Source: an uncultured Candidatus Saccharibacteria bacterium | Lineage (GTDB): Bacteria; Patescibacteriota; Saccharimonadia; Saccharimonadales; Saccharimonadaceae | Assembly (NCBI GenBank): GCA_947367565.1 | Contig: CANBEI010000002.1 | Span: forward strand, 1 to 60,888 | Length of the DNA stretch: 60,888 bases | Direction of reading: 5' to 3' | Shown here: positions 1 through 60,888 of the stretch, piece by piece | How positions within the stretch are numbered: the stretch's first letter is position 1 | Layout: each line of letters starts with the position of its first letter | Translations under genes and position numbers: made by a program | The notes under the pieces: model-generated | Seen by the model: the letters and a program-made list of their open reading frames with translations, nothing else | What the model was told of the DNA's origin: nothing | Databases searched by the model: none

Positions 1-76
1 TGGTGGTTCCGGGCGGACTTGAACCGTCGACACAAGGCTCTTCAGGCCTCTGCTCTACCAACTGAGCTACAGAACC
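1..76 (-). tRNA. tRNA-Phe (GAA)
   Basis: The reverse strand folds as a full cloverleaf. Acceptor GGTTCTG pairs with CGGAACC, the D arm is GCTC/GAGC, the anticodon loop CTGAAGA gives GAA, the T loop is TTCAAGT, and the CCA end is encoded at bases 1-3. The gene reaches the edge of the window but looks complete. Confidence 0.95.
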
Positions 77-109
77 ATACGTATCTATATTAACACACTT
101 TTTGCGAAA

Positions 110-137
110 AATAAACCCCCAGTCGGAACTGCGGGTT
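110..137 (-). terminator. Terminator of the phosphoribosyltransferase gene
   Basis: On the minus strand a GC-rich hairpin (ACCCGCAGT, loop, ACTGGGGGT) is followed by TTTATTTTT, just after the phosphoribosyltransferase stop codon and before tRNA-Phe. Confidence 0.75.
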
Positions 138-150
138 CATTTCATGGCCT

Positions 151-720
151 TTAGACTTCCGGAGGCTCATCGTAATGCAACACGGCGCGGACCGGAACAT
201 CTGCCGGAAGCTGAAAAACGCCGCGCGGTAAATAATCCAGACTAGCCAAAGCCGCAACGCCGACCAACCGAGCACCAGTGCGCTGAACGAGACGGACGAG
301 TGCCGCGGTCATTTGACCAGTAGCGATAACGCTATTAACGATTAATACTTTGCCATTGGCATCCAATTTGTTGGCTTCAAGCTCCAGCGTACGCGTTCCC
401 TGCGGGGACTGATAATCCTCGCAAATCGCCCGATAAGGTAAACCACTCAACCGGCGAGCCAAGACAATCTCCTTGCCATACTCCAGCGCCAGAGGCTGGG
501 CGTAAAGCCAAGCGTCGCCTTCGACAGCCACGATCGTGTCGTAGCTATGCTTATCAAAGAGTGATTTCATGCCGTCGTAAGCGGTCATGTTGACCATATG
601 CGGCGATACCACTGACGCGATATCCAGATAACCAACGCCAGGTTGCTCTCCTTTGAAGAAGCGAATATGTTTCAATAACAACTCTTCCTGACATTTCATA
701 AATTTTTGATGCGTATTCAT
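151..720 (-). CDS. Phosphoribosyltransferase (Apt/Xpt-like)
   Basis: A 189-residue protein of the type I phosphoribosyltransferase fold, which joins a nucleobase to PRPP in salvage. The PRPP-loop region near residues 130-145 reads VLIVNSVIATGQMTAAL; the family norm is VLIVDDVLATGGT, so both acidic residues are replaced. This may mean altered substrate use or a regulatory role. An upstream hydrophobic beta strand (YDTIVAVEG) fits the fold. I chose the ATG at 720 because GAGAAAGGGGG precedes it; the ATG at 744 is an alternative. A long structured leader precedes the gene. Purine salvage is likely, but the exact base is not determinable. Confidence 0.75.
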   Translation of the reverse strand: MNTHQKFMKCQEELLLKHIRFFKGEQPGVGYLDIASVVSPHMVNMTAYDGMKSLFDKHSYDTIVAVEGDAWLYAQPLALEYGKEIVLARRLSGLPYRAICEDYQSPQGTRTLELEANKLDANGKVLIVNSVIATGQMTAALVRLVQRTGARLVGVAALASLDYLPRGVFQLPADVPVRAVLHYDEPPEV

Positions 721-866
721 GCGCGCATCCCCCTTTCTCCTCATTGATTTATCAGAGATAAATCAATGGCTAATTAGCCATGTCAAGGTGCGATCAGTGT
801 TTAAACTGACATTTTCACCTCGCATGACGACACTGCAGATAATGCCTCTATTTGAGGTTCATTATC
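721..866 (-). promoter_or_regulatory. Structured 5' leader of the phosphoribosyltransferase gene
   Basis: Between the predicted start of transcription (about 860) and the start codon lie about 140 bases with successive hairpins. These are GATAATG..CATTATC with an inner CCTC/GAGG, AGGTG..CACCT with an inner TCAGT/ACTGA, the palindrome GGCTAATTAGCC, and an 11-bp stem ATTGATTTATC/GATAAATCAAT directly before the ribosome binding site. No U-run follows the stems, so control of translation is more likely than termination. I do not recognise a known riboswitch. Confidence 0.55.
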
Positions 867-895
867 AGTATAGCACAGGTTACGATTTTTGTCAA
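867..895 (-). promoter_or_regulatory. Promoter of the phosphoribosyltransferase gene
   Basis: On the minus strand TTGACA (895-890) and TATACT (872-867) are separated by 17 bp. The -35 overlaps the stop codon of the DUF2335 gene. Confidence 0.75.
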
Positions 896-1374
896 GCCTC
901 TCGGCGACCATACAATGTAACGCCGACCAAAGCCGCGGCGTCAATCAAAACCAGAATTAACCCAGCAAGTTCGCTACCCTGGAGAAGGAGCATACCGCCG
1001 AGAATACCGATACTAAGCGCAAGGACGAAGCCGATAATGGTGCGAACTTGGCCGGATTTAATCTCGGATTCCAGGGCGCGGCGCTCAGTCGCCTCGCGAT
1101 GAGCGGCGCGCTGCTCGGCGAGTTCAATCAAGCGTTCCGCGCCTCCGGGGACGATTTTCTCGTACTTGGCCAACTCCTCTGGAGAGGGGAGGCCCTCGAA
1201 GATTGAACTCGCCGAAGGCGCTGGAGACGTCGCAGGCATCGCAGATGCCGGAGAAGTCGGAGGCGCCACGGGCGGCGTGGCTTCAGCCGACGCCGCCCGA
1301 CTTGCGCCCGAGCGCTCCGCGGTAACGGATTTAGATCTAGTTTTGGTAGTGGACTGCGTTTTTGGGCTAGCCAT
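892..1374 (-). CDS. DUF2335-family membrane protein
   Basis: 160 residues. The first 60 are low-complexity Ala/Pro/Ser/Thr. Next comes a conserved segment of the DUF2335 type (ELAKYEKIVPGGAERLIELAEQ, residues about 67-88), then a helix, then two membrane segments near residues 110-130 and 135-152. DUF2335 proteins are small predicted membrane proteins of unknown role. The gene runs in the same direction as glyA upstream and the phosphoribosyltransferase downstream, but has its own intergenic region with a palindrome. Confidence 0.7.
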   Translation of the reverse strand: MASPKTQSTTKTRSKSVTAERSGASRAASAEATPPVAPPTSPASAMPATSPAPSASSIFEGLPSPEELAKYEKIVPGGAERLIELAEQRAAHREATERRALESEIKSGQVRTIIGFVLALSIGILGGMLLLQGSELAGLILVLIDAAALVGVTLYGRREA

Positions 1375-1453
1375 GAATTTTCTCCTCTATGTCTGCTTGC
1401 GCGGATGCCCACCACCGCTAGTTAATATTCTAAATACCCACCATTTTGCTTTT

Positions 1454-1474
1454 TTGCATTACATTGTAATGCAA
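1454..1474. promoter_or_regulatory. Palindrome between glyA and the DUF2335 gene
   Basis: TTGCATTACA and TGTAATGCAA form 10-bp arms around one central base. There is no U-run downstream in the direction of the genes, so it reads as an operator rather than a terminator. Confidence 0.5.
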
Positions 1475-1489
1475 ATGTCTTACATACTA

Positions 1490-2815
1490 TTACTGCTTAA
1501 TCCCTGGCACTGGGAACTTGAGCGCAGTACTGCGGACTTCGTCGCGGATACCGTCGAGCTCAGCGCGATGCGCGTTTAGCCCATCTTCATTCCCTGCTGC
1601 GACGCAAATGTCAACAACACGGCGCATCCAATCGGCGAGCTGTCGCATTTCTGCTACACCTAGACCACGAGTGGTCATGGCCGGCGTGCCAAGTCGGACG
1701 CCAGATGGGCGGAAAGCTGCACCCTTGTCGCCCGGTAGAGAGTTCGCATTCAAAGTCAAGCCGACCTGATCGAGCGCCGCCTCGTAAAACTTGCCGTCAA
1801 TGCCGAAGCTGCCCTGGACATTGACGAGGATAAGATGATTCTCAGTGCCACCGCCTTGAAGCTGGAAGCCGCGCTCCATCAGCTCCGCCGCGAGAACTTT
1901 GGCATTCTCAACGATATTCTTCGCATAAACCTGGAACTCCGGCTGCAAATCTTCGCCGAACGCCACGGCCTTCGCCGCAATAACATGTTCCAACGGACCA
2001 CCTTGCGTACCCGGGAAGACCGCACGGTCAATCAAAGTCGGGATATTTTCTAGCGTATGCTCGCACTTTTTCAGAGGATTGCCAACCTTGCCCATGCTCA
2101 TGATCAAGCCGCCGCGCGGACCACGCAAGGTCTTATGCGTCGTACTAGTCATGACATGAAAACCATGCTCAAGCGGGTTCGGATGAACGCCGCCTGCAAT
2201 CAAGCCGGCGACGTGCGCCATGTCGGCCATGAGCAAAACCTCTTCGCCAGATTCCTGGCTTACCGCCTCGGCAATCCGCTTCACGCGGTCAAAATCTGGC
2301 AATTTCATGAAAGCGGAATAGCCGACCAAGATTAGCTTCGGATGATGTTCATGGGCAAGTTTTTCCAGTTCGTCATAATCAATATCACCCTCCGCCGTCA
2401 CACCATAGCCGACGAAATTATAAATTTTCGCACTGCGAGTTACTGGAGAGCCGTGTGTCAAATGACCGCCGGCCGGGAGCGCCATAGCGAGGACGGTGTC
2501 ACCAGGTTGTAGCCAGGCGAAATAAACCGCTTCGTTCGCATTCGCACCGGAGTGGGGCTGAACGTTCGCATGATCAGCATGGAAAAGCTGTTTCGCGCGG
2601 TCGATGGCAAGATTCTCAATCTGGTCGACGTTTTCATTGCCGCCATAGTAACGCTTGCCGGGGTAGCCCTCGCTGTATTTATTAGTCAAAACTGAGCCCA
2701 TGGCCTCCAAAACTGCGCTAGAGACGTAATTTTCGCTCGGGATAAGTTCCAAGCCTTCGCTCTGGCGACGCTGTTCGGCAGCAATAATCTCAAAAACTGG
2801 ATCTTTAGTTGTCAT
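1490..2815 (-). CDS. glyA: Serine hydroxymethyltransferase
   Basis: 441 residues, the usual bacterial length. GlyA interconverts serine and glycine while loading tetrahydrofolate with a one-carbon unit, using pyridoxal phosphate. Diagnostic segments are NKYSEGYPGKRYYGG (residues about 45-60), PHSGANANEAVYFAWL (about 92-107), the ADMAHVAGL segment (about 197-205), and the PLP-lysine motif STTHKTLRGPRGG (about 224-236). The start is preceded by TAGGAGG. It is a stand-alone gene divergent from the CHAP-fold gene. I see no missing residues. Confidence 0.97.
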   Translation of the reverse strand: MTTKDPVFEIIAAEQRRQSEGLELIPSENYVSSAVLEAMGSVLTNKYSEGYPGKRYYGGNENVDQIENLAIDRAKQLFHADHANVQPHSGANANEAVYFAWLQPGDTVLAMALPAGGHLTHGSPVTRSAKIYNFVGYGVTAEGDIDYDELEKLAHEHHPKLILVGYSAFMKLPDFDRVKRIAEAVSQESGEEVLLMADMAHVAGLIAGGVHPNPLEHGFHVMTSTTHKTLRGPRGGLIMSMGKVGNPLKKCEHTLENIPTLIDRAVFPGTQGGPLEHVIAAKAVAFGEDLQPEFQVYAKNIVENAKVLAAELMERGFQLQGGGTENHLILVNVQGSFGIDGKFYEAALDQVGLTLNANSLPGDKGAAFRPSGVRLGTPAMTTRGLGVAEMRQLADWMRRVVDICVAAGNEDGLNAHRAELDGIRDEVRSTALKFPVPGIKQ

Positions 2816-2921
2816 GTAATACCTCCTAGATTGAATAAACGATTATCTGAGATTATGCTGAATTAAACCATACCTATACTCCACTTTTCTCCATTGTATC
2901 ATGACTAGGCAAGGCGAGAAG

Positions 2922-2953
2922 TCTTGACTTTTTAGATAATGTGTGCTATAATG
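2922..2953 (+). promoter_or_regulatory. Promoter of the CHAP-fold gene
   Basis: TTGACT and TATAAT are spaced by 17 bp. Transcription would begin near 2960, so the ATG at 2939 in the ORF track cannot be the start. Confidence 0.75.
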
Positions 2954-3004
2954 AGGGTATGCCTCGGTTTTTGCCGGGCAAAATTCATTTTTGGAGGTGG
3001 TTCT

Positions 3005-3607
3005 TTGAGATTTTGGACAATTTTAGCAACTATTTTTGCGCGTTTTTCGGTACGTCGATGGAACAGAATTCGAGTACTGAGAGGGATTTGTCGGGCGGCT
3101 TATCGGGGGATGGGTAATGTCTATACTGCCAGGCGGCAGAAAAGGCATCCGGGGATGGCTTATTACGGAGCGGTGGTAAACACCTATCCGTGGCCGTATT
3201 CTGACCCAAAATTTGCGCCTTGGGAAGAAGATGACCAGCCAGAGACTTATACGCTAGTGTCGGATCCGGCGGGATTTGTCATCCGGCGGAGCACGAGCTA
3301 TGTCGCTTGGAAAATCTTCGAGTTGACGGGGCGGTGGCCACTGGAGCGCGGCGATGAAGGCAAAATCTTTCACGCTAAGTATTGGCAGGAATTCCTGGCG
3401 CTGAACGGATACGACAAGGTCGTAGCGCAGCCGGAGCACGGACGTCATTATGTCGGAATTATCCCCAGCGAGGGAGAATTCGGTCAGGTAATTTGGTTCG
3501 AGGGCGTATATAAGGGGAAGTATATGACATCAACATATCTGAACTTCCGGCACGAGCTTGATCGAAATTACGATATTAGCCAGGCAACATGGATAGAAAT
3601 TTACTGA
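3005..3607 (+). CDS. CHAP-fold protein lacking catalytic Cys and His
   Basis: About 200 residues from a TTG start preceded by GGAGGTGG. A basic, partly hydrophobic N-terminus (RFWTILATIFARFS) is followed by a C-terminal domain that matches the pattern of CHAP peptidoglycan amidases. Those usually carry a Cys in RxCTSYVAWK and a His in GHVxxVE. Here the first motif reads RRSTSYVAWK (Cys to Ser) and the second FGQVIWFEGV (His to Gln). Both catalytic residues are gone while the fold-type sequence is kept, suggesting a binding or structural role at the cell surface. The gene has its own promoter and terminator. Confidence 0.65.
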   Translation: MRFWTILATIFARFSVRRWNRIRVLRGICRAAYRGMGNVYTARRQKRHPGMAYYGAVVNTYPWPYSDPKFAPWEEDDQPETYTLVSDPAGFVIRRSTSYVAWKIFELTGRWPLERGDEGKIFHAKYWQEFLALNGYDKVVAQPEHGRHYVGIIPSEGEFGQVIWFEGVYKGKYMTSTYLNFRHELDRNYDISQATWIEIY

Positions 3608-3610
3608 AAG

Positions 3611-3645
3611 GAATGAGAGCTGGCCGCAGGGTTGGCTCTTTTTAT
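3611..3645 (+). terminator. Terminator of the CHAP-fold gene
   Basis: AGAGCTGGCC, a short loop, then GGTTGGCTCT followed by TTTTTAT, just after the stop codon. Confidence 0.75.
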
Positions 3646-3692
3646 GGCGGAAGGTTTTATTTTTAGCGGGATTGTGTTATACTGGTGGCAAT

Positions 3693-3768
3693 GGGGACGT
3701 AGCTCATCTGGTAGAGCGCGGCATTCGCATTGCCGAGGTGGTCGGTTCGAGTCCGATCGTCTCCACCA
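3693..3768 (+). tRNA. tRNA-Ala (CGC), island insertion site
   Basis: Acceptor GGGGACG pairs with CGTCTCC, the D arm is GCTC/GAGC, the anticodon loop TTCGCAT gives CGC, the T loop is TTCGAGT, and CCA is encoded. A -10-like TTATACT precedes it. The serine recombinase frame runs into this gene from the other side, so the left end of the island sits at the tRNA 3' end. Confidence 0.95.
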
Positions 3769-5458
3769 GAAAGTCCTTACTCCAACCTTTACCAAAAAAA
3801 TTTGATAAACGGTTGGGTATTGAAGATAGGAAGCTCGTGAGCAAATGCTCACGAGCTTCTGCGTTGTTTACAGAGTTATATTGCGCCACCTCGTCTTTCA
3901 TCGGCTCTACCAGCATGGTAAACGGTTCGGCAAATTCCGCCGTTACTTTTCCATCAGAGCCAATTAGCAGACGTTTAAAAATTGCCTGGTTCATCATTTT
4001 CTTCATATTGTCATTAGCCATGCGGTAAGTCCTGCCGCAGTTCTCAATCAGGTCTATCGCATCGCCAAGCCTCTCTATGACTGTAGTAAAGGTATAATCA
4101 TAGGCTTTTATCTGGTGGTCAATCGCAGCAAGCTGTTTCGCAATTTTCTGCTGCTCGCTCTTAAGTAGGTCGAGAGGGATAGCGTCATTATAATGCGCCT
4201 CCAATAACTTTTTACGCTGACGTTCCAGCTTATCTTTTTCCCTGCGCAGTCCATCCAATTCCGTAGCATATTTATCCTGTTCAGCTTCTATATTCTGCCT
4301 TAGCCATTTTTCCAGATAGTCAGCGATTTTGGGTGGAAAAGAATAGCTGTCATAAATCTGCTCCACCTGCCGCTCAACGTCCGCTATTAAGACTGCCCGT
4401 TGCTTACAGTCTGTACGTTTGTTATGCCGTCCGCCGCAAATGAAGTACGGATAGCGAACTCCGGTATGGGATTTTGTGTAGTTGATAAACATCCGTGACC
4501 CGCAGTTTTTGCAGAAAACGCTGCCTTTTAAAAAATGAGGGTGTTCACGAGTGCGTTCGCCATTGATGTGAGACAACAGAATATCCTGTACTTGCTGCCA
4601 GGTATCGGGATTCACAAGAGCCGGGTGTGTTCCATCATACTCTACTCCTTGGTATGACACAATGCCTTTGTAGTAAGGGTTTATCAATACGCTGTTCAGG
4701 GATTTTTTGTTAATAGGCTGTGACGGAATTCTGGGTGTGGCGCGGGTAGTTAAACCGCAGGCTGCCAGATGTTCCGCTAAATCCTGCACCGTCCAATTAC
4801 CAGTGGCATATTCCTCAAACGCCAGCTTAATGAGCGGCGCACGCTCTTCGTCCAGTATTACGGTACGTTCCTCACGCCCCTTCTCGTCCATGCGTCGGAT
4901 ATTGAGATAGCCAAGCGGTGCGCGGCTGGGCGTGCCACCGCTCTTCACTTTCTCATTCAGCCCCTTTTTGACCTCATTTGCCAGGTTCTGTGAGTAAAAT
5001 TCTGCGATGGAACTCATGATGCCGTGGAGCAGCATTCCTGCTGGAGTGTCATCAATGCTTTCCGAGGCGGATACCAGTTGAACTCCGCATTCACGCAAAG
5101 TGCGCATAATATCAACGTCATCACCGCGATTCCGAGCGAGACGGTCAACCTTATGTACAATTACGTAGTCTACCCTGTCAGCATTTTCCTTCACGTATTC
5201 CAGCATTTTCTGGAGTTCCGGGCGGTCAGCGGATTTAGCGGAAGTTCCCCGGTCAACAAACTCCTTACCGACCATTGCGCCCATGGAGAGCGCCTTTTTC
5301 TTGTTGGCTTCCCGCTGGGCTGGAATAGAAAAACCCTCATCAGCACCGCCGCCACGCTCTGCCTGCCCGCGCGTAGAGACACGGAGGTAGGACACGGCGA
5401 ATTTGGGCGTCATAGCGTTTGCCAGTGATTCCATGGGGTTACTAGCTGCATAGTCCAT
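3704..5458 (-). CDS. Large serine recombinase (island integrase)
   Basis: About 584 residues from the ATG after AAAGGAGAGG; the ORF track extends 18 codons upstream. The N-terminal resolvase domain carries the catalytic serine in VSYLRVSTRG (about 22-31), DRGTSAKSADRPELQKML and VHKVDRLARN. A Recombinase domain follows with GTPSRAPLGYLNIRR, then a zinc ribbon with CKNCG and a later Cys pair, and a Lys/Glu-rich coiled coil. Members cut and rejoin DNA via a phosphoserine link to integrate elements. The last 20 or so codons (from VETIGLEPTTSAMRMPR) are antisense to tRNA-Ala, so the natural C-terminus depends on what flanks the integrated copy. It probably moves this island. Confidence 0.9.
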   Translation of the reverse strand: MDYAASNPMESLANAMTPKFAVSYLRVSTRGQAERGGGADEGFSIPAQREANKKKALSMGAMVGKEFVDRGTSAKSADRPELQKMLEYVKENADRVDYVIVHKVDRLARNRGDDVDIMRTLRECGVQLVSASESIDDTPAGMLLHGIMSSIAEFYSQNLANEVKKGLNEKVKSGGTPSRAPLGYLNIRRMDEKGREERTVILDEERAPLIKLAFEEYATGNWTVQDLAEHLAACGLTTRATPRIPSQPINKKSLNSVLINPYYKGIVSYQGVEYDGTHPALVNPDTWQQVQDILLSHINGERTREHPHFLKGSVFCKNCGSRMFINYTKSHTGVRYPYFICGGRHNKRTDCKQRAVLIADVERQVEQIYDSYSFPPKIADYLEKWLRQNIEAEQDKYATELDGLRREKDKLERQRKKLLEAHYNDAIPLDLLKSEQQKIAKQLAAIDHQIKAYDYTFTTVIERLGDAIDLIENCGRTYRMANDNMKKMMNQAIFKRLLIGSDGKVTAEFAEPFTMLVEPMKDEVAQYNSVNNAEAREHLLTSFLSSIPNRLSNFFGKGWSKDFLVETIGLEPTTSAMRMPRSTR

Positions 5459-5566
5459 AAAAACCTCTCCTTTCTGGGTATTTGTGCGATTATAGCGCTG
5501 TTTGCGCATCACATCAAGTCGTTTATGCCTTTGTTATCTGTTTGTTAATAATATCATTTTCTTAGA

Positions 5567-5592
5567 GAGTCTGCCCACTATGGGGCAGACTA
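5567..5592 (-). terminator. Hairpin between DUF4314 and recombinase genes
   Basis: AGTCTGCCC and GGGGCAGACT form a strong hairpin in the gap between the DUF4314 gene and the recombinase gene. The following bases are only weakly T-rich. Confidence 0.4.
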
Positions 5593-5641
5593 ATCTGTCT
5601 AGTAGCGTTTGTTTGCCACGTTTAAGGTACTGGTGTAAGAA

Positions 5642-5872
5642 TTATAGTTTCTTCACCTGGTCTTCGCCATATACGATGCCAAGCCCAGAACCTGAGTCCC
5701 AGTCCACGAATACCGTTGCAGCATCGTCGACAAAGCGGACCGTGCCTCTGTCACCGGGTTTTAGGCGGGAGTACGGGTCCTCCATTTGGATAAGTTCTAT
5801 CCGTGTGCCTTTAGGATACATTTTCCGTACCCGTTCCACTGTTTCTCGGCTGGGGAATCCGTTATTTGCCAT
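5642..5872 (-). CDS. DUF4314-family small protein
   Basis: 76 residues from ATG at 5872, with AAGGAGG upstream; the longer 165-aa ORF in the track is an N-terminal overrun. The pattern FPSRETVERVRKMYPKGTRIEL, then MEDPYSRLKPGDRGTV and VDWDSGSGLG, matches DUF4314, a small beta-rich family common on Firmicutes mobile elements and of unknown role. It overlaps the end of the upstream gene by 11 bases, indicating a shared transcript. Confidence 0.75.
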   Translation of the reverse strand: MANNGFPSRETVERVRKMYPKGTRIELIQMEDPYSRLKPGDRGTVRFVDDAATVFVDWDSGSGLGIVYGEDQVKKL

Positions 5873-6827
5873 AAGCGTCGCCTCCTTCATCTTCCTTTTG
5901 CGGTTCGGTCTCCGCAGTATCCGCTTCCTCCAGCGGCATCGTAAGCTCCTGCTCCGTTGAAGTCGCTGCTTCGGCTGGGTTTGGCGGAATTGTGGCCGCT
6001 GTGTTCCGCTCCGGCTTATGTCCAGATTTCCAGCTGGCATTGCCGCTAAGGTTGCGCAGCAGGATTTTCCGGGCGGTTTTATATTCATCGCCGATAAATC
6101 CCAGCCGGATGAGGAACAGGCGCATCGTAAACTTCTCATTTTCTATTGGTTTTTCTGTGGCCGTTACCCGTTTCTGCTCTTTTGCCATTTTGCAGATAGC
6201 AGTAACTAAGCGGCTGTAAGCGTCGGCTTCACCATCTATGTCATGGAGTGTAAACCATGGGAAGGTGATTTTACCATCTTTTTCTACAATCGGTAAACCG
6301 TCAGATCCAAGAGCTTTTTCCAGCACAGTCTTTTTACTGGCCACGATTTTCTTAATGTTTTCCTTTGCTTCTGGGGTGAACCCGGTATCGGGAACCTCAA
6401 TCGTTAGAATATCCGGCGATTCGGCATCGTTTGCCTCAGTGCTGGCTATATTTTCCGTTACGACCGTATCATCTGCCGTCTCAGTGCCTGCTTCTACATC
6501 GTCTGCCTCAAGTGAGGCCTCTGTTGTAGCAGTAGAATTGTCCGTTGCAGCAGCGTTCTCCGCTGTGAGTTCATCATTATTATCTGTATCGCTGATGATT
6601 TCCGCCACAAAGCCGCGTTCCTGTAAATCACTAATAAGTACCGCCGCAAAGTCGGGATGGATATTGTTGTTGTATGACAATATGCCGTTTCGGTCTACGG
6701 TATAATCCCCGACCGTATAGGCAAAACTTGGCGCGCCCTGGTAAACAGCAGGCTTGTCCAGTATCTGGCTGGCAGCCTCCACCAAGGGTTTCCGGTCGCT
6801 ACCGCTTAAGCTGTAATTGTATCGCAT
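5862..6827 (-). CDS. Mobile-element protein of unknown function
   Basis: 321 residues. An N-terminal 80-residue module (MRYNYSLSGSDRKPLVEAAS ... APSFAYTVGDYTVDRNG) is followed by a long acidic, Ala/Thr/Asp-rich linker (about 85-150). A C-terminal module contains IVEKDGKITFPWF and a phrase (ENEKFTMRLFLIRLGFIGDEYK) also present in the broken amidoligase gene downstream. The N-terminal module recurs in Firmicutes phages and integrative elements; I know no function for it. Part of the leftward accessory operon. Confidence 0.6.
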   Translation of the reverse strand: MRYNYSLSGSDRKPLVEAASQILDKPAVYQGAPSFAYTVGDYTVDRNGILSYNNNIHPDFAAVLISDLQERGFVAEIISDTDNNDELTAENAAATDNSTATTEASLEADDVEAGTETADDTVVTENIASTEANDAESPDILTIEVPDTGFTPEAKENIKKIVASKKTVLEKALGSDGLPIVEKDGKITFPWFTLHDIDGEADAYSRLVTAICKMAKEQKRVTATEKPIENEKFTMRLFLIRLGFIGDEYKTARKILLRNLSGNASWKSGHKPERNTAATIPPNPAEAATSTEQELTMPLEEADTAETEPQKEDEGGDAYGK

Positions 6828-6925
6828 ATTTTTGCTCCTTTCGTTTTATTACACACACATCTATCACTCTGTTCGCTTCACAAAGCAAGTCTTGTTTTTA
6901 GCTGAACAATATGGATTAGTATGTG

Positions 6926-7111
6926 TTATTCTACCGGAGCCTCGCCGGTAAAGAGATAATTAACATATTCTTTCCGGTGTTCTTCCAGATAAATTACTAA
7001 CTCAAAATAATTTTCCCGGTTTGCAATCCACTGCACCATGTTCACATCCAGCATATTTGTTTCTCCGCTCCTGCGGATGGCTTCAATCTGGGTCTTAACA
7101 GTCTCGGTCAT
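6926..7111 (-). CDS. DUF5049-family small protein
   Basis: About 61 residues starting at MTETVKTQIEAIRRSG; GGAGGAGG is upstream and the ATG three codons earlier is also possible. The sequence TVKTQIEAIRRSGETNMLD and YFELVIYLEEHRKEYVNYLFTGE fits DUF5049, a small family of Firmicutes mobile elements of unknown role. The start lies inside the end of the cyclotransferase gene, so they are co-translated. Confidence 0.7.
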   Translation of the reverse strand: MTETVKTQIEAIRRSGETNMLDVNMVQWIANRENYFELVIYLEEHRKEYVNYLFTGEAPVE

Positions 7112-7601
7112 AGCCATCACCTCCTCCCTGATACTTTTTGGCGAGATATCCCTCCCATACCGAGTTCAGTACGCCTTGGCGCAGGATTTTGATGTCAAAC
7201 CCAGCAGATTCATATCCCTGCCGGATGGTCTCAAAGTAACTGCGTGACGGGGTGTCGTAAGGGTGTTTTGCTGCGTTCATGATATAAATCATGGCAGACA
7301 TCCGCTTGCCGTTTACGGAGATTCTCAGCATTTCTTTGCGATAAAAATTAGGATAACCCTCGTACAGATCGAGATTATACTCATCGCTTGGCTGTAACCG
7401 CCAGACCAACACCGGTACTTTATTTCCGTCTTGCTTTTCTACTGTTGCGACTGCTGTGCTTTTGCCTCGGAACATCAGACGATAATTATGCAGATAGGTT
7501 TTACCGACAACTTCCGCAGTGGGGCAGCGTTTTGCCATCTGCTCCAGATTAAGGTTGGAACCATAGGCGATGTATAGGCGTTCAGTTTTCTTATTGCTCA
7601 T
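7095..7601 (-). CDS. Gamma-glutamylcyclotransferase-family protein
   Basis: 168 residues from an ATG preceded by GGAGGAAG. The opening beta strand LYIAYGSNLN is the hallmark of the AIG2/GGCT fold, which releases 5-oxoproline from gamma-glutamyl amines or peptides. LDLYEGYPNFYRKEMLRI carries the conserved Glu-Gly segment expected in the family. It follows the amidoligase remnant. Amidoligase and GGCT pairs are a known combination in which one makes and the other removes gamma-glutamyl-type peptide links. Here the partner is broken, so the pathway is probably lost. Confidence 0.75.
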   Translation of the reverse strand: MSNKKTERLYIAYGSNLNLEQMAKRCPTAEVVGKTYLHNYRLMFRGKSTAVATVEKQDGNKVPVLVWRLQPSDEYNLDLYEGYPNFYRKEMLRISVNGKRMSAMIYIMNAAKHPYDTPSRSYFETIRQGYESAGFDIKILRQGVLNSVWEGYLAKKYQGGGDGYDRDC

Positions 7602-7944
7602 TCTGACTTCCTCCATTCTGTATGTTTCTGGTACTTACATGGCTTCTGACATTTTCTCTTGAACCGTACCTCCAGGCGGCGTTGCCGTCTAAATGCCGGT
7701 ACAAATGCTCCCGGCAACTCTTGAACTCATCACCAATGAATCCGATGCGGTTCAGCCACACACGCATGGCGAACTTCTCATTTTCCTCCTGGACTTTGCG
7801 ATAACTGGCGCTTTTCTGCGTCAGCGCCTGATGGTTGAGCGCGAGAGCCAGCACGATATATGCCCGGATTTTTCCGGCGTGCAGTGTGCTATTGAAGCCT
7901 CGGAGTTCCACCGTATGGTTACAATGGAAGAAACTATGCAGGTT
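7591..7944 (-). pseudogene. Amidoligase, 3' part (frame-shifted)
   Basis: From VNLHSFFHCNHTVELRGFNSTLHAGKIRAYIV onward, this frame is the natural C-terminal half of the amidoligase whose N-terminal half is in another frame just upstream. The ATG given by the ORF track lies before the break and is not a real start. The C-terminal half also has ENEKFAMRVWLNRIGFIGDE, shared with the 321-residue protein of this operon. It runs into the start of the GGCT gene. Confidence 0.6.
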
Positions 7945-8542
7945 AACGGCTTTGATGGTAATGACCGTTGTGGCTGCCTGAGTAATTCTCATACCAGATT
8001 GATTCGATTTGCCTCAGCGTTTTTGGCTTCGCTTGGTTCATCCGTTCCACGAGATATGCATCCATTTTCTTGCAGTAGCGCATCCGCTCCGGCGCAATTT
8101 GTAGCGCTTTATAAAGCAGATCATTATGCGCATAGATGATGTTCACAAAGTTACGGATGCTCCGTGGCGTATGGCTGACTCCGTCGAGATGGATATGGAT
8201 ACCGCAGGATTTATTCGCAAATCCTCCGGCTTTTCTCAACATCCTTGCGAGTGCCTGTACCATGTCAATATCTTCCCGATACAACAAGATCGGACTGACC
8301 AGTTCCACGCTGTAGTTGCTCCCTGCGGATACTGTCCTCCGCCCATCCTTTTTCTGGCAGTTAATACTGCCGTCGTACATCAGTTTCCAGATACGCCCAT
8401 CGGGTGTGGTGATTTTCTGGGTATCGTAATAATCCCCGGTAATCGTAGCAGTGCCGCCGAGATAATGTGCGACAGTTTCTGCTGCTTTTTCCCGGCTAAT
8501 GCCGGTAAACTCGATCTCCAGACCGAACTGTTTGGTAAACAT
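7943..8542 (-). pseudogene. Amidoligase, 5' part
   Basis: 199 residues beginning FTKQFGLEIEFTGISREKA, typical of the Amidoligase_2 family (ATP-dependent, glutamine-synthetase-like fold). Further family features are SIN, SAGSNYSVELVSPIL and GIHIHLDGVSHTPRSIRNFVNI, where paired His residues would bind metal. The frame stops right after HNGHYHQSR, where family members continue into a segment such as YHxVNLHSFF. That continuation is present in the next frame, so a small deletion or frameshift has split the gene. A sequencing error cannot be excluded. Confidence 0.65.
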
Positions 8543-8761
8543 TTACCCTCCTTTCTTGCGGCTTGTGAGGCGTAGGAGGGGCGGCTATGATGCGCCCCAA
8601 CCTGGCTGCGCATCATGCCGCAATGTTTACTTAATGTTTATATTGCTCTTATTTTTTATCCTCCTTCCTGCCCTGACGGCAGCTACTATACTTTGGCGAA
8701 TTGATAGCGGCCACTGTCTTCTGGGCGTTATTTGTATAAGTAGGGGAATGCAAAATCGGCT
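8543..8761. other. Intergenic stretch without a recognisable gene
   Basis: Between the amidoligase start and the small basic protein there are about 220 bases. A ribosome-binding-like GGAAGGAGG lies on the minus strand near 8670, but no convincing reading frame follows it. I see no other structure. Confidence 0.4.
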
Positions 8762-8986
8762 CTATGTCATCGCATCCCCCTTTCTGTTTTCTGGAAAAGA
8801 TATTGTTGCTTGGGGTTCTGTTAGAACTGCTGCTTCATTGACAGCTTCTTTTCTTTTTGCATTATCTAGTGCGATAGCAATCAAAACACGGCCCAATTTT
8901 TCTATATCTGGCTCTTCCCTAAACTCCGGCGTAACAGATACATTATGTGAGGACATTGGACGTCCACGTTTCTTTTTTGGTTTCAT
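8762..8986 (-). CDS. Small basic protein with AT-hook-like start
   Basis: 74 residues starting MKPKKKRGRPMSSHNVSV; KKKRGRP resembles an AT hook that binds the DNA minor groove. It then has an acidic segment and a helix (IEKLGRVLIAIALDNAKRKEA). The start codon overlaps the stop of the methyltransferase gene by four bases, so translation is coupled. Function unknown; a DNA-binding accessory of the element is possible. Confidence 0.55.
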   Translation of the reverse strand: MKPKKKRGRPMSSHNVSVTPEFREEPDIEKLGRVLIAIALDNAKRKEAVNEAAVLTEPQATISFPENRKGDAMT

Positions 8987-10197
8987 ATTGTCTCCTTTTC
9001 TGCTCCTGCCGCCTCCATAATAGCCGCGTGTGCGGTTTTCAGGCGAAGACCGAGGGCGTGTACGACATTGACGGTTACGGCGTTTCCGGCTTGTTTGTAG
9101 GCTTGAGTATCGGAATCTACGGAGAGGAACTTATCAATCTGTAGTTCAGAAAAACCTTGTAAGCGGAAACATTCCCGCGGAGTAAGACGACGGATACGCA
9201 GATTGGGTGTAACTACGCCTTGCGAACTGCCCGTATCAAGTGTGTGGGCGATATTCTTTCCCACCCGTCCCCGGCGGGTATTTTGGTCTGCAAAACTCAG
9301 GTCTATGGAGTCCCCCGGATGGGCAGCCTTACAGCCGGATTTGGTGGCTTCTTTTATCATCAGTATGCCGTGGCGGTCTTGGGAGGTGAGGGTAAACATC
9401 GGCTCATTTTCTGACTTGATGCGCCTGCCATTCTGCCGCACTTTTTTCCGCTCCGGGTTAAGCACGGCATGAGTCCCTGTTTTTTGTGTATCTTCTTCCA
9501 CGGGAGTTTCGGAAACTGCATATAGTCCTGTCCTTCCGCCAATTCCGCCGGATTTGGCAAGTAGTGTCTTTCCAACCCCAGACGGATCATATACCCGCGA
9601 ATCCTGCCGCCCGTCTATGAGGCACTTAAGAGTTTCCGGGTTTGTTCCTCGGAAAGGTAGTATCTTTCCGACACATCCGGAGTTAAGATATCCGACAATG
9701 TACACCCGGCGTCTGGACTGGGGAACGCCAAAATCTTTGCTGTTAAGCACCTGGAATTCGACACTGTACCCCAGGTCGCAAAGCGTATCGAGGATGGCCG
9801 CAAATGTCCGGCCTTGGTCATGCGATAGCAGTCCTGGGACGTTTTCAAGGAGAAGATACGGAGGCCGTCTTTCTCGAGCCAGTCTGGCAATCTCAAAGAA
9901 GATAGTACCTCTGGCATCGTCAAATCCTTTTCTCCTGCCAGCGACAGAAAATGCCTGGCAGGGGAATCCTCCACAGAGTAAATCGAATTCTGGCATGGTT
10001 TCTGGGTTGATTTCTCTTGCGTCTTCATAAAACACCTCGTTTTCTTTGATATTGTACGCCGCCCGGTATGCTTTTTCTGCGTATTTGTCAATCTCTGAGT
10101 GGCCGATGCAGGTAAACCCGCCGGCTCGCTCCAGCCCGGCGCGGAACCCGCCGATGCCGGAGAACATGTCAAAAAACCGGATATCCTGGTTTGTCAT
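8983..10197 (-). CDS. DNA (cytosine-5) methyltransferase
   Basis: 404 residues. Motif I is FDMFSGIGGFRAGLERAG (about 9-26), which binds S-adenosylmethionine. Motif IV is GGFPCQAFSVAGRRKGF with the catalytic Cys (about 77-93). LLENVPGLLSHDQG holds the ENV motif. QSRRRVYIVG is motif VIII, and QAGNAVTVNVV near the C-terminus is motif X. The target-recognition region lies between about 190 and 330. No restriction endonuclease is adjacent, so it is probably an orphan methylase protecting the element or regulating it. Confidence 0.92.
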   Translation of the reverse strand: MTNQDIRFFDMFSGIGGFRAGLERAGGFTCIGHSEIDKYAEKAYRAAYNIKENEVFYEDAREINPETMPEFDLLCGGFPCQAFSVAGRRKGFDDARGTIFFEIARLARERRPPYLLLENVPGLLSHDQGRTFAAILDTLCDLGYSVEFQVLNSKDFGVPQSRRRVYIVGYLNSGCVGKILPFRGTNPETLKCLIDGRQDSRVYDPSGVGKTLLAKSGGIGGRTGLYAVSETPVEEDTQKTGTHAVLNPERKKVRQNGRRIKSENEPMFTLTSQDRHGILMIKEATKSGCKAAHPGDSIDLSFADQNTRRGRVGKNIAHTLDTGSSQGVVTPNLRIRRLTPRECFRLQGFSELQIDKFLSVDSDTQAYKQAGNAVTVNVVHALGLRLKTAHAAIMEAAGAEKETI

Positions 10198-10253
10198 GGT
10201 AAACCTCCTTTAATTGATGAATGGCTGTTCATATTTCTTCAATATAAAATTAC

Positions 10254-11225
10254 TTAACAAAGCATCTCTCGGTCGCCGCCCTCCAGAATCAGATGCTCCA
10301 ACTCTTCGTCAGTAATTACGGCAAACAACTTTGCCTGTTTGTCGAAAGCCTCTCTTATGTATCGTTTAAGCCTTTCTTTCCGAGCGGTGCTCGGAACAAT
10401 CCAGACTGTGAGTGGAAACATCCCGGATTCTTCCTGTTCTAAGCCGCTGCGGTAATAGGCATGGTATTTTTGGCATTTTTCTATAATTTTGGCGGGCGAT
10501 TCGGTATCAAGATCAACTTCTATAAAAAAGCGGTCTTCATATTCCGCTGTTGCGGTCGCAGCATAGAGGTCAGGCTTGAGGGATAATGACACTCCGGCAT
10601 TGCTGTATGTACGCCAGCATACTGGCTCTAATTGAATATCCGTAAGCTGCAGTTCGTATTTCCAGCAGATTTCCATGAGACGGATAGCGGTTTCTGCAAC
10701 TGCCAGAGTATGGGCCAAGAAGTAGGGAGAAACCTCAAAATGCCTGCGGATAGGATATGGGCGCTGTTCGTTAAGCCGCAACAACCTTTCTCCGGCATGG
10801 GTGATATGCCAGATGAGGGAGCCCGACCCGGCGCGTACTCCGCCAATTCTCCGGGAAAGACTGTCAAGCAGTCCAAGCTCGCTTAGTTTTTTGAGGTTGC
10901 GGTTGGCTGCCCGAAGCCCGGCAGAAGAATTAGCGGCATCTGTAAATAATAACCGCTGTATCTGCCCGGTCATTAGATAGCGATATTTTTGTACCGCTAC
11001 GAGCAGTTGTCGGTCGCGCTCCCCTAAACGCCTGTCAATCTCCAGCAAATGTCTCTTGGATACACGCCGGGGTGTTTGGCTGTCAGCAATAGGGGTGCCG
11101 CCTGCGACAGCGGAGTCCGTAGCGGGTACGCTAAAGGAATCTCGAACGTTAAATTGCGCAAAACCCTGTATTCCGGGTGTTTCCGCTTGTGTTTTCCTCT
11201 CCCCATTCGTCAGTCGGTTCGTCAT
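10254..11225 (-). CDS. Replication-relaxation family protein
   Basis: 323 residues. After a variable N-terminus, a winged-helix-like part reads LLEIDRRLGERDRQLLVAVQKYRYLMTGQIQRLLF (about 60-95). A second part with a nuclease-like flavour contains ELQLTDIQLEPVCWRTY, LKPDLYAA and FFIEVDLDTESPAKIIEKCQKYHAYY. This arrangement is that of replication-relaxation proteins (PF13814-like), found beside TraG/VirD4-type ATPases on plasmids and integrative elements. It probably starts DNA processing of the excised island. It overlaps the ATPase gene by four bases. Confidence 0.75.
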   Translation of the reverse strand: MTNRLTNGERKTQAETPGIQGFAQFNVRDSFSVPATDSAVAGGTPIADSQTPRRVSKRHLLEIDRRLGERDRQLLVAVQKYRYLMTGQIQRLLFTDAANSSAGLRAANRNLKKLSELGLLDSLSRRIGGVRAGSGSLIWHITHAGERLLRLNEQRPYPIRRHFEVSPYFLAHTLAVAETAIRLMEICWKYELQLTDIQLEPVCWRTYSNAGVSLSLKPDLYAATATAEYEDRFFIEVDLDTESPAKIIEKCQKYHAYYRSGLEQEESGMFPLTVWIVPSTARKERLKRYIREAFDKQAKLFAVITDEELEHLILEGGDREMLC

Positions 11226-13447
11226 GCCTTTTTCCTCCTTCCAATGTTCACGTCACCGGGATTTTCCGCGGAAGCACTGTTGACTGTGAACAGATTGAGA
11301 TAATCTTTTTCTATTTGTTCTGCCGGGATGCCGTAGGCTGTCTGGCTCATCGCTTTAAGCTCCGTTGCTTCTCTTAGAGCTGGTGGCGGCGGTAAGGTCT
11401 TGCCTTGCACCCAGCCAGTGCTGCGGCCATTGGTTTGAATGGATGCATAAATCTGGTAGCGGGGCAGCACCATAAAATCCTCAGCTGTAAGTTCCGGCGC
11501 CATTGCCGCCATATCCTTTGCATCCCGGCTGTTCAAACCGAAGACGATTTTATTACGGGCGTTGGCATCTATGCCGGAGCGGATGTTAAGCGGTAGCTGA
11601 TCGCGGTACTGATGCGCTAGCGTCAAGCCAACGCCCAAGCCTCTCGCCTGCGCTAAAGCGTCAGAAATATCTCCTGGCAGACTGAGGTAATCCTGAAGCT
11701 CGTCTATGTAGATAGAAGCAATATGTCGCTTTTCTGCCGGAATACCCGCCCGCGATAGCGCCAGCGTCCAAGTCAAGCCGACAATCAGGCTTCCAATGAG
11801 GCGACTCGTCTCTCCTCCAGAGACACCCTTATTCAACTGAACCAAAACTATCCTGCGTTTGTAAAATAAATCCGTCAGCGAGAACTTTGGTTTTGCCTGT
11901 CCTAACACATTCCGAAGCCCTGGCCTGAGTAAAAATTGCCTGATTTTATTGAGCACAGGTTCTATCTGAACCCTTCGCGCCGCATCCGTTAATGCATCGT
12001 ACTGCTCCCAAAACGGTCTTAATGCGACTTTGTCTTTAATCTGTCTGGTGATTTTATGCCGAAAACTATCATCTGTCAGTAGTGGCGGCAGCCACAGTAG
12101 AGTAGCGTTATCAACTTCTGTCAGCGTTAAGAGCGCTGCATTTAGAATATCTGCGATTCTGACGCCCCAGCTATCACTCCAAATTTCTTTGAGAACCGAG
12201 AGAATCGCATCGGCAATTAGTGATGGGTTTCCATAATCCTTGAACGCCAGCGGATTAAACCCGCAAGGGCAGGGGTCTGACGGGTCGATAATTACGACCT
12301 CGCCCACACGTTCCTCTGGAATCCGCATTAAAATATCCGTCACCAAGTCTGCTTTAGGATCGAGAACTAACACGCTTCTTCCAGCCTTAATATCCGCCAG
12401 AATCAGATGAAGCATGGCAGTAGACTTGCCGCTACCGGTTGGGCCGATCAAATGGCAATGTTCCAAACTATCTCTCGGAGAAATGCTCAGTTTCTTCGGA
12501 TTTATAGTATCCATACTGATAGCAAAACTGCGGTCAGACTTTTTATTGGTCGGACTTCGATACCAGCTCGGCGGCAGTGTGCGTTTGGGATGTAGTCCCG
12601 GTGTTCCAGGTAATTCCTCCTCCCCAGCCGGAAGCAGCAAGAAATTAGCCAGTTCCTTTACTGATAGCATTAGAGGAAAATGCCAAGGTACATGCGCCGT
12701 GTTAAGGTCAGCGGGTTTGATACTTTCTGCCCGTATTCTTACTCCAGCAGATTCCAAGACTTTGAATGCACTCATAATGCTGTTTAGCCGGATAATTGCT
12801 CCATCGCCAACTATACCGATACGGATTGCCGCTTGGAACGTATGTTGCTCCGCTTTTTCCCGGACATTTTTCCGGCTCTCTGCCGAAGCTTTCTGGACAT
12901 CGCCTAGCAGAATCTGCAGCCATGTCGCATTCGGATCGAACAGATTGGCTGGCACCGGGGAAGGAGCGTAGCCCCTCCCCAGCACAATCTGTACCACAGC
13001 CTCCGTGCCACCTGTCTCTTCCGTGAGTGCCGCCAGCCCCGCCCGGATCACAGCTCCAGTGATATCGGTCTTGAGCGAGAGCGTAGGATGGCTAATTCTA
13101 AGCTGCCGGGCAGTGGTAACTGGTGTGCGTTCGCTCTCATCCATAGCATGGAACTGGATATCGCCATGAGCTTTTATCGCTTCTTCCACGTTCCTGATAT
13201 ACCTCCCGGCTGCTCCGAGCAAGTAATTTACCTGTCCGTTTTTACTCCGCACCTCCCAGACTACTGCACCTCGTGGCGATGTGGCGGCAAGATGTGCCAG
13301 CATTTCCCAAATGGTCTCAATTTTGTAAGGTCGAGTCCAGAGGACTTTCCTCCAGTTAATATCTTCGATTTGGTGTTTACCCAAGATTGCCCACTCCTTT
13401 CGGTATTTTTTATACTTCCTCCTACCATTCTCCCAAATCTTTATCAT
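11222..13447 (-). CDS. VirD4/TraG-type DNA-transfer ATPase
   Basis: 741 residues. Walker A is LIGPTGSGKSTAMLHL (about 348-363). LVLDPKADLVTDIL follows, and Walker B is IASIYIDELQDYLSLPGD near residue 590. AQARGLGVGLTLAHQYRDQL and FGLNSRDAKDMA are typical of coupling-protein or HerA/FtsK-like ATPases. There is no clear N-terminal membrane helix, so it may act in the cytosol or use the small membrane protein encoded upstream as an anchor. Such proteins pump DNA to a conjugation pore. Because no other pore genes are present, the island would need a helper. Confidence 0.85.
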   Translation of the reverse strand: MIKIWENGRRKYKKYRKEWAILGKHQIEDINWRKVLWTRPYKIETIWEMLAHLAATSPRGAVVWEVRSKNGQVNYLLGAAGRYIRNVEEAIKAHGDIQFHAMDESERTPVTTARQLRISHPTLSLKTDITGAVIRAGLAALTEETGGTEAVVQIVLGRGYAPSPVPANLFDPNATWLQILLGDVQKASAESRKNVREKAEQHTFQAAIRIGIVGDGAIIRLNSIMSAFKVLESAGVRIRAESIKPADLNTAHVPWHFPLMLSVKELANFLLLPAGEEELPGTPGLHPKRTLPPSWYRSPTNKKSDRSFAISMDTINPKKLSISPRDSLEHCHLIGPTGSGKSTAMLHLILADIKAGRSVLVLDPKADLVTDILMRIPEERVGEVVIIDPSDPCPCGFNPLAFKDYGNPSLIADAILSVLKEIWSDSWGVRIADILNAALLTLTEVDNATLLWLPPLLTDDSFRHKITRQIKDKVALRPFWEQYDALTDAARRVQIEPVLNKIRQFLLRPGLRNVLGQAKPKFSLTDLFYKRRIVLVQLNKGVSGGETSRLIGSLIVGLTWTLALSRAGIPAEKRHIASIYIDELQDYLSLPGDISDALAQARGLGVGLTLAHQYRDQLPLNIRSGIDANARNKIVFGLNSRDAKDMAAMAPELTAEDFMVLPRYQIYASIQTNGRSTGWVQGKTLPPPPALREATELKAMSQTAYGIPAEQIEKDYLNLFTVNSASAENPGDVNIGRRKKA

Positions 13448-13622
13448 GCTTGTGCCTCCAGATACGGAAACCGATTATGGCGATAGCGACGATGATTGCA
13501 ATGGCGAGCAGCACTGGCCAGATTTCCAGAATCCATCCGACTGCGGTTTTGATGAGGAAAGCCGCGAGCGCCAGCATGAAGGCAGTTTCCAAAATCTGGG
13601 TGATTAGGTTCTTTGGATACAC
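13422..13622 (-). CDS. Small membrane protein upstream of the ATPase
   Basis: 66 residues with two hydrophobic segments (ILETAFMLALAAFLIKTAVGWIL and WPVLLAIAIIVAIAIIGF) and a basic tail RIWRHKHDKD. It overlaps the start of the ATPase gene by 26 bases. It could anchor the ATPase at the membrane, which would explain why that protein lacks its own helices. This is inferred from position only. Confidence 0.6.
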   Translation of the reverse strand: MYPKNLITQILETAFMLALAAFLIKTAVGWILEIWPVLLAIAIIVAIAIIGFRIWRHKHDKDLGEW

Positions 13623-13628
13623 TTAGCA

Positions 13629-14246
13629 TTACGCCTCCTTTCCAAGTGCTTTGGCACTGTATTTTGGCACAGGGTAGTCTCCCGGCATGATAATGTCTGA
13701 CCCGCCTGGCGCTTCGTAGCCCCAGCAATCAAAATCAGGTTCCCGATGTCGAGCAAATAATTCTAGGTATGGTCCATATGACATACGTCTAATAAGAGGA
13801 TATTGCTCCTCTGGCTTCTGGCTATGTCGTTGCTGAGGGCAGAATATCCAGTTGGGCTGACCGTGGAATTTGACCGGTGCTTTGCCACGTGTCGCGAACA
13901 GACACGTTTCCGAGGCATTCCGAAAGTAGTTTCCTAGTAATAATCTGGGCTTTATCCAATAAAGCGGGCTGCGGAATGTAAAGCCCCAAGCCTTAATGAC
14001 ATCCAAACCCTCCTGTAACAGAGCATTGGGAATCCAAAGGTAAAGGTGACTGTTCTCTTCCGCCAAATCTGGTACTGGCATTGCCATAATGCGATCTAGC
14101 GGCATGAGCTCGTAGTGGCTCTCTGCGGAACGGTTGCTGTTCCTGCCGCGCTGCGATGGAACTCCCCATGGCGGATCGGCCAAAATTGTCCGATATTTCT
14201 TTGAAGAGTGATTTTTGATTTCTGAATAGGGGATAACTGTTTCCAT
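13629..14246 (-). CDS. MT-A70 family adenine methyltransferase
   Basis: 205 residues with the catalytic motif LADPPWGVPS (about 23-32). SHYELMPLDRIMAMPV, NSHLYLWIPNALLQEGLDVIKAWGF and the SAM-binding end SYGPYLELFARHREPDFDCWG are all hallmarks of MT-A70/Ime4-like N6-adenine methylases. Members on mobile elements methylate DNA. It is the second orphan methylase of the island and probably part of the same leftward operon. Confidence 0.85.
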   Translation of the reverse strand: METVIPYSEIKNHSSKKYRTILADPPWGVPSQRGRNSNRSAESHYELMPLDRIMAMPVPDLAEENSHLYLWIPNALLQEGLDVIKAWGFTFRSPLYWIKPRLLLGNYFRNASETCLFATRGKAPVKFHGQPNWIFCPQQRHSQKPEEQYPLIRRMSYGPYLELFARHREPDFDCWGYEAPGGSDIIMPGDYPVPKYSAKALGKEA

Positions 14247-14261
14247 TAAATTTCCTTTCTT

Positions 14262-14427
14262 TTGCTTGGTGTGGCTTTGACGGTATTTAAGCGCAAAACC
14301 ACACCGAATAATAATTGTTATGCCTAAAACTTTTGCAGCGATGCGACACTATCTAACAGAGGTAAAGTGTCAATTAAGGTGTAGCAAATAACGCTGTTGT
14401 AATATTGTCAAGAATATGTTGACAACG
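14262..14427. other. Intergenic region with three inverted repeats (origin candidate)
   Basis: Within 170 non-coding bases there are three inverted repeats: GGTGTGG..CCACACC with inner TTT/AAA, GACACT..AGTGTC, and TTGTCAA..TTGACAA. None has the GC stem plus U-run of a terminator. Clustered repeats beside the DNA-processing genes of a mobilizable element suggest an origin of transfer or replication. Position and symmetry are the only evidence. Confidence 0.4.
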
Positions 14428-14429
14428 GC

Positions 14430-14675
14430 TCAATCCTCCTCATACCCATCATCGTATTCCTCTGCCTGCGAACGGCAAGCCTCCCGAAGTAAATCCTCCT
14501 GCGCTTTAAGTCTCGCCGCATCCAGTTCCAGTTGTTTACGCATCAATTTCTCAAAATCGTCGCTTTCTTCTACTCGTTTCTTAAGTTCACAGTAGTCAAA
14601 AAACCATTCAGATATGGCTACGCATACAATACTGCCTAATACAATTACAATGATGATGTCAATGATTTCCAACAT
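14430..14675 (-). CDS. Small membrane protein, unknown
   Basis: 81 residues: an N-terminal membrane helix (IIDIIIVIVLGSIVCVAISEWFF) followed by a charged coiled-coil-like region rich in Glu, Lys and Leu and an acidic end. No family recognised. It is followed directly by the MT-A70 promoter region and preceded by the next small gene. Confidence 0.5.
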   Translation of the reverse strand: MLEIIDIIIVIVLGSIVCVAISEWFFDYCELKKRVEESDDFEKLMRKQLELDAARLKAQEDLLREACRSQAEEYDDGYEED

Positions 14676-14681
14676 GCCCCA

Positions 14682-14987
14682 TCACCGCCTTTCTATTGTC
14701 TTTGCGGCATTATCAGCATAAGCTGCGAGAATTTTGTGGTAATACGGTTTTCCGAGCGGAGCAACGTGCGACAGCCGGTCAACCGACATGGCCAGGCTGG
14801 CCGTATCGTTGATGGCTGAGTTAGCCAAAATTGCTCTACATCTGTTTTCGCTGGCTGTGAGCAGTGCATTCTCCTGCAGCAGCTTCAATGAGCGCGGGGC
14901 GAACATCATATTGCGTTTGGTGGGGATGGTATCGACCACATCTCCGCTCAAGGCTTCAACAACTGATTCTACATTTGGACACTTCAT
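14682..14987 (-). CDS. Unknown small protein
   Basis: 101 residues from the ATG preceded by AAGGAGG; the ORF track extends it by 24 codons. It begins MKCPNVESVVEALSGDVVDT and is mostly helical, ending YADNAAKTIERR. No family recognised. It sits seven bases before the next small membrane gene. Confidence 0.5.
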   Translation of the reverse strand: MKCPNVESVVEALSGDVVDTIPTKRNMMFAPRSLKLLQENALLTASENRCRAILANSAINDTASLAMSVDRLSHVAPLGKPYYHKILAAYADNAAKTIERR

Positions 14988-15155
14988 AATAGGTTCCTCC
15001 TTGTGATATATTTTTGTAAAGAGAACTGTTATTTTCTCCTTACATTTGGAAGTCAGCAAAGGGACGCGGGAATTAACTTTTGGATAGAAATTTTTTAGAA
15101 AAGTTTTTGATGAAGATATAGATTAGGATAGAAAATGAAATTGCGAACATCAAAA

Positions 15156-15180
15156 AAGGACGCCGTAAGAGCGCCCATGA
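15156..15180 (-). terminator. Terminator of the surface-protein operon
   Basis: On the minus strand GGGCGCTCTTACGGCGTCC forms a stem, followed by TTTTTT, right after the surface protein stop. Confidence 0.7.
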
Positions 15181-15188
15181 AATGTAAT

Positions 15189-16511
15189 TTATTTATGGTG
15201 ACGTTTTATATGCCTTTTATAAAGCAATAGCGTAACAATGATAACTATGCAAATAGCAATCAAAACTCTAAGCGTGAGTGTTACGCCAGAGAACCAACTT
15301 GGATTTTTATATAAAATAACAGAAGCATAATCCTGTATCGTTTTTTGGCCTACTCCGGCTTGCGACCAATTTGTGAGAGTGTTCACACCTACTTCAAGAT
15401 TCTCGTCTACGACCTCAGCAGTGAAGTAGACCAGAGCATTTGCATCTTTGCCATAGTCACCAATACGAATACCATTTTCTACGAGAGAATCTCGGATAAC
15501 TTTGGCATCGTCTGAATGATTGGCATTTTTAAGAATAGTCGAACCGGCAACATATTTTAAGTTAGCTGGAAGAATATCTTTAATCGCAACACCAATCTGG
15601 CTCGTATCGCTAGTGTTTTTATATTCAATGCGGAAATCTACCTTATCACCGACTTCAGCTTCGATTACATCTCCCCAATCGTCATTACTTCCAACAAGCC
15701 GGACTTTTTGTTCTACCGTATATTCGTAGTCGAACATAGCCCTCACTTTTATTGTTACATAATTATCATATTGATAACATCCGGGTATCCTGCCATCAAG
15801 TGCATCGTAGCCTATTAAAACGCCGCCACTTTTGGCTTTTACGATATCATCACTCAAAATCAAACCGCCAAGACCAATCCCATTATTCTCGAGCAGGCCG
15901 GAATTATTGACGAAATCAAGATGAAAAGGCACCTCGCTGTTGAAATTTACATAATCCCAATACTCAGATGGAGTAGCGTTTGAGGAATCAATAAACCCAT
16001 TAACTTGGATGCGCTTGTTTTCTTTGTCGTATTCATTTGGAATGCTAAAGGATACATGGACATCTTCTGCGACCGCATCCCAACCGTTTGGATTGTTATT
16101 ATGTACATATAAACGGATAATATAGTATTTCCCATCCTCAACCGTTATGTCATTGCCACTCCAAATAGTGTCCTTGGTGGCACCCTCCCAGCTTCCATCC
16201 TCAAGCAGGACGCACTCCCTGGCGGCAACATAATTTTTCTCGCTACCAATCGTGCTGTCAGAAATCGTATTGAAGATAATCTGGCCTGGGTAGTTGTCGC
16301 TGTTCTTGTAGTCTTCACCATCAGAAACCGACGTAGCACCAATAGCCCCATTATTTATTTCTTCAATCGTATAGCTTGGGCGCCCTTTCTCTCCAGTTTC
16401 CGGGTCAGTATAGTTATCGCCCCAAGCGAAAGCCGTTACAGGGTTCAAGAGAACCGCCACGACACTGGCTATTGCTCCAACTTTTATAAATGAAGTTATA
16501 GAAACTTTCAT
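15189..16511 (-). CDS. Membrane-anchored surface protein with DUF11-like domain
   Basis: 440 residues. A signal peptide ends near FAWG (about 30). A beta-rich extracellular region follows with YTIEEINNGAIG, YYIIRLYVHNNNPNGWDAVAEDVHVSFSIP and WDYVNF. A DUF11/SdrD-B-like domain then reads VEAEVGDKVDFRIEYKNTSD ... IKDILPANLKYVAGST (about 285-330). A single transmembrane helix (LTLRVLIAICIVIIVTLLLY) and a basic tail end the protein, so it faces outward. The gene downstream of the 386-residue membrane protein probably shares its transcript. A role in attachment to a partner cell is possible but not shown. Confidence 0.7.
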   Translation of the reverse strand: MKVSITSFIKVGAIASVVAVLLNPVTAFAWGDNYTDPETGEKGRPSYTIEEINNGAIGATSVSDGEDYKNSDNYPGQIIFNTISDSTIGSEKNYVAARECVLLEDGSWEGATKDTIWSGNDITVEDGKYYIIRLYVHNNNPNGWDAVAEDVHVSFSIPNEYDKENKRIQVNGFIDSSNATPSEYWDYVNFNSEVPFHLDFVNNSGLLENNGIGLGGLILSDDIVKAKSGGVLIGYDALDGRIPGCYQYDNYVTIKVRAMFDYEYTVEQKVRLVGSNDDWGDVIEAEVGDKVDFRIEYKNTSDTSQIGVAIKDILPANLKYVAGSTILKNANHSDDAKVIRDSLVENGIRIGDYGKDANALVYFTAEVVDENLEVGVNTLTNWSQAGVGQKTIQDYASVILYKNPSWFSGVTLTLRVLIAICIVIIVTLLLYKRHIKRHHK

Positions 16512-16540
16512 ACAGCATCATCCCTCCTTGCCAGTCTATG

Positions 16541-17701
16541 TCAGTCAGCCTTTTGGCTATAATCACCTGAAGATTTGTCGTGAATCTCGCCCTCACCCGT
16601 AGATTCGTTTTGCCCGTCTTTTATTATATAAATCGTCATCACGTCTTTAATGTTCTCGTTGTAATCCATGTAAGCCTCTATATCAACGGGGCATCTTTCA
16701 CTATCCTCTGACTCCTTTACGGCTTTTATATGTAAATTTTGTTCAGATAGCACCTCTATCATATGGGCATTATCCCCTTTGCTGCCACATCTCAGCCCTT
16801 CCAGACTAGCATCCGCTGGTTCAGGTTTTACTTCCAATTTCATATCCTCTCCGTAAGGAAGCCATCGACCCGTTCTTTCAAACTCAATACTGTATGGCCT
16901 CGGAGATTCCGTTAACCTTGCTAAAAATAATGAAATTGGCTTAATTAATAATACGACTACTAAAAGTAATATTGCGACTATAACTACACGAGAAAATCTC
17001 TTTATCCAGTTTGTTATTTTAATGAGCACATTATCAGGTTCAAGAGTTGGTGGTTCTGGAGGGTTTGGTTCAACGGAGCCATCTTCATTACCATCATCTG
17101 TCAGTTCTTGCCGAGTGTTCTTGAGCTCTTGTAATTTTACATCTACAATATTGCCCTTTTTATCATAAATCAGATATTCTTTTACCTCATCCAAATACTC
17201 ATTGATCTTTACTTTTTTGCTATAGAGCTTCTGGGCAACCGCATTAATAGCATCCCCGTCTTCAGTGTTTAACGCTTTAACAACAGCCTTAATAGCATCT
17301 TCACCAGCCGCTTCTAGGTCTTCACAGGATTCGTAAAATACTTTACGACGTTTATTAGAAGAACTGTGCCTATCTGCAATATAGCTACTTGTCCATATAA
17401 ACTTTTTTCGCCGTACTGTGATGAGGTCGATGCCACTTCGATTTTCCGAACTATCGCGTGAACTGGGAAATTCCTTAAGTAAACCTAGCGCCATTAACGC
17501 CATATCTGCATCAAGGCTTTCTTTAAACTTTTCTCTGGTTGCCGCAATCAGCAAAGCCTCTATTTCATAATCTGTTACAGAAGCTGGTAATCCCAAATAT
17601 TTCCCTATAATACCAAGGGGGACGGAATAATCGCTTGAGCTACGAATGCTACGCGCTGTTTTCTGAAATTTTTCCAGCTCTGAAGATTCTGATTCTGTCA
17701 T
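16541..17701 (-). CDS. Single-pass membrane protein, unknown
   Basis: 386 residues. The N-terminal 215 residues look cytosolic and helical, with charged repeats (AAGEDAIKAVVKALNTEDGDAINAVAQKL). A Pro-rich linker (VEPNPPEPPTLEP) leads to a membrane segment (VVIVAILLLVVVLLIKPISLFL, about 238-260). A beta-rich outer part follows with two Cys that may pair. I recognise no family. It is 29 bases upstream of the surface protein gene and could work with it as an inner-to-outer signalling pair. Confidence 0.5.
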   Translation of the reverse strand: MTESESSELEKFQKTARSIRSSSDYSVPLGIIGKYLGLPASVTDYEIEALLIAATREKFKESLDADMALMALGLLKEFPSSRDSSENRSGIDLITVRRKKFIWTSSYIADRHSSSNKRRKVFYESCEDLEAAGEDAIKAVVKALNTEDGDAINAVAQKLYSKKVKINEYLDEVKEYLIYDKKGNIVDVKLQELKNTRQELTDDGNEDGSVEPNPPEPPTLEPDNVLIKITNWIKRFSRVVIVAILLLVVVLLIKPISLFLARLTESPRPYSIEFERTGRWLPYGEDMKLEVKPEPADASLEGLRCGSKGDNAHMIEVLSEQNLHIKAVKESEDSERCPVDIEAYMDYNENIKDVMTIYIIKDGQNESTGEGEIHDKSSGDYSQKAD

Positions 17702-17771
17702 CCATATCCACCTCCAAACAAAAACAAATTATGACAATAATATACTATAAAATGTCTATCTGCACAAATAG

Positions 17772-17797
17772 AAAAGCCACGAAGAAATCCGTGGCTT
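17772..17797 (-). terminator. Terminator of the 207-residue protein gene
   Basis: On the minus strand AAAGCCACGG and CGTGGCTTTT form a stem, followed by a T-rich stretch, just after the stop codon. Confidence 0.7.
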
Positions 17798-17816
17798 TGT
17801 GGTTGCCAATGCTGTA

Positions 17817-18440
17817 TTACACATGCTCAGTGACATAAGCGGAACAATTAGGATACTCTCCCGACGAGTCGAGTTCAAAAACGCGTTTTTTATTCCCATC
17901 ATACTCTGTAACCGTAGCACCATAGTGACTGGTTGGAGAAAGCGACACGCCTATCGTCTCACCCGCAGCATTCCCGCAAGGCGGAATCTCAAATTGCAGA
18001 TCCACTTGTAAAGCCTTAGTAGACAAAGTGGCATAGTCGATGTACTCCGGCAGGCTGTCCAGAAAACGGTTCTCTTCCTCGTTGGTCATTTTGCTGGTGT
18101 CCGTTGTCTCATTGAACATTTTGTTATGTTCCTTATAGTAATGCTCACTGGCGAATTGAAGATCGACAGAATGACAGTCAATCATAACCCTGACAATTTT
18201 CCAGCGTGGATTTTCTCCTCGCAGGATCTGTCGGAAGTTCTCTTCGAAATCCGGGTTGCCTTTGTCTGTAACAAACTCGAAAGCGTCTGCTACTTCCGCG
18301 AGGCTGCTATGGGCGGTGGCACTCATACGGATACCCGGCCCATTGGGATTCCCCTCACTATTTTCTACGCTTGTAGCGTCCGGATCGTTAATGAACACAT
18401 AGCCACCAACTAATGTTACTGGATATTGAATTATGCGCAT
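17817..18440 (-). CDS. Unknown protein
   Basis: 207 residues, with no signal peptide or membrane helix. An early hydrophobic strand (YPVTLVGGYVFINDPDATS) and acidic stretches are seen. I recognise no family. It has its own terminator. It is transcribed away from a palindrome-rich control region, and AGGGAGG precedes the start. Confidence 0.5.
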   Translation of the reverse strand: MRIIQYPVTLVGGYVFINDPDATSVENSEGNPNGPGIRMSATAHSSLAEVADAFEFVTDKGNPDFEENFRQILRGENPRWKIVRVMIDCHSVDLQFASEHYYKEHNKMFNETTDTSKMTNEEENRFLDSLPEYIDYATLSTKALQVDLQFEIPPCGNAAGETIGVSLSPTSHYGATVTEYDGNKKRVFELDSSGEYPNCSAYVTEHV

Positions 18441-18470
18441 ACCTATACCTCCCTTGATTAAAATTCAGGT

Positions 18471-18587
18471 TATTGCATCATCGCCTACCTTGTAAAAGTA
18501 AGCGAAATCTGCAATAACCCAGGATAGTATAGGATTATTGGCAAACTAACAATGTACAGTATGATTAGTCGTGACTAACCATACTGT
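18471..18587. promoter_or_regulatory. Divergent control region with long palindromes
   Basis: Two perfect inverted repeats lie between divergent genes. GGTTATTGCA..TGCAATAACC is widely spaced. A tight 32-bp palindrome at 18556-18587 has arms ACAGTATG and TTAGT mirrored around CGTG, with one mismatch position. The second is shaped like a dimeric repressor site. It could be read by the sigma-like or another regulator of the cargo. Confidence 0.5.
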
Positions 18588-18785
18588 TATTCATAATAGC
18601 ACACATGTTCTTTTTTGTCAATACTAATTACGCTTTTCACTCTAAAAAGCAAAAAATCTGCAAAATCTCTGAAAAATAATGCTCGATCGACCTCGAGTGA
18701 GTTCGGTCGAGAAGCTGTTTTTTCCCAGCTATATTACAATCAAACTGTAACTGATATCCAGAAACTTATCAAAGGAGGGCTCATC
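18588..18785. other. Leader region of the 56-residue gene
   Basis: A 198-base AT-rich stretch with the inverted pair TCGACC..GGTCGA and no credible reading frame of its own; the longer ORF in the track has no ribosome binding site. It probably holds the promoter of the rightward unit. Confidence 0.35.
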
Positions 18786-18956
18786 ATGAAACAATCAACT
18801 GTAACAGAACTTCGTAACGCCATGGGTAAACTGGTCGCTAAGTGGTATCCGGATGAAGGGGTGATAGAGATTGTAGTTAGAGGATGCCGCTATGTGATTG
18901 CCGTGCCTCCGGGCACGCCAATCACATGTCAATCTAACATGCTACTTACAAAGTAG
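18786..18956 (+). CDS. Small unknown protein
   Basis: 56 residues from the ATG after AAAGGAGGG; the 113-residue ORF in the track overruns this start. The protein begins with a helix (TVTELRNAMGKLVAKWYP) and ends with beta strands (GVIEIVVRGCRYVIAVPPG). No family recognised. It precedes the sigma-like regulator on the same strand, separated by a terminator. Confidence 0.55.
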   Translation: MKQSTVTELRNAMGKLVAKWYPDEGVIEIVVRGCRYVIAVPPGTPITCQSNMLLTK

Positions 18957-19011
18957 GCAGTGGTAGTAGCTAAAACTTAACAATACCGTGAGACCGCAGC
19001 CATATGGCTCT

Positions 19012-19068
19012 AAGCGACGGCAACGGACACCAAACAAAACACAGGTGTTCCGCTGCCGTCTTTTATTT
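19012..19068 (+). terminator. Terminator before the sigma-like gene
   Basis: GACGGCAACGGACACC pairs with GGTGTTCCGCTGCCGTC, followed by TTTTATTT. Confidence 0.75.
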
Positions 19069-19124
19069 CTGTATTTTTCCAAAGACGCTCCAGCGGAACA
19101 TCGCCAACAGAAAGGAGCAGGAAT

Positions 19125-19694
19125 ATGAGATTCCCATACGGAAAGAACAGAAGGACTATGGAGAAAGAGCACAGCGAAATGGCAGTTATTTGCCGCAAAG
19201 AAAACGAGTCTGAAGAGATGATTGAGCAGATGCATGATTTGCTATTGCACCAACTTAATCGTGACCGGGCGTATATTACCCACACTCAGCCCTACGAATG
19301 CTACAATTCTTCGGACAAAAGCAAGAGCGGCGCTCAAACACAAAATAGAAAACGACTAGAAGATGAGGGCAGTGACATCATTGATGAAGGGCGGTCACCG
19401 CTGTTGAAAAAGTTCTCAGCACAGCTCAGCGTAACACAGGGAGAGATCTGGGAATGGGGGCGCATGGACTGGATCGAGGATTTAGATACCGTTGAGATTA
19501 TTGTGTGGGTTAGAGAGCAGTCTGAGAAAGATATCGAACTTCTGACTTTGCTTAGCGTAGATGGGTTGAAGCAAAAAGAAGTGGCAGAGATGTGGGGTGT
19601 ATCCGACGCTGCTATCTCCAAGCGGATGAAAAAAATCCGTGAAAGTTTAGCAGAAGTTTTGCCAGAGTGGTTAAGAACGAGTTATGGAATCTGA
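19125..19694 (+). CDS. Sigma-factor-like regulator
   Basis: 189 residues from ATG after AAAGGAGCAGG. The C-terminal 60 residues read IELLTLLSVDGLKQKEVAEMWGVSDAAISKRMKKIRESLAEVL, a region-4-type helix-turn-helix of the sigma-70/ECF class. The N-terminal part is not a clear region 2, so it may be a sigma-like transcription factor as found on Firmicutes elements. It lies between a strong terminator and the 186-residue gene, probably regulating island cargo. Confidence 0.6.
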   Translation: MRFPYGKNRRTMEKEHSEMAVICRKENESEEMIEQMHDLLLHQLNRDRAYITHTQPYECYNSSDKSKSGAQTQNRKRLEDEGSDIIDEGRSPLLKKFSAQLSVTQGEIWEWGRMDWIEDLDTVEIIVWVREQSEKDIELLTLLSVDGLKQKEVAEMWGVSDAAISKRMKKIRESLAEVLPEWLRTSYGI

Positions 19695-19748
19695 CTACCA
19701 GATGAGGGGGCTCGCTCCCTCAATAAAAAATCAAGGAGGAACAACAAT

Positions 19749-20309
19749 ATGGTGAACAGAAACAAAAAAGGCTTTAAGAAACTGGGGAAAATGTATTTGC
19801 CATCTCTTGAAAAAGTGAAGAGCACTACAACTCCTGGTCTGAGGATTATGTTTGACGTTGACAACATTCTGACCTTAATCGACCGAGAACATTTTGACCG
19901 GGAACTCTCTGTATCAGATAGTGGTCTTTACACACTAAGACTTGGAGTGTTTCGTGAGATGGAAAAAGGGGCAATGGAAGAATCCGCCTTATTTTTTACC
20001 ATTCCCACTAAGGCAGACTGTGAGCAGAGGATTACAGCGTCATTTGAACTCCCCGGCGCATCAGCAAGGTTTCTGGACGAAGTCGTCCTAACAGCGTCAA
20101 AACCCTTCGTCGTAGAGCTTGTTATCGGCAGTCCTATGCTCGAAAGCCATAACAATCCATGGGGAATACCGTTGAGCTATGACAGCATACGGACTAACAA
20201 GAATGTGACGGTAATTACGCGAACTGAAATACGAAAGGGTGTACCAAATCAGTATAAAGTTTGTTTCGATACGCTACGTATTCAGGTGAGGATTTTGTTT
20301 GCAAAATAA
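19749..20309 (+). CDS. Unknown protein
   Basis: 186 residues from ATG after CAAGGAGGA. Mixed alpha/beta composition, no signal peptide or membrane helix, and a Lys-rich N-terminus (NRNKKGFKKLGKMYLPSLEK). No family recognised. It follows the sigma-like gene by 54 bases and is closed by a terminator, so the two probably form one operon. Confidence 0.5.
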   Translation: MVNRNKKGFKKLGKMYLPSLEKVKSTTTPGLRIMFDVDNILTLIDREHFDRELSVSDSGLYTLRLGVFREMEKGAMEESALFFTIPTKADCEQRITASFELPGASARFLDEVVLTASKPFVVELVIGSPMLESHNNPWGIPLSYDSIRTNKNVTVITRTEIRKGVPNQYKVCFDTLRIQVRILFAK

Positions 20310-20325
20310 TCTACATAGCCATTAG

Positions 20326-20378
20326 AGCGCCACCGCATATGTTTTGTTGCGGTGGCACTCTGATCATATTTTTAAGTG
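20326..20378 (+). terminator. Terminator of the 186-residue protein gene
   Basis: GCGCCACCGCA and TGCGGTGGCAC form a strong stem with a T-rich run a few bases later. Confidence 0.7.
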
Positions 20379-20393
20379 TGTGCGATAAAGCCT

Positions 20394-20418
20394 ATAATAC
20401 GTAGAATGCGGATAATTC
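20394..20418 (+). repeat. 25-bp motif, copy 1
   Basis: ATAATACGTAGAATGCGGAT plus ATTC, directly before lectin fragment A. A close copy (21 of 25 bases) lies at about 25851-25875 after the template-like fragment C. In both places it follows a terminator. It may hold a promoter -10 (TATAAT) or be a breakpoint. Confidence 0.45.
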
Positions 20419-20662
20419 TGCTCAGAGTAACACCAAATATCATGATTTACCACTGGCTTTTGTCCGTAGCGGGCACGTTAACCTAGACTTCGGTTTCGCT
20501 CTCGACGTCGGTGAGGGTGGACTTAGTCGATCGCGTACGGCCAGCAATTATCCTACCTACGCCTACTACCTGTACTTCGCTCCTACGGGCGTCGCCTCGT
20601 CAGGCAGCGACAACCGCGATCACGGTATCCCCCTCCGCTGCCTCTACCCAGGTAGTGCCTAA
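20405..20662 (+). pseudogene. Lectin-like variable C-terminal fragment A (no start)
   Basis: An open frame of about 85 codons begins after TAG with no start codon or ribosome binding site. It encodes LPLAFVRSGHVNLDFG, WSRT-type positions (here SRSRTAS), ..AYYLYFAPTG and PLRCLYPGSA-stop. This is the C-terminal core of a C-type-lectin/FGE-like fold whose last about 70 residues vary widely among homologues. It shares the box TGGCTTTTGTCCGTAGCG and the end CTCCGCTGCCTCTACCCAGG with fragment B. It sits alone between convergent genes and looks like a donor or remnant of a variable region. Confidence 0.65.
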
Positions 20663-20690
20663 TGGAGGAAAAGGAAGATAAGGCGCCACA

Positions 20691-20737
20691 AAAAAGCAGG
20701 AGCATTGGCGAATTATTATTTCTCTAATACTCCTGCT
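20691..20737 (-). terminator. Terminator of the WG-repeat gene
   Basis: On the minus strand AGCAGGAG, a long loop with inner pairing, then CTCCTGCT followed by TTTTTTG. Confidence 0.65.
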
Positions 20738-20757
20738 AAGATTATTTCTGTTTTCTG

Positions 20758-21180
20758 TTACTCTATTCGCTTCAAACTTGCTCCTGCGATTTCTATATTG
20801 TCGTCATCTATGATATTGACAGTCTGACTTAGGCTTTCCCCTAAAACACTTGTGATGTCTAAAACATACCTATCATCTTCCTTATAAAAAGCATACGTAT
20901 CGTTTGGGCTATAGAAGTTGCAGTTATTTCCATCAAATATCACAATTGCTCCCGGTTGTGCCTGTCCGAATCCGCTATCGCCAATACTTTTCCATTTGCC
21001 AGTAATATCATAAGAATCCGGAACTATATAGGAAGAGTCTGAGGATTCTATATCTAATTCTGCATTACTGGATGTCAGTTTAGCACAATCAATAGTCCTG
21101 CTCCCATCCAAACTGACATATTTCCAATCTTTAGTATTAGCCGCATCATCCATACAAATTAACCCGTCACCGACATCACC
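20758..21180 (-). pseudogene. WG-repeat lipoprotein, 3' part (frame-shifted)
   Basis: The frame from FGDVGDGLICMDD to the end continues the upstream lipoprotein naturally. In the upstream frame the last codons read TYIW-stop; removing a single A from ACATACATTTGG joins them as TYFGDVGDGL. The 36-nt overlap and the ATG of the ORF track are therefore artefacts of a one-base insertion in a short ACAT repeat. Confidence 0.6.
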
Positions 21181-22465
21181 AAATGTATGTAAGCCCATCA
21201 AGCATAGACAAGTCATCCACTCCGGGAGTATAAATTGTGCCGTCTGGACCTATGATTTTTGTCATCTGGTCTATTGTCGCTTGCAAATATCCATTAGCTG
21301 AATCATTGGGGTTAGCATTATCAATTCTAATTGGTGTATATGAAAGATTTCCTTGTTTATCTATAATGGATGCATACCAATCCCCATCTGCCCCCGTCAT
21401 AACTATCGGAGCGTATCCATCGCTAAATGATCCACCGCTGATATCATTCTCCTTATACTGTTCTAAGGATATGACGAGATTCCAATCTTTATCGTAATAG
21501 CCAACCTCATTCGGATGATAATACGTTGTGCCAAATATCAGCCCTTCGCCATAGCTGGAATCTGAGAGAAAATCATCTTTTTTAGAGATTGCGTTTTCTA
21601 ATGCCCCACACCCATCTCGCCACGGTTCTTCGTAGTCACTATTAATTATGTACGCAAATTTAGTATTTCCATCCTTAATAACAATGGCTGTATATCCTTC
21701 GTAGAAATTTCCTACCACCTTTTCCATGCACCAACCACGAGCATATGGAAATGGAGAAAAATATTCTGTTGCGACATTGTACAACCCAGAAGGTAAAACG
21801 ATGTAGTTTTCTCCTATGTATCGAATGGACGAACAGTAATTAAATTCATCTATCCATTTTTCCGGACGAAATTGTTCATCACTTACTTGCATTTCGTTTA
21901 AGATGTTTCCGTCCTTGTCTATAGTGCCGTAACGCCACTCATCTGTATCAAAATTTCGGATGTGTTGAGCCACGAAAAAATGGCCATTCCCATATGCTAG
22001 GATCAAATAACCGCCATCAGGAGTGATTTGGCTTTCATAAAGCACATTTCCCTCTGAATCGATAATTCCGCAGGGAGATTCCTCGGTATTATTTTCTCTG
22101 TAAAACGCAACTCCATCCTGAAACGGGGAGACATAAAATAATTGGCTGTCTGCTTGGTACACTAATTTTCCGTCAGTATCTATAACTCCTGTACAAAAAC
22201 TATAATAACTGTCCTTGGAAAAATCTACCCATGCACGTTCATCAGAAAACGGGCGCAACTTCGTAAATGGATAAGTTTCTAGAACTACTTCTTCAGGTTC
22301 TTCGTAGATATCTTCCTCATAATCCGTGTCCATTTCTTCATACTCCGAATCATCTTCCCATGCGTCCGTATTATCTACTGCGGCGGAACTGCTATCTGCA
22401 GAACTGCCGCATCCACTAAGCAGTATGCTAAACAACAACGCTACTGTTAAAAGTTTGTTTTTCAT
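21176..22465 (-). CDS. WG-repeat lipoprotein (5' part)
   Basis: About 429 residues from an ATG preceded by AAAGGAG. The lipoprotein signal is MKNKLLTVALLFSILLSGCG with lipobox LSGC, then an acidic, Ser-rich linker. The body has repeated blocks of the WG/KWG type (YGTIDKDGNILNEMQV, GIIDSEGNVLYESQIT, ASIIDKQGNLSY, GVIDTDGKLVYQ). These form beta-propeller-like surface domains of unclear role. A one-base insertion near 21180 cuts the natural C-terminal 140 residues into another frame. It overlaps nothing upstream and is 19 bases from the second lipoprotein gene. Confidence 0.7.
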   Translation of the reverse strand: MKNKLLTVALLFSILLSGCGSSADSSSAAVDNTDAWEDDSEYEEMDTDYEEDIYEEPEEVVLETYPFTKLRPFSDERAWVDFSKDSYYSFCTGVIDTDGKLVYQADSQLFYVSPFQDGVAFYRENNTEESPCGIIDSEGNVLYESQITPDGGYLILAYGNGHFFVAQHIRNFDTDEWRYGTIDKDGNILNEMQVSDEQFRPEKWIDEFNYCSSIRYIGENYIVLPSGLYNVATEYFSPFPYARGWCMEKVVGNFYEGYTAIVIKDGNTKFAYIINSDYEEPWRDGCGALENAISKKDDFLSDSSYGEGLIFGTTYYHPNEVGYYDKDWNLVISLEQYKENDISGGSFSDGYAPIVMTGADGDWYASIIDKQGNLSYTPIRIDNANPNDSANGYLQATIDQMTKIIGPDGTIYTPGVDDLSMLDGLTYIW

Positions 22466-22484
22466 GTCGTTTTTCTCCTTTAAA

Positions 22485-23597
22485 CTATTCCCAATCAATT
22501 AAATGGCAGGAGTATTGATCTGATTCTAATAAACCTATAGTATTATTAGATATTTCAGGATGACCCTCCCAAGTAGAAAACTGATACTCCTCTCCATCTG
22601 TAATTTCGACACTCTTAGCAAAGGAGAGGTCTTCCATATTTACTATATAAATCTCAAAAAGATGTTGCTCCTCATCCGTACAGGCTAAGCATGCAAACTG
22701 CGTCCCATCAGGATTCCCGATACCGAATTGACAACCATAATTTTCAGGCTTATAACGATAAATACCTGTTTCAGCAAAGATGTCAATAGACCGTTCAGAC
22801 GTAGTCCCACTGCCTACATTGTAAAACATCCAATCCTCATCCTCGTTTATCCAAGAGCACCCGCTACCAAGGCCCCTTTCTGTAAAAGGATTTGAACTTT
22901 GTACAACATTTTCAATGCTCATATCGGAACTTTGTACAACATTTTCAATGCTCATATCGGAAATTGGCACAGAATAGAATTGAAGACGAGTCTCATGTAT
23001 ATATTCGCCAAATACAAAATAGTCGTCGAGGAATCCAACCGCACTATATCCAATTCCATACTCTGACTCTAAGCCGAGATAGTCAGTTACATCAAAGAAC
23101 TCTCCATTCTTATCCATCCATCCCGCTGTGCGTAACCCGGTCTCTGCGGAATATTTGTCAAGAGCCATCCTGCTGTAATTTTCATTAAACATTTCCCTAT
23201 TCGCAATCTCACCCACTAAGCGTGGTGAATATGGTATGATATAGCCATCTACACCATCTTTAGGGAGATCAAAACTAAAGTCGTTAACTGAATCGCTTGC
23301 GCCAGTGTCAATGTTAAGGCAAGTTAGAGAAACTGTTGCATGGTAGTTCTCTGAATCGGGGCTGTCAATGAAGATTCTTTGGATGATAAGACCATTGTAC
23401 TCTATTGCTTCTTCTTCATCTTCTTGATATGGATTAAAATCACTTTCTGTCTCCCAATCATTTTCTGCCTCCGCTTGGCTATTTTCGTTCATGTTAAGAG
23501 GCTCGTCAGAAATGGTTTCATTAGTATCATTTTTCGCACAAGCGCATAATGACAATGTCAACAATACCGTCAACAACGCCGTAAATCCTTTTCTCAA
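22485..23597 (-). CDS. Lipoprotein, unknown
   Basis: About 370 residues from a TTG start (AAGGAGGAG upstream); the ATG in the track lies 35 codons earlier without a site. The signal is RKGFTALLTVLLTLSLCACAK with a Cys lipobox. The body is acidic with beta-type repeats. Residues SDMSIENVVQS occur twice in tandem because of a 33-base duplication. No family is recognised. It pairs with the WG-repeat lipoprotein downstream, and both would sit on the outer face of the membrane. Confidence 0.6.
   Translation of the reverse strand: MRKGFTALLTVLLTLSLCACAKNDTNETISDEPLNMNENSQAEAENDWETESDFNPYQEDEEEAIEYNGLIIQRIFIDSPDSENYHATVSLTCLNIDTGASDSVNDFSFDLPKDGVDGYIIPYSPRLVGEIANREMFNENYSRMALDKYSAETGLRTAGWMDKNGEFFDVTDYLGLESEYGIGYSAVGFLDDYFVFGEYIHETRLQFYSVPISDMSIENVVQSSDMSIENVVQSSNPFTERGLGSGCSWINEDEDWMFYNVGSGTTSERSIDIFAETGIYRYKPENYGCQFGIGNPDGTQFACLACTDEEQHLFEIYIVNMEDLSFAKSVEITDGEEYQFSTWEGHPEISNNTIGLLESDQYSCHLIDWE
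22894..22959 (-). repeat. 33-bp perfect tandem duplication inside the lipoprotein gene
   Basis: Two adjacent identical 33-base units (starting GAACTTTGTACAACATTTTC on the plus strand) add 11 residues in frame. Confidence 0.9.
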
Positions 23598-23884
23598 TTT
23601 TCTTCTCCTCCTTTTCGTAGTCGGTTCATATAAAATACGCCAATTATTTTGACGTAGCATAAGCCTCCTCCCTGCTTTTATTGAACCCTGTCTTAACAAC
23701 AAAAAATCACGGTCTCCAAACCGCTAAAAAATAAGATGTAACACAATAGTGATATTGATACAATTTTAACATCAAATCAGGCTATATTCAAGAGAATGTT
23801 CATACTAAAATAAAGAAAATTTGCAAATCCTATAAAAATAACGACTGATTTATGGCAAAAACAGCGGATGTTGGGCGAGCAAGA

Positions 23885-23969
23885 TGTAACATACTCACTA
23901 ATATGTTACAAAAGCCCCCTTGTCCGGGGATACGCTATAATCAGCCGTATCTTACGACAAGGGGGCTTT
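23885..23969 (+). promoter_or_regulatory. Inverted repeats upstream of the small recombinase
   Basis: TGTAACAT..ATGTTACA (23885-23909) is followed by a 59-bp hairpin. Its outer arms are AAAGCCCCCTTGTC and GACAAGGGGGCTTT (14 bp, perfect), its inner arms GATACG/CGTATC, and the loop contains CTATAATC. The hairpin ends eight bases before the recombinase ATG. It may be an operator, an attenuator or the recombination site of the enzyme. Confidence 0.5.
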
Positions 23970-23976
23970 ATCAATT

Positions 23977-24549
23977 ATGGCAGCAACAGAACCGATTAGA
24001 GACAAGAAACAGTTAAAGGAACTCGCTGATTATTTTTTACGCAAAGGACAGCTTCGTAACTATATACTGGTTGTTATGGGAACATATACCGTGCTTCGTA
24101 TCAGCGACTTACTCCGGCTAAAGTGGTCGGATGTATATGATGAGGAAAGGCAGGAGTTCCGTGACCATATTACTGTAGTAGAAAAGAAAACTAAGAAAGA
24201 GCGCACGATTGCCCTGAATCCGCAACTACTTGGCGCGCTCCGGCAGTATTACGCTCATCGCCGGGGAGAATATGTATTTGCCAATAACCGCAAAGAGCCA
24301 AAAGCTATCAGCCGAGTGCAGGCGTGGCGGATAATCCATGCGGCAGTGGCAGAGCTTGGGATTGCCGGGAAGATTGCCTGCCATTCTTTAAGGAAGACCT
24401 GGGGGTATCATACCGTGAAAGATAATAAAGTGGCATTGGCCGTAGTTGTAGACATTTATAATCACAGTAGTTATGAGATTACGAAGCGTTACCTTGGAAT
24501 TACACAAGATGAACGGGATGAAGCATATCTGGGGATGAAGCTGTTCTGA
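23977..24549 (+). CDS. Small tyrosine recombinase (catalytic domain only)
   Basis: 190 residues, the size of FimB/FimE-type invertases, and lacking the usual N-terminal core-binding domain. Catalytic residues: the first Arg in TVLRISDLLRLKW, Lys in VEKKTKKERTIAL, the box HSLRKTW with His and Arg, and the nucleophile Tyr in YEITKRYLGI; the fourth conserved position is Asn-His in YNHSS. There is no Shine-Dalgarno just before the ATG; a long hairpin lies there instead. It converges on lectin fragment B. It could move or flip nearby segments, but no target is proven. Confidence 0.8.
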   Translation: MAATEPIRDKKQLKELADYFLRKGQLRNYILVVMGTYTVLRISDLLRLKWSDVYDEERQEFRDHITVVEKKTKKERTIALNPQLLGALRQYYAHRRGEYVFANNRKEPKAISRVQAWRIIHAAVAELGIAGKIACHSLRKTWGYHTVKDNKVALAVVVDIYNHSSYEITKRYLGITQDERDEAYLGMKLF

Positions 24550-24651
24550 GATGTTAATTGAATGAAATTTTTCCAATTAGGAGGGCGTGAAAATAAGTGC
24601 GCTCTGTTTTGTAATGGAAAAATATATCCGGTATCTATCTTCTTTTCTCCA

Positions 24652-24960
24652 TTAGGCACTACCTGGGTAGAGGCAGCGGAGGGAGAAACCACCATAGCGA
24701 ATGTAGTAGTCTGACGGATTAACATACGTAGGATGCATGCCCAAGTAGTAGGCGTGGGTAGACGATTTGGGGGTACGTGACCAAGCACGACCATACTCAC
24801 CAACGTTGCTAACATAACCATAGCTGAGGTAGACATACCCGCTACGGACAAAAGCCAATGGTAATTGTACTATGGTGGTGGCGCCGGAGGTACTGATTAT
24901 ATTGGAGCATTCATCTCCCTTGTCAATTTTCGCCAGACCATGACTGCTATTTTTGGTGAT
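24652..24960 (-). pseudogene. Lectin-like variable C-terminal fragment B (no start)
   Basis: The frame opens right after TGA and runs about 102 codons without a start: ..NSSHGLAKIDKGDECSN.., then LPLAFVRSGYVYLSYG, GRAWSRTPKSSTHAYYLG and FSLRCLYPGSA. It shares the 18-base box TGGCTTTTGTCCGTAGCG with A and C, and the 3' end CTCCGCTGCCTCTACCCAGG plus TAGTGCCTAATGGAG with A. It lies tail to tail with the small recombinase gene. The variable positions (Y, H, D, I, G) coincide with Asn codons in fragment C. Confidence 0.65.
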
Positions 24961-25024
24961 TCATGGTATGGACGCCCACACCATCTTGTCATATGATGTC
25001 GTCCTGTAAAGGAGGCGTACAAAA

Positions 25025-25321
25025 ATGGATGAGAAAGATTTTATGGAACTGCTTATAACAGAACGGATGGGAATGCACTGCGAGAAGTTTAAGGAGGACT
25101 ATCCACCCACACCGGAGCAACTGGAAGAGGCAGAAAAAGCCAGTATTGCTCATGACAAAGTATTCTCAGTGCTGGATGCCGAACACCGCAAACTACTGGA
25201 GTTTTGTGAGGATGTGGAAATTGAGGAATCTTCACGAGAAAACAAGTATTATTACAGGGCGGGGATTAAAGATGGGGTAAATCTTGACCGTTTGGTAAAA
25301 CAGATGAAAAGCACTGATTAG
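25025..25321 (+). CDS. Small acidic helical protein, unknown
   Basis: 98 residues from ATG after AAAGGAGGCG. Highly charged and helical (PTPEQLEEAEKASIAHDKVFSVLDAEHRKLLEFCEDVE), ending GVNLDRLVKQMKST. It resembles small Firmicutes element proteins (possibly DUF6809). It sits between fragment B and the template-like fragment C. In diversity-generating retroelements a small helical accessory protein often lies there, but I do not see the Avd signature. Confidence 0.5.
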   Translation: MDEKDFMELLITERMGMHCEKFKEDYPPTPEQLEEAEKASIAHDKVFSVLDAEHRKLLEFCEDVEIEESSRENKYYYRAGIKDGVNLDRLVKQMKSTD

Positions 25322-25329
25322 CTATCTTC

Positions 25330-25831
25330 ATGTATTGGCAGTAGCAATTTCTATAAGCGGCAATATAATCTATGTTAGAATTGAATCGTGGATAGTTTTG
25401 TCCATGGAAACTACTGCCAGCCATTGAGATCAGGCTCCGACTGCCAAAGGTTTTCTAGTTCAAAGATCGTGAAGTTTCTCTTCCTATTATTTCATAGGAA
25501 AACATGGAAGACTGGGATTTAGCTACAGCTATGGCTGCGGCTAAAAATAGCAAACTTCTTCACCTGCGCTTGTTCTGGCTTTTGTCCGTAGCGATGCTAT
25601 CAATGTTAACGATGGTAAGATGTGGAATCTGGGCAACTGGGGTAACGGCTGGTCGCGTACGGCTTTATCATCTACCAACGCCTACAACCTTGCGTTTAAT
25701 CCTACAGAGGTCTACCCATCAAACAACAACAACCGTTGGAACGGTCTCCCCCTCCGCTGAAGTTTTGGCCGGTTTCGGTGCCGATCTTGGAGAAAAGCCC
25801 CTGCTAACTGTAGCGGGGGCTATAATTTTAT
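25330..25831 (+). ncRNA. Candidate template RNA with AAC-rich lectin fragment C
   Basis: A non-coding stretch with TATAAT at 25364, a perfect long-range pair GGCAGTAG..CTACTGCC (25337-25418), then the box TGGCTTTTGTCCGTAGCG (25576), and a strong terminator (AGCCCCTGCTA/TAGCGGGGGCT, 25793-25830). The 184-base core reads in one frame as lectin C-terminus (AFVRSDAINVND.., WSRTALSSTNAYNLAF). AAC/AAT codons stand at exactly the positions that vary in A and B, including four AAC in a row. The frame lacks a start and breaks at CTCCGCTGA. This is how template repeats of diversity-generating retroelements look. Confidence 0.5.
25576..25759 (+). repeat. Template-repeat-like core of fragment C
   Basis: Shares its first 18 bases (TGGCTTTTGTCCGTAGCG) and its end (CCCTCCGCTG) with fragments A and B. 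Between them it differs mostly at, but not only at, its adenines. A and B are therefore relatives and not direct products of this exact template. Confidence 0.55.
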
Positions 25832-25850
25832 AAGTGTTACTGGGGCGAGA

Positions 25851-25875
25851 GATAATACGCAGTTTGCGGATAGTT
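25851..25875 (+). repeat. 25-bp motif, copy 2
   Basis: ATAATACGCAGTTTGCGGAT plus AGTTC follows the terminator of fragment C and matches the motif in front of fragment A. Confidence 0.45.
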
Positions 25876-25917
25876 CGTATATTTTACTTAGCGCAATTTA
25901 TATCCCTTGTGGGTAAT

Positions 25918-26403
25918 TTATTCTTGTTTATAATCCCATCGGCTTCTAATTTTCACACCATGGCTCCTTAAGCAATTAAGAATAGTTTGTGGATTTACGC
26001 CAAACTGTTTCGCAATTTTTTCAGCAGTAATTTCATTTTTATACATTGCAATTACCTCATCCGCATCTAGCCTGGCTTGTACTTTGCTCCTAGTGACGTT
26101 CACACCTTGCCTCCTTAACATATTTGCTATAGTGGTTTTACAGACTCCGAACATTTCTCCTATTTTACGGGTACTCTTTCCGGCTTGATATAAGGAAACT
26201 ATTTCTTGTAATTCATCCTCGTTAAACTCTCTGTGAGTTTGAGTTAAATGTTTTACTGCCAATTCTCCATATTCATCAACTTGTTTGTTGCCAGCCGTGA
26301 TGTTTTCTGATAAAATATGTTCAGGCGGACAATCAGGAAGCTGAGATTTGAATTTCAGTATGGTTTGATATTTTTTGGAGTCAAGCCCTGATAATTCCAC
26401 CAT
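25918..26403 (-). CDS. Protein with two Hin-type helix-turn-helix units
   Basis: 161 residues. The C-terminal two thirds hold two HTH units like the DNA-binding domain of resolvases: FNEDELQEIVSLYQAGKSTRKIGEMFGVCKTTIANMLRRQGV and LDADEVIAMYKNEITAEKIAKQFGVNPQTILNCLRSHGV. There is no catalytic serine domain. Its start codon lies at the inferred right end of the island, so its promoter is outside in host sequence. It could be an excision or directionality factor or a regulator of the island. Confidence 0.6.
   Translation of the reverse strand: MVELSGLDSKKYQTILKFKSQLPDCPPEHILSENITAGNKQVDEYGELAVKHLTQTHREFNEDELQEIVSLYQAGKSTRKIGEMFGVCKTTIANMLRRQGVNVTRSKVQARLDADEVIAMYKNEITAEKIAKQFGVNPQTILNCLRSHGVKIRSRWDYKQE
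26396..26403. other. Inferred right attachment site of the island
   Basis: TTCCACCA resembles the tRNA-Ala end TCTCCACCA at 3760-3768 and marks the change to sequence that appears to be host. Serine recombinase sites share only a very short core, so this is weak evidence on its own. Confidence 0.4.
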
Positions 26404-26516
26404 TCGACTCGCTATAATGGGTCACTTTGGTTTTTCGGAGCCTCGCTCGTCTAAAGACGCGCTTTGTCTCCTCAAAATCCAAATTGCCGCCATTCTAGCA
26501 TCGTCTCTAGCTTCGT
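26404..26516. other. Short host spacer between the two insertions
   Basis: 113 bases between the inferred island end and tRNA-Thr, with a CGTCTAAAGACG hairpin. If both insertions were removed, tRNA-Ala and tRNA-Thr would lie about 115 bases apart. Confidence 0.45.
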
Positions 26517-26591
<75 letters not shown>

Positions 26592-26700
26592 TAAAGAATG
26601 ACTATTTTTATATAATCTTTCATCATACTTTTATGGTGTAAAGGTTCTGTTTATTGTTCCTATGTTATCACTCGCTTATGCTTTTGTCAAGCATAAATTG

Positions 26701-27258
26701 TTAAGTGGAGTGATATTTTTTGTATTGCTCCTCTAAATCATTGTCTACCACATAAGCATACATCATAGTCGTATCTAGCGATCTGTGCCCCATCATGGCG
26801 CTTAAATACCTCATATTACCGTTGTTCCGTAAGAAATTCGTGGCATAGCTATGGCGCAGAGTATGCGGCGTTACATGTTTTACGATTCCTGCCCTACGTG
26901 CGGCGTTTTTGACTAATAGCTCTACGTTAGTTCTGGTCATCCGCTCCTGAGATTGGAATGACACGACTAAAGCATTAGAACGGTCTTTCCTTGCTTCAAG
27001 ATATTGCTCCATGAGTTTTTCAGTGCGCGAGTCAATAAAACATAATCTAACCTTCCCTCCTTTGCCAGTAACGGTAAACTTACGCTGATAAATTTGGTCT
27101 CGGTTGAGGCTGGTAAATTCAGCCAATCGGATTCCGAAGCTATATAGCAATGAGATGACGAATTTAGCTCTTAAATTAGGCGCGCTACTAATCATTCTCG
27201 ACACTTCCTCCTCCGTCAAAAATGTGGGGTTGGCATCCGCTCTCTGAGGCACTGGCAC
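26701..27258 (-). CDS. Tyrosine integrase, catalytic part
   Basis: 185 residues beginning at GTG (MPVPQRADANPTFLTEEEVSRMI). Catalytic residues: Arg in YSFGIRLAEFTSL, Lys in VTGKGGKVRLC, HTLRHSYATNFL (His, Arg), then MGHRSLDTTMMYAYV with His and the nucleophile Tyr. The N-terminal core-binding domain is in a separate frame that ends one base into this start (TAGTG). Compared with typical integrases about 15-20 linker residues are missing. It probably integrates the phage and may also flip the tail segment 950 bp away. Confidence 0.8.
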   Translation of the reverse strand: MPVPQRADANPTFLTEEEVSRMISSAPNLRAKFVISLLYSFGIRLAEFTSLNRDQIYQRKFTVTGKGGKVRLCFIDSRTEKLMEQYLEARKDRSNALVVSFQSQERMTRTNVELLVKNAARRAGIVKHVTPHTLRHSYATNFLRNNGNMRYLSAMMGHRSLDTTMMYAYVVDNDLEEQYKKYHST

Positions 27259-27500
27259 TAAGCGAGTACCCTACGTAATTTTATGATATATCCGCGCACG
27301 GTGTTCGATGATCTTGTTTTGTTAATACATTCTACCCACCTCCGAATATCCTCTATAGTTAAGCTCTCTATAGTTTTATTCTTGAAGAAAGCTGATAGAT
27401 TTTTGGAAACATAATCGTGTGTTTCCTCTGTTCTGGGAGACTGCCTACGCATCCGCATGTAATCATTCTTATACATATTGAATGCTTCCGAAATTAACAT
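27258..27500 (-). CDS. Tyrosine integrase, core-binding part
   Basis: 80 residues with the SAM-like core-binding fold of phage integrases: LISEAFNMYKNDYMRMRRQSPRTEETHDYVSKNLSAFF, then IESLTIEDIRRWVECINKTRSSNTVRGYIIKLRRVLA-stop. The stop TAG overlaps the GTG of the catalytic part by one base, so the two halves could be translated in tandem and work as two chains. Alternatively the gene has suffered a deletion. Confidence 0.7.
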   Translation of the reverse strand: MLISEAFNMYKNDYMRMRRQSPRTEETHDYVSKNLSAFFKNKTIESLTIEDIRRWVECINKTRSSNTVRGYIIKLRRVLA

Positions 27501-27566
27501 AAAAATACTCCTCCCACCGCTTAAGGTTTGATATTGCGAGGGGAGGAGTTGAACCTTTTTGAGATA

Positions 27567-27941
27567 TTAGGCTGCCGAGTAGGCGTGGCGATAGTATTGC
27601 CGCTTCGCCTTTTGTTCCTGGTAAAGTCGTGATTTTACCAGTTGTTTGTAGCAGAGCTTATTAAACCGTGCTGCCGGACATCTTATTCCTGGCTGAGTCG
27701 CCATTTTAAGCGCCCAATCAATGTAGTTGCTGCTAATAAATCGTACTACGTCACAAAATAGTGCGCGACCGGCGTCTGAGCCAAGTTGCTTAACGATGTC
27801 GTCTACTCTGGCATCGACTAGTTCTTCCGCTAGCGCCTCTTTCCTAATTGCTCCACTCAATGTCATTGTCATTGGAGATTTCTTTAGAAATCTACCATTG
27901 CCATTGTCAATGAGTTCATTGATTCCCTGTACGCTCCCCAT
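27567..27941 (-). CDS. Unknown protein upstream of integrase
   Basis: 124 residues from ATG after CAGGAGGTAG. Helical, with a basic end (CYKQLVKSRLYQEQKAKRQYYRHAYSAA). No family is recognised. Its place between the invertible segment and the integrase suggests a recombination helper or regulator. That is inference from position. Confidence 0.5.
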   Translation of the reverse strand: MGSVQGINELIDNGNGRFLKKSPMTMTLSGAIRKEALAEELVDARVDDIVKQLGSDAGRALFCDVVRFISSNYIDWALKMATQPGIRCPAARFNKLCYKQLVKSRLYQEQKAKRQYYRHAYSAA

Positions 27942-28096
27942 ATCTACCTCCTGTTAAATTATTGCACCAAAAAGCCCGACCGCTCGTCATCACGGCTTTT
28001 GGTTGTTTGCTTTCGTGGGTTCACAAAAACATTATGTACGGTTAGACGTGATTCGAGCGCGACCTGCGTCTGAGCCGAGTTGTACCTATGGAGCCT

Positions 28097-28184
28097 AAAA
28101 AGCCCCAACCTCTCATCGAGAGGCGGGGCTTCAAAGTTCGTTATCTTATGCTTCTATAATAGCGCACTTTAGTCTCATTGTCAA
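28097..28184 (-). promoter_or_regulatory. Promoter followed at once by a terminator, upstream of the integrase operon
   Basis: On the minus strand TTGACA (28184-28179) and TATTAT (28161-28156) have 17-bp spacing. Transcription would begin near 28149 and meet a strong hairpin (GAAGCCCCGCCTCTC / GAGAGGTTGGGGC then TTTTT) after about 18 bases. The terminator also closes the tail operon. The promoter could give a 55-base RNA or be attenuated. Confidence 0.55.
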
Positions 28185-28204
28185 TAGTGGCTAGTCTACT
28201 TTTC

Positions 28205-28231
28205 AATGTCGCACAACGTTGATTGGGAGAC
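28205..28231 (+). repeat. 27-bp inverted repeat, left crossover site of invertible segment
   Basis: Perfect inverted copy of 28882-28908. Inside it two near-symmetric 10-base half-sites (TGTCGCACAA and TTGGGAGACA-like) flank a 6-base asymmetric spacer CGTTGA. This is the layout of a tyrosine-recombinase crossover site. Confidence 0.85.
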
Positions 28232-28517
28232 GTTTGGAGAGACGATAACGGTTAAGAAATATAGTTTAACCTTACAATCTAATCCCTACGTAGCGCCGTT
28301 CACGGCACAACATTATATTGATTTGGCACCCGATATGAAAACTTATGGCACGCCAATCGCGGTATCAGCGCGTGGCGGAAGTGGTGAAGGTATACCAGCC
28401 TATATAGATTACAGCAGTAAAAGAGTTAATGTAACAGGTATGGCCGAGCGGTCCAAGGCAACGGCCTGCGTTACATTTGCCAAGAGCGATATTGTGCAGC
28501 TCCTTACTGCTCAATAG
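28206..28517 (+). CDS. Silent alternative C-terminus of the tail protein
   Basis: The frame starts MSHNVDWETFGETITVKKYS, sharing residues MSHNVDWET and their exact DNA with residues 188-196 of the tail gene on the other strand. There is no ribosome binding site in front. Inversion between the 27-bp repeats would join this end in frame to the first 187 residues of the tail protein, giving about 290 residues ending DIVQLLTAQ. It is thus a stored tip, not an independent gene. Confidence 0.8.
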   Translation: MSHNVDWETFGETITVKKYSLTLQSNPYVAPFTAQHYIDLAPDMKTYGTPIAVSARGGSGEGIPAYIDYSSKRVNVTGMAERSKATACVTFAKSDIVQLLTAQ

Positions 28518-28559
28518 TTGTTCGCGTTAGATAAATACGGTCTATGAAAACTCGAATTT

Positions 28560-29468
28560 CTAAACCCATTTTCCCGGGATGAAATAGCCTCGCCTAAAGT
28601 TCCAGTTCGGATTATTACCACTAATCTCAATTACATCACCTTTTGCAACCGGTATTATGCCGTAGACGGCATTTGGCGTAGCTCCGTTGCTACCTTTAAT
28701 TTCCGTGATATAATCAACGATTTGCTTACCGTTAACTTTTACAATCACCTCGGTCTGATTAAAGGTATAAGCATTGAGATTGAGAGACACCCACCCGTTG
28801 CCAGGAACAGTGAGGATACCTCCACCGGTGATAAGGTTGTCTGTACTCATATTCGCATAGTCAGGAACAAAAGCTTTCATTGTCTCCCAATCAACGTTGT
28901 GCGACATTATTTTACCTGCCAAAGTCGCTCTTTGGATACCGATATTGGTGTTCGTAATTGTCGTTGCGTTTGACGCAACCGTTACATTCGCAATGACGCC
29001 GTAGCAGGCCTGTGAGCCGGTAGCGCCATCCGCAGTAATCGCTGTCCGGATTTCCGTTTCGGTAGGGGGTATAGGGTTGGCCGACGCTGCGCCATTGACG
29101 ATGATGAGGCCGCAAGACGCTGGACTACCCGTTACGTTACTTTGGTTGGTTGCGAGCGACAAGTCGTCCGTATACGCAACAATACTGGAAATACGCGAAT
29201 TGGATGCAGGTGTCGTGAGCGTAATCGCTTGCTGGCCGACGAGGTCGAGTGCAATGCGATACCCGGCCGGATTCTTCGCCAAGACGACGTCCGGGCAGCT
29301 TGGCGTGCCGCCGATCAAGACGTTCAGGTCAGCCACCGTATTTGGGATTACGCCGTTACCGTCCAGCAAACCATCAGTAAACCCTTGACACCAACCGTTT
29401 GCTTCATAGATACTTGCGCGACCGCCGCGCCGCGCTCGTACTCGTACAATATCACCAGGATTCGTCAT
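28560..29468 (-). CDS. Phage tail-tip / receptor-binding protein with switchable C-terminus
   Basis: 302 residues. The N-terminal 187 residues include a shaft-like part with SNSRISSIVAYTDDLSL, like structural proteins that attach to the baseplate. The C-terminal 115 residues (from MKAFVPDYANMSTDN to GYFIPGKWV) form a separate beta-rich tip. The boundary between the two coincides with one of the 27-bp inverted repeats. An alternative tip is stored in reverse next to it. The gene follows the endolysin gene by two bases. Confidence 0.75.
   Translation of the reverse strand: MTNPGDIVRVRARRGGRASIYEANGWCQGFTDGLLDGNGVIPNTVADLNVLIGGTPSCPDVVLAKNPAGYRIALDLVGQQAITLTTPASNSRISSIVAYTDDLSLATNQSNVTGSPASCGLIIVNGAASANPIPPTETEIRTAITADGATGSQACYGVIANVTVASNATTITNTNIGIQRATLAGKIMSHNVDWETMKAFVPDYANMSTDNLITGGGILTVPGNGWVSLNLNAYTFNQTEVIVKVNGKQIVDYITEIKGSNGATPNAVYGIIPVAKGDVIEISGNNPNWNFRRGYFIPGKWV
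28882..28908 (-). repeat. 27-bp inverted repeat, right crossover site of invertible segment
   Basis: Lies inside the tail gene, at codons for IMSHNVDWET. It is the reverse complement of 28205-28231. Confidence 0.85.
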
Positions 29469-29470
29469 GC

Positions 29471-30469
29471 CTACTCCTCCACCCGATGTTCAATATCATC
29501 GTTATAGTACAATCCATAGCCCGTACCACTCGTCCAGCCATCGTAGACGCTCTGGCCGGGCTTGATGACGAGGCTATACCAAGTTTTCGCATAGGCATCC
29601 ATGGCTTCGCCATATTGAACGGTGTTTTCGCATTCGAGCATGATTTTGCTCATAGTGTCGCCCTGCTCGACATGCCACTGGACGCAGCCGCTGACGGGGA
29701 TTTCTGGCTGCGGTTCGGGTTCTGGAGCCGGATCAGGTTTGACGTAAGTCTTTGGTCGGAAAGCGCCACGGAAAGTCTTGAGAGACATATTAATGATGTT
29801 GGCTGACGAGCCGCCACCAATACAGCTTGAGCCGCCTTGATTCTCTCCAAGTAGAGCAACGTAGCCATTGTTGTAGTAGCCAAGGCTCATCCCAACGTGA
29901 CCGTATTGGCCACCAGAGAAAATCACCCAGTCGCCCGGTTGGAGCTGAGTAGCATCAGTAATAAGTACATAATCATCGCCCGCATTATAATCGCGCGCAT
30001 CCCAGAGACCATACGCTGCGCCCGTGCCATTTGTCGAGAGCCAACGCCCAGTGTAGTTATAGTGAAAGTCGGCGAAGAGGTCGACGCACTGTGCGCCATA
30101 GAGACCGTCTAAGTCGATACATTTACCGAGGACGGCGTTCTTATAGGCGTCTGGGCTCGAGATGTCGTGATACTCTCCGCGTCCGAAATCCAGCTTCTCT
30201 TCGTCAATCGCCTGCTTCCCGTCGATGCTCTCAACGGTCGGTGCGGCTAGTTCTTCAATCTCGCCCTCGGCATTCTCGACAAGCGTTGGCACTTGCTCGT
30301 CGGACAGCTCGATAGCGTAGTCGGTCTCTATCGTGATATCGCCGTCTGGTGCGATGTTAAGACCGATGCCGGAGCCAGCGAGTAAGCCGAGCAATAGAAT
30401 GGCTACAGCGCTAATAATCGATTTTAGGTTGATATTGTAGAGATTAAGTTTTGACACCAACTTTCCCAT
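29471..30469 (-). CDS. CHAP endolysin with N-terminal membrane anchor and LysM-like end
   Basis: 332 residues. A hydrophobic helix (IISAVAILLLGLLAGSGIGL, about 15-35) may export or tether it. An acidic linker is followed by a CHAP domain with catalytic Cys in GAQCVDLFADF and His in YGHVGMSLGYY (about 117-230). After a Pro-rich linker (PDPAPEPEPQPEIPV) comes a LysM-like segment (WHVEQGDTMSKIMLECE ... VIKPGQSVYDGW). It would cleave peptidoglycan cross-links or amides for release. Unlike the host CHAP-fold protein, both catalytic residues are present. Confidence 0.85.
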   Translation of the reverse strand: MGKLVSKLNLYNINLKSIISAVAILLLGLLAGSGIGLNIAPDGDITIETDYAIELSDEQVPTLVENAEGEIEELAAPTVESIDGKQAIDEEKLDFGRGEYHDISSPDAYKNAVLGKCIDLDGLYGAQCVDLFADFHYNYTGRWLSTNGTGAAYGLWDARDYNAGDDYVLITDATQLQPGDWVIFSGGQYGHVGMSLGYYNNGYVALLGENQGGSSCIGGGSSANIINMSLKTFRGAFRPKTYVKPDPAPEPEPQPEIPVSGCVQWHVEQGDTMSKIMLECENTVQYGEAMDAYAKTWYSLVIKPGQSVYDGWTSGTGYGLYYNDDIEHRVEE

Positions 30470-30526
30470 AACAGTCTCCTGCTTAGATAATAAAAGCAGT
30501 TGGTGTATTGGTTAAATTATACCACA

Positions 30527-30913
30527 CTAGGAGATTCTCGTAAAAGTACCAGCCGTAGTCCCAAGGGCTGTAACTTGAAGTTCTACAGTGGTAGTTTCCA
30601 GTAAGGCGCCGGGGAGCATAGCAACTAGCATCAGGGTGCCGTCACCATTTTGCGGGCTGACATAGTAGGAGCATGGCCATTTTAGACCAGTAGTTTCAGC
30701 CGCGAGGGTGATGAGATTATTCTGTCCTAAATTCTTATCTGGTGTGAACTTCACTCTAACAGTAGTTGTCACATTAGCTGGTAGAGTAACACCAAATACT
30801 TGTGATTTGTTGACGGTGAATTGTACCAGTGATCCAGCGACCGGGAAGGTTGCCTTGAGGGATTTTATCAAACTTTCTAGCGTATTAAGACGCTGCTCTA
30901 CGGTTCTACTCAT
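30527..30913 (-). CDS. Phage tail-associated protein, coiled-coil N-terminus
   Basis: 128 residues from the ATG overlapping the upstream stop (ATGA); the ORF track starts 30 codons too early. It opens MSRTVEQRLNTLESLIKSLK, parallel to MARVEQQLTTLEYEANAQ of the next gene upstream, then a beta-rich body. Probably a baseplate or fibre component made together with its neighbour. No exact family known. Confidence 0.6.
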   Translation of the reverse strand: MSRTVEQRLNTLESLIKSLKATFPVAGSLVQFTVNKSQVFGVTLPANVTTTVRVKFTPDKNLGQNNLITLAAETTGLKWPCSYYVSPQNGDGTLMLVAMLPGALLETTTVELQVTALGTTAGTFTRIS

Positions 30914-31341
30914 GATGTCATACTCTCTACGCTTAAAGATCCTCTGACGAGTGACTGCACCTGAAAATGATAATGGGTTGCTTCCCAAGTTCCAGACTGC
31001 CAACTACCGGACTGAACCTTGGGTTGATTGGTCACAATCCAGCGCGCGCCGCCTTTATATACCGTACGACGGATATTCGGTGCAGAATCGGCGTCAGTGC
31101 TAAGCTCGAGTGTCGCTAACGTATTAGCGCCGCTTTCAGTATCCAATGTAACGATAACGCGCTCGATCCCGTTTTCCGTCCTACCTGCCGCTCCATAAGT
31201 CATCTGTAGCTCGTTACGTGTAGTTGTGAAGTCGGCGCCGACGGTAAAGACTGGCAACGAGGTTGCAGCCTGCTCGTAGGCTACCTTTTGAGCGTTAGCT
31301 TCATATTCTAGTGTGGTTAGTTGTTGCTCTACTCTAGCCAT
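30910..31341 (-). CDS. Phage tail-associated protein
   Basis: 143 residues. A short N-terminal heptad-like helix (VEQQLTTLEYEANAQKVAYEQ) precedes a beta-rich domain with RTVYKGGARWIVTNQPKVQSG. It resembles the next gene in layout, suggesting a duplicated accessory baseplate protein. Coupled by overlapping start and stop to both neighbours. Confidence 0.6.
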   Translation of the reverse strand: MARVEQQLTTLEYEANAQKVAYEQAATSLPVFTVGADFTTTRNELQMTYGAAGRTENGIERVIVTLDTESGANTLATLELSTDADSAPNIRRTVYKGGARWIVTNQPKVQSGSWQSGTWEATHYHFQVQSLVRGSLSVESMTS

Positions 31342-31834
31342 AAACTCTCTCCAATGTTAATTTGCCTTCAACCGGTGACAAGGCTTGAACGTTGAGCGTG
31401 ACAGTTGCTTGCGCATTGCTAGTCAATGTATACCAATAGTTATTAGCGTCGATTGCGTAAACGACGTAGTTACTCCCGGTTTCTATGATATGACCTGTAA
31501 AACACCGCTCGTACCACGCCTCAACGTCACGTCCGGTGATTGAGTAGCCGAGCGCAACATATTGCTGTCTGAGGTTCGGGTTGACAGTGTAATCAAACGC
31601 AAAGTCGACATACGGCGTTAAGTTTACGCCATCAGTACGAGTAAATCGCGCCAAAAAGCGAGCAAAGATCATGTTGTTCAGAATCGGCTCGTAGTCATGG
31701 ACAATACCGGAAATCGTTCCGCCGGGCGTTGTTTCCGGATGAGTGAGTGCGCCATAGTTCAGTGGGCTAGACACTTTATAAGCATTTAGTTCATTCCTAA
31801 GTTTAACTAGCCGGTGCTGGGTATTATCAAACAT
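31334..31834 (-). CDS. Phage tail/baseplate protein
   Basis: 166 residues from MFDNTQHRLVKLRNELNAYK; the 279-residue ORF in the track has a spurious N-terminus in the shadow of the upstream gene. An N-terminal helix is followed by a beta-rich region (VDFAFDYTVNPNLRQQYVALGY). It overlaps the upstream gene by eight bases. Likely part of the tail tip. Confidence 0.6.
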   Translation of the reverse strand: MFDNTQHRLVKLRNELNAYKVSSPLNYGALTHPETTPGGTISGIVHDYEPILNNMIFARFLARFTRTDGVNLTPYVDFAFDYTVNPNLRQQYVALGYSITGRDVEAWYERCFTGHIIETGSNYVVYAIDANNYWYTLTSNAQATVTLNVQALSPVEGKLTLERVYG

Positions 31835-33020
31835 CCGACTCCTTAAGTAAGGTCGGCTGCACGGTTGCCACACCATTGTCGTCCCATGAAATATCAAGCG
31901 CAATAATTCGATAATAACCGCTATTATCCGACCCGTCAGAAGTCGTTTCCTTAAAATAAAATGTATCCCCAAGCGCAAGGCCACTATCTTCGTTCGCGTC
32001 ATCGCCCCAGGCAATAGGTCGTCCGATAAGCACAATTTTTGGCGTTTTTTGACCGAACGAGAGTTGTTCCAGCCGTGTAGCCGCGTAATCGTCGACGGCT
32101 GTTTGTGATTCAAGATTTGAAGCGGTTTCATATCGCCGATAGTAGCAGTAGTCTCTAACCGAACTTGTATCAATGGCTACGCCGAGTTTCGCGGTCATTT
32201 CGTCGGGGCTGCCAATTTGTCCGTTACCAGCGATCAAAGTTTCGCTAGCAAAATCATTAGTCTCTTCTGTCGAATAGTCGCTCGCCCAGAGTTTGTATAC
32301 GCCCTCGCCGGGATATTCGATGATGATATTTTTAGCCTTGCCTCGAGGCTTGAGAATATCAATAAACTGATGGTCATAGTTCTCCGGATTGGTACGAAAT
32401 ACAACATCAAACTTTCCAGCGCCTTGGACATTATTCATGGCGTCACAAAGTGCCTTGGCCACAGTCGGGAAATCTTTGTAAGTGATCGTCTTATTGCCAA
32501 GTGCGTTAACTTTGCCAAAGCTCCAGTTTAAGGTTTCGCCCGCCTCTTTCACTCGTGTCATGAATTCGTTAATCAGTTGCTGAACATAGAGGTGTGCTGG
32601 CACGCTATTGAAAATTCTCACTGGCGACATCTTATCGTCGGCCGCACAAACAACATCGCCAGAAAGCCGGGCAAAATGTTCGTAAAAAGTGAGGCTAAGC
32701 GTCTGGTTTGAGGCTACGCCGCTACGCTGTGGGTCGGAGGCAAGCCACCCCGCAAAGCGCACGCGTCCGTCTTCCTCAAACACCATTCTTGTCTTACCAA
32801 ACCTTAGCAGACTGGCCGGATTGTCGTCAAAATAAACCCGCACAAGGTCTTGGAACTTTTTCCAGCTCATCTCGAAAGTGAATGTATCGGCCGACGGACT
32901 CGAGGCTTCGCTTTTAAGAGTTTCGGCGAGATGACGATTTTTGGAGAACTTATTGACGTCGCCAATTAACGTATTTCCCAGATAAAGCAATAGTCTATGC
33001 GCCATACTCCTCCTATCCAA
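31827..33020 (-). CDS. Tail-associated baseplate hub protein (Tal-like)
   Basis: 397 residues. The order after tape measure and distal tail protein, and the pattern MVFEEDGRVRFAGWLASDPQRS, YEHFARLSGDVVC, IFNSVPAHLYVQQLINEFM and KTITYKDFPTVAKALCDAMNNV, fit the hub at the tail tip of siphoviruses of Gram-positive type. It plugs the tube and holds fibres. Genes overlap by eight bases on both sides. Confidence 0.65.
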   Translation of the reverse strand: MDRRSMAHRLLLYLGNTLIGDVNKFSKNRHLAETLKSEASSPSADTFTFEMSWKKFQDLVRVYFDDNPASLLRFGKTRMVFEEDGRVRFAGWLASDPQRSGVASNQTLSLTFYEHFARLSGDVVCAADDKMSPVRIFNSVPAHLYVQQLINEFMTRVKEAGETLNWSFGKVNALGNKTITYKDFPTVAKALCDAMNNVQGAGKFDVVFRTNPENYDHQFIDILKPRGKAKNIIIEYPGEGVYKLWASDYSTEETNDFASETLIAGNGQIGSPDEMTAKLGVAIDTSSVRDYCYYRRYETASNLESQTAVDDYAATRLEQLSFGQKTPKIVLIGRPIAWGDDANEDSGLALGDTFYFKETTSDGSDNSGYYRIIALDISWDDNGVATVQPTLLKESDV

Positions 33021-33897
33021 TAATGTTGTTCCAGCTTAGCAGAGCCGAATCGGTCGACCCGCCGTCGCTATTGAATCCAATCAGATTTTCTCCCGGCACG
33101 CAAGAAATTATGCCGGTGACCAACCGAGTGACGAGCGCTCCGTCAAGCCTTGCTTCGCCGCTTTCAAAGTCAATAATCAGTGTCTGTCCATCTGCGACCG
33201 TGCCGTTGTAAACCGCCTCTGTATCCGTGGTATTATTTTGAATTCTTGGATTAACGCACGGCCCAACGATTTTACAAATTGGATAAATCGTCGTAGTCGA
33301 GCTAATCATAATGGACTGAATTCCGCCCCCGCCCGCAATCCAGACTTCACCTACGTCGTCGAGAACGAGACCGACATCATCCCAGTCTTCTCCGCCCACT
33401 GCGCTAGTGAGCAAGGGAATTTCTACGGAGTTGGCGTAGGTTTCCTCGCCGCTGGCGTTTTCCGTGTATTCGCGCCAATAATCGTTGCCAAGCGTAAGAC
33501 CAAGCGTCCATCTCGAATACTCTTCGCGTGCGGTCGGCGGAATTTGGAGTGACGTGCTAATCCAAGCATTACTAACCGCGAACATGGCGCCATCTTTTTT
33601 GACATAGATAATTTTGTAAATGTGATTGATTTTGAAGAATCCGACTAGCTTCTCTACTAGAGACCAGTACGGCGTCGTCTTTGGAACGATTACGCCGTTG
33701 ATGACCTGCTCGGTTACATCAAGGCGCTGACGCAACATCTCCCCGCCATCGGCCTCCGTAAAACTGACAGCCGTCGTATTTGGTTCAGGTCGGACGAGCA
33801 GAGTATTATCGACGTCGAGATACAATTCTTCGGCGTCAAGTTCGAGACTCATGCCATCGTCGCGGATGAATTTTTCGATGTAAAACTTATCATACAT
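33013..33897 (-). CDS. Distal tail protein (Dit-like)
   Basis: 294 residues located directly after the tape measure. An N-terminal beta domain with RLDVTEQVINGVIVPKT and LGLTLGNDYWREY is followed by a galectin-like beta-rich C-terminal region (GTVADGQTLIIDFESGEARLDGALVT). This is the usual two-domain build of Dit, which forms a hexamer at the tube end. Confidence 0.65.
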   Translation of the reverse strand: MYDKFYIEKFIRDDGMSLELDAEELYLDVDNTLLVRPEPNTTAVSFTEADGGEMLRQRLDVTEQVINGVIVPKTTPYWSLVEKLVGFFKINHIYKIIYVKKDGAMFAVSNAWISTSLQIPPTAREEYSRWTLGLTLGNDYWREYTENASGEETYANSVEIPLLTSAVGGEDWDDVGLVLDDVGEVWIAGGGGIQSIMISSTTTIYPICKIVGPCVNPRIQNNTTDTEAVYNGTVADGQTLIIDFESGEARLDGALVTRLVTGIISCVPGENLIGFNSDGGSTDSALLSWNNIIG

Positions 33898-33898
33898 T

Positions 33899-36376
33899 TT
33901 AATATACTCCCTGCGTCTTTAAGGCAATTTTTCGACTAATGATATTGGCGAGCTCTTCTGGATCTTTGTTGTAACCATCGATAGAAATTGACACGTTATA
34001 AGTATTGCCGCTGTTCATACTGCCGGTCTCATTAAGCTGGTCGAGATTATCATATCCAGCCCGACGCGCCGCAGCCGCACGGATAACGTATTCGCCCTTC
34101 GAGAGCGCATAAAGATTTGAATCGCTGGTATCAGTGCCGATGCCCTCGACGCAGCCACCCATCGCCGCCTTGCTGATATGGGCGAACCCAGTGCCATAAT
34201 CAATACTCTGGCCGGTTGCGAGTGCGACCACGGCGACGATAGCGTCAGCAATACTCATAATCATATCACGGAAGGTGCTGAGGATGCCGTTTACGCCGTT
34301 GAGAGCATTTCTGATTGCCTCACCCATTTTCGTGAAGCCGTCGCTGACTTTTTCGATGATGTTTGCAATACCGCCTAACGCTGCGTTAAGAGTTCCAGTA
34401 ATAAGACCCGAGACCGAGTTCAAGACGTTAGTAAATGTTCCGCTGAGAGTCTCGAGCAATGGAATGACTGCGCCTTGAGTTAGATTAACGATTGAGGCAG
34501 TTACAGCGTCAATAATCGCAATGAATGAGCCAGTCATGAATTCGCCAAGCGGGATGAGCGCCGAATTAGTCAAGTTAATCATGAGGTCGGTTAGCGTCGT
34601 AATGGTAAGTAGCACAGTCTCTGCGATAAAGGTCGCAAGAGGCATTAGCACCTCATTGAACAATGTCGTAATGGTTGGCATAACGACGCCAATCGCCGCG
34701 CCGATGAGTAGAACAGCGGCTGCAATAGCCGCAGCTGCAACTGTAAACATGGCTGCGCCAACTGCAATCATCGGGTCGGCGAAAGCCTTGAAGAATCCGG
34801 CAACCGCTTCACCAATACCCTTGAAGGCAACTTTGATCGGCTCTAGGACGGTGCCTACGACAGAGCCTAAGATATCCCCCAGCGCCTTGAACGCCGAACT
34901 AATTGTATTGCCGAGATTGGTGATTTTTGAGGCAAGCGAGCTACCAACTTTAGAAACCGATGAGCTGGCTTCGTTCGCAACGTCGGTTCCAATGTTCTTT
35001 TTGAAAAACTTTGAGAATGGATTGCCGATATGCTCCTTGAGACCGGAGAGCAAGTTCGTGCCAACGGTTTTGAGCACGGTGCTACCAACTAGAAGTCCGA
35101 AGCCAGCTAGGATCGGTTCGGTATTTTCCGGTTTCGCAAATTCCTCGCCGAGACTATTAACAATTTGACCAACGATTTCTGGCAGTAATGGAATAATGGC
35201 AGTAACGATACGACCCGCCCCAGCCGCTACCGCAACAAATAATTTTACGAACCCATCAATGATAGTTGTTACATTATCGGCATTAGAAATGAAGTCTACA
35301 ATTCCGTCGACGAGAGCTCCGATGATATCGGGCAAAACCTCAAGCACTGGAGGAATAATGCTAGTTAGCATAGATATAATACTGCTGACTAAATCCGGTA
35401 ACACACCAACTAGGATTGGCGCAAGTTCGCCGAACAGGTTTCCAATATTAGATACGATGTCATGAATGGCTGGCTCGAGGTTTGTGGCTGCGGTTTTAAT
35501 ACTGCTTACAAAGGCTGGGAAAATATCATTCCATGCCATTGTAGTCCCGCCACCCATAAAGGCTAGTAAATTCTTCCAAGAGGCTTTGACCATATTGAGG
35601 CTACCAGAGATAGTACCCTCAGCCTCTTCCGCTGTTGTATTCGTGATTTTTCGAAAATCCTGAATGACGTGAATGGCTTTCGTGATATCGGCAAAGCTGT
35701 CAATACTAAACTTTGTACCAGACAATTTCTCTGCGTCAGCCAGCAATCGCTCCATCTCCGTCTTTGTGCCACCATAGCCGAGTTTAAGGTTATCAAGCAT
35801 AGTGTAATTCTGCTTGGAGAAACCTCTGTACGCATCTTGTATGCTCTCTATACTAGTTCCCATTTTATTAGCATTGTCTGACATATCGATAATCGCATCG
35901 TTAGCGTATTCAGCCGCCTTAGCCGTATCATTGCCTAAACTTTGAAGGAGGCTGGCGGAGAAGTCGGTTGCCATTTCCATATACTCATTCGCAGAGAGCC
36001 CAGCCGTTCTATATGCCTTTTGTGCATAATTATCGACCGTGTCTAGCGCATCGCCAAATAGCGTTTCGATACCACCGTATAGTTGTTCCCAATCGGCGTA
36101 AGCCGTGAGTGCGCTCTTGCCAATCCCAGCGAAGGCTGCGGTTGCGGCCGTGCCTGCGGCGGCGAAAGTTCCCATAGCAACCTTGCCAACACCCGAAAAC
36201 ACAGTTTTTAGGTTACTGCCAAGCCCACTAAAAATCCCAGTAATTTTGTTACTGCTACTCGTAGCCGCTGTTTCTGCGCCAGCTAGTTCTTGTTTGAGGT
36301 CATTCGTTATACCTTTAAGCGACGGCTTGATTTGAATCCATGCCGTGCCGATAGAAGTTCCTGCCACGGTTCCCAC
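33899..36376 (-). CDS. Tail tape measure protein
   Basis: 825 residues. The N-terminal third has helices and the TMP-type segment SALTAYADWEQLYGGIETLFGDALDTVDNYAQKAYRTAGLSANEYMEM (shown in family by ADWEQLVGGVETLF). The centre has long hydrophobic helices (ADPMIAVGAAMFTVAAAAIAAAVLLIGAAIGV), and the C-terminus ends KIALKTQGVY. It sets tail length and passes into the cell. Predicted start GTG at 36376, or the GTG three codons later, which has AGGGTGG at a better distance. A copy of the prophage 5'-UTR motif lies upstream. Confidence 0.88.
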   Translation of the reverse strand: MGTVAGTSIGTAWIQIKPSLKGITNDLKQELAGAETAATSSSNKITGIFSGLGSNLKTVFSGVGKVAMGTFAAAGTAATAAFAGIGKSALTAYADWEQLYGGIETLFGDALDTVDNYAQKAYRTAGLSANEYMEMATDFSASLLQSLGNDTAKAAEYANDAIIDMSDNANKMGTSIESIQDAYRGFSKQNYTMLDNLKLGYGGTKTEMERLLADAEKLSGTKFSIDSFADITKAIHVIQDFRKITNTTAEEAEGTISGSLNMVKASWKNLLAFMGGGTTMAWNDIFPAFVSSIKTAATNLEPAIHDIVSNIGNLFGELAPILVGVLPDLVSSIISMLTSIIPPVLEVLPDIIGALVDGIVDFISNADNVTTIIDGFVKLFVAVAAGAGRIVTAIIPLLPEIVGQIVNSLGEEFAKPENTEPILAGFGLLVGSTVLKTVGTNLLSGLKEHIGNPFSKFFKKNIGTDVANEASSSVSKVGSSLASKITNLGNTISSAFKALGDILGSVVGTVLEPIKVAFKGIGEAVAGFFKAFADPMIAVGAAMFTVAAAAIAAAVLLIGAAIGVVMPTITTLFNEVLMPLATFIAETVLLTITTLTDLMINLTNSALIPLGEFMTGSFIAIIDAVTASIVNLTQGAVIPLLETLSGTFTNVLNSVSGLITGTLNAALGGIANIIEKVSDGFTKMGEAIRNALNGVNGILSTFRDMIMSIADAIVAVVALATGQSIDYGTGFAHISKAAMGGCVEGIGTDTSDSNLYALSKGEYVIRAAAARRAGYDNLDQLNETGSMNSGNTYNVSISIDGYNKDPEELANIISRKIALKTQGVY

Positions 36377-36399
36377 CCTGCGAAATTAGTTGCTAAATT

Positions 36400-36435
36400 C
36401 CGCTTTGACCGTGCGTGTACGTTACTTATATTATA
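36400..36435 (-). promoter_or_regulatory. Late promoter with conserved 5' motif, copy 3 (tape measure)
   Basis: Extended -10 TGATATAAT (minus strand, 36438-36430), then the motif ACGTACACGCACGGTCAAAG plus CGG (36422-36400). Two closely related copies lie before the chaperone and DUF3072 genes. Confidence 0.6.
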
Positions 36436-36517
36436 TCACAAAATAGGCCTGTTTTTCGATACGTTTCATAGGTACGCTCACTGTAAGCATAATCTTTACA
36501 AATGTTGGAAAAAATTG

Positions 36518-36740
36518 TTGACACGCGCTAGCACTTCCTATATAATGAGTGCTAGTAGGGAGGAATACAAACAGGTACAGTTCTCTACTTTAACAAATAC
36601 GCCGTGGTAAGCGTCATAGTCGTAAAAGCAGCAAGAACGCAGCTGCTGGGGAGCGTAGGTTTAATTACCACCTCCTTAATGGAGTAGAAGTCTTTTACGG
36701 CGCCTACTCTCTCCGACAGGTGCGTTTTTACGTACCGAAA
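36518..36740 (+). ncRNA. Prophage structured RNA with strong promoter
   Basis: TTGACA and TATAAT with 17-bp spacing start a rightward transcript against the tail genes. A CIRCE-like inverted repeat (CTAGCACT..AGTGCTAG) straddles the -10. The RNA has several strong pairings: GTGGTAA with TTACCAC, GTCGTAAAAG with CTTTTACGGC, GGAG..TAGG with CCTA..CTCC, and hairpins CAGC/GCTG and CTCC/GGAG. The first three cross one another, so pseudoknots are possible. No open frame. The tRNA-like gene follows at once. Function unknown. Confidence 0.55.
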
Positions 36741-36741
36741 A

Positions 36742-36853
36742 GGCAGGTTGGTAGAGCGGTTTAATACACTGGTCTCCAAAACCAGCGCGTGAAATTGAAG
36801 ATTTACTCCCAGATAAATTAGCGCCAAGGGTTCAAATCCCTTACCTGCCGCCA
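36742..36853 (+). tRNA. tRNA-Ser-like molecule with CCA (Trp) anticodon and 40-nt variable arm
   Basis: Acceptor GGCAGGT/ACCTGCC, discriminator G, CCA encoded. The D arm TGGTAGAGCGGTTTAATACA looks like class II (Ser) tRNAs. Anticodon stem CTGGT/ACCAG with loop CTCCAAA gives CCA, which reads UGG. A variable region of about 40 bases contains ATTTA..TAAAT. T arm AAGGG/CCCTT with loop TTCAAAT. If charged by seryl-tRNA synthetase, which reads the long arm, it would put Ser at Trp codons; a Trp identity is the alternative. Calls by a tRNA tool may differ. Confidence 0.6.
36804..36820 (+). repeat. 17-bp direct repeat, copy in tRNA variable arm
   Basis: TACTCCCAGATAAATTA, repeated at 36885-36901 just beyond the terminator. 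Confidence 0.8.
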
Positions 36854-36854
36854 T

Positions 36855-36884
36855 CAAAAAATACCCTTAATGGGTATTTTTTGA
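36855..36884 (+). terminator. Terminator of the structured RNA / tRNA unit
   Basis: AAAAAATACCC, TTAA, GGGTATTTTTTGA: a strong rho-independent signal right after the tRNA. It also works in reverse. Confidence 0.85.
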
Positions 36885-37097
36885 TACTCCCAGATAAATT
36901 ATCTGTTCGCCAATAGGCGACTGTGGATCTACAAAATAAAAAATTATAGCCCCGCAGTCGACTATTTAATACACTTTTGAAAGTTCTTCAATACCTTGAT
37001 TATATAGCGTTTTGAACAAAAAAACAATACAAAAAGTATGATATAATGCGCCGGTAGCGGCACCAATCTTCTTTTTGCCGGCGGCACCGCCGCGTTT
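36885..37097. other. Non-coding stretch before the leftward tail operon end
   Basis: Holds the second 17-bp repeat, a rightward extended -10 (TATGATATAATG at about 37036-37047), and GC-rich hairpins (GGCGGCACCGCC near 37080). No gene. A short rightward RNA is possible but not supported beyond the -10. Confidence 0.4.
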
Positions 37098-37448
37098 CTA
37101 TAATTTTCCGGCGGACTTTAGTTTTTCGACTTTATTATGAATATACGAATTGCCGCCTAGTTCCGGGCTAGTGTAACGACTGTAGACTTCGTAGAAACGT
37201 TCACGTTCGATTTCGTCAATAGGTTGCCCCTGCTCGACATCAGCAAGAAATCGTACGAGGAAGTTTTTATGCGCTTCCAATTCAATGCGTTTATTATTGT
37301 CAGCGATAGCGTCAACTTTGTCGTTGAGCGGTTTTAATGCGACTTTCAGCCCCGCATTGAATAACTTACATAATCCCCCGAGAGTAGCCGCGGCGCCCAC
37401 AAGCCACGCGGCTACTTCCATGATTTGACCGAGTGTTACTCCGTCCAT
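37098..37448 (-). CDS. Small membrane protein, holin-like
   Basis: 116 residues. An N-terminal hydrophobic stretch (IMEVAAWLVGAAATLGGLCKLF) is followed by a charged helical region (VDAIADNNKRIELEAHKNFLVRFLADVEQGQ) and a conserved-looking end (ERFYEVYSRYTSPELGGNSYIHNKVEKL). The build matches phage holin-superfamily proteins of Gram-positive phages. Its place next to the tail tube gene rather than the endolysin is unusual. Confidence 0.5.
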   Translation of the reverse strand: MDGVTLGQIMEVAAWLVGAAATLGGLCKLFNAGLKVALKPLNDKVDAIADNNKRIELEAHKNFLVRFLADVEQGQPIDEIERERFYEVYSRYTSPELGGNSYIHNKVEKLKSAGKL

Positions 37449-37453
37449 AGACT

Positions 37454-38095
37454 TTACTCCGTCGGTTCGGTTGGTGCCGGCGTAGTCGTAGTTTCCAATG
37501 CCGACAGATATTCAATATCATACGTCATTGTCGTCTCGTCTTCCGGATCCTTGAACTTAAAGGCCTTCATGTTGATCGGATACGATACGGCGTCTGTATT
37601 GTTGTAGGTGCGGTCACCAGACCGGTCGACAAACTGGCAGTCACCCAGGATGTGACGATGGATACGTGGTTTCTCGCCACCGTTATTCTGGAGAGTATCG
37701 ACGACCAAAACACCGCGCGGTAACTGCGAACCGGTATTGCGCCAACGTAAACTGCCATCTTCGTTGACTTTGACATTGTCTTTGCCATAGACGAACTGCA
37801 AGACCGTCACGCGGCTGGTTTCCAGCAAATTGAAAGTCGCATTGACGCCATAGCTGGATTGACTCGTCATGACTGTTTCTGGACCCCAGGCTTCGATTTC
37901 GTTGGTTTCTTCGGCGTCGGAGATCGTCAAGCCATCAGACGTGACGTAGCCGAGATTTACGAAGGCGTCAGAGAGTGAATCCTTGGCGTTAGTTGGCAAA
38001 TCCGTGCCAAGCGGCGCCCAATAAACTGCGCCACCCGGCTTCGGTAGCCCAATGGTGATATTGTCCTTATTATTCTCTTTAGTATTTTCGTTCAT
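37454..38095 (-). CDS. Major tail (tube) protein
   Basis: 213 residues. The pattern GGAVYWAPLGTDLPTNAKDS, FVNLGYVTSDGLTISDAEETNEIEAWG and SYGVNATFNLLETSRVTVLQFVYG is typical of tail tube proteins of long-tailed phages. A Thr/Pro-rich end (ALETTTTPAPTEPTE) replaces an Ig-like domain. It lies right after the capsid gene and forms the hollow tube. Confidence 0.8.
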   Translation of the reverse strand: MNENTKENNKDNITIGLPKPGGAVYWAPLGTDLPTNAKDSLSDAFVNLGYVTSDGLTISDAEETNEIEAWGPETVMTSQSSYGVNATFNLLETSRVTVLQFVYGKDNVKVNEDGSLRWRNTGSQLPRGVLVVDTLQNNGGEKPRIHRHILGDCQFVDRSGDRTYNNTDAVSYPINMKAFKFKDPEDETTMTYDIEYLSALETTTTPAPTEPTE

Positions 38096-38152
38096 ATTCC
38101 CATCCTTTTACGCTTAAATTGGCGGAGGCGGGATAACCCGCCTCCTGTTTGG

Positions 38153-39049
38153 CTAGTCCGTAGTTGGCGGCGTCATGATGACGGCGAGAGCGTCCGGATT
38201 GGCAATGCCGAAGCCGAAGATGACTTCATAGCGCAAAGCGACTTGGTTGTAGCGACGGAGATCGCCTTGGCCGTCCGGGTCACCGTATTGAATGAGGTCT
38301 ACCGGGAATTCGGCAGCAATACCCCAACGCAGGGCATCCCAATCACCGACGATAGCCTGTACCCCGTTATATTCGCCGACTTCCTTCGAGGCAGCAGCTT
38401 TAAGCCCCTCGAATGATTCGACATTGAGGCCGAACGAGCCGAGCGACGGATAGACCGGAGCGCCAGCTGCCGTTTTAAGTCCGGCAAGTTTAGCTGCGGC
38501 TGTGTTCGAGAAAGCGATACCGTTAGCTCCGAATTCATCTGCGATATCGGCAATGGCAGTCTTGAGGTCGGTATTGATGGCGTCGGCAGTCGTACCGGTA
38601 GATGGAACGAGAATGCTTGAACCGGTCTTCGTAATGTAGTCCGAAACGACCGTAGAGAGCTGACCACTTAGCGGGTTGATACCATGAATGACGATCGTAT
38701 CAAGGTCACGTTGGAAGTCGGAACCCATCCACTTTGCCGCCAGTTCGTTAATAATGTTCAACTTTTTCTGATCGTTAAACACCAAGAACTCGTCGGAAAA
38801 ACGCTCTGTATATTGGAGCTTGACAGTCTTGATGTGGCGCAAAGGATGCGCGGTCGGGGTTGGGGATTTAGCAGCCGCTTCTCCTACAACTTCACCTTTA
38901 GTTCGTCCGCTGAGGTCGAAGTATTCGGTGTCGCCGATCATAACCTGCGGTAGACGGTTAGTTAATTTAGAAATGACGCCGCCACGAATTTTGGCGACAA
39001 AAGATTCGTCACTAAATTGTTTAGCGACATCGACAGTAGCAAATGCCAT
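38153..39049 (-). CDS. Major capsid protein (HK97 fold)
   Basis: 298 residues. The family features are PQVMIGDTEYFDLSGRTKGEVVGEAAAKSP (N-terminal part), KTVKLQYTERFSDEFL (long helix), GIAFSNTAAAKLAGLKTAAGAPVYPSLG, and the end RYEVIFGFGIANPDALAVI. The scaffold gene is directly upstream, as expected for HK97-type heads. The ribosome binding site is AGGAGAAAC. Confidence 0.85.
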   Translation of the reverse strand: MAFATVDVAKQFSDESFVAKIRGGVISKLTNRLPQVMIGDTEYFDLSGRTKGEVVGEAAAKSPTPTAHPLRHIKTVKLQYTERFSDEFLVFNDQKKLNIINELAAKWMGSDFQRDLDTIVIHGINPLSGQLSTVVSDYITKTGSSILVPSTGTTADAINTDLKTAIADIADEFGANGIAFSNTAAAKLAGLKTAAGAPVYPSLGSFGLNVESFEGLKAAASKEVGEYNGVQAIVGDWDALRWGIAAEFPVDLIQYGDPDGQGDLRRYNQVALRYEVIFGFGIANPDALAVIMTPPTTD

Positions 39050-39101
39050 AAAGTTTCTCCTATATTATTGATAAATATATGAGAACTTTTACTAAGTTAG
39101 C

Positions 39102-39590
39102 CTACGAGTTGAGAGTAACGCAGCCAGTCGTTTCCGGCTCGCTAGTTTTCTTCTCGATTCCTTGATTGGAGGACTGACTTGGCGCAAAACTATCTTTCAG
39201 AGCATCGGCCTTGGCGCGCATTTCGTCGTCAGTACCATCTCCCAAGAATTGTTCAGCGTCCACCTTAAAACCATACTCAGCGGCAATGGTCTTTCGGCGT
39301 AGTTCAATATCCAATTTTTTCGCTTTCGATTCGGACTCAGAGAGCTTTTTCTGATATTCCGTTTCTACTTCTTTACGAGTCTCCGCTTTGATGGAATCAC
39401 CGATTTCCGCTTTGACTTTCTCAGAAAGTTCATTACGCAATTCTTCTTCCATTTCAGCACGCATCTTCTCCCGACGCGTTTTGAGCTTCGCAGAAACGAT
39501 TTTTTCAGATTTCTCTTTGAATAGCTCTTCGATCTGTTGCTCAGTCGCTTTACTATATTCCCCCGAATCGTTCTTAACGTAAAAGTCCAC
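39102..39590 (-). CDS. Capsid scaffold protein
   Basis: 162 residues, mostly one long coiled coil rich in Glu and Lys (EELRNELSEKVKAEIGDSIKAETRKEVE), followed by AAEYGFKVDAEQFLGDG and a low-complexity end. This is the usual build of phage scaffolding proteins of the gp20/DUF4355 type. It is transcribed from its own promoter with the capsid gene. Confidence 0.8.
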   Translation of the reverse strand: MDFYVKNDSGEYSKATEQQIEELFKEKSEKIVSAKLKTRREKMRAEMEEELRNELSEKVKAEIGDSIKAETRKEVETEYQKKLSESESKAKKLDIELRRKTIAAEYGFKVDAEQFLGDGTDDEMRAKADALKDSFAPSQSSNQGIEKKTSEPETTGCVTLNS

Positions 39591-39623
39591 CCTTTTTCCT
39601 CCGAAAAGTTATAACGTTATTTT

Positions 39624-39653
39624 TATTGTAGCGCATATTTGCTATGGCGTCAA
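39624..39653 (-). promoter_or_regulatory. Promoter of the scaffold-capsid operon
   Basis: On the minus strand TTGACG and TACAAT with 17-bp spacing; the start codon is about 30 bases downstream after CGGAGGA. Confidence 0.75.
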
Positions 39654-39673
39654 GAATATGTATTTGCTTATGC

Positions 39674-40912
39674 TTACAATGTTGAATTCCCAACAGAGTT
39701 CACCATAACATCGATTTCCTCGGAACTGAGGCCGAGATTGCGCCAAATCGAACGAGCCTTGATAATTTCTGGCACATTTTGCGCGATTTTGGTCAAGCCA
39801 TCACCAAACTTACTTACATCGGCAGCAAATACCGGCTTCCAGATCGGCGTGGCGGCATTGATTCTTGCTTGTAGGTTATCGTCAATTTCTTTAATCTCGT
39901 TATCGTACATCCATAATGTAATAACGAAGTATTTGAGCTGCTCGCCCAATTCCAACTGCCAGGCCAGAATATCATCCTTAAGATCGTCATTGACGATTTC
40001 TAGAGCTTCGGTTGACTGTGGCGCGTCGGTCGTAATGCCGAGGTTGACGAGGCTAAGTTTGGTGTCAGCACAGAAATTATTGGCCGAGATGAGAATCGTT
40101 TCCTTGAATGGCGCCATAGCGTGTTGGGCGAATTCGCCGACCTTGGGAATCTGACCGTCTTCATTCATGCCGATCTTGAGAATATCGCCAGCGCGGGTTT
40201 CTACCTTATCAATCGGGGTGTCGACGTCGGCGCCTAGAATTACATCCACCTTCGTATTGTAATAATAGGCCGCAATCATAGCCTGACGAGTAGTCCGACT
40301 GGCGTCGATAATTGAATCTCGCACCGGGCGCGAGAGTACTGAGCGCCCAAAAGGTCGCTTGGTAGTGGAATTATAAGTTAGTAGTCCGATTAGCGGTCGT
40401 CCAGTCGGGTTAGTGTCGGTCTTATCTTTCTTATCCTCATGTGTGATAGTCTCGCCGGGTTCGTATTCAATATAGGCATCGGGTCGGGCTGGAGTCGGCG
40501 TATCCTTAGAGTTGCGCGCAAACACCGCATATCCATCTTTCAAATTCTGCTCGCGCCAACTATAGGTTCCGGTCGCCTCTTCGGCCGTAAAAGGCATTAC
40601 TTTGTCGTAAGCGAGCGCGAGGAACCCGCAACCAGCTACCAAAATATCTTCCTTTACTTTATCAAAAGCCTCGATGACATTATATTTACGCAGAATCTCA
40701 TTCAGTCCGAGCGCGTCGTTCTCGAAGCAGTCGAAGTGAGTTTTATTGGCGCGCATCTCCACGGCGCGCTTGCCCCAGCCGAGGTGAGATTTAGGAACTT
40801 CGCTAGCCAGTTTGCCCTTGGCGCAGTCATGATAATCATAATTGCCGAAATAAAATTTATATTTCTCTGACGACCGTTTTAGTCTGCCGTCGATTTCCTT
40901 ACTCCATTTCAT
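39674..40912 (-). CDS. Portal protein
   Basis: 412 residues. Features of SPP1/HK97-type portals: LGWGKRAVEMRANKTHFDCFEND, KEDILVAGCGFLALAYDKV, RPFGRSVLSRPVRDSIIDASRTTRQAMIAAYYYNTKVDVILG, and a helical C-terminus ending with SSEEIDVMVNSV. Twelve copies would form the DNA gate at one head vertex. It overlaps the head-completion gene by one base. Confidence 0.82.
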   Translation of the reverse strand: MKWSKEIDGRLKRSSEKYKFYFGNYDYHDCAKGKLASEVPKSHLGWGKRAVEMRANKTHFDCFENDALGLNEILRKYNVIEAFDKVKEDILVAGCGFLALAYDKVMPFTAEEATGTYSWREQNLKDGYAVFARNSKDTPTPARPDAYIEYEPGETITHEDKKDKTDTNPTGRPLIGLLTYNSTTKRPFGRSVLSRPVRDSIIDASRTTRQAMIAAYYYNTKVDVILGADVDTPIDKVETRAGDILKIGMNEDGQIPKVGEFAQHAMAPFKETILISANNFCADTKLSLVNLGITTDAPQSTEALEIVNDDLKDDILAWQLELGEQLKYFVITLWMYDNEIKEIDDNLQARINAATPIWKPVFAADVSKFGDGLTKIAQNVPEIIKARSIWRNLGLSSEEIDVMVNSVGNSTL

Positions 40913-41358
40913 CAGCGTACTCCTCTTAAAATTCCAATTGTTGGTCGGCCAGATATTGAGCCTAACCCAATCAACTCTAACTCGCGCGTTTTGAAGAATA
41001 GGTTGCTGGAAGCCGCACCGCTACTGAGGCCGATTGACTGCGAGTATGGCGTCGCGCTCTGCGTCCATTGCGTCGCGTCGTCTGGCATTCCTTCCGGCAA
41101 ACTCACGACGCGCTGGGCGGCGTTTACGACGACCATCTTTACATTCTCTTCCAAAATTCCAGTGGTATCCGCCGCAATCCGATCGTCGAGATTGGTCTGA
41201 TGGTTCATGGCAATTTGGCGGAGATAATTTGAGGCTTGTGCCAACAAGGCTTCTACCCGTGATTCCTCCTCAGCACTCAGTGCGTGCCAAACCGCCGCCA
41301 AGTCCGCTGGTGTGGCGTAGCTTTTTAGCTCAATTTGATTATCTCCGCCTTCGTTCAT
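40912..41358 (-). CDS. Head-tail adaptor (Gp19/Gp15-like)
   Basis: 148 residues with the pattern ATPADLAAVWHALSAEEESRVEALLAQASNYLRQIAMNH and VKMVVVNAAQRVVSLPEG, found in the Gp19/Gp15/Gp42 family of head-completion proteins that sit under the portal. Its position directly before the portal gene fits. Confidence 0.7.
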   Translation of the reverse strand: MNEGGDNQIELKSYATPADLAAVWHALSAEEESRVEALLAQASNYLRQIAMNHQTNLDDRIAADTTGILEENVKMVVVNAAQRVVSLPEGMPDDATQWTQSATPYSQSIGLSSGAASSNLFFKTRELELIGLGSISGRPTIGILRGVR

Positions 41359-41367
41359 ACCTTCTCC

Positions 41368-41646
41368 TTACTCTTTCGTTTCGTCTGACTTAGCGCCGTC
41401 AGTGCCGTCTTTGGTCTTGTCCTTCGCATTTACCCCCTTGCCTTTGGCATTGGAGGTTTTTGGTTTAGCCTGCGCTTTATCTGTCTTAGCGCTTTTCGTT
41501 TCGTCTGACTTAGCGCCGTCAGCATTCGGCTTATTGCCACTTTTGGTAGCCGATTTTTTGTCGATTTTCTCGTAAACCTTTGGTAGACGAGTTCCAGACA
41601 TCACTTCGACTTCGTGACCAGTTTCTTTGTTGCGATAAATAGGCAT
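41368..41646 (-). CDS. Small Lys-rich phage protein
   Basis: 92 residues. A short folded start (MPIYRNKETGHEVEVMSGTRLPKVYEKIDK) is followed by a low-complexity Lys/Ala/Asp tail in which DGAKSDETK occurs twice because of a 24-base direct repeat. The N-terminal segment is common in head-region genes of siphoviruses; role unknown. Confidence 0.6.
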   Translation of the reverse strand: MPIYRNKETGHEVEVMSGTRLPKVYEKIDKKSATKSGNKPNADGAKSDETKSAKTDKAQAKPKTSNAKGKGVNAKDKTKDGTDGAKSDETKE

Positions 41647-41673
41647 ATTTTTCTCCTTTCGTTATTTTATTAC

Positions 41674-41961
41674 CTATAACATCCTAATCCGCTCAGCAAT
41701 CGCATAGCGATTCCAGCGAGTTGGGGTGTTCGAATCCATTTGCGCCGCAGTCGTGTCTACGACGTGATAATCATGCCCGGCATATTCCACGAAGGCTCCG
41801 TTGACGTCTCGATTGTCGGCTTTAGGCAGGTGAATCATAATCTGAGGCTTGGCGGCAGTCGGCGAGCCAGTATTGGCCACCAAGCAGCCCGCCATCGTAA
41901 AAGTCACAACAGTGCCGTCTGACATTGGTTTATTTTTGAAGGTCACCGAAATCGACTTCAT
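41674..41961 (-). CDS. Putative head-closure protein
   Basis: 95 residues with beta-rich composition (DGTVVTFTMAGCLVANTG, FVEYAGHDYHVVDTT, ending WNRYAIAERIRML). Its size and place between MuF and adaptor genes suggest head closure, but I do not recognise the family with certainty. Confidence 0.45.
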   Translation of the reverse strand: MKSISVTFKNKPMSDGTVVTFTMAGCLVANTGSPTAAKPQIMIHLPKADNRDVNGAFVEYAGHDYHVVDTTAAQMDSNTPTRWNRYAIAERIRML

Positions 41962-41978
41962 AATTTACTCCTGTTTTG

Positions 41979-42089
41979 TGATATAATTGGTCTAGGCATA
42001 CCGATCTGTTTCGGACGTTAGACTGAGGGCTCGTACACTCTATCGTCGGTGTGATTAGAGACTGCTGGTAATAGCGGTCTCGCCTTTTT
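41979..42089 (+). ncRNA. Candidate phage sRNA opposite the structural genes
   Basis: An extended -10 TGATATAAT (41979-41987) is followed by about 100 non-coding bases with pairs GTCTA..TAGAC and CCGA..TCGG, and a strong terminator GAGACTGCT..AGCGGTCTC then CCTTTTT (42058-42089). It points against the leftward head genes, in the only sizeable gap of that operon, and abuts the end of the MuF-toxin gene. Confidence 0.6.
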
Positions 42090-42096
42090 CTGTCGG

Positions 42097-43143
42097 TCAT
42101 CCTTGAATCTCCTTAATGTATTTCTCACAGCGGGATTCGCTGACTTTATATGAGGTCACTATATTAATCTCTTTTCTGCTAGTACGTTCAACAATTACTA
42201 TTTGCCGGTCTTCTGCGTTACCCAAAATCGTAAAACGCTGATTCCCGTATTTTTTACGGCCAATCAGAGTATTTTCGCGATTAGCCCCTTTAACGATTTT
42301 TGAAATGTCAGATATATTTTTAGTTGTCAGCGGACGACTGTCATCGTGCCCGTTCACAGTAAAACCCGTACCAGAAAAATGCCCAGAGTTATCCATATGT
42401 AGTGCGGCACTGCGTGTTATTTTGATGTCTGTCTTACGATTAACGCCTAACGTTTTTGCGGCATCTGAATGTAAGTTACCAATTTTCGCCTCTTTTCTTT
42501 GTCCTTCAAGAACTTGTGAGAGTGCGACTGTGGTTTCGGTTGGCTCGGTTTGACGTAGTTTTTCTAGAGTTGGCACAAGATGTTCTTGCCGGGCTGGCGT
42601 ATTTTTATGTTTGACGTAATTATTAAGAACTCCATTCCGGCTATTGTATCCGGATGTTGTGAATAAACAGTCACAATTATCGTGTCGGGCAAAATCTTCG
42701 CCCTTTGGGTAGGTATATGTCCCTTGTTTCTTGTCGCACCATTCGCAACACTTTCCAACTACTGTACGAGTCAAAGTGGGGTGTTTATCGAGTGATATCG
42801 CGTTCCGAAATGCCTCTTCTTGCGCCTTACCGAGCGCCGAATCATAAAATTCTTGGACGATCGGGTCAATTACTCTACTGAGGGCATGCTGTCGGACGAG
42901 CTTCGTGGCCAAATTATCAATCTGGTCGGTCATCTGCGAATAATCCGTCGTACCGATTGCCGTGCTATCAAAAACTTGACTGTTGGCGTCGAACATCTGC
43001 GTATAAAAATCTGAGCCAATGAGGTTAATGACTTTGGCGATTCTGGATTCTTTGTCGTCTGGGGAAATATCCAAGCCGAGGATGTATTTTACAGCAGGCA
43101 AGATACTGCTGGCGGTGTCGATTGCTACTGGGTGAAAGTCCAT
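42097..43143 (-). CDS. MuF-like minor head protein with C-terminal nuclease-like (PBECR-type) domain
   Basis: 348 residues. Residues 1-190 are the MuF-type minor head part; they include VGKCCEWCDKKQGTYTYPKGEDFARHDNCDC, the Cys/His cluster of the family (about 128-160). After a linker, residues about 235-348 form a small mixed domain (ITRSAALHMDNSGHFSGTGFTV .. TTKNISDISKIV .. GNQRFTILGNAEDRQIVIVERTSRKEINIVTSYKV). This resembles phage Barnase/EndoU/colicin/RelE-like nucleases fused to MuF. Such fusions are thought to be toxins injected or released with the virion. No clear immunity gene is adjacent. Confidence 0.7.
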   Translation of the reverse strand: MDFHPVAIDTASSILPAVKYILGLDISPDDKESRIAKVINLIGSDFYTQMFDANSQVFDSTAIGTTDYSQMTDQIDNLATKLVRQHALSRVIDPIVQEFYDSALGKAQEEAFRNAISLDKHPTLTRTVVGKCCEWCDKKQGTYTYPKGEDFARHDNCDCLFTTSGYNSRNGVLNNYVKHKNTPARQEHLVPTLEKLRQTEPTETTVALSQVLEGQRKEAKIGNLHSDAAKTLGVNRKTDIKITRSAALHMDNSGHFSGTGFTVNGHDDSRPLTTKNISDISKIVKGANRENTLIGRKKYGNQRFTILGNAEDRQIVIVERTSRKEINIVTSYKVSESRCEKYIKEIQG

Positions 43144-43352
43144 TGCTTGAGCTCCTCCCTAGTTTTATCGACGATTTTTTGGATATGCGCGACCTCGTCT
43201 TCGGTAATCTCCCGAAACTCTGCGTCCGGCAAAGCCTTCAACCCCTCGATTTTGGCCGATGCGGCACTAACCGACAGATTGTCAGTGTCCTTCAGTCTAA
43301 CGCCTTTTCGTGCGGCCAAATCCGCCAAGTAATTGCGCTGCGTTTCGGTCAT
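43125..43352 (-). CDS. DUF3072-like small protein
   Basis: 75 residues: MTETQRNYLADLAARKGVRL, SVSAASAKIEGLKALPDAEF, then a helix. The pattern of a short helix, LTxxxAS and IxxL resembles DUF3072. It overlaps the MuF gene by 19 bases. Upstream is motif copy 1 and an extended -10. Confidence 0.6.
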   Translation of the reverse strand: MTETQRNYLADLAARKGVRLKDTDNLSVSAASAKIEGLKALPDAEFREITEDEVAHIQKIVDKTREELKQWTFTQ

Positions 43353-43375
43353 GCGCTATCCCTTTAGTAGTGATT

Positions 43376-43421
43376 CCGCTTAACCGTGCGTAAACGTAGT
43401 GATATTAAGATTATTATACCA
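43376..43421 (-). promoter_or_regulatory. Late promoter with conserved 5' motif, copy 1 (DUF3072 / MuF operon)
   Basis: Extended -10 TGGTATAAT on the minus strand, then ACGTTTACGCACGGTTAAGC plus GG (43397-43376), ending 23 bases before the start codon. The mirrored rightward promoter of the leader below makes TATTATACCA..TGGTATAATA an inverted repeat. Confidence 0.6.
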
Positions 43422-43436
43422 TGACATCTCTAATTT

Positions 43437-43600
43437 TGGTATAATAGGAGTGTCTAGAATATATTTTAATCCGGTCTCAGCGTAAGATGGGTTAATGTTG
43501 GTCTTAATTACTGAGACCTGAAATATATTCTAGACAAATATATCAACATTGACCCATTTTTGGGTTTTAGCGAGATTCTCAGTGAGAGTTTTAGAGAGGT
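43437..43600 (+). promoter_or_regulatory. Promoter and switch-like leader of the rightward moron gene
   Basis: Extended -10 TGGTATAAT (43437-43445). The leader has a long hairpin: TGTCTAGAATATATTT with AAATATATTCTAGACA, and inner GGTCTCAG with CTGAGACC. The loop sequence ATGGGTTAATGTTG can also pair with CAACATTGACCCAT downstream (one G-U), and that partner overlaps a small terminator-like hairpin ACCCATTTTTGGGTTTT. Two mutually linked folds suggest attenuation or a pseudoknot. Confidence 0.6.
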
Positions 43601-43603
43601 CTT

Positions 43604-44311
43604 ATGTTTTTTAACCTAAGTAGAAAAAGCAAAAATAGCGCCCCGGAGATACCGCAAATCCCCGCTGGCGCCGCGAAATATGAAGTTTCGGGATGTGAGT
43701 ATCGACAAGAACAGCTGCGCAAATTATATAAAAAATATGAGGAATCTACTATACTTTTCACTCTTACTCCAAGATCGCGTTATCAGGTTACTCGTAATTG
43801 GCCTGAGATGCCTTTTGTTAATGTCAATATTGCCGGATCGACGGGTACGACCGAAAAAAACTGGCTTGGGTATGTGCGCACGAGTTTTTTTAGTGAAGCC
43901 GACTTGACTGGTATCGTTCGCAAACATGGTCCAGTTTCCGTGTACGGCAAGATTACAAAAAAAAGCGGAGAGTATTCTATTGTTCTGACTATCGCAGAGA
44001 CAAGCGATGTTTTTGAGTCCAGCATTACCTATTCATCATCTATAATCCCAGAAATTACCAAAATAGCCGATAAAACTTTTCAGGGGTGGGTATCAGTACG
44101 CGCTAAGAGATGTAAAACTCCTAAGGGGTTTGAATACCGTTTTTATTATGCAAAATCCAGTGTAGGACTCTTATCGATGAAAAAATCCAAAGAATTAGAT
44201 GAATGGCTAAACGGTCGGGGTATTATATCGGCGCGCCTTGGCATCGCAACTTTTCGTCAGCAAAGACCTCAGCCATACACTAAAATTGTAATAACCCCCG
44301 ATATCGTCTAG
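43604..44311 (+). CDS. Rightward moron gene, unknown function
   Basis: 235 residues after AGAGAGG. An N-terminal basic stretch (MFFNLSRKSKNSAPEIPQ) precedes a beta-rich region with PEMPFVNVNIAGSTGTTEKNWLGYVRTSFFSEADL, ending RPQPYTKIVITPDIV. No family recognised. It lies against the direction of its operon with its own promoter and leader, the mark of a moron expressed in the lysogen. It converges on the 95-residue gene with a four-base overlap. It is next to the MuF-toxin operon, so immunity is one possibility. Confidence 0.5.
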   Translation: MFFNLSRKSKNSAPEIPQIPAGAAKYEVSGCEYRQEQLRKLYKKYEESTILFTLTPRSRYQVTRNWPEMPFVNVNIAGSTGTTEKNWLGYVRTSFFSEADLTGIVRKHGPVSVYGKITKKSGEYSIVLTIAETSDVFESSITYSSSIIPEITKIADKTFQGWVSVRAKRCKTPKGFEYRFYYAKSSVGLLSMKKSKELDEWLNGRGIISARLGIATFRQQRPQPYTKIVITPDIV

Positions 44312-44595
44312 TCAATAAATTTTCCTAGCCATCCAGGATGTTGTTTAAGCATTGCCCCAGTTTTAACATCTGCCGCCACAATCTTGAACTTTGTGCGCGT
44401 CGTACCGTATTTTCCAGGTTGAGCCTCTCCAGATTCGATTTTGAATTTACCTGTGAACCCAAAATCAACAATGAACTGCCCCTGAATTTCCGATAGTTTC
44501 TGCTCCATCACCTCGCGCTCAACTCGCTCTATCCCAGACCCGGTGAGCATTGCCTGCTCTAACCCTTTGTAGTTGTATTGAATCTTAGTTGTCAC
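44308..44595 (-). CDS. Small phage structural protein, unknown
   Basis: 95 residues (TTKIQYNYKGLEQAMLTGSGIERVEREVMEQKLSEIQ ... GAMLKQHPGWLGKFID). It looks like a small tail-completion or neck protein by size and place behind the chaperone pair, but the family is not certain. Overlaps the end of the chaperone extension by four bases. Confidence 0.45.
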   Translation of the reverse strand: MTTKIQYNYKGLEQAMLTGSGIERVEREVMEQKLSEIQGQFIVDFGFTGKFKIESGEAQPGKYGTTRTKFKIVAADVKTGAMLKQHPGWLGKFID

Positions 44596-45313
44596 TTTTG
44601 AGCTTCCTTTACATTACAGTTATACGCTTGCCAAAATTCTTTCATCTCGTCGTAATCCTTAACCGACATACGCTCCGTCTCCTTTCGGTTCGTCTCCACC
44701 TCAGCCTTAGCCTTCTTAACATACTCTGGTTGGAGTTGTGGCTGCGGTTTTGCTGGTGATTTACCCTCCTTTTTCGTCATATTGGCAAGTTGACAGCTGA
44801 TAACATCCAACGCATGTAGAATCTGGGACTGAACCTCTTTGTCCCAATCCCAGTCCTTGGTCGGGCTATATTTTTGGATAAACCGTGACTCGAACGGTAA
44901 GTTGAGCAGAAGTCGGCAAAAACGTCGAAAACGTTTTTGTACGATTCTCTCTCTTTCGACATCGATATGATAATACTGCTGGAAGTCAGCCTCGATTATC
45001 TCCGCTTCCAGCTCTGACGCCGCGAGGCACGATTCCCAGCTTTTGGGAAACGATCCTCAATCTTGTCAGTAATTTCACGCAATTCTTTCATCGAAAAATA
45101 GCCACATTTATCTGTAATGTATTTACGGGCATCTTCGTACGTCTTTTCTCCCCCAACGATTGCGAACAACATCATTATGACCTCACTAGCTTTGCCTTCT
45201 TGAGCCGCCTCCGCAAAATCACTTAGAAAATCTGCGTCGTCGAAAAGCTGTTCATCGATTTCAACTTCATACCCATCCCAAAGTTCAATGGTTTTATTAT
45301 TCGTTTTTGCCAT
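44592..45313 (-). CDS. Tail assembly chaperone GT fusion made by -1 frameshift
   Basis: At 45047-45041 the minus strand reads C CCA AAA in the frame of the short chaperone, a textbook slippery heptamer. Slipping back one base turns ..FPK into PKSWESCLAASELEAEIIEADF and opens a frame without stops to 44592, ending NCNVKEAQK. The fusion would be about 240 residues. In lambda-like phages the short and long forms guide tape measure and tube assembly. The 61- and 72-residue ORFs in the track here are a shadow and a fragment of this extension. Confidence 0.75.
44996..45313 (-). CDS. Tail assembly chaperone G (short form)
   Basis: 105 residues from ATG after AAAGGGATCG. The pattern IELWDGYEVEIDEQLFDDADFLSDFAEAAQ, VIMMLFAIVGGEKTYEDARKYI and GYFSMKELREITDKIEDRFPK matches tail assembly chaperones of Gram-positive siphoviruses. 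It is unusual that it lies between terminase and portal and not before the tape measure gene, 9 kb away. Confidence 0.75.
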   Translation of the reverse strand: MAKTNNKTIELWDGYEVEIDEQLFDDADFLSDFAEAAQEGKASEVIMMLFAIVGGEKTYEDARKYITDKCGYFSMKELREITDKIEDRFPKAGNRASRRQSWKRR

Positions 45314-45336
45314 ACGATCCCTTTGCAAAAGATTAC

Positions 45337-45384
45337 CCGCTTTAACCGTGCGTAAACGTAGCTAATATTGCTTCTATTATAACA
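45337..45384 (-). promoter_or_regulatory. Late promoter with conserved 5' motif, copy 2 (chaperone)
   Basis: Extended -10 TGTTATAAT on the minus strand (45384-45376), then TACGTTTACGCACGGTTAAA plus GCGG (45360-45337), ending 23 bases before the chaperone ATG. Confidence 0.6.
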
Positions 45385-45549
45385 TATTACCCCTGATATA
45401 GGGCGATTTTGGCGCAGTCCACTTTTTCGATTTTTTCTCTCGTGTGAAAAATGTCCCAATACACGCGGGTGGATTAAGGGAGGGAGGGTACACCCACCTA
45501 CCCCCCTATGCTTTCCAAACCAAAAAGTACATTATGTTATAATTATTTT

Positions 45550-45873
45550 ATGGCTCAAACTCGCAAATACTCGTCACCAAAAGACCCGCGAAAGCGCTAT
45601 CCCAAGCTCCGTAGCGACTTGCGCAAGCGCGTTTTCGCCTCACAAGATGTTTGCGGCATTTGTGGGCGCGAAGTAGATAAAACTTTGCCACCAGGCACGC
45701 CATTAAGTCCGGAACTTGATGAAATTATCCCAGTGTCTCGGGGAGGGTCGCCATATGATATTGAGAATCTCCAGCTCGTTCATCGTGGCTGTAATCAGCG
45801 TAAAGGCGCTAAGATGCCGGGCGACAACATAGGGGCGGTCGAGAACCCACTACCAGTATCTAAGAATTGGTGA
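45550..45873 (+). CDS. HNH endonuclease
   Basis: 107 residues from ATG (MAQTRKYSSPKDPRKRYPKL); TATAAT lies just upstream, so the leader is very short. CGICGREVDKTL, then ELDEIIPVSRGGSPYDIENLQLVHRGCNQRKG carries the Cys pairs and the H-N-H type core, though the first His of the DHxxP motif appears as DEIIP. HNH proteins near terminase often help DNA packaging or cut competing DNA. It is encoded against its operon. Confidence 0.75.
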   Translation: MAQTRKYSSPKDPRKRYPKLRSDLRKRVFASQDVCGICGREVDKTLPPGTPLSPELDEIIPVSRGGSPYDIENLQLVHRGCNQRKGAKMPGDNIGAVENPLPVSKNW

Positions 45874-45891
45874 CAAAAGCAAAGTGGGGGG

Positions 45892-46098
45892 TTATTTTTT
45901 TGTCTTCTGCCCGTACTTCTTAATCCGCGCCTCGACTGCTTTCTTCGCCCGAGCAGAGCGCTCTTCGGGAGTGAGGTTAGCCCAAGCTTTTTTGCCGCCA
46001 ACACTAGCACCAATATTCATTTTGTCATATGCCTCAGCCTTGCGTATTAGCTCGTCATACAGTGATTTGGGGATAGCAATAGTTGGATCATTATCCAT
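45892..46098 (-). CDS. Small phage protein with basic tail
   Basis: 68 residues from MDNDPTIAIPKSLYDELIRK (AAGGAAG upstream); the track start is 11 codons early. A helix resembling a ribbon-helix-helix start is followed by GGKKAWANLTPEERSARAKKAVEARIKKYG, a motif common in small phage and plasmid proteins. It may bind nucleic acid. Confidence 0.5.
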   Translation of the reverse strand: MDNDPTIAIPKSLYDELIRKAEAYDKMNIGASVGGKKAWANLTPEERSARAKKAVEARIKKYGQKTKK

Positions 46099-46173
46099 AA
46101 GTTCTTCCTTTCTTATCGGCGGCTTTAGCAAGGGGTCGACATTATCTTTCCGTTATGTTATCATTAAGTGAAG

Positions 46174-46260
46174 TTACTTCTTCTTCGCTGGAGTGGTAAC
46201 TTTTTTGATTTTGAAGTAATCAAGTTCGTAACCTTCTGGGATAATAATCTTTATCTCCAT
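46174..46260 (-). CDS. 28-residue protein (not in the ORF track)
   Basis: ATG after AAAGGAGGAAA, reading MEIKIIIPEGYELDYFKIKK then VTTPAKKK-stop. The strong ribosome binding site and the IPEGYE phrase, common in small phage proteins, support it. Role unknown. Confidence 0.5.
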   Translation of the reverse strand: MEIKIIIPEGYELDYFKIKKVTTPAKKK

Positions 46261-46411
46261 TTTCCTCCTTTCTACCGCCGATTTTTAATTTTGCTATCCC
46301 CTTGCTATATTCTCATTATATCAAAGCGACTTTGATAAGTCAATAGGTTTTGTGAAGATTATTGCGTTTTTTATTGTTGTAACTAATGGAATCACAATAA
46401 ACGTGTTCCCT

Positions 46412-47893
46412 CTATAGATTCGAGAGGATGTCGTGCCATTTTTTATTATTTTCTTCGATAGTAGCGCGCGACTTCGACTTCTTTCCAAAGACTTTTTGCC
46501 CCCAATAGGCAAATGTGGCCGCATCTAAAGCGCAGGTCGACAAATCCTTGCTCATCGACTCCCATCCAAACCCGCCATAGCGCCCCATAGATCGCTGTTT
46601 AGTGATGCGCACTGTCTGATTTAGCAAGGGTTGGTCGTAGTGGCTCAGTTCGCCGCGTGTGATCGCGTCATAGGTGAATTGGTGCGCGGAGACAATATCC
46701 TTCATGGTTGGTTGGACGATTTTGCGTTTAGGTACACCTTTACTTACTAAGTCTTCAAATAGTATTGCTTGTCCCGTCGCTCCGTCAATAATAATCTGAG
46801 CGCAATTCCGTCGCCTTTCGTAGAGCCAGTTCGTCAGTCTACCGAAGCCCTCGTCCATTGGACGTTGTTTAATTATTTCAACATGTATGCGACCATTCTT
46901 GAGTGGCTGGGCTGCCGCTAGGCTAAATGCCGAGCGGTCTGGCGCGAATTTGACTGCGAAAACTGGCAGGTAGCTATCGTCATAATCTGGCTTTTCCGTC
47001 ACGCACGCATCCCATTCCTTCTGCGATATTGCGCGCTTAGATTCGGCTTCGCTCCACCACCCGAGCCTCATGTGGTTAAAGTTGTCGGGGCTGAGCGAAC
47101 GCGCCTCGGCTTCCAGAACCCGCTGTAGTAAGGTTTTGCCGAGCGATGGATTCGTCTTATACCACGCCTCAACGTCGTTTTTGTCAGTCAACTCCTTGAC
47201 GCCCCACTCCGTCCAAACACCTTCGCCCGTTTTAATGATTTGCTGCCGAACACGCGCAAAGACTTCGCCAACCGTTTCCGCCATTGGCGGCGTTCCACAA
47301 TAAATAATCTGTGGATTGCCGCTTGGCGCAGCAGACGTTGTTGGGACAAGCGTTGCCTGGTGCGCGTCGAGCATGTCGGCCGCCTCGTCGTTAATAAGAT
47401 CGTCAACCGTCATGCCGAGACCGCCAAGTCGCGTCCGAGTAATAAATTGATACCTGGCGCCATTGTCAAATTCAATATAATCGTAGTTGCGGGGTTTGTC
47501 TCTAAATCTTGGTGTTAGTAAGTTGAAAATCTCTTTATACGGACTCTCGTAGAAGAAATCTTGAACACGTTTTTTGACGACGTCGACCGTCTTCTGTTTT
47601 TGCGCAGTAAACAGACCGATCCTGCGTCCAAAAATAATACCATAAATAATGCGAGCAACGATGATTTCCGTTTTGCCGTTTTGGCGCGGAACTGACAAGC
47701 CACAGTCGAGGTTTACAAACTTGCCGTCGTCATCCTCTGCTAGCCAACGCCTTAAGACTAATTTTTGCCATTCATGGAGCGGCGTGCCGTACTCATCGAG
47801 TAAATCGAATAGAAGTTCGGCTTTACGCGTGTCACCGTCTCGGTAAATATCCAGCCTTGGCTCCTGACAGGCTTTATAGCTCTTTTTAGCCAT
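46412..47893 (-). CDS. Terminase large subunit
   Basis: 493 residues. An ATPase domain with Walker-A-like LSVPRQNGKTEIIVARI (about 63-79), LINDEAADML (Walker B region) and YCGTPP. A C-terminal nuclease domain has FAVKFAPDRSAFSLAAA, IIIDGATGQAILFEDL and DAATFAYWGQK. It cuts concatemers and pumps DNA into the head. Overlaps the small subunit gene by eight bases. Confidence 0.92.
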   Translation of the reverse strand: MAKKSYKACQEPRLDIYRDGDTRKAELLFDLLDEYGTPLHEWQKLVLRRWLAEDDDGKFVNLDCGLSVPRQNGKTEIIVARIIYGIIFGRRIGLFTAQKQKTVDVVKKRVQDFFYESPYKEIFNLLTPRFRDKPRNYDYIEFDNGARYQFITRTRLGGLGMTVDDLINDEAADMLDAHQATLVPTTSAAPSGNPQIIYCGTPPMAETVGEVFARVRQQIIKTGEGVWTEWGVKELTDKNDVEAWYKTNPSLGKTLLQRVLEAEARSLSPDNFNHMRLGWWSEAESKRAISQKEWDACVTEKPDYDDSYLPVFAVKFAPDRSAFSLAAAQPLKNGRIHVEIIKQRPMDEGFGRLTNWLYERRRNCAQIIIDGATGQAILFEDLVSKGVPKRKIVQPTMKDIVSAHQFTYDAITRGELSHYDQPLLNQTVRITKQRSMGRYGGFGWESMSKDLSTCALDAATFAYWGQKVFGKKSKSRATIEENNKKWHDILSNL

Positions 47894-48485
47894 CTTTTTC
47901 TCCAGACGCCTTACTTATCGTTTTAACGCTTTTCTTAGCCTTAGGCGGCGTTTTAGAGGGGTCTTTTTTCTGAGTGATACGTTTTTTCGCGGTTTTGGTC
48001 GTAGTTTTGCGCTTCGCCGCCGGTTTTGGTGTTTTGTTGTCCGCCTTCATCAAATCTGCCGCTTTTAAGACGCGACTGAGCGTTGAGTTCGCCTTCGGCT
48101 TATGCGAGCGAATCTCTTGGAGCTGCTTACGATAGATATTGATATTCTGGCTCAGCCTCGCCACTTCTTGTGGGCTTGCGCCTTCGAGTTCCGATACATT
48201 TTTACGAATGAGGTCCATGTAGAATGCCTCATCATCATCGCCAACCGCAACTTCCATAATACTGGCTTCCTTTTGTGCTTTGATTCGACCCTGCGAGAGT
48301 TTATCCATCTTTGACGGATTCTCAAAAATTTCAAGCCACCGCATCAGCGCGGCGTAGCCCTCGCTCGGTAGAGTGTCGGCTAACTCTTCTTGAGATTTTT
48401 GCAACTCTGCCGCCGGCAACTGACCAAAATACTCTAGCCAGTCGTTGTAACGGTAGTTTTTAGTCTTTTTCGCGTCGATTTTCAT
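47886..48485 (-). CDS. Putative terminase small subunit
   Basis: 199 residues. The N-terminal two thirds are helical (NDWLEYFGQLPAAELQKSQEELAD, FYMDLIRKNVSELEGASPQEVARLSQNINIYRKQL) and the end is a basic Lys/Thr/Pro tail. Its position before the large subunit is the main evidence. The segment with VARLSQNINIYRKQLQEIRS recalls actinobacterial-type phage small subunits. Confidence 0.6.
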   Translation of the reverse strand: MKIDAKKTKNYRYNDWLEYFGQLPAAELQKSQEELADTLPSEGYAALMRWLEIFENPSKMDKLSQGRIKAQKEASIMEVAVGDDDEAFYMDLIRKNVSELEGASPQEVARLSQNINIYRKQLQEIRSHKPKANSTLSRVLKAADLMKADNKTPKPAAKRKTTTKTAKKRITQKKDPSKTPPKAKKSVKTISKASGEKDG

Positions 48486-48915
48486 AGTTTAGTACCCTTG
48501 CCTCACACTTAACCCCCTCTTCATGGTCGATGTGTATGATTGCTCGTGGGTTACTTTTGTCTATACCGGCCAATCCGACAGTATATCCAATGACATGGCG
48601 AAAATTGTCATTTTCGATTATCCCGGCCCGAACGAGTGCATCGAGAATTGATGTCGCCTGATTATCGAGATCCCGCAGCACAAAGTTCGGCTCATACATA
48701 TCGAACGTAATAAAGACCGGTGAAGGCATCTTCTTTCCTCGGGTTTGCGACTTGAATTGCTTAATCATGTCATTTTCATTTTCTAGTGCCTTGGCGCTAG
48801 AAATCAAATTCACTCGTCCAGTCCTACTATTAGGTATAATACGTTTGCTATTCTTCTTGGAATAGACGATTCCGTGATAGACTAGCGTCATCTCATTCTG
48901 CTGATCGTTTTTCAC
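48460..48915 (-). CDS. RusA-like Holliday junction resolvase
   Basis: 151 residues. The RusA hallmarks are YSKKNSKRIIPNSRTGR at the N-terminus and RDLDNQATSILDALVRAGIIENDN (about 93-116), where the Asp residues bind metal. It resolves branched DNA before packaging. Overlaps the terminase small-subunit gene by 26 bases. Confidence 0.8.
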   Translation of the reverse strand: MKNDQQNEMTLVYHGIVYSKKNSKRIIPNSRTGRVNLISSAKALENENDMIKQFKSQTRGKKMPSPVFITFDMYEPNFVLRDLDNQATSILDALVRAGIIENDNFRHVIGYTVGLAGIDKSNPRAIIHIDHEEGVKCEARVLNYENRREKD

Positions 48916-48926
48916 TTCTCTTCCCC

Positions 48927-49016
48927 TTATTGCTTCTTTGCCAGAGACACCCCGATTATGCAGATTCCCACCACTCCGATGATAATCCCCGCTAAAAGTC
49001 CTAACATAAATTCCAT
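48927..49016 (-). CDS. 29-residue membrane peptide (not in the ORF track)
   Basis: The frame MEFMLGLLAGIIIGVVGICI then IGVSLAKKQ-stop is a single membrane helix. It starts exactly at the stop of the next gene, overlapping by one base, and fits the tightly packed operon. Confidence 0.5.
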   Translation of the reverse strand: MEFMLGLLAGIIIGVVGICIIGVSLAKKQ

Positions 49017-49207
49017 TATTTTCCTCCTAACAAATAATTATCATCCTTCGCAATAGCGCAGTTCCGAGCTGGATGAACTTCACCTTCATGCGGTCCGTCC
49101 AAGAACTTAATGCCATACGCTCCATGGTCATAATAGTTATCTAGCCATTCGGCTTTATGATACGTCACCTCGCCACGAAGACGAGTGCGAGCAGTGAAGT
49201 TACTCAT
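49016..49207 (-). CDS. Small early-region phage protein
   Basis: 63 residues, beta-rich (GEVTYHKAEWLDNYYDHGAYGIKFLDGPHEGEVHPARNCAIA), shaped like a small SH3-like barrel. GGAGGAG upstream. Start overlaps the upstream stop by four bases. No family known to me. Confidence 0.55.
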   Translation of the reverse strand: MSNFTARTRLRGEVTYHKAEWLDNYYDHGAYGIKFLDGPHEGEVHPARNCAIAKDDNYLLGGK

Positions 49208-49443
49208 TTTCTCTCCTCCTTCTTAATTACGCAGCACTTTGATGGATAGTCCTTGTCGAAACAATAATAAACTTCGTCGCCAACCTCCAGCTCCTCGTTT
49301 ACGAACCCAGAGATCTTTATGTAATCAATTTTCTTCTTCCCGAACAAGGTAGTTCTCATGACGCCCACTCCCATAGAATACTCTATCGTACTGTTGGGCG
49401 CATCCATATACCGCATAAGATAAATAATTTTACCGTGCTTCAT
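49204..49443 (-). CDS. Small early-region phage protein
   Basis: 79 residues with a C-terminal GDEVYYCFDKDYPSKCCVIKKEE. Packed between overlapping neighbours. Unknown role. Confidence 0.5.
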   Translation of the reverse strand: MKHGKIIYLMRYMDAPNSTIEYSMGVGVMRTTLFGKKKIDYIKISGFVNEELEVGDEVYYCFDKDYPSKCCVIKKEERK

Positions 49444-49643
49444 AGTTTTATCTCCTCAACAACCGTCTCAATTCGAGACTCATGCCATCTCTTTATAAAT
49501 TTCCTCGCCCTACGAGCAGTCCTAAACCTGACAGTACGCCAATAAAAGAGTTTGCGCCTAAAACAACTGTAAATACTACTTCCTTCATATGTAGACGCTG
49601 CAGGATAATATCTACCGTCGCGTTTAATAATTCTATATTTCAT
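49440..49643 (-). CDS. Small basic phage protein
   Basis: 67 residues from MKYRIIKRDGRYYPAASTYE (GGGAGGAGTA upstream); the track start is 14 codons early. A second strand-rich part (WRTVRFRTARRARKFIKRWHESR) is strongly basic, suggesting nucleic acid contact. Confidence 0.55.
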   Translation of the reverse strand: MKYRIIKRDGRYYPAASTYEGSSIYSCFRRKLFYWRTVRFRTARRARKFIKRWHESRIETVVEEIKL

Positions 49644-49888
49644 TACTCCTCCCAACATTCCCAGGTATCGGTTAATGAGAACCACTTTTTACGACAGACT
49701 TGTTTCGGTTTACGCTCAGACTCGGAATTATCTGACGCATCAGAGCTCATAGGGGCGGCTTCCGGAGTAGGGTTGCTTAACCTCAAAGCGATCACTATAA
49801 TACAGATCATGATTATAGAAAGTATTTTTGCGACTATATCCAGACGGTCGATAATGAAATGACCTATACTTCTTAAAAAATTCAACAT
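49643..49888 (-). CDS. Small membrane phage protein
   Basis: 81 residues from MLNFLRSIGHFIIDRLDIVA (TTGGAGGAG upstream). One membrane helix (ILSIIMICIIVIALRL), then a Ser-rich linker and KKWFSLTDTWECWEE. Overlaps its downstream neighbour by one base. Confidence 0.55.
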   Translation of the reverse strand: MLNFLRSIGHFIIDRLDIVAKILSIIMICIIVIALRLSNPTPEAAPMSSDASDNSESERKPKQVCRKKWFSLTDTWECWEE

Positions 49889-49889
49889 A

Positions 49890-50306
49890 TTATTTCTCCT
49901 CCAATAACCTTGGGTTCGATAGGATGTGGCCGATAATCTTATATTCATTCAGCCACGATTTAACTTGGTCGCCCCCCTTAACCATTTCAAAATCAAACTC
50001 AGCATTGGAGTTATCCCATACACAAACAGCACGACATTCACCATTGCTTACAATACTCCCCTCAAATATCTCCTTACCGTCTTTAGCGAAGAGGTTTGTG
50101 GATTGAAGAATTCTATAATTATTGATATTTGTACCGCAGTACGAGCGGTCAGAAAGATAGACGGCGAGTTCAATGATTGTGAACACATTGCTATCGTTGT
50201 TGATATTGCGGCAAAATCTTTCACTGAGTTTATCCCACACCATAAACCGTTTTGGCATAGGCTGAAATTTAATTCCGTGTGGTTCCGTTGAATTAGAATT
50301 AGTCAT
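49890..50306 (-). CDS. YopX-family phage protein
   Basis: 138 residues. RFMVWDKLSERF near the start, then ILQSTNLFAKDGKEIFEGSIVSNGECRAVCVWD and EYKIIGHILSNPRLLEE are the YopX pattern (RxWD, QSTGLKDKNGKEIYEGDI, IGNIYENPEL). YopX proteins are common in phages of Firmicutes; their role is unknown. Confidence 0.8.
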   Translation of the reverse strand: MTNSNSTEPHGIKFQPMPKRFMVWDKLSERFCRNINNDSNVFTIIELAVYLSDRSYCGTNINNYRILQSTNLFAKDGKEIFEGSIVSNGECRAVCVWDNSNAEFDFEMVKGGDQVKSWLNEYKIIGHILSNPRLLEEK

Positions 50307-50571
50307 TTTTTCTCCATTCTGCCCGCATTTTACGCACTAGGTCTTCCTTAGCTTTTTCCACTTTATCTACAAACTTCTCCCAGACAGTATCTTCAATCGG
50401 CTCAAACCACTCTGGACTGTTTTCCACGATTCGGCTGGATATATATTCGCAACCGGTATTCGGTAGGGTATGTAAATCATCTACGGCAACATAGCCGTCA
50501 AGATGGTGATTCAGCTCCAGAACTGCGTCTTTTTTCCAAAGGAAGTTATCCTTTAGTACTCGATATTTCAT
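50299..50571 (-). CDS. Small early-region phage protein
   Basis: 90 residues opening MKYRVLKDNFLWKKDAVLEL, with a phrase (SPEWFEPIEDTVWEKF) seen in small phage proteins that regulate or modify. The opening resembles the 191-residue protein encoded at 51223-51795 (KRYKVLKEILTVKNPRWLKPGEE), so these are related small domains. Confidence 0.55.
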   Translation of the reverse strand: MKYRVLKDNFLWKKDAVLELNHHLDGYVAVDDLHTLPNTGCEYISSRIVENSPEWFEPIEDTVWEKFVDKVEKAKEDLVRKMRAEWRKND

Positions 50572-50783
50572 TCACTTCTCCTTTTACATTTATACTTAGG
50601 CTTAGTCTTTGGTCGCTTTTGATAATGCCGCCAGTTACACCCCCTGTGGGGTGGGCATAGCGTACATGGGGCAAACGCACGTCTCCACGACATCTTCTCG
50701 GCTCGACTGTTGGTATTATCTTCACCAAGTTTTAATCCTCGATTCCTGGCAATGTTGCGGGTAAATTTTCGACTGTGCCCCAT
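50568..50783 (-). CDS. Small Cys/His-rich basic protein
   Basis: 71 residues: MGHSRKFTRNIARNRGLKLG, then FAPCTLCPPHRGCNWRHYQKRPKTKPKYKCKRR. CTLC plus HRGC may bind zinc. Basic throughout. It overlaps both neighbours. Confidence 0.5.
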   Translation of the reverse strand: MGHSRKFTRNIARNRGLKLGEDNTNSRAEKMSWRRAFAPCTLCPPHRGCNWRHYQKRPKTKPKYKCKRRSE

Positions 50784-51220
50784 TTGCACCCCTGTTCTCC
50801 TGTTCCTAGAAGTTGATTTTTAACAACGCTCTCATACAGCGTTTCTCCGCTTTGCGTGATAGCATATGGTAGAAATACCTGCTCCGGCTTAACCATCTGG
50901 GTCTCTATGATGGCGAGCTGTGCCTCGACCCAGTCCTTGATGATGCGCCAAGCTACACGCTTGGCTTGCTCTGGCGTTTTATATCGCGTCTCTACTCCAC
51001 GCTGGCCACGCAGTACAGTCAAAACTTTCTCTGGGGCGATTGGCAGCTGAAAACCGACTTCATTGCCATTAACTAGCATTTTGAAGCTGACTGCCGATGC
51101 CTCGCCCTCGTTGTCATATTCTGAGAGAATTGCCTTTGCGCCAGCTTTAGCTAACATCTTTTGAATTTCTCCGACGGTCCGATCGGTTGAGATTTTAGTC
51201 GTATAGTTTAGTAGCGGCAT
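50732..51220 (-). CDS. Conserved-looking phage protein, unknown function
   Basis: 162 residues from MPLLNYTTKISTDRTVGEIQ (GAGGAGTAGGT upstream); the track start is 43 codons early. The phrase TVGEIQKMLAKAGAKAILSEYDNEGEASAVSF and a C-terminal QAKRVAWRIIKDWVEAQLAIIE form a pattern I associate with a phage or plasmid family of unknown role. Probably an early-region DNA-processing gene. Confidence 0.6.
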   Translation of the reverse strand: MPLLNYTTKISTDRTVGEIQKMLAKAGAKAILSEYDNEGEASAVSFKMLVNGNEVGFQLPIAPEKVLTVLRGQRGVETRYKTPEQAKRVAWRIIKDWVEAQLAIIETQMVKPEQVFLPYAITQSGETLYESVVKNQLLGTGEQGCKWGTVENLPATLPGIED

Positions 51221-51222
51221 AC

Positions 51223-51795
51223 CTACTCCTCTATACCCAGATATATTTTCCATTCGCTCGAATGAGCCTTGATGGAGGCTTCGGCGTCGTCTATAGTAGC
51301 AAAATTGATTGGAGATGTTAGTTCGCCACCACAACAATTTGTTTCCCACCGACCAACTTCAAATCTATGATCGTATATGTCATAGCTAACATAGTAAAAA
51401 CTTCCGCAGTCCCTTGAGGCTTTAAACCCTTTAGTATCCCGCTCGAGGATTACTTTGGCCTTGCGGCGAGCAAGTTCTTTCTCCCCCTCTTCTCTGGTGA
51501 GAAAAATATCACCTGTTTCTACCATGAGGCTTTCTCTAATCCCGAACTCAAAATCATCTACACTAAAGCCCGTGAGAGGAGAAAGTGTAATGCACCAACA
51601 TCTGTCCCCTCCCCTCAAATCATCCACCGTCTTTGGCTTCTCTGGGATTTCCTCGATATATCCATGCTCAAGCAAAGCCCGAATCCTAGAACTACTCGGA
51701 GTCGCCTCAAACTCTTCGCCTGGCTTAAGCCATCGGGGATTCTTCACGGTTAGGATTTCTTTTAGTACCTTGTATCGTTTCACGTTAGTTATCAT
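51223..51795 (-). CDS. Phage protein, paralogue of the 197-residue protein
   Basis: 190 residues from MITNVKRYKVLKEILTVKNP (GAGGAGGTC upstream). After the N-terminal domain come PKTVDDLRGGDRCWCITL, VETGDIFLTREEGEKELARRKAKVILERDTKGFK, and a C-terminal segment with INFATIDDAEASIKAHSSEWKIYLG. The same order occurs in the 197-residue protein at 52179-52772, so they are duplicates. Function unknown. Confidence 0.55.
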   Translation of the reverse strand: MITNVKRYKVLKEILTVKNPRWLKPGEEFEATPSSSRIRALLEHGYIEEIPEKPKTVDDLRGGDRCWCITLSPLTGFSVDDFEFGIRESLMVETGDIFLTREEGEKELARRKAKVILERDTKGFKASRDCGSFYYVSYDIYDHRFEVGRWETNCCGGELTSPINFATIDDAEASIKAHSSEWKIYLGIEE

Positions 51796-51970
51796 TCTTG
51801 ACCTCCTCACAAAAACTCGAGTACTCGCCGCCAAGACAAACCATTGGACGAGTCTGAATTACATCCTTAGTGACGATAATAGCTGCGCAGCCGCCAATGA
51901 AGGAACCAAGGATAATTATCACTAATGTTACTGACCAATCTTTGATAGTCTCTTTGAGATAGTAATTCAT
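51785..51970 (-). CDS. Small membrane phage protein
   Basis: 61 residues from MNYYLKETIKDWSVTLVIIILG (GGAGGTGCGGC upstream), with one membrane helix, then FCEEVKNDN. The start overlaps the upstream stop. Confidence 0.5.
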   Translation of the reverse strand: MNYYLKETIKDWSVTLVIIILGSFIGGCAAIIVTKDVIQTRPMVCLGGEYSSFCEEVKNDN

Positions 51971-52176
51971 GCCGCACCTCCATGTTCCGCTTCCCATAGT
52001 CGTTGCTGCTCGATTAGTGATAACTTCTTCTTTTGGCCTTGATTGCGAATTTTCTGGAACTCGATCAATACATTCGCCGGGATTCGGATATAATTACCTT
52101 CACACGCAATAGGTTTCTTCTCGCGCTTCCTTCTGTCGATCCAATGTTCGACGGCCGCGCCGGCTAGAACCTTCAT
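51967..52176 (-). CDS. Small phage protein
   Basis: 69 residues, basic and helical (AAVEHWIDRRKREKKPIACEGNYIRIPANVLIEFQKIR). Unknown family; two bases from the upstream gene. Confidence 0.5.
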   Translation of the reverse strand: MKVLAGAAVEHWIDRRKREKKPIACEGNYIRIPANVLIEFQKIRNQGQKKKLSLIEQQRLWEAEHGGAA

Positions 52177-52178
52177 TT

Positions 52179-52772
52179 CTACACCCCCACGCCAAACAGT
52201 TGTTCCCAGTATTTCGTATCATCGTCTATACTCTCCTGCGCCTCTTTCTCGCTGGCGAAGTAGATATTGTGAATCGACTTAAAATCATGGCATTGAGACG
52301 TAAAGAACACATTTCTCTCCGAATCATAACAAACTTCATACTGTTTATCGCCGCATTCTTCAAAACGTTTGGAATGGGCCTCAAGATAAATGCGTGCTTT
52401 ATCGAGTTCGAGTTCCCGTTTTAACTCTGCTTCAGTCATAAAGACTCCGCCAATACTCCGTGCTAGTCTTTGATCTATCGTATCGAACCAGATCTGCTCG
52501 ACAGCAATTATCTCTCCGCAGCAGGTTTTCGCCATGTAAAATATATCGCCCTCTTTCAGGTCAAACACTGTTTTTGCCTTTTCTGGCATTACTTTGAATT
52601 CTTCCATTAGCTCGAATAGGTCTTTTTTCCAAATTCGACCTTCAGAATCTTTAAGTGTAATCTTTACCTGCGAGCCTTCGTTAGTGAATCTAGTAAATTC
52701 ACCATGGCCGCTTGAGATGCCGATACTGGATAGTGAAAACTCTTCTCCGCTCTTTTTGCTTTTTAATTTCAT
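52179..52772 (-). CDS. Phage protein, paralogue of the 190-residue protein
   Basis: 197 residues. KAKTVFDLKEGDIFYMAKTC, GGVFMTEAELKRELELDKARIYLEAHSKRFEECG and NIYFASEKEAQESIDDDTKYWEQLFGVG parallel the protein encoded at 51223-51795. It has two tandem Cys (KTCCGE). It is followed upstream by the tRNA cluster. Unknown role. Confidence 0.55.
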   Translation of the reverse strand: MKLKSKKSGEEFSLSSIGISSGHGEFTRFTNEGSQVKITLKDSEGRIWKKDLFELMEEFKVMPEKAKTVFDLKEGDIFYMAKTCCGEIIAVEQIWFDTIDQRLARSIGGVFMTEAELKRELELDKARIYLEAHSKRFEECGDKQYEVCYDSERNVFFTSQCHDFKSIHNIYFASEKEAQESIDDDTKYWEQLFGVGV

Positions 52773-52797
52773 TATTACCTCTCTTATTTTAATTATT

Positions 52798-52885
52798 TGG
52801 TGCTGGAACTAGGATTCGAACCTAGGAAGTCCATATGGACGGCAGGTTTACAGCCTGCTGCGGTTGCCCTCTGCGCTATTCCAGC
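52798..52885 (-). tRNA. tRNA-Tyr (GTA), phage-encoded
   Basis: Acceptor GCTGGAA/TTCCAGC, anticodon stem GCAGG/CCTGC with loop CTGTAAA giving GTA, variable arm GTCCATATGGAC, T loop TTCGAAT, and CCA encoded. A well-formed class II tRNA. Confidence 0.93.
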
Positions 52886-52968
52886 ATGTTGATCAGACCG
52901 ACCGGAGGACTTTATGACGACTTACCTCTACCCGGTTTATGCCATTTTCTGGTCTGATCTGCGCGCGT
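52886..52968 (-). other. Structured spacer in the tRNA cluster
   Basis: On the minus strand GATCAGACC and GGTCTGATC enclose ACCGG/CCGGT and AGG/CCT, forming a long rod-like hairpin with GTCATAA near its tip. It may be a processing element or a decayed tRNA. Confidence 0.35.
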
Positions 52969-53046
52969 CACGACGACGGGATTCGAACCCGTAGCTGAAA
53001 CGCACAAGCTAAACGTTCCCGTTTTGACCAATTAAACTACGTCGCG
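52969..53046 (-). tRNA. Degenerate tRNA, anticodon uncertain
   Basis: Acceptor CGCGACG/CGTCGTG, D stem GTTT/AAAC and T arm ACGGG/CCCGT with TTCGAAT are clear. The anticodon arm is oversized (GGAACG..CGTTTC with an 11-base loop TTTAGCTTGTG), so no normal anticodon can be placed. No CCA is encoded, unlike its neighbours. Confidence 0.5.
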
Positions 53047-53050
53047 TACT

Positions 53051-53126
53051 TGGTGCCACCCTCCGGTGTCTAACCGGCGTCCCCGAGAACTACGTTCTGG
53101 CGCTCTACCGTTGAGCTATGGGTAGC
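53051..53126 (-). tRNA. Degenerate tRNA, possible GTA anticodon
   Basis: Acceptor GCTACCC/GGGTGGC, D arm GCTC/GAGC and encoded CCA are intact. The anticodon arm can zip to AGAAC-GTA-GTTCT, leaving a three-base loop, and the T loop reads TTAGACA in place of TTCGANT, which would break the D-T loop contact. Confidence 0.5.
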
Positions 53127-53220
53127 ATGAGCGACAGCGTGTTACACCAACTGCGAGATCTGCCGCTCATACATTAGTGGAAAAGAATCCGTGGCTGCTG
53201 CGATGGTCGATTATCGCCAT
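53127..53220. other. Spacer with a possible tRNA remnant
   Basis: On the minus strand GCAGTTGGTGTAACACGCTGTCGCT resembles a D arm and an Asp-like anticodon region, but no closed cloverleaf can be drawn. No gene seen. Confidence 0.3.
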
Positions 53221-53496
53221 TTAACTCTTTCGAGCACCACCTTCTTCTACTATCTTTTGCGCCATTTCCTTGGCGCGTGTCTGAATACATTTTTTCCAGT
53301 CATGTTCAAATTGCTCAGCTAGTAGATACTCGCCATGTCGACGTTTAATCGCACCAAACATCGCTATTTGGATTGTCGCCGAGCCGGTTTTATCGATGAT
53401 AGCGTTGCCAAATTTAAGTCGGTATTCGCTTGTCTCGTAGTTATACTCAGCATAGACGACCTTAACTTGAGTCGTTGGTCTAGTCTTAGATTCCAT
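53221..53496 (-). CDS. Small early-region phage protein
   Basis: 91 residues: a beta-rich start (TQVKVVYAEYNYETSEYRLKFGNAIIDKTGSATIQI), then a helical, charged end. Unknown family. It overlaps the next gene upstream by 11 bases and is the last coding gene before the tRNA cluster. Confidence 0.5.
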   Translation of the reverse strand: MESKTRPTTQVKVVYAEYNYETSEYRLKFGNAIIDKTGSATIQIAMFGAIKRRHGEYLLAEQFEHDWKKCIQTRAKEMAQKIVEEGGARKS

Positions 53497-53884
53497 AGAA
53501 TTCCTTGAATACTAGCCAGACGACTATGACCGCCAGAATGAGTAGTACAACTAAGACCGCTGCGCCAACTCCGCCCAACATAATTACCGAGCTGTCGAAT
53601 TGTTGCTTTCTGATCGGCAGCTCCTCCAACGGCAAACCCGACGTCGGCATTATCGCCCGTCGCCCGCGGTTCGCTTGTTTCGGTTTATGATAAGCCTTAT
53701 TTTTAGCCTGGTATTCCTCGTAGTCGCGCGTATTTCGAATCATACGTATTGTTGATCGTCCAACGCCAAACACCTTGCCCACCACCACATCGTCGTTACA
53801 GCTTAAATCACGTTCTTCAATGTAGCGCTTGATCGTCATATAGCGTTCAGCCGTAACTTTATTGACTATCCCGCTTTTGCTCAC
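53486..53884 (-). CDS. Membrane-anchored putative HTH protein
   Basis: 132 residues from a GTG with AAAGGAGGTAATA upstream; the track start is 29 codons early, inside the upstream gene. An N-terminal helix-turn-helix-like part (ERYMTIKRYIEERDLSCNDDVVVGKVFGVGRSTIRMIRNTRDYEEYQ) is followed by a basic linker and a C-terminal membrane helix (VIMLGGVGAAVLVVLLILAVIVVWLVF). A regulator tethered to the membrane is possible; no repressor of the usual type is seen in this prophage. Confidence 0.55.
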   Translation of the reverse strand: MSKSGIVNKVTAERYMTIKRYIEERDLSCNDDVVVGKVFGVGRSTIRMIRNTRDYEEYQAKNKAYHKPKQANRGRRAIMPTSGLPLEELPIRKQQFDSSVIMLGGVGAAVLVVLLILAVIVVWLVFKEFYGI

Positions 53885-54155
53885 TATTACCTCCTTTTTG
53901 TTCCGTTTTGCCCTCAGACTCTGACATTGACTCAGGGGCTGGATTTTCCTGCGGCTTCTTTGCCCGGCCACGACGAGACTTTAATCCGCCTTTTCGTCCG
54001 GCGGTGCGCGCTAGCTCTGGATTGGCCGCGAAGCCGCCTGTATGACCGTTTTGGCCGCCTTTCTGGCCGATATTCTTGTAGAAGTCTTCGCCATGTTTTC
54101 TCAGATTAGTATCACGAGCTTTTAACCCGCCTGCTTTAGTTCCGCTCATTTTCAT
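53859..54155 (-). CDS. KGG-repeat small protein
   Basis: 98 residues with Gly/Lys repeats (GTKAGGLKARDTNLRKHGEDFY, IGQKGGQNGHTGGFAANPELARTAGRKGGLKSRRG), the stress-induced KGG motif, then a charged Gln/Glu/Ser-rich tail. Such proteins are common in phages and spore- or stress-related loci. Probably nucleic acid binding. Confidence 0.65.
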   Translation of the reverse strand: MKMSGTKAGGLKARDTNLRKHGEDFYKNIGQKGGQNGHTGGFAANPELARTAGRKGGLKSRRGRAKKPQENPAPESMSESEGKTEQKGGNSEQKRDSQ

Positions 54156-54170
54156 TTCTCCTGTTCCGCT

Positions 54171-54359
54171 CTACCTACAAACGAAGTCGCGGTCGTCGCC
54201 GTAGCTCGTACCTTGCCAGACCCATTCGCAGTCGTTCGCCAAGGCATATTGTTCAAACTGCGCATCTCGCTCGCGATTTATTATGACGCCGAGCAGTAGC
54301 ATGACAGTTAGGACAATTACGCCTACAATGGCTACCTTGTTATCTTTTTGTTTCTTCAT
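54171..54359 (-). CDS. Small exported or membrane protein
   Basis: 62 residues: MKKQKDNKVAIVGVIVLTVM with a membrane helix, then a short outer part QFEQYALANDCEWVWQGTSYGDDRDFVCR with two Cys that may pair. First gene of the leftward early operon. Confidence 0.55.
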   Translation of the reverse strand: MKKQKDNKVAIVGVIVLTVMLLLGVIINRERDAQFEQYALANDCEWVWQGTSYGDDRDFVCR

Positions 54360-54694
54360 ATTGTTTGTTTTTCCTCTCGATTATCGACACGATCAAGGCT
54401 TCACCTAGCACGAAATTATAGCTAGAAGTTTGTGAAGGTAAAAGCACAAAATATGAGTGAGAGTTTATTGAAAGAGAAATTTCATGCTAGCCCATCTTGG
54501 CAAAGCCTTAATTGTGCCGATAAAATTATTGTTATTCTTATCAGCTTCCAAATTGTTAATCATCCTAAACTATCGGGTACTCCGTAGCCGTTTCTTAATT
54601 CTACGGAGCCTCCAAGATAACGAACTTTGAAGCCCCGATGGAACAAAAAACTACCTATTTCTAGGTAGTATGATGAAAGTTCGCCAATTGGACT
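54360..54694. other. Prophage right-end control region
   Basis: 335 bases without a gene. Contains a leftward -10 (TATAAT at 54420-54415) for the early operon and an 8-bp inverted repeat (CTCCGTAG..CTACGGAG). A hairpin, ACTACCT..AGGTAGT followed by TTTTTTG on the minus strand (54645-54671), would stop transcripts entering from the host side. Confidence 0.5.
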
Positions 54695-54752
54695 GTAGAG
54701 CACTTCCATGGTAAGGAAGGGGTCTCGGGTTCAAATCCCGATCGCGGCTCCA
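54695..54752 (+). repeat. attR, 58-bp direct repeat (tRNA-Thr 3' part)
   Basis: Exact copy of 26534-26591 without the tRNA 5' part, so it cannot make a tRNA. Confidence 0.92.
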
Positions 54753-54918
54753 GAGTAAATACAGTAGCATTAGCTACTGTATTTACTTTTTATGAGACGT
54801 GTCGGGAATGCACTCGAGACCGTAGGTCGAGGGTGCATAGCGAGGAGGAGCGTGAGGAAAATCCAGAGTCTACTCTGGATTTTTTGAATCGACGACGAGC
54901 GCTGAGCAAAGCGAAGTT
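54753..54918. other. 166-bp segment between two att-like repeats
   Basis: Holds three hairpins: AGTAAATACAGTAGC/GCTACTGTATTTACT then TTTTTAT, CACTCGAGACC/GGTCGAGGGTG, and AAAATCCAGAGT/ACTCTGGATTTTTT. It is bounded by attR and by a further 17-base piece of the tRNA end. It looks like the scar of an earlier or second insertion at the same site. Confidence 0.5.
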
Positions 54919-54935
54919 TCCCGATCGCGGCTCCA
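54919..54935 (+). repeat. Third copy of the tRNA-Thr end (17 bp)
   Basis: TCCCGATCGCGGCTCCA, the same as the last 17 bases of tRNA-Thr, and followed by a terminator. This is probably the original chromosomal 3' end of the tRNA. Confidence 0.75.
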
Positions 54936-54970
54936 TAGAAAGGTGCTGACTTAGCCGGCGCTTTTCTATG
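54935..54970 (+). terminator. Probable original tRNA-Thr terminator
   Basis: ATAGAAAGGTGC and GCGCTTTTCTAT form a hairpin directly after the third tRNA-Thr end. Confidence 0.55.
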
Positions 54971-54987
54971 CCTACAGAAGCATAAAA

Positions 54988-55018
54988 TAAACCCCGCAGC
55001 CTAGGCCCGGGGTTTAAG
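54988..55018 (-). terminator. Terminator of the SPFH gene
   Basis: AAACCCCG..CGGGGTTT on the minus strand followed by ATTTTAT. Confidence 0.75.
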
Positions 55019-55052
55019 TTTAAAACATTTTGTTGCGATTAGATTTTTCTGC

Positions 55053-56795
55053 TTAGTCGAGATCATCTTCAGCGTCGAAGGACGCATTATCCGACGTATT
55101 CTCTTCGATCGGTTGCGTGATCTTGGTAGAAGCGTCTATGTCTTCCGGAATTTCGGCGGCAGCATCCCTGACGACCGTTTTCTTCTCGGCCAAAGCCTGG
55201 AACGGATCAACGACAGCTTTAACCAGATCATTGATCGTTTCCGTCACAGGTTTGCCGTTCAGAGCTTCGTTCTCCAGATTAGCTTTCTTCATCAGCTGGG
55301 GAATATCTCCTAAAACACTGGTCAAGAGATTACCTTCGCCGCTACTATTGCCGTTGAAATCATAGAAGGTAGCCTTCTCGCCAACGCTTGCCATAGCCTG
55401 GGCAACATTCGTTGCAACCTGAATCTGAATATCGCGCTCGATCTCAAGCTTCTTGATCTCAAAGTTAACGCGATCATTCGCAGCCTGCGCATCAGACAAA
55501 GCACGAGCGGCTTCAGCCTCAGCCTTACCTTTGGCTTCGATCGCTTCAGCTTCAGCTTTACCTTTAGCGCTAATTGCAGCAGCTTCGGCTTCACCGGTCA
55601 AACGAGTCTTCTCGGCTTCAGCATTCGCCTCCATGCGAATTGCTTCGGCGTCGGCCGCAGCCTGAGTTTTCTTGGCTTCTGCCTGTCCAGTTGCTTCAGC
55701 CTTGCGAGCGTTAGCTTCACCTTCAGCTTTCTTCAATGCAACACTGGCTTCGGCGTCGGCCGTGATCTGTTTCTGCTGAGATTCGGATTCGGCGCTGATA
55801 ATTGCCTCTTTCTTGGCCGTCTCGGCCTGGGTAATTTTCACAACCTGTTCTTTCTCAGCTGCAAGATTAGCCTGTTCCTGACGCATGACTTCAACCTGTC
55901 CGTTCTTCTCCACGACTTCGCGTTCACGCTCAGCCGCGCGGAGTTTACCGGCTACCGCAGCGTCAGCTTCTGCCTGATCCTGCTCAGCCTTGAAAGCGGA
56001 CTTCTTTACCGAAGTCTCCTTTTCTTTCGCAGCGATCGTCACCTGAGACTCCAACTCAGCCTCTTTGGCGGCACGTTCGGTCTCGGCAGCTTTTTCGCGG
56101 ATTTCCTGATCAGCTTTGGCCGTGATGTTCGCAGCATCGCGCTTCAGAGTTTCACGATCTTCGGCTGCCAAATCCTTGTAATACGTACTGCCATTCGCGT
56201 CGCGTACTTCCTGGATGTAGATCTGGACTTTATAGCCCAGTTCGGCCATCTGCGTAGAGATGTTTTTCTGCACCAAATCATCCAGAGTTTCCTTGCCGAC
56301 CATAACTTCCTTGGGGCTCATAGTTGAGATAACTGCACGCATGCCGCCGGCAACCGCGTTCTTGATAATCTCCTGAATCTCGTCTTTTTTCTTATCCAAA
56401 AATTGACGAATACAAGGCAGGAGACTTTCTACGGTGTCAGCGTTCGGCGCATAGGAAATACCCCAGTCGAGTACAATCTCAACACCGGTGACAGTTTTCA
56501 TAGTGTCATTCGTAACGTTGGCTTTTTCGACGCAAATGTCGAATTTGCGCGCCCGCTGAATAAACGGAATGACGATACTGGCGCCAGCGATTCGGACTCT
56601 GGGAACATAAGTAATCTGCTCTTCGCCGTTTTCGGCTTTGACAGTGACCTTCTTAGTTGCACCGACACCGGTGACGACCAGAACTTCATTGCCGGTGACA
56701 ACTTTCACCATTAAGAGCAGCAGAGCGATAATAAGGATTATTATCGCTGCCCAGGGCAGGATTGGAAGAATAGCAGTAAAGAAATTTTGTATCAT
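55053..56795 (-). CDS. SPFH/flotillin-like membrane protein
   Basis: 580 residues from ATG after AAAGGAGG. An N-terminal membrane helix (ILPWAAIIILIIALLLLMVKVV) is followed by the SPFH/Band-7 domain (EVLVVTGVGATKKVTVKAENG, VRIAGASIVIPFIQRARKFDI). A very long Ala/Glu/Lys coiled coil (about 230-470, e.g. AEATGQAEAKKTQAAADAEA) then leads to an acidic end. Flotillin-like proteins organise membrane microdomains. It has its own promoter and a leader with a TGCACC/GGTGCA hairpin. Confidence 0.88.
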   Translation of the reverse strand: MIQNFFTAILPILPWAAIIILIIALLLLMVKVVTGNEVLVVTGVGATKKVTVKAENGEEQITYVPRVRIAGASIVIPFIQRARKFDICVEKANVTNDTMKTVTGVEIVLDWGISYAPNADTVESLLPCIRQFLDKKKDEIQEIIKNAVAGGMRAVISTMSPKEVMVGKETLDDLVQKNISTQMAELGYKVQIYIQEVRDANGSTYYKDLAAEDRETLKRDAANITAKADQEIREKAAETERAAKEAELESQVTIAAKEKETSVKKSAFKAEQDQAEADAAVAGKLRAAEREREVVEKNGQVEVMRQEQANLAAEKEQVVKITQAETAKKEAIISAESESQQKQITADAEASVALKKAEGEANARKAEATGQAEAKKTQAAADAEAIRMEANAEAEKTRLTGEAEAAAISAKGKAEAEAIEAKGKAEAEAARALSDAQAANDRVNFEIKKLEIERDIQIQVATNVAQAMASVGEKATFYDFNGNSSGEGNLLTSVLGDIPQLMKKANLENEALNGKPVTETINDLVKAVVDPFQALAEKKTVVRDAAAEIPEDIDASTKITQPIEENTSDNASFDAEDDLD

Positions 56796-56889
56796 ACAGA
56801 TACCTCCTTTGAAGAATATTTGCACCCTAATCAACAAAAAACGTTTTTAAGGTGCATAAAATATCTGAGCGAAATTGCTCATTACTTCC

Positions 56890-56918
56890 ATTGTATCACA
56901 CTTTTTATAAAAAGTCAA
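56890..56918 (-). promoter_or_regulatory. Promoter of the SPFH gene
   Basis: On the minus strand TTGACT and TACAAT with 17-bp spacing. Confidence 0.75.
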
Positions 56919-56933
56919 TAGTTATAACACGCC

Positions 56934-58163
56934 TTACCGCGCTCGCCAGATTTGTTCGAGGAAACGAGTACGCATAGTATTGAAATTGCGCTCGGAGATT
57001 GGCATAGTATGGGCGTGAAGACCCCTGAGGAAATCGGCAAAATGGCGATTATCAAGATAATCGGCGGCGTGACGGCGGAAAAATTGATGGATTTCGCTAT
57101 ATTTCACAATACGATAAGGCTTCGCGAGGTGATATTTTTCCAGATTGAAGAGATTATAATCAGGGGTGAAGACGAAATAATGCGCGGTTTTACCATAAAC
57201 TGCATCCGCGGAGTCAGAAATCCGCCCTTCGGTGTATTCTTGATATTTGTTCAGCTGAGAATAATGATCGGATTTAATGCCATTAAGACTGGATTTAATC
57301 TTGTTTTCGATCACGAGGATACTGTCTTCGCTTTCGATCCAGAGGTCGATGTTATGATTGCTTTCGCGGACGATAGCGAAATCGCGACTAAAATCAGCAA
57401 CGCCGAAAATATCGTGCGCAAACTTCGGGAATAAATCTGGGCGATACTGAAAATAGTAGGCGAGTAGATTAGAAAAGGCCAGTTCATCGTTCTCCTTACG
57501 GATAATCTCAAGAAAAGTCGGGTCGGTAGTGCGAGTCGTCTGGCTGGCCGTGAGCTTAGTGGTAGTGTTTTTGGATACCCAGAGATTGCCGTCATCTAGG
57601 ACAGCACGCAAAACGCGATAGGCCTCGGGATCGTTCGCAAGCGAATAATATTTACGCGAGGATTGATTGTCGATTGCTTTGCTGACGGAATTGAGATAGA
57701 AAACCCGCGCCGATGGGTCGTCAGTTGCAAAGTCAGCATCAATCGTCAAGATTAGGCGCGTATCCGGGCGGGGCGTGCGAACCTCGGAGGCGCGAAATGA
57801 GGCGACGGTCGTCGCCAAATCTTTTTCGCCGCCATGATAGATATTGTCACGAAAAATCCGGCTGAGCTGTACCCCAGCGTAGGTAATCTCGCCCGCAGAC
57901 GATGCATCGACCGGAGTCAGACCAGTGGCTCGCGCGATGACTTCGACCGTAGTTTTGCCCTCGAGATTGCGGACGAAGATGACATCAGAAATTGGATGCG
58001 TATCGAGGTCGACTGCTCCGCTCGGAGTAATATAGAGGTAATTCTGGCCGTCATCAGCGCGAAACAAATTGATAACTTCGTGGCCGATGTTCTCGCCCTC
58101 GTCGAGGTAAGCACCAGCGAAAAGCTTATTGATTAAAATTTCAGGAGAAGAATTAGTGTCCAT
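56934..58163 (-). CDS. PD-(D/E)XK nuclease-family-like protein
   Basis: 409 residues. The C-terminal half has HNIDLWIESEDSILVIENKIKSSLNG (about 285-310), where IDLWI-ED..VIENKI matches the D-(E/Q)xK core, and YSQLNKYQEY. The N-terminal half is beta-rich with no known domain. Family members act in defence or repair; no neighbour makes a system. The ATG follows TATAAT by six bases, so the transcript appears leaderless; the ATG six codons earlier would lie upstream of the start point. Confidence 0.65.
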   Translation of the reverse strand: MDTNSSPEILINKLFAGAYLDEGENIGHEVINLFRADDGQNYLYITPSGAVDLDTHPISDVIFVRNLEGKTTVEVIARATGLTPVDASSAGEITYAGVQLSRIFRDNIYHGGEKDLATTVASFRASEVRTPRPDTRLILTIDADFATDDPSARVFYLNSVSKAIDNQSSRKYYSLANDPEAYRVLRAVLDDGNLWVSKNTTTKLTASQTTRTTDPTFLEIIRKENDELAFSNLLAYYFQYRPDLFPKFAHDIFGVADFSRDFAIVRESNHNIDLWIESEDSILVIENKIKSSLNGIKSDHYSQLNKYQEYTEGRISDSADAVYGKTAHYFVFTPDYNLFNLEKYHLAKPYRIVKYSEIHQFFRRHAADYLDNRHFADFLRGLHAHTMPISERNFNTMRTRFLEQIWRAR

Positions 58164-58192
58164 ATCTCTATTATACCACAAAATCTATTTTT
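58164..58192 (-). promoter_or_regulatory. Promoter giving a leaderless mRNA
   Basis: TAGACA, 16 bp, extended -10 TGGTATAAT, then AGAGAT and ATG. There is no room for a ribosome binding site. Confidence 0.6.
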
Positions 58193-58249
58193 GTCTAGAG
58201 GCGAGGCGGTTTTCGCGAGGCATTGGCACCGCTTTATGACATTTTATGA

Positions 58250-58273
58250 CAAAACCCCGCCGAAGCGGGGTGT
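58250..58273 (-). terminator. Terminator of the racemase-family gene
   Basis: ACCCCGCTTCGGCGGGGT followed by TTTG on the minus strand. Confidence 0.7.
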
Positions 58274-58319
58274 CTGTCGTAAAAAGTTGCTTGCCGATAT
58301 GTGATTTAGTCTCCGATCT

Positions 58320-59129
58320 CTAATCGGAGACTTTCCACTGGCCAAGGCATGCCTTGGCCAGTCCGGCAATATGAGCCTGCTTAGAATCGACAACGGAGAG
58401 AGGGCGGTCGCCGTTAGAGTTCAAGATCGACGTCAGGTGAGCCAGGTTAAACTCATCGTAGAGCAACGACAACTCCGTGCAGCCGAGGATAATCGCGTCA
58501 ACTGGCTGCACAGTCAAGATACCCTGAATCATACGCAGGTACCACTTCTGGGTACTTTCAGTGATTTTACCATGGCAGAGCTCACTAAAGATACAATCGT
58601 TCAATATGCTCGCATCAAGACTGCCTGGGGTATCCACGGTTAAATCATACTTCTTGAGGCGGTCTTTTAGAAAATCTCCTTCCATCGTCTCGAGCGTACC
58701 GAGCAGCAAAACCCGGCGCGGTTCGTCCTTACTGTACGCATTCGGATATTTTGCGCGGTTACCGTCAATTAGTTCGACACAGCGCTGACCAATGCAATCG
58801 GCGATATGAATGAAGCGATCAGACCCGATACGCGCCTCAATAGTCGGCGCAATCTTATGAATGGTATTGCTCGCAACCGCAACATATTCCGCGCCAATAA
58901 AAGTCAGCGAATCGGCGACGTTTGCTAAGTAGTAGCCAACATCCTCCCAATCGCCCGCCAGCATATCTTCCCGAACTTCAGCGAAATTAACATCGCGCTG
59001 GATCAGCTCGGCGTTATTGAGCCCGCCAAGTGTTTGGTTAACTAAGTTATGAATGCCAGCAGAGTAGCCGTCCGAAGACTCGTGGCTTAATCCGCCAATG
59101 ACACCAACCGTGTGTAAAATAGAATCCAT
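58320..59129 (-). CDS. Aspartate/glutamate racemase-family protein
   Basis: 269 residues from ATG after AAAGGGGG. N-terminal VGVIGGLSHESSDGYSAGIHNLVN, GAEYVAVASNTIHK, VLLLGTLETM and the C-terminal catalytic box AIILGCTELSLL. Racemases of this fold use two Cys; the first is normally in CNT but here it is SNT, while the second (GCTE) is kept. One-Cys members exist with different reactions or stereochemistry, so the substrate is uncertain. It ends in a hairpin AGTCTCCGAT/ATCGGAGACT. Confidence 0.7.
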   Translation of the reverse strand: MDSILHTVGVIGGLSHESSDGYSAGIHNLVNQTLGGLNNAELIQRDVNFAEVREDMLAGDWEDVGYYLANVADSLTFIGAEYVAVASNTIHKIAPTIEARIGSDRFIHIADCIGQRCVELIDGNRAKYPNAYSKDEPRRVLLLGTLETMEGDFLKDRLKKYDLTVDTPGSLDASILNDCIFSELCHGKITESTQKWYLRMIQGILTVQPVDAIILGCTELSLLYDEFNLAHLTSILNSNGDRPLSVVDSKQAHIAGLAKACLGQWKVSD

Positions 59130-59242
59130 ATGAGATCCCCCTTTCAAAAACTTCAATTTATGGATTTAGCATCAACAAAGCAACTTCTTGTTTTGACATT
59201 AAGCTGCAATAGTGACACTATATTCTTCTATTATAGCACACC

Positions 59243-59271
59243 TTGCTCAAAATGTCAATGTATAGTATAAT
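59243..59271 (+). promoter_or_regulatory. glyS promoter giving a leaderless mRNA
   Basis: TTGCTC and TATAAT with 17-bp spacing, then CCATAC and ATG. Transcription would start on or next to the A of the start codon. Confidence 0.65.
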
Positions 59272-59277
59272 CCATAC

Positions 59278-60588
59278 ATGAGTAAACTAGAAAATATCGT
59301 AAGTCTATGTAAAAGAAGGGGGTTTATATTTCCGGGATCCGACGTTTATGGCGGTATGGCCGGTACATGGGATTACGGTCCTCTAGGCACGATCTTGAAA
59401 CGTAATATGATGGATGCGTGGTGGAATTATTGGGTCGACCAGCGCGATGACATGTATGGGGTGGATGCAGCGATTATTATGAATCCGCAAGTTTGGGAGG
59501 CGTCGGGACATGTCGCGACGTTCGCTGATCCGTTAGTCGAGTGTAAAGAATGCCACGGGCGATTCCGGGCAGACAAATTAGTCGACGGGGCGACGGAGAG
59601 TATTACGACCGAGGAGTTTCTGAAAGCGGACGTGAAATGCCCGACCTGCGGGAAGAAGAATTGGGGTGAGATTCGGAAGTTTAACATGATGTTTAAGACG
59701 CATGTCGGCCCGATTGACGATGATTCAGGCATTGCGTATCTCCGACCAGAGACGGCGCAAGGGATTTTTACGAACTTCAAAAATGTCGTCGATACGATTT
59801 ATCCAGATATGCCGTTTGGGATTGCGCAACAGGGGAAAGCCTTCCGAAATGAGATTTCGCCACGGGATTTCATCTTGCGCGACCGCGAATGCAGCCAGAT
59901 GGAGATTGAGTATTTTGTGAAACCAGACGATTGGGAGCGAGCATTCGAGGAACTGCGCGCGGGTCAGCACGACTTCTTGGAGAATGTAATCGGCTTGCCG
60001 GCAAGTGCGATCCATGAATTGGACGTGCCAGAAGCGGACCGGGCGCATTATTCAAAGCGGACGATTGACTTTATGTTTGATTATCCAAACGGCGAAGAAG
60101 AGCTGATGGGGTTAGCGTATCGGACAGACTTCGACCTGAGCAACATCCAGCGAGCAAGTGGGAAAAATATGGAGTATCGCGACAAGGTGACGGGTGAGAC
60201 GTTTGTGCCGCACGTGATCGAACCTTCGATCGGAGTGGAGCGGTTGTTCCTCGCGATCTTGAGTAATGCGTATACAGAGGAGGAAGGCCGGATCGTATTG
60301 AAATTACCTGCTGGGTTAGCACCATATAAGTACTGCGTGAGTCCGTTGCTAAAGAATAAGCCGGAATTGGTGGAGCGAGCGAAAGAAGTTTATGAGACAT
60401 TGAAGAAGAAATACACGTTCGTGACTTGGGATGATTCGGGCAACATCGGGAAACGCTATAAAAAACAGGACGAAATCGGAACACCGAAGTGTGTCGTCGT
60501 GGACTTTGAGGGGCTGGAAGATGGAACCGTAACCGTACGTGACCGGGATACGACGGAGCAGGTGCGGGTGAAGGTGGAAGAGTTATAA
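59278..60588 (+). CDS. glyS: Glycyl-tRNA synthetase, dimeric type
   Basis: 436 residues, class II. MSKLENIVSLCKRRGFIFPGSDVYGGMAGTWDYGPLG is the N-terminal signature of the alpha2 enzyme; motif 2 lies in IAQQGKAFRNEISPRDFILRDRECSQMEIEYF and motif 3 in IEPSIGVERLFLAIL, with a C-terminal anticodon-binding domain (VSPLLKNKPELVERAKEVYETL ... IGKRYKKQDEIGTPKCVVVDFE). ECKECHGRF and CPTCGKK form a zinc site. It charges tRNA-Gly. Slightly shorter than most, but no motif is missing. Confidence 0.97.
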   Translation: MSKLENIVSLCKRRGFIFPGSDVYGGMAGTWDYGPLGTILKRNMMDAWWNYWVDQRDDMYGVDAAIIMNPQVWEASGHVATFADPLVECKECHGRFRADKLVDGATESITTEEFLKADVKCPTCGKKNWGEIRKFNMMFKTHVGPIDDDSGIAYLRPETAQGIFTNFKNVVDTIYPDMPFGIAQQGKAFRNEISPRDFILRDRECSQMEIEYFVKPDDWERAFEELRAGQHDFLENVIGLPASAIHELDVPEADRAHYSKRTIDFMFDYPNGEEELMGLAYRTDFDLSNIQRASGKNMEYRDKVTGETFVPHVIEPSIGVERLFLAILSNAYTEEEGRIVLKLPAGLAPYKYCVSPLLKNKPELVERAKEVYETLKKKYTFVTWDDSGNIGKRYKKQDEIGTPKCVVVDFEGLEDGTVTVRDRDTTEQVRVKVEEL

Positions 60589-60590
60589 AG

Positions 60591-60773
60591 AAGGATAGGT
60601 GGAGTAGTTAATTCTGGAATGGGAGCCTCGCGCAGGGGCTTCCTTTTGGATTTTGCTCTAGAGAGCCGCGAAAGTTCCGGAGGCGTAACTCCGCTGACTT
60701 TCGCTAAAATCCAAAAAGGAATCCTCTGGCTTAGCTCTTTTATATTCCAGAATTAACTACTCCACCTATCCTT
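60591..60773. repeat. 183-bp palindrome with perfect 30-bp arms
   Basis: 60591-60620 and 60744-60773 are exact reverse complements (AAGGATAGGTGGAGTAGTTA...). Inside are further nested pairs: TTCCTTTTGGATTTT with AAAATCCAAAAAGGAA, GCTCTAGAGAGC, CGAAAGT with ACTTTCG, and CGGAG with CTCCG. No coding frame. It begins two bases after the glyS stop. Confidence 0.9.
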
Positions 60774-60817
60774 CCCTACTGTTTTTTCACATATACTCGT
60801 AAGACGACATGAATAAC

Positions 60818-60847
60818 CATCCACCGGCTTAGCCGGTGGTTTTTCTC
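60818..60847 (+). terminator. Terminator downstream of glyS
   Basis: CCACCGGC, TTA, GCCGGTGG, then TTTTTCT. Confidence 0.8.
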
Positions 60848-60888
60848 TGGACGGGCAGTAGCCCTCTTATTACTAGCAGCCACCAGAG

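Follow-up and report, generated by a model that had tools for sequence, protein, structure and literature searches.

A long palindrome lies immediately downstream of glyS

The window analysed here comprises 60,888 nucleotides and corresponds to the entire contig C2 of a Ca. Saccharibacteria MAG (914,031 bp in 70 contigs, 93% complete). The glyS gene, encoding glycine--tRNA ligase (59278..60588, + strand; ORF with an NCBIfam match of 2.5e-171), carries at its 3′ end a palindromic element of 185 bp (60590..60774, + strand), delimited from the sequence and its fold, that starts immediately 3′ of the stop codon. Its left outer arm, GAAGGATAGGTGGAGTAGTTAATTCTGGAAT (60590..60620, + strand), is the exact reverse complement of the right outer arm (60744..60774, + strand), which gives perfect arms of 31 bp; the left arm sequence is specific to this locus and absent from the other copies described below. 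The conserved core (60611..60753, + strand) matched covariance model R1 with 129 bits (E 1.6e-29), this core being itself one of the training sequences of the model. Within it, GGAATGGGAGCCTCGCGCAGGGG (60616..60638, + strand) provides the left half of the conserved, fixed G.U pairs and of an internal loop, and CGAAAGTTCC-GGAGGCGTAACTCC-GCTGACTTTCG (60669..60704, + strand) forms a conserved apical stem-loop region. The interior folds into a second long stem and the apical stem-loop, both paired. It is imperfect in a patterned manner, with asymmetric bulges and a mini-hairpin on the left arm only, and these asymmetries were seen again in other copies of the family. A sequence-only reading had described a near-complete palindrome with nested internal stems and 30-bp arms at 60591-60773; both the palindrome and its nested stems proved real, the arms being one base pair longer.

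The minimum free energy of the palindrome as RNA was -114.7 kcal/mol, compared to -55.7 +/- 4.4 kcal/mol in shuffled sequences (n=200; z = -13.5), and none of the 200 shuffles folded as well. With a stem many times longer than a terminator needs, as the earlier reading had pointed out, conserved internal loops and multiple copies, the element is no ordinary terminator. No match to a known Rfam RNA was obtained above the gathering score; the palindrome gave only sub-threshold matches, e.g. to microRNA precursors, and those can be obtained from any long hairpin. A TTTTTT tract a few nucleotides 3′ of the right arm (60782..60787, + strand) could represent a terminator tail. A separate, ordinary terminator hairpin, CCACCGGCTTAGCCGGTGG followed by a T run (60821..60844, + strand), lies within a repeat common to the ends of contigs C1 and C24, and a consensus terminator scan of the region called only an internal sub-hairpin of the palindrome and this separate hairpin at 60821. 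The last 77 bp of the window (60812-60888) are identical to the ends of C1 and C24, and contig C2 stops inside this repeat, 114 bp 3′ of the palindrome. The assembly broke at this point because the terminator-bearing 77-bp repeat is multi-copy.

The nearest relatives of this glyS, with a top identity of 84%, were found in MAGs of Ca. Saccharibacteria, and many of these derive from ruminant guts. Most of their glyS 3′ ends presented short terminators or nothing, and they were too diverged to provide a clean empty glyS site. Long hairpins of other sequence were located directly 3′ of glyS in two Saccharibacteria from sheep and goat gut MAGs (L153 4326-4491 and L172 4362-4531), which may belong to additional, diverged families occupying the same position.

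The palindrome belongs to a dispersed family with a conserved core

A genome search with the glyS palindrome retrieved nine further places, one of which was its own reverse strand, and related queries gave more. According to searches with stretches around the matches, the genome contains eight complete copies recognised by model R1 (contigs C2, C3, C5, C20, C36, C37, C38 and C42), half copies whose loop coincides with a contig end (C32, C33, C37, C38, C46, C54 and C55) and one truncated copy (C7). Since contig ends in this assembly overlap by 77 bp, the half copies must be counted with care. The family numbers about a dozen copies, with the glyS palindrome among them. All of them have the inner core in common but not the 30-bp arms. 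The arms, originally proposed as the search query, are unique to the locus, and a search with them would have overlooked the family, whose conserved part is the inner core.

The alignment of the eight complete cores contained 56 consensus pairs; in 33 of these, at least one sequence carried changes on both sides of the pair. Bulges and loops remained fixed while the stem sequence turned over, and the outer arms differed at each locus yet kept their complementarity. Element size across the family ranged from about 185 to 340 bp. Many full copies carried TTTTATAATC...GATTATAAAA-like ends; the glyS copy lacked the TTTTATAATC ends as well as the tail of the other copies. A second small module was present in the tail of most copies (e.g. 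C7:33908-33975) and consisted of a AACTTGTA..TACAAGTT hairpin together with CTCTGTTG and TTATAATCC. This module also occurred without the large palindrome, on C43 in this genome and in the groES-groEL spacer of G014 and G024.

Among 150 genomes from 55 sampled genera, 13 (including the one under study) presented R1 matches, all of them from one genus, and no match was found in the other 54 genera. Strong homologues were detected in four further genomes (G013, G024, G041 and G040) and weaker matches in eight more of the same genus. Antisense readings of true copies, used as a control, scored 30-38 bits with R1; matches near that level therefore prove only a long hairpin, and those at or below about 40 bits were not countable as homologues on score alone. 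The weaker matches shared the internal-loop motifs 5′ TTC.CGCC / 3′ GG.TT and 5′ TTTT..ACG / 3′ CTAAAA and form a second subfamily. A phage origin was set aside, the exact core pattern being unmatched in viral contigs. Searches of open-access text retrieved no description of the family, which is apparently undescribed.

Most copies are located at gene ends, and the family shows signs of mobility

Considering ORFs of at least 100 aa from crude calls, the nearest left ORF was on the same strand, and thus read towards the hairpin, in 23 out of the 29 copies with a left neighbour, and its end commonly lay 16-60 bp before the hairpin core. Several copies sat between convergent genes. Exceptions to the gene-end rule included two antisense copies between groES and groEL. 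A terminator or 3′-end role is plausible, yet it would leave the spread of the hairpins unexplained. The bias towards gene 3′ ends would likewise be compatible with a non-mobile element that acts in cis as RNA.

In G024, four copies shared 92-99% identity across 256-337 bp, beyond which their left flanks were unrelated. Similarly, pairs of copies at different loci of the genome under study (C33/C46, C5/C7, C5/C54 and C38/C55) presented 91-97% identity, specifically 96.5% over 144 bp for C33/C46 and 92% for each of the two C5 pairs. The groES-groEL spacer offered a comparison of orthologous sites. It measured 12 nt in this genome and 9-19 nt in G030, G033, G016 and G011, 84 nt in G014 and 92 nt in G024, where only the small-hairpin tail and no large palindrome was present, and 302 nt in G013, which carried the large palindrome. 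At C9:12830, the outer arms of the C38a copy were found with the centre deleted, as expected for an unstable palindrome. We take these observations together to reflect insertion and a subsequent deletion of the kind typical of palindromes; mobility is indicated by the near-identical copies found at unrelated loci and by the occupied and empty states of the groES-groEL spacer. For the glyS copy, insertion is not directly proven, since it lacks the typical ends and tail.

No target-site duplication was delimited at the copies, and no transposase could be tied to them. A Y1 transposase (PF01797) was not found in this genome (G000), G013 or G040; G024 contained fragments and G041 one. Mobilisation by a RAYT/IS605 (Y1/REP) enzyme was thus unsupported for a genome without Y1 transposase. 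An origin as a retron or DRT2 product received no support: the only reverse transcriptase in the assembly was a DRT2-like antiviral enzyme (L134 1231-2583, contig C21), and searches found no family hairpin on that contig.

Mismatches in the arms suggest possible upkeep at the DNA level

In the outer arms, mismatches comprised 36 G.U and 41 A.C, with no strand bias. The inner part showed a G.U over A.C excess of 60:15, mostly from fixed positions, and the variable pairs presented no clear G.U excess. Because the inner excess lies mostly at fixed positions, the G.U bias does not prove an RNA role, and a reading of RNA selection from this bias was rejected. The mismatch pattern would point to DNA-level upkeep, e.g. 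arm-to-arm template switching, over RNA-stem selection alone. Published work describes template switching as both a maker and a keeper of hairpins (PMC8794818).

DGR cassettes adjoin complete palindromes in this genome

A DGR variable-region cassette was located 49-111 bp to the right of seven out of seven complete copies with a readable right flank in this genome. These cassettes were roughly 60 aa long; five pointed at the hairpin and two away from it. Given about 79 cassettes in 914 kb, the chance of finding one there is ~1% per copy. The window copy had no cassette within the 114 bp of right flank that remained. This association was not visible to the sequence-only reading. Cassettes occurred at about 79 places in this genome, many without a recognisable N-terminal gene. 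Examples in the window lie at 20447-20644 (+ strand), 24670-24864 (- strand) and 25572-25757 (+ strand), the last being template-repeat-like.

About 22 Asn-rich cassette copies resembled template repeats (TRs), nearly all with the common 3′ flank GTGCCGATCTTT. In one pair of TR and variable region (VR), differences affected 18 out of 49 A and 0 out of 140 other sites, and in a second pair 9 out of 45 A and 1 out of 147 other sites. Judged by these adenine-confined differences, the cassettes can be taken as genuine DGR products. A DGR reverse transcriptase was not found in this assembly. In the hairpin-bearing relative G013, a compact DGR with reverse transcriptase, TR and VR was present on L305 (G013:C16) at 1-3837. 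Of the genomes searched within the genus, only three lacked the cassette module; the others scored between 1 and more than 40 copies. Outside the genus, it occurred in just two genomes. The majority of cassettes had no palindrome. No adjoining cassette was seen beside most subfamily-2 copies, G013:C7, G013:C1 and G041, and one G024 copy was flanked by tandem cassettes.

Interpretation of the palindrome family

The glyS palindrome is probably one copy of a palindromic repeat that is restricted to a genus, dispersed and conserved in its structure, in other words a MITE-like non-autonomous mobile element, which possibly doubles as a bidirectional terminator. Three options had been considered initially, one of them a cruciform boundary. 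The small non-autonomous mobile element is the best supported, by its multiple copies, their near-identity at unrelated loci and the occupied and empty sites, and a large structured 3′ end is compatible with the location of most copies at the 3′ side of genes. Because the stem sequence turns over around bulges and loops that stay fixed, the mobilising enzyme would recognise the folded strand, as a hairpin or cruciform. Template switching during replication, selection for the fold, or both would preserve the complementarity of the long locus-specific arms. After insertion, the hairpin would probably act as a bidirectional terminator or 3′-end structure, so that insertion behind genes would be tolerated.

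A non-mobile origin, in which a giant cis-acting RNA structure evolved at gene ends as a bidirectional terminator or 3′-UTR stability hairpin, would account for the position of most copies shortly 3′ of a stop codon, several of them between convergent genes, for the T6 tract after the window copy and for the fixed G.U pairs in the core. We consider it unlikely, since two copies occupy the groES-groEL spacer in antisense, near-identical copies occupy unrelated loci, the fold far exceeds termination needs, the glyS genes of relatives mostly have short terminators or nothing and variable pairs lack a clear G.U excess. The sequence-only reading had also raised read fold-back during assembly. Long palindromes do break several contigs at the loop; however, the arm imperfections are patterned, and the same design recurs with different, imperfect arms in several independently assembled genomes, which leaves such an artefact scarcely credible.

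The neighbouring cassettes suggest other roles. The palindrome might help DGR retrohoming, its cruciform marking the adjoining VR as target, in agreement with the cassettes beside all seven readable copies and with the homing of BPP-1, which requires a hairpin downstream of the VR whose stem structure, and not its sequence, counts (PMC3240598). The small AACTTGTA..TACAAGTT hairpin between VR and palindrome in most copies would also fit a DGR target, yet, being nearer to the VR, it suits the known role better than the palindrome does. Moreover, two of the seven VRs point away, leaving the palindrome upstream of them, most subfamily-2 copies and those of G013:C7, G013:C1 and G041 have no cassette, and most cassettes have no palindrome, which makes a helper function improbable. 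A single-strand recombination site comparable to an integron attC, an IS200/IS605 end or a REP end, carrying DGR cassettes as cargo, would be consistent with the fixed bulges and asymmetries in an otherwise free stem, with the attachment of cassettes in both orientations and with the tandem cassettes beside one G024 copy. This genome has no Y1 transposase, however, attC core boxes were not at constant positions on inspection and the palindrome is far longer than attC; we regard such a site as very unlikely. Only tentatively, and with doubt, do we consider that the hairpin could be the recognition body of a cassette system, in which hairpin, small hairpin and a DGR VR slot would move jointly to gene ends and the slot would then be overwritten from many dispersed template repeats. 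If true, the genome would hold a genome-wide reservoir of hypervariable binding domains.

Little repetitive DNA is expected in the reduced genomes of Saccharibacteria. A genus-specific, structure-recognised palindrome near dozens of DGR cassettes suggests that these ultrasmall episymbionts actively spread or host hypervariable domains, and this link is the aspect most deserving follow-up. In addition, the copies constitute a natural series, with different stems and the same fold at orthologous and new sites, that could serve to test selection against template switching in the upkeep of long hairpins.

Comparison with known systems

Like REP/BIME/REPIN elements with TnpA-REP (RAYT), the family consists of extragenic palindromes with fixed mismatches and free stems, often behind genes (PMC8266576, PMC3116915, PMC3733652). 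REPs are 20-40 bp long, bear a tag (GTAG or CGTC) and are associated with a Y1 tyrosine transposase (PMC8266576, PMC3116915, PMC3733652), whereas the palindromes measure about 185 bp or more, in a genome without this transposase, and no GTAG/CGTC foot was present at the base of the 185-bp glyS hairpin. The target hairpin or cruciform of the BPP-1 DGR is also an inverted repeat near the VR end in which structure prevails over stem sequence; in the phage, a GRNA tetraloop caps a GC-rich stem of 7-10 bp, and the hairpin lies 4-34 bp from the VR (PMC3240598). In contrast, the palindrome is many times larger, lies 49-111 bp away and can be on the wrong side of the VR. With Rho-independent terminators, it shares a hairpin directly 3′ of a stop codon and, in the window copy, a nearby T run; it differs from them in its stem, many times over-long, its conserved internal loops and its membership of a multi-copy family.

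Like the family, ERIC/IRU and Correia (NEMIS) MITEs are dispersed, with low-to-medium copy numbers, and probably non-autonomous; they can be transcribed into long hairpins. These and other bacterial MITEs are, like the palindrome family, short, non-coding, imperfect and intergenic palindromes (reviewed in PMC2229807 and PMC10969869). Compared to these elements, the family described here is longer, its stems turn over with pairing kept and its arms differ at each locus; it is also tied to DGR cassettes in this genome and, in our sample, belongs to one Saccharibacteria genus only.
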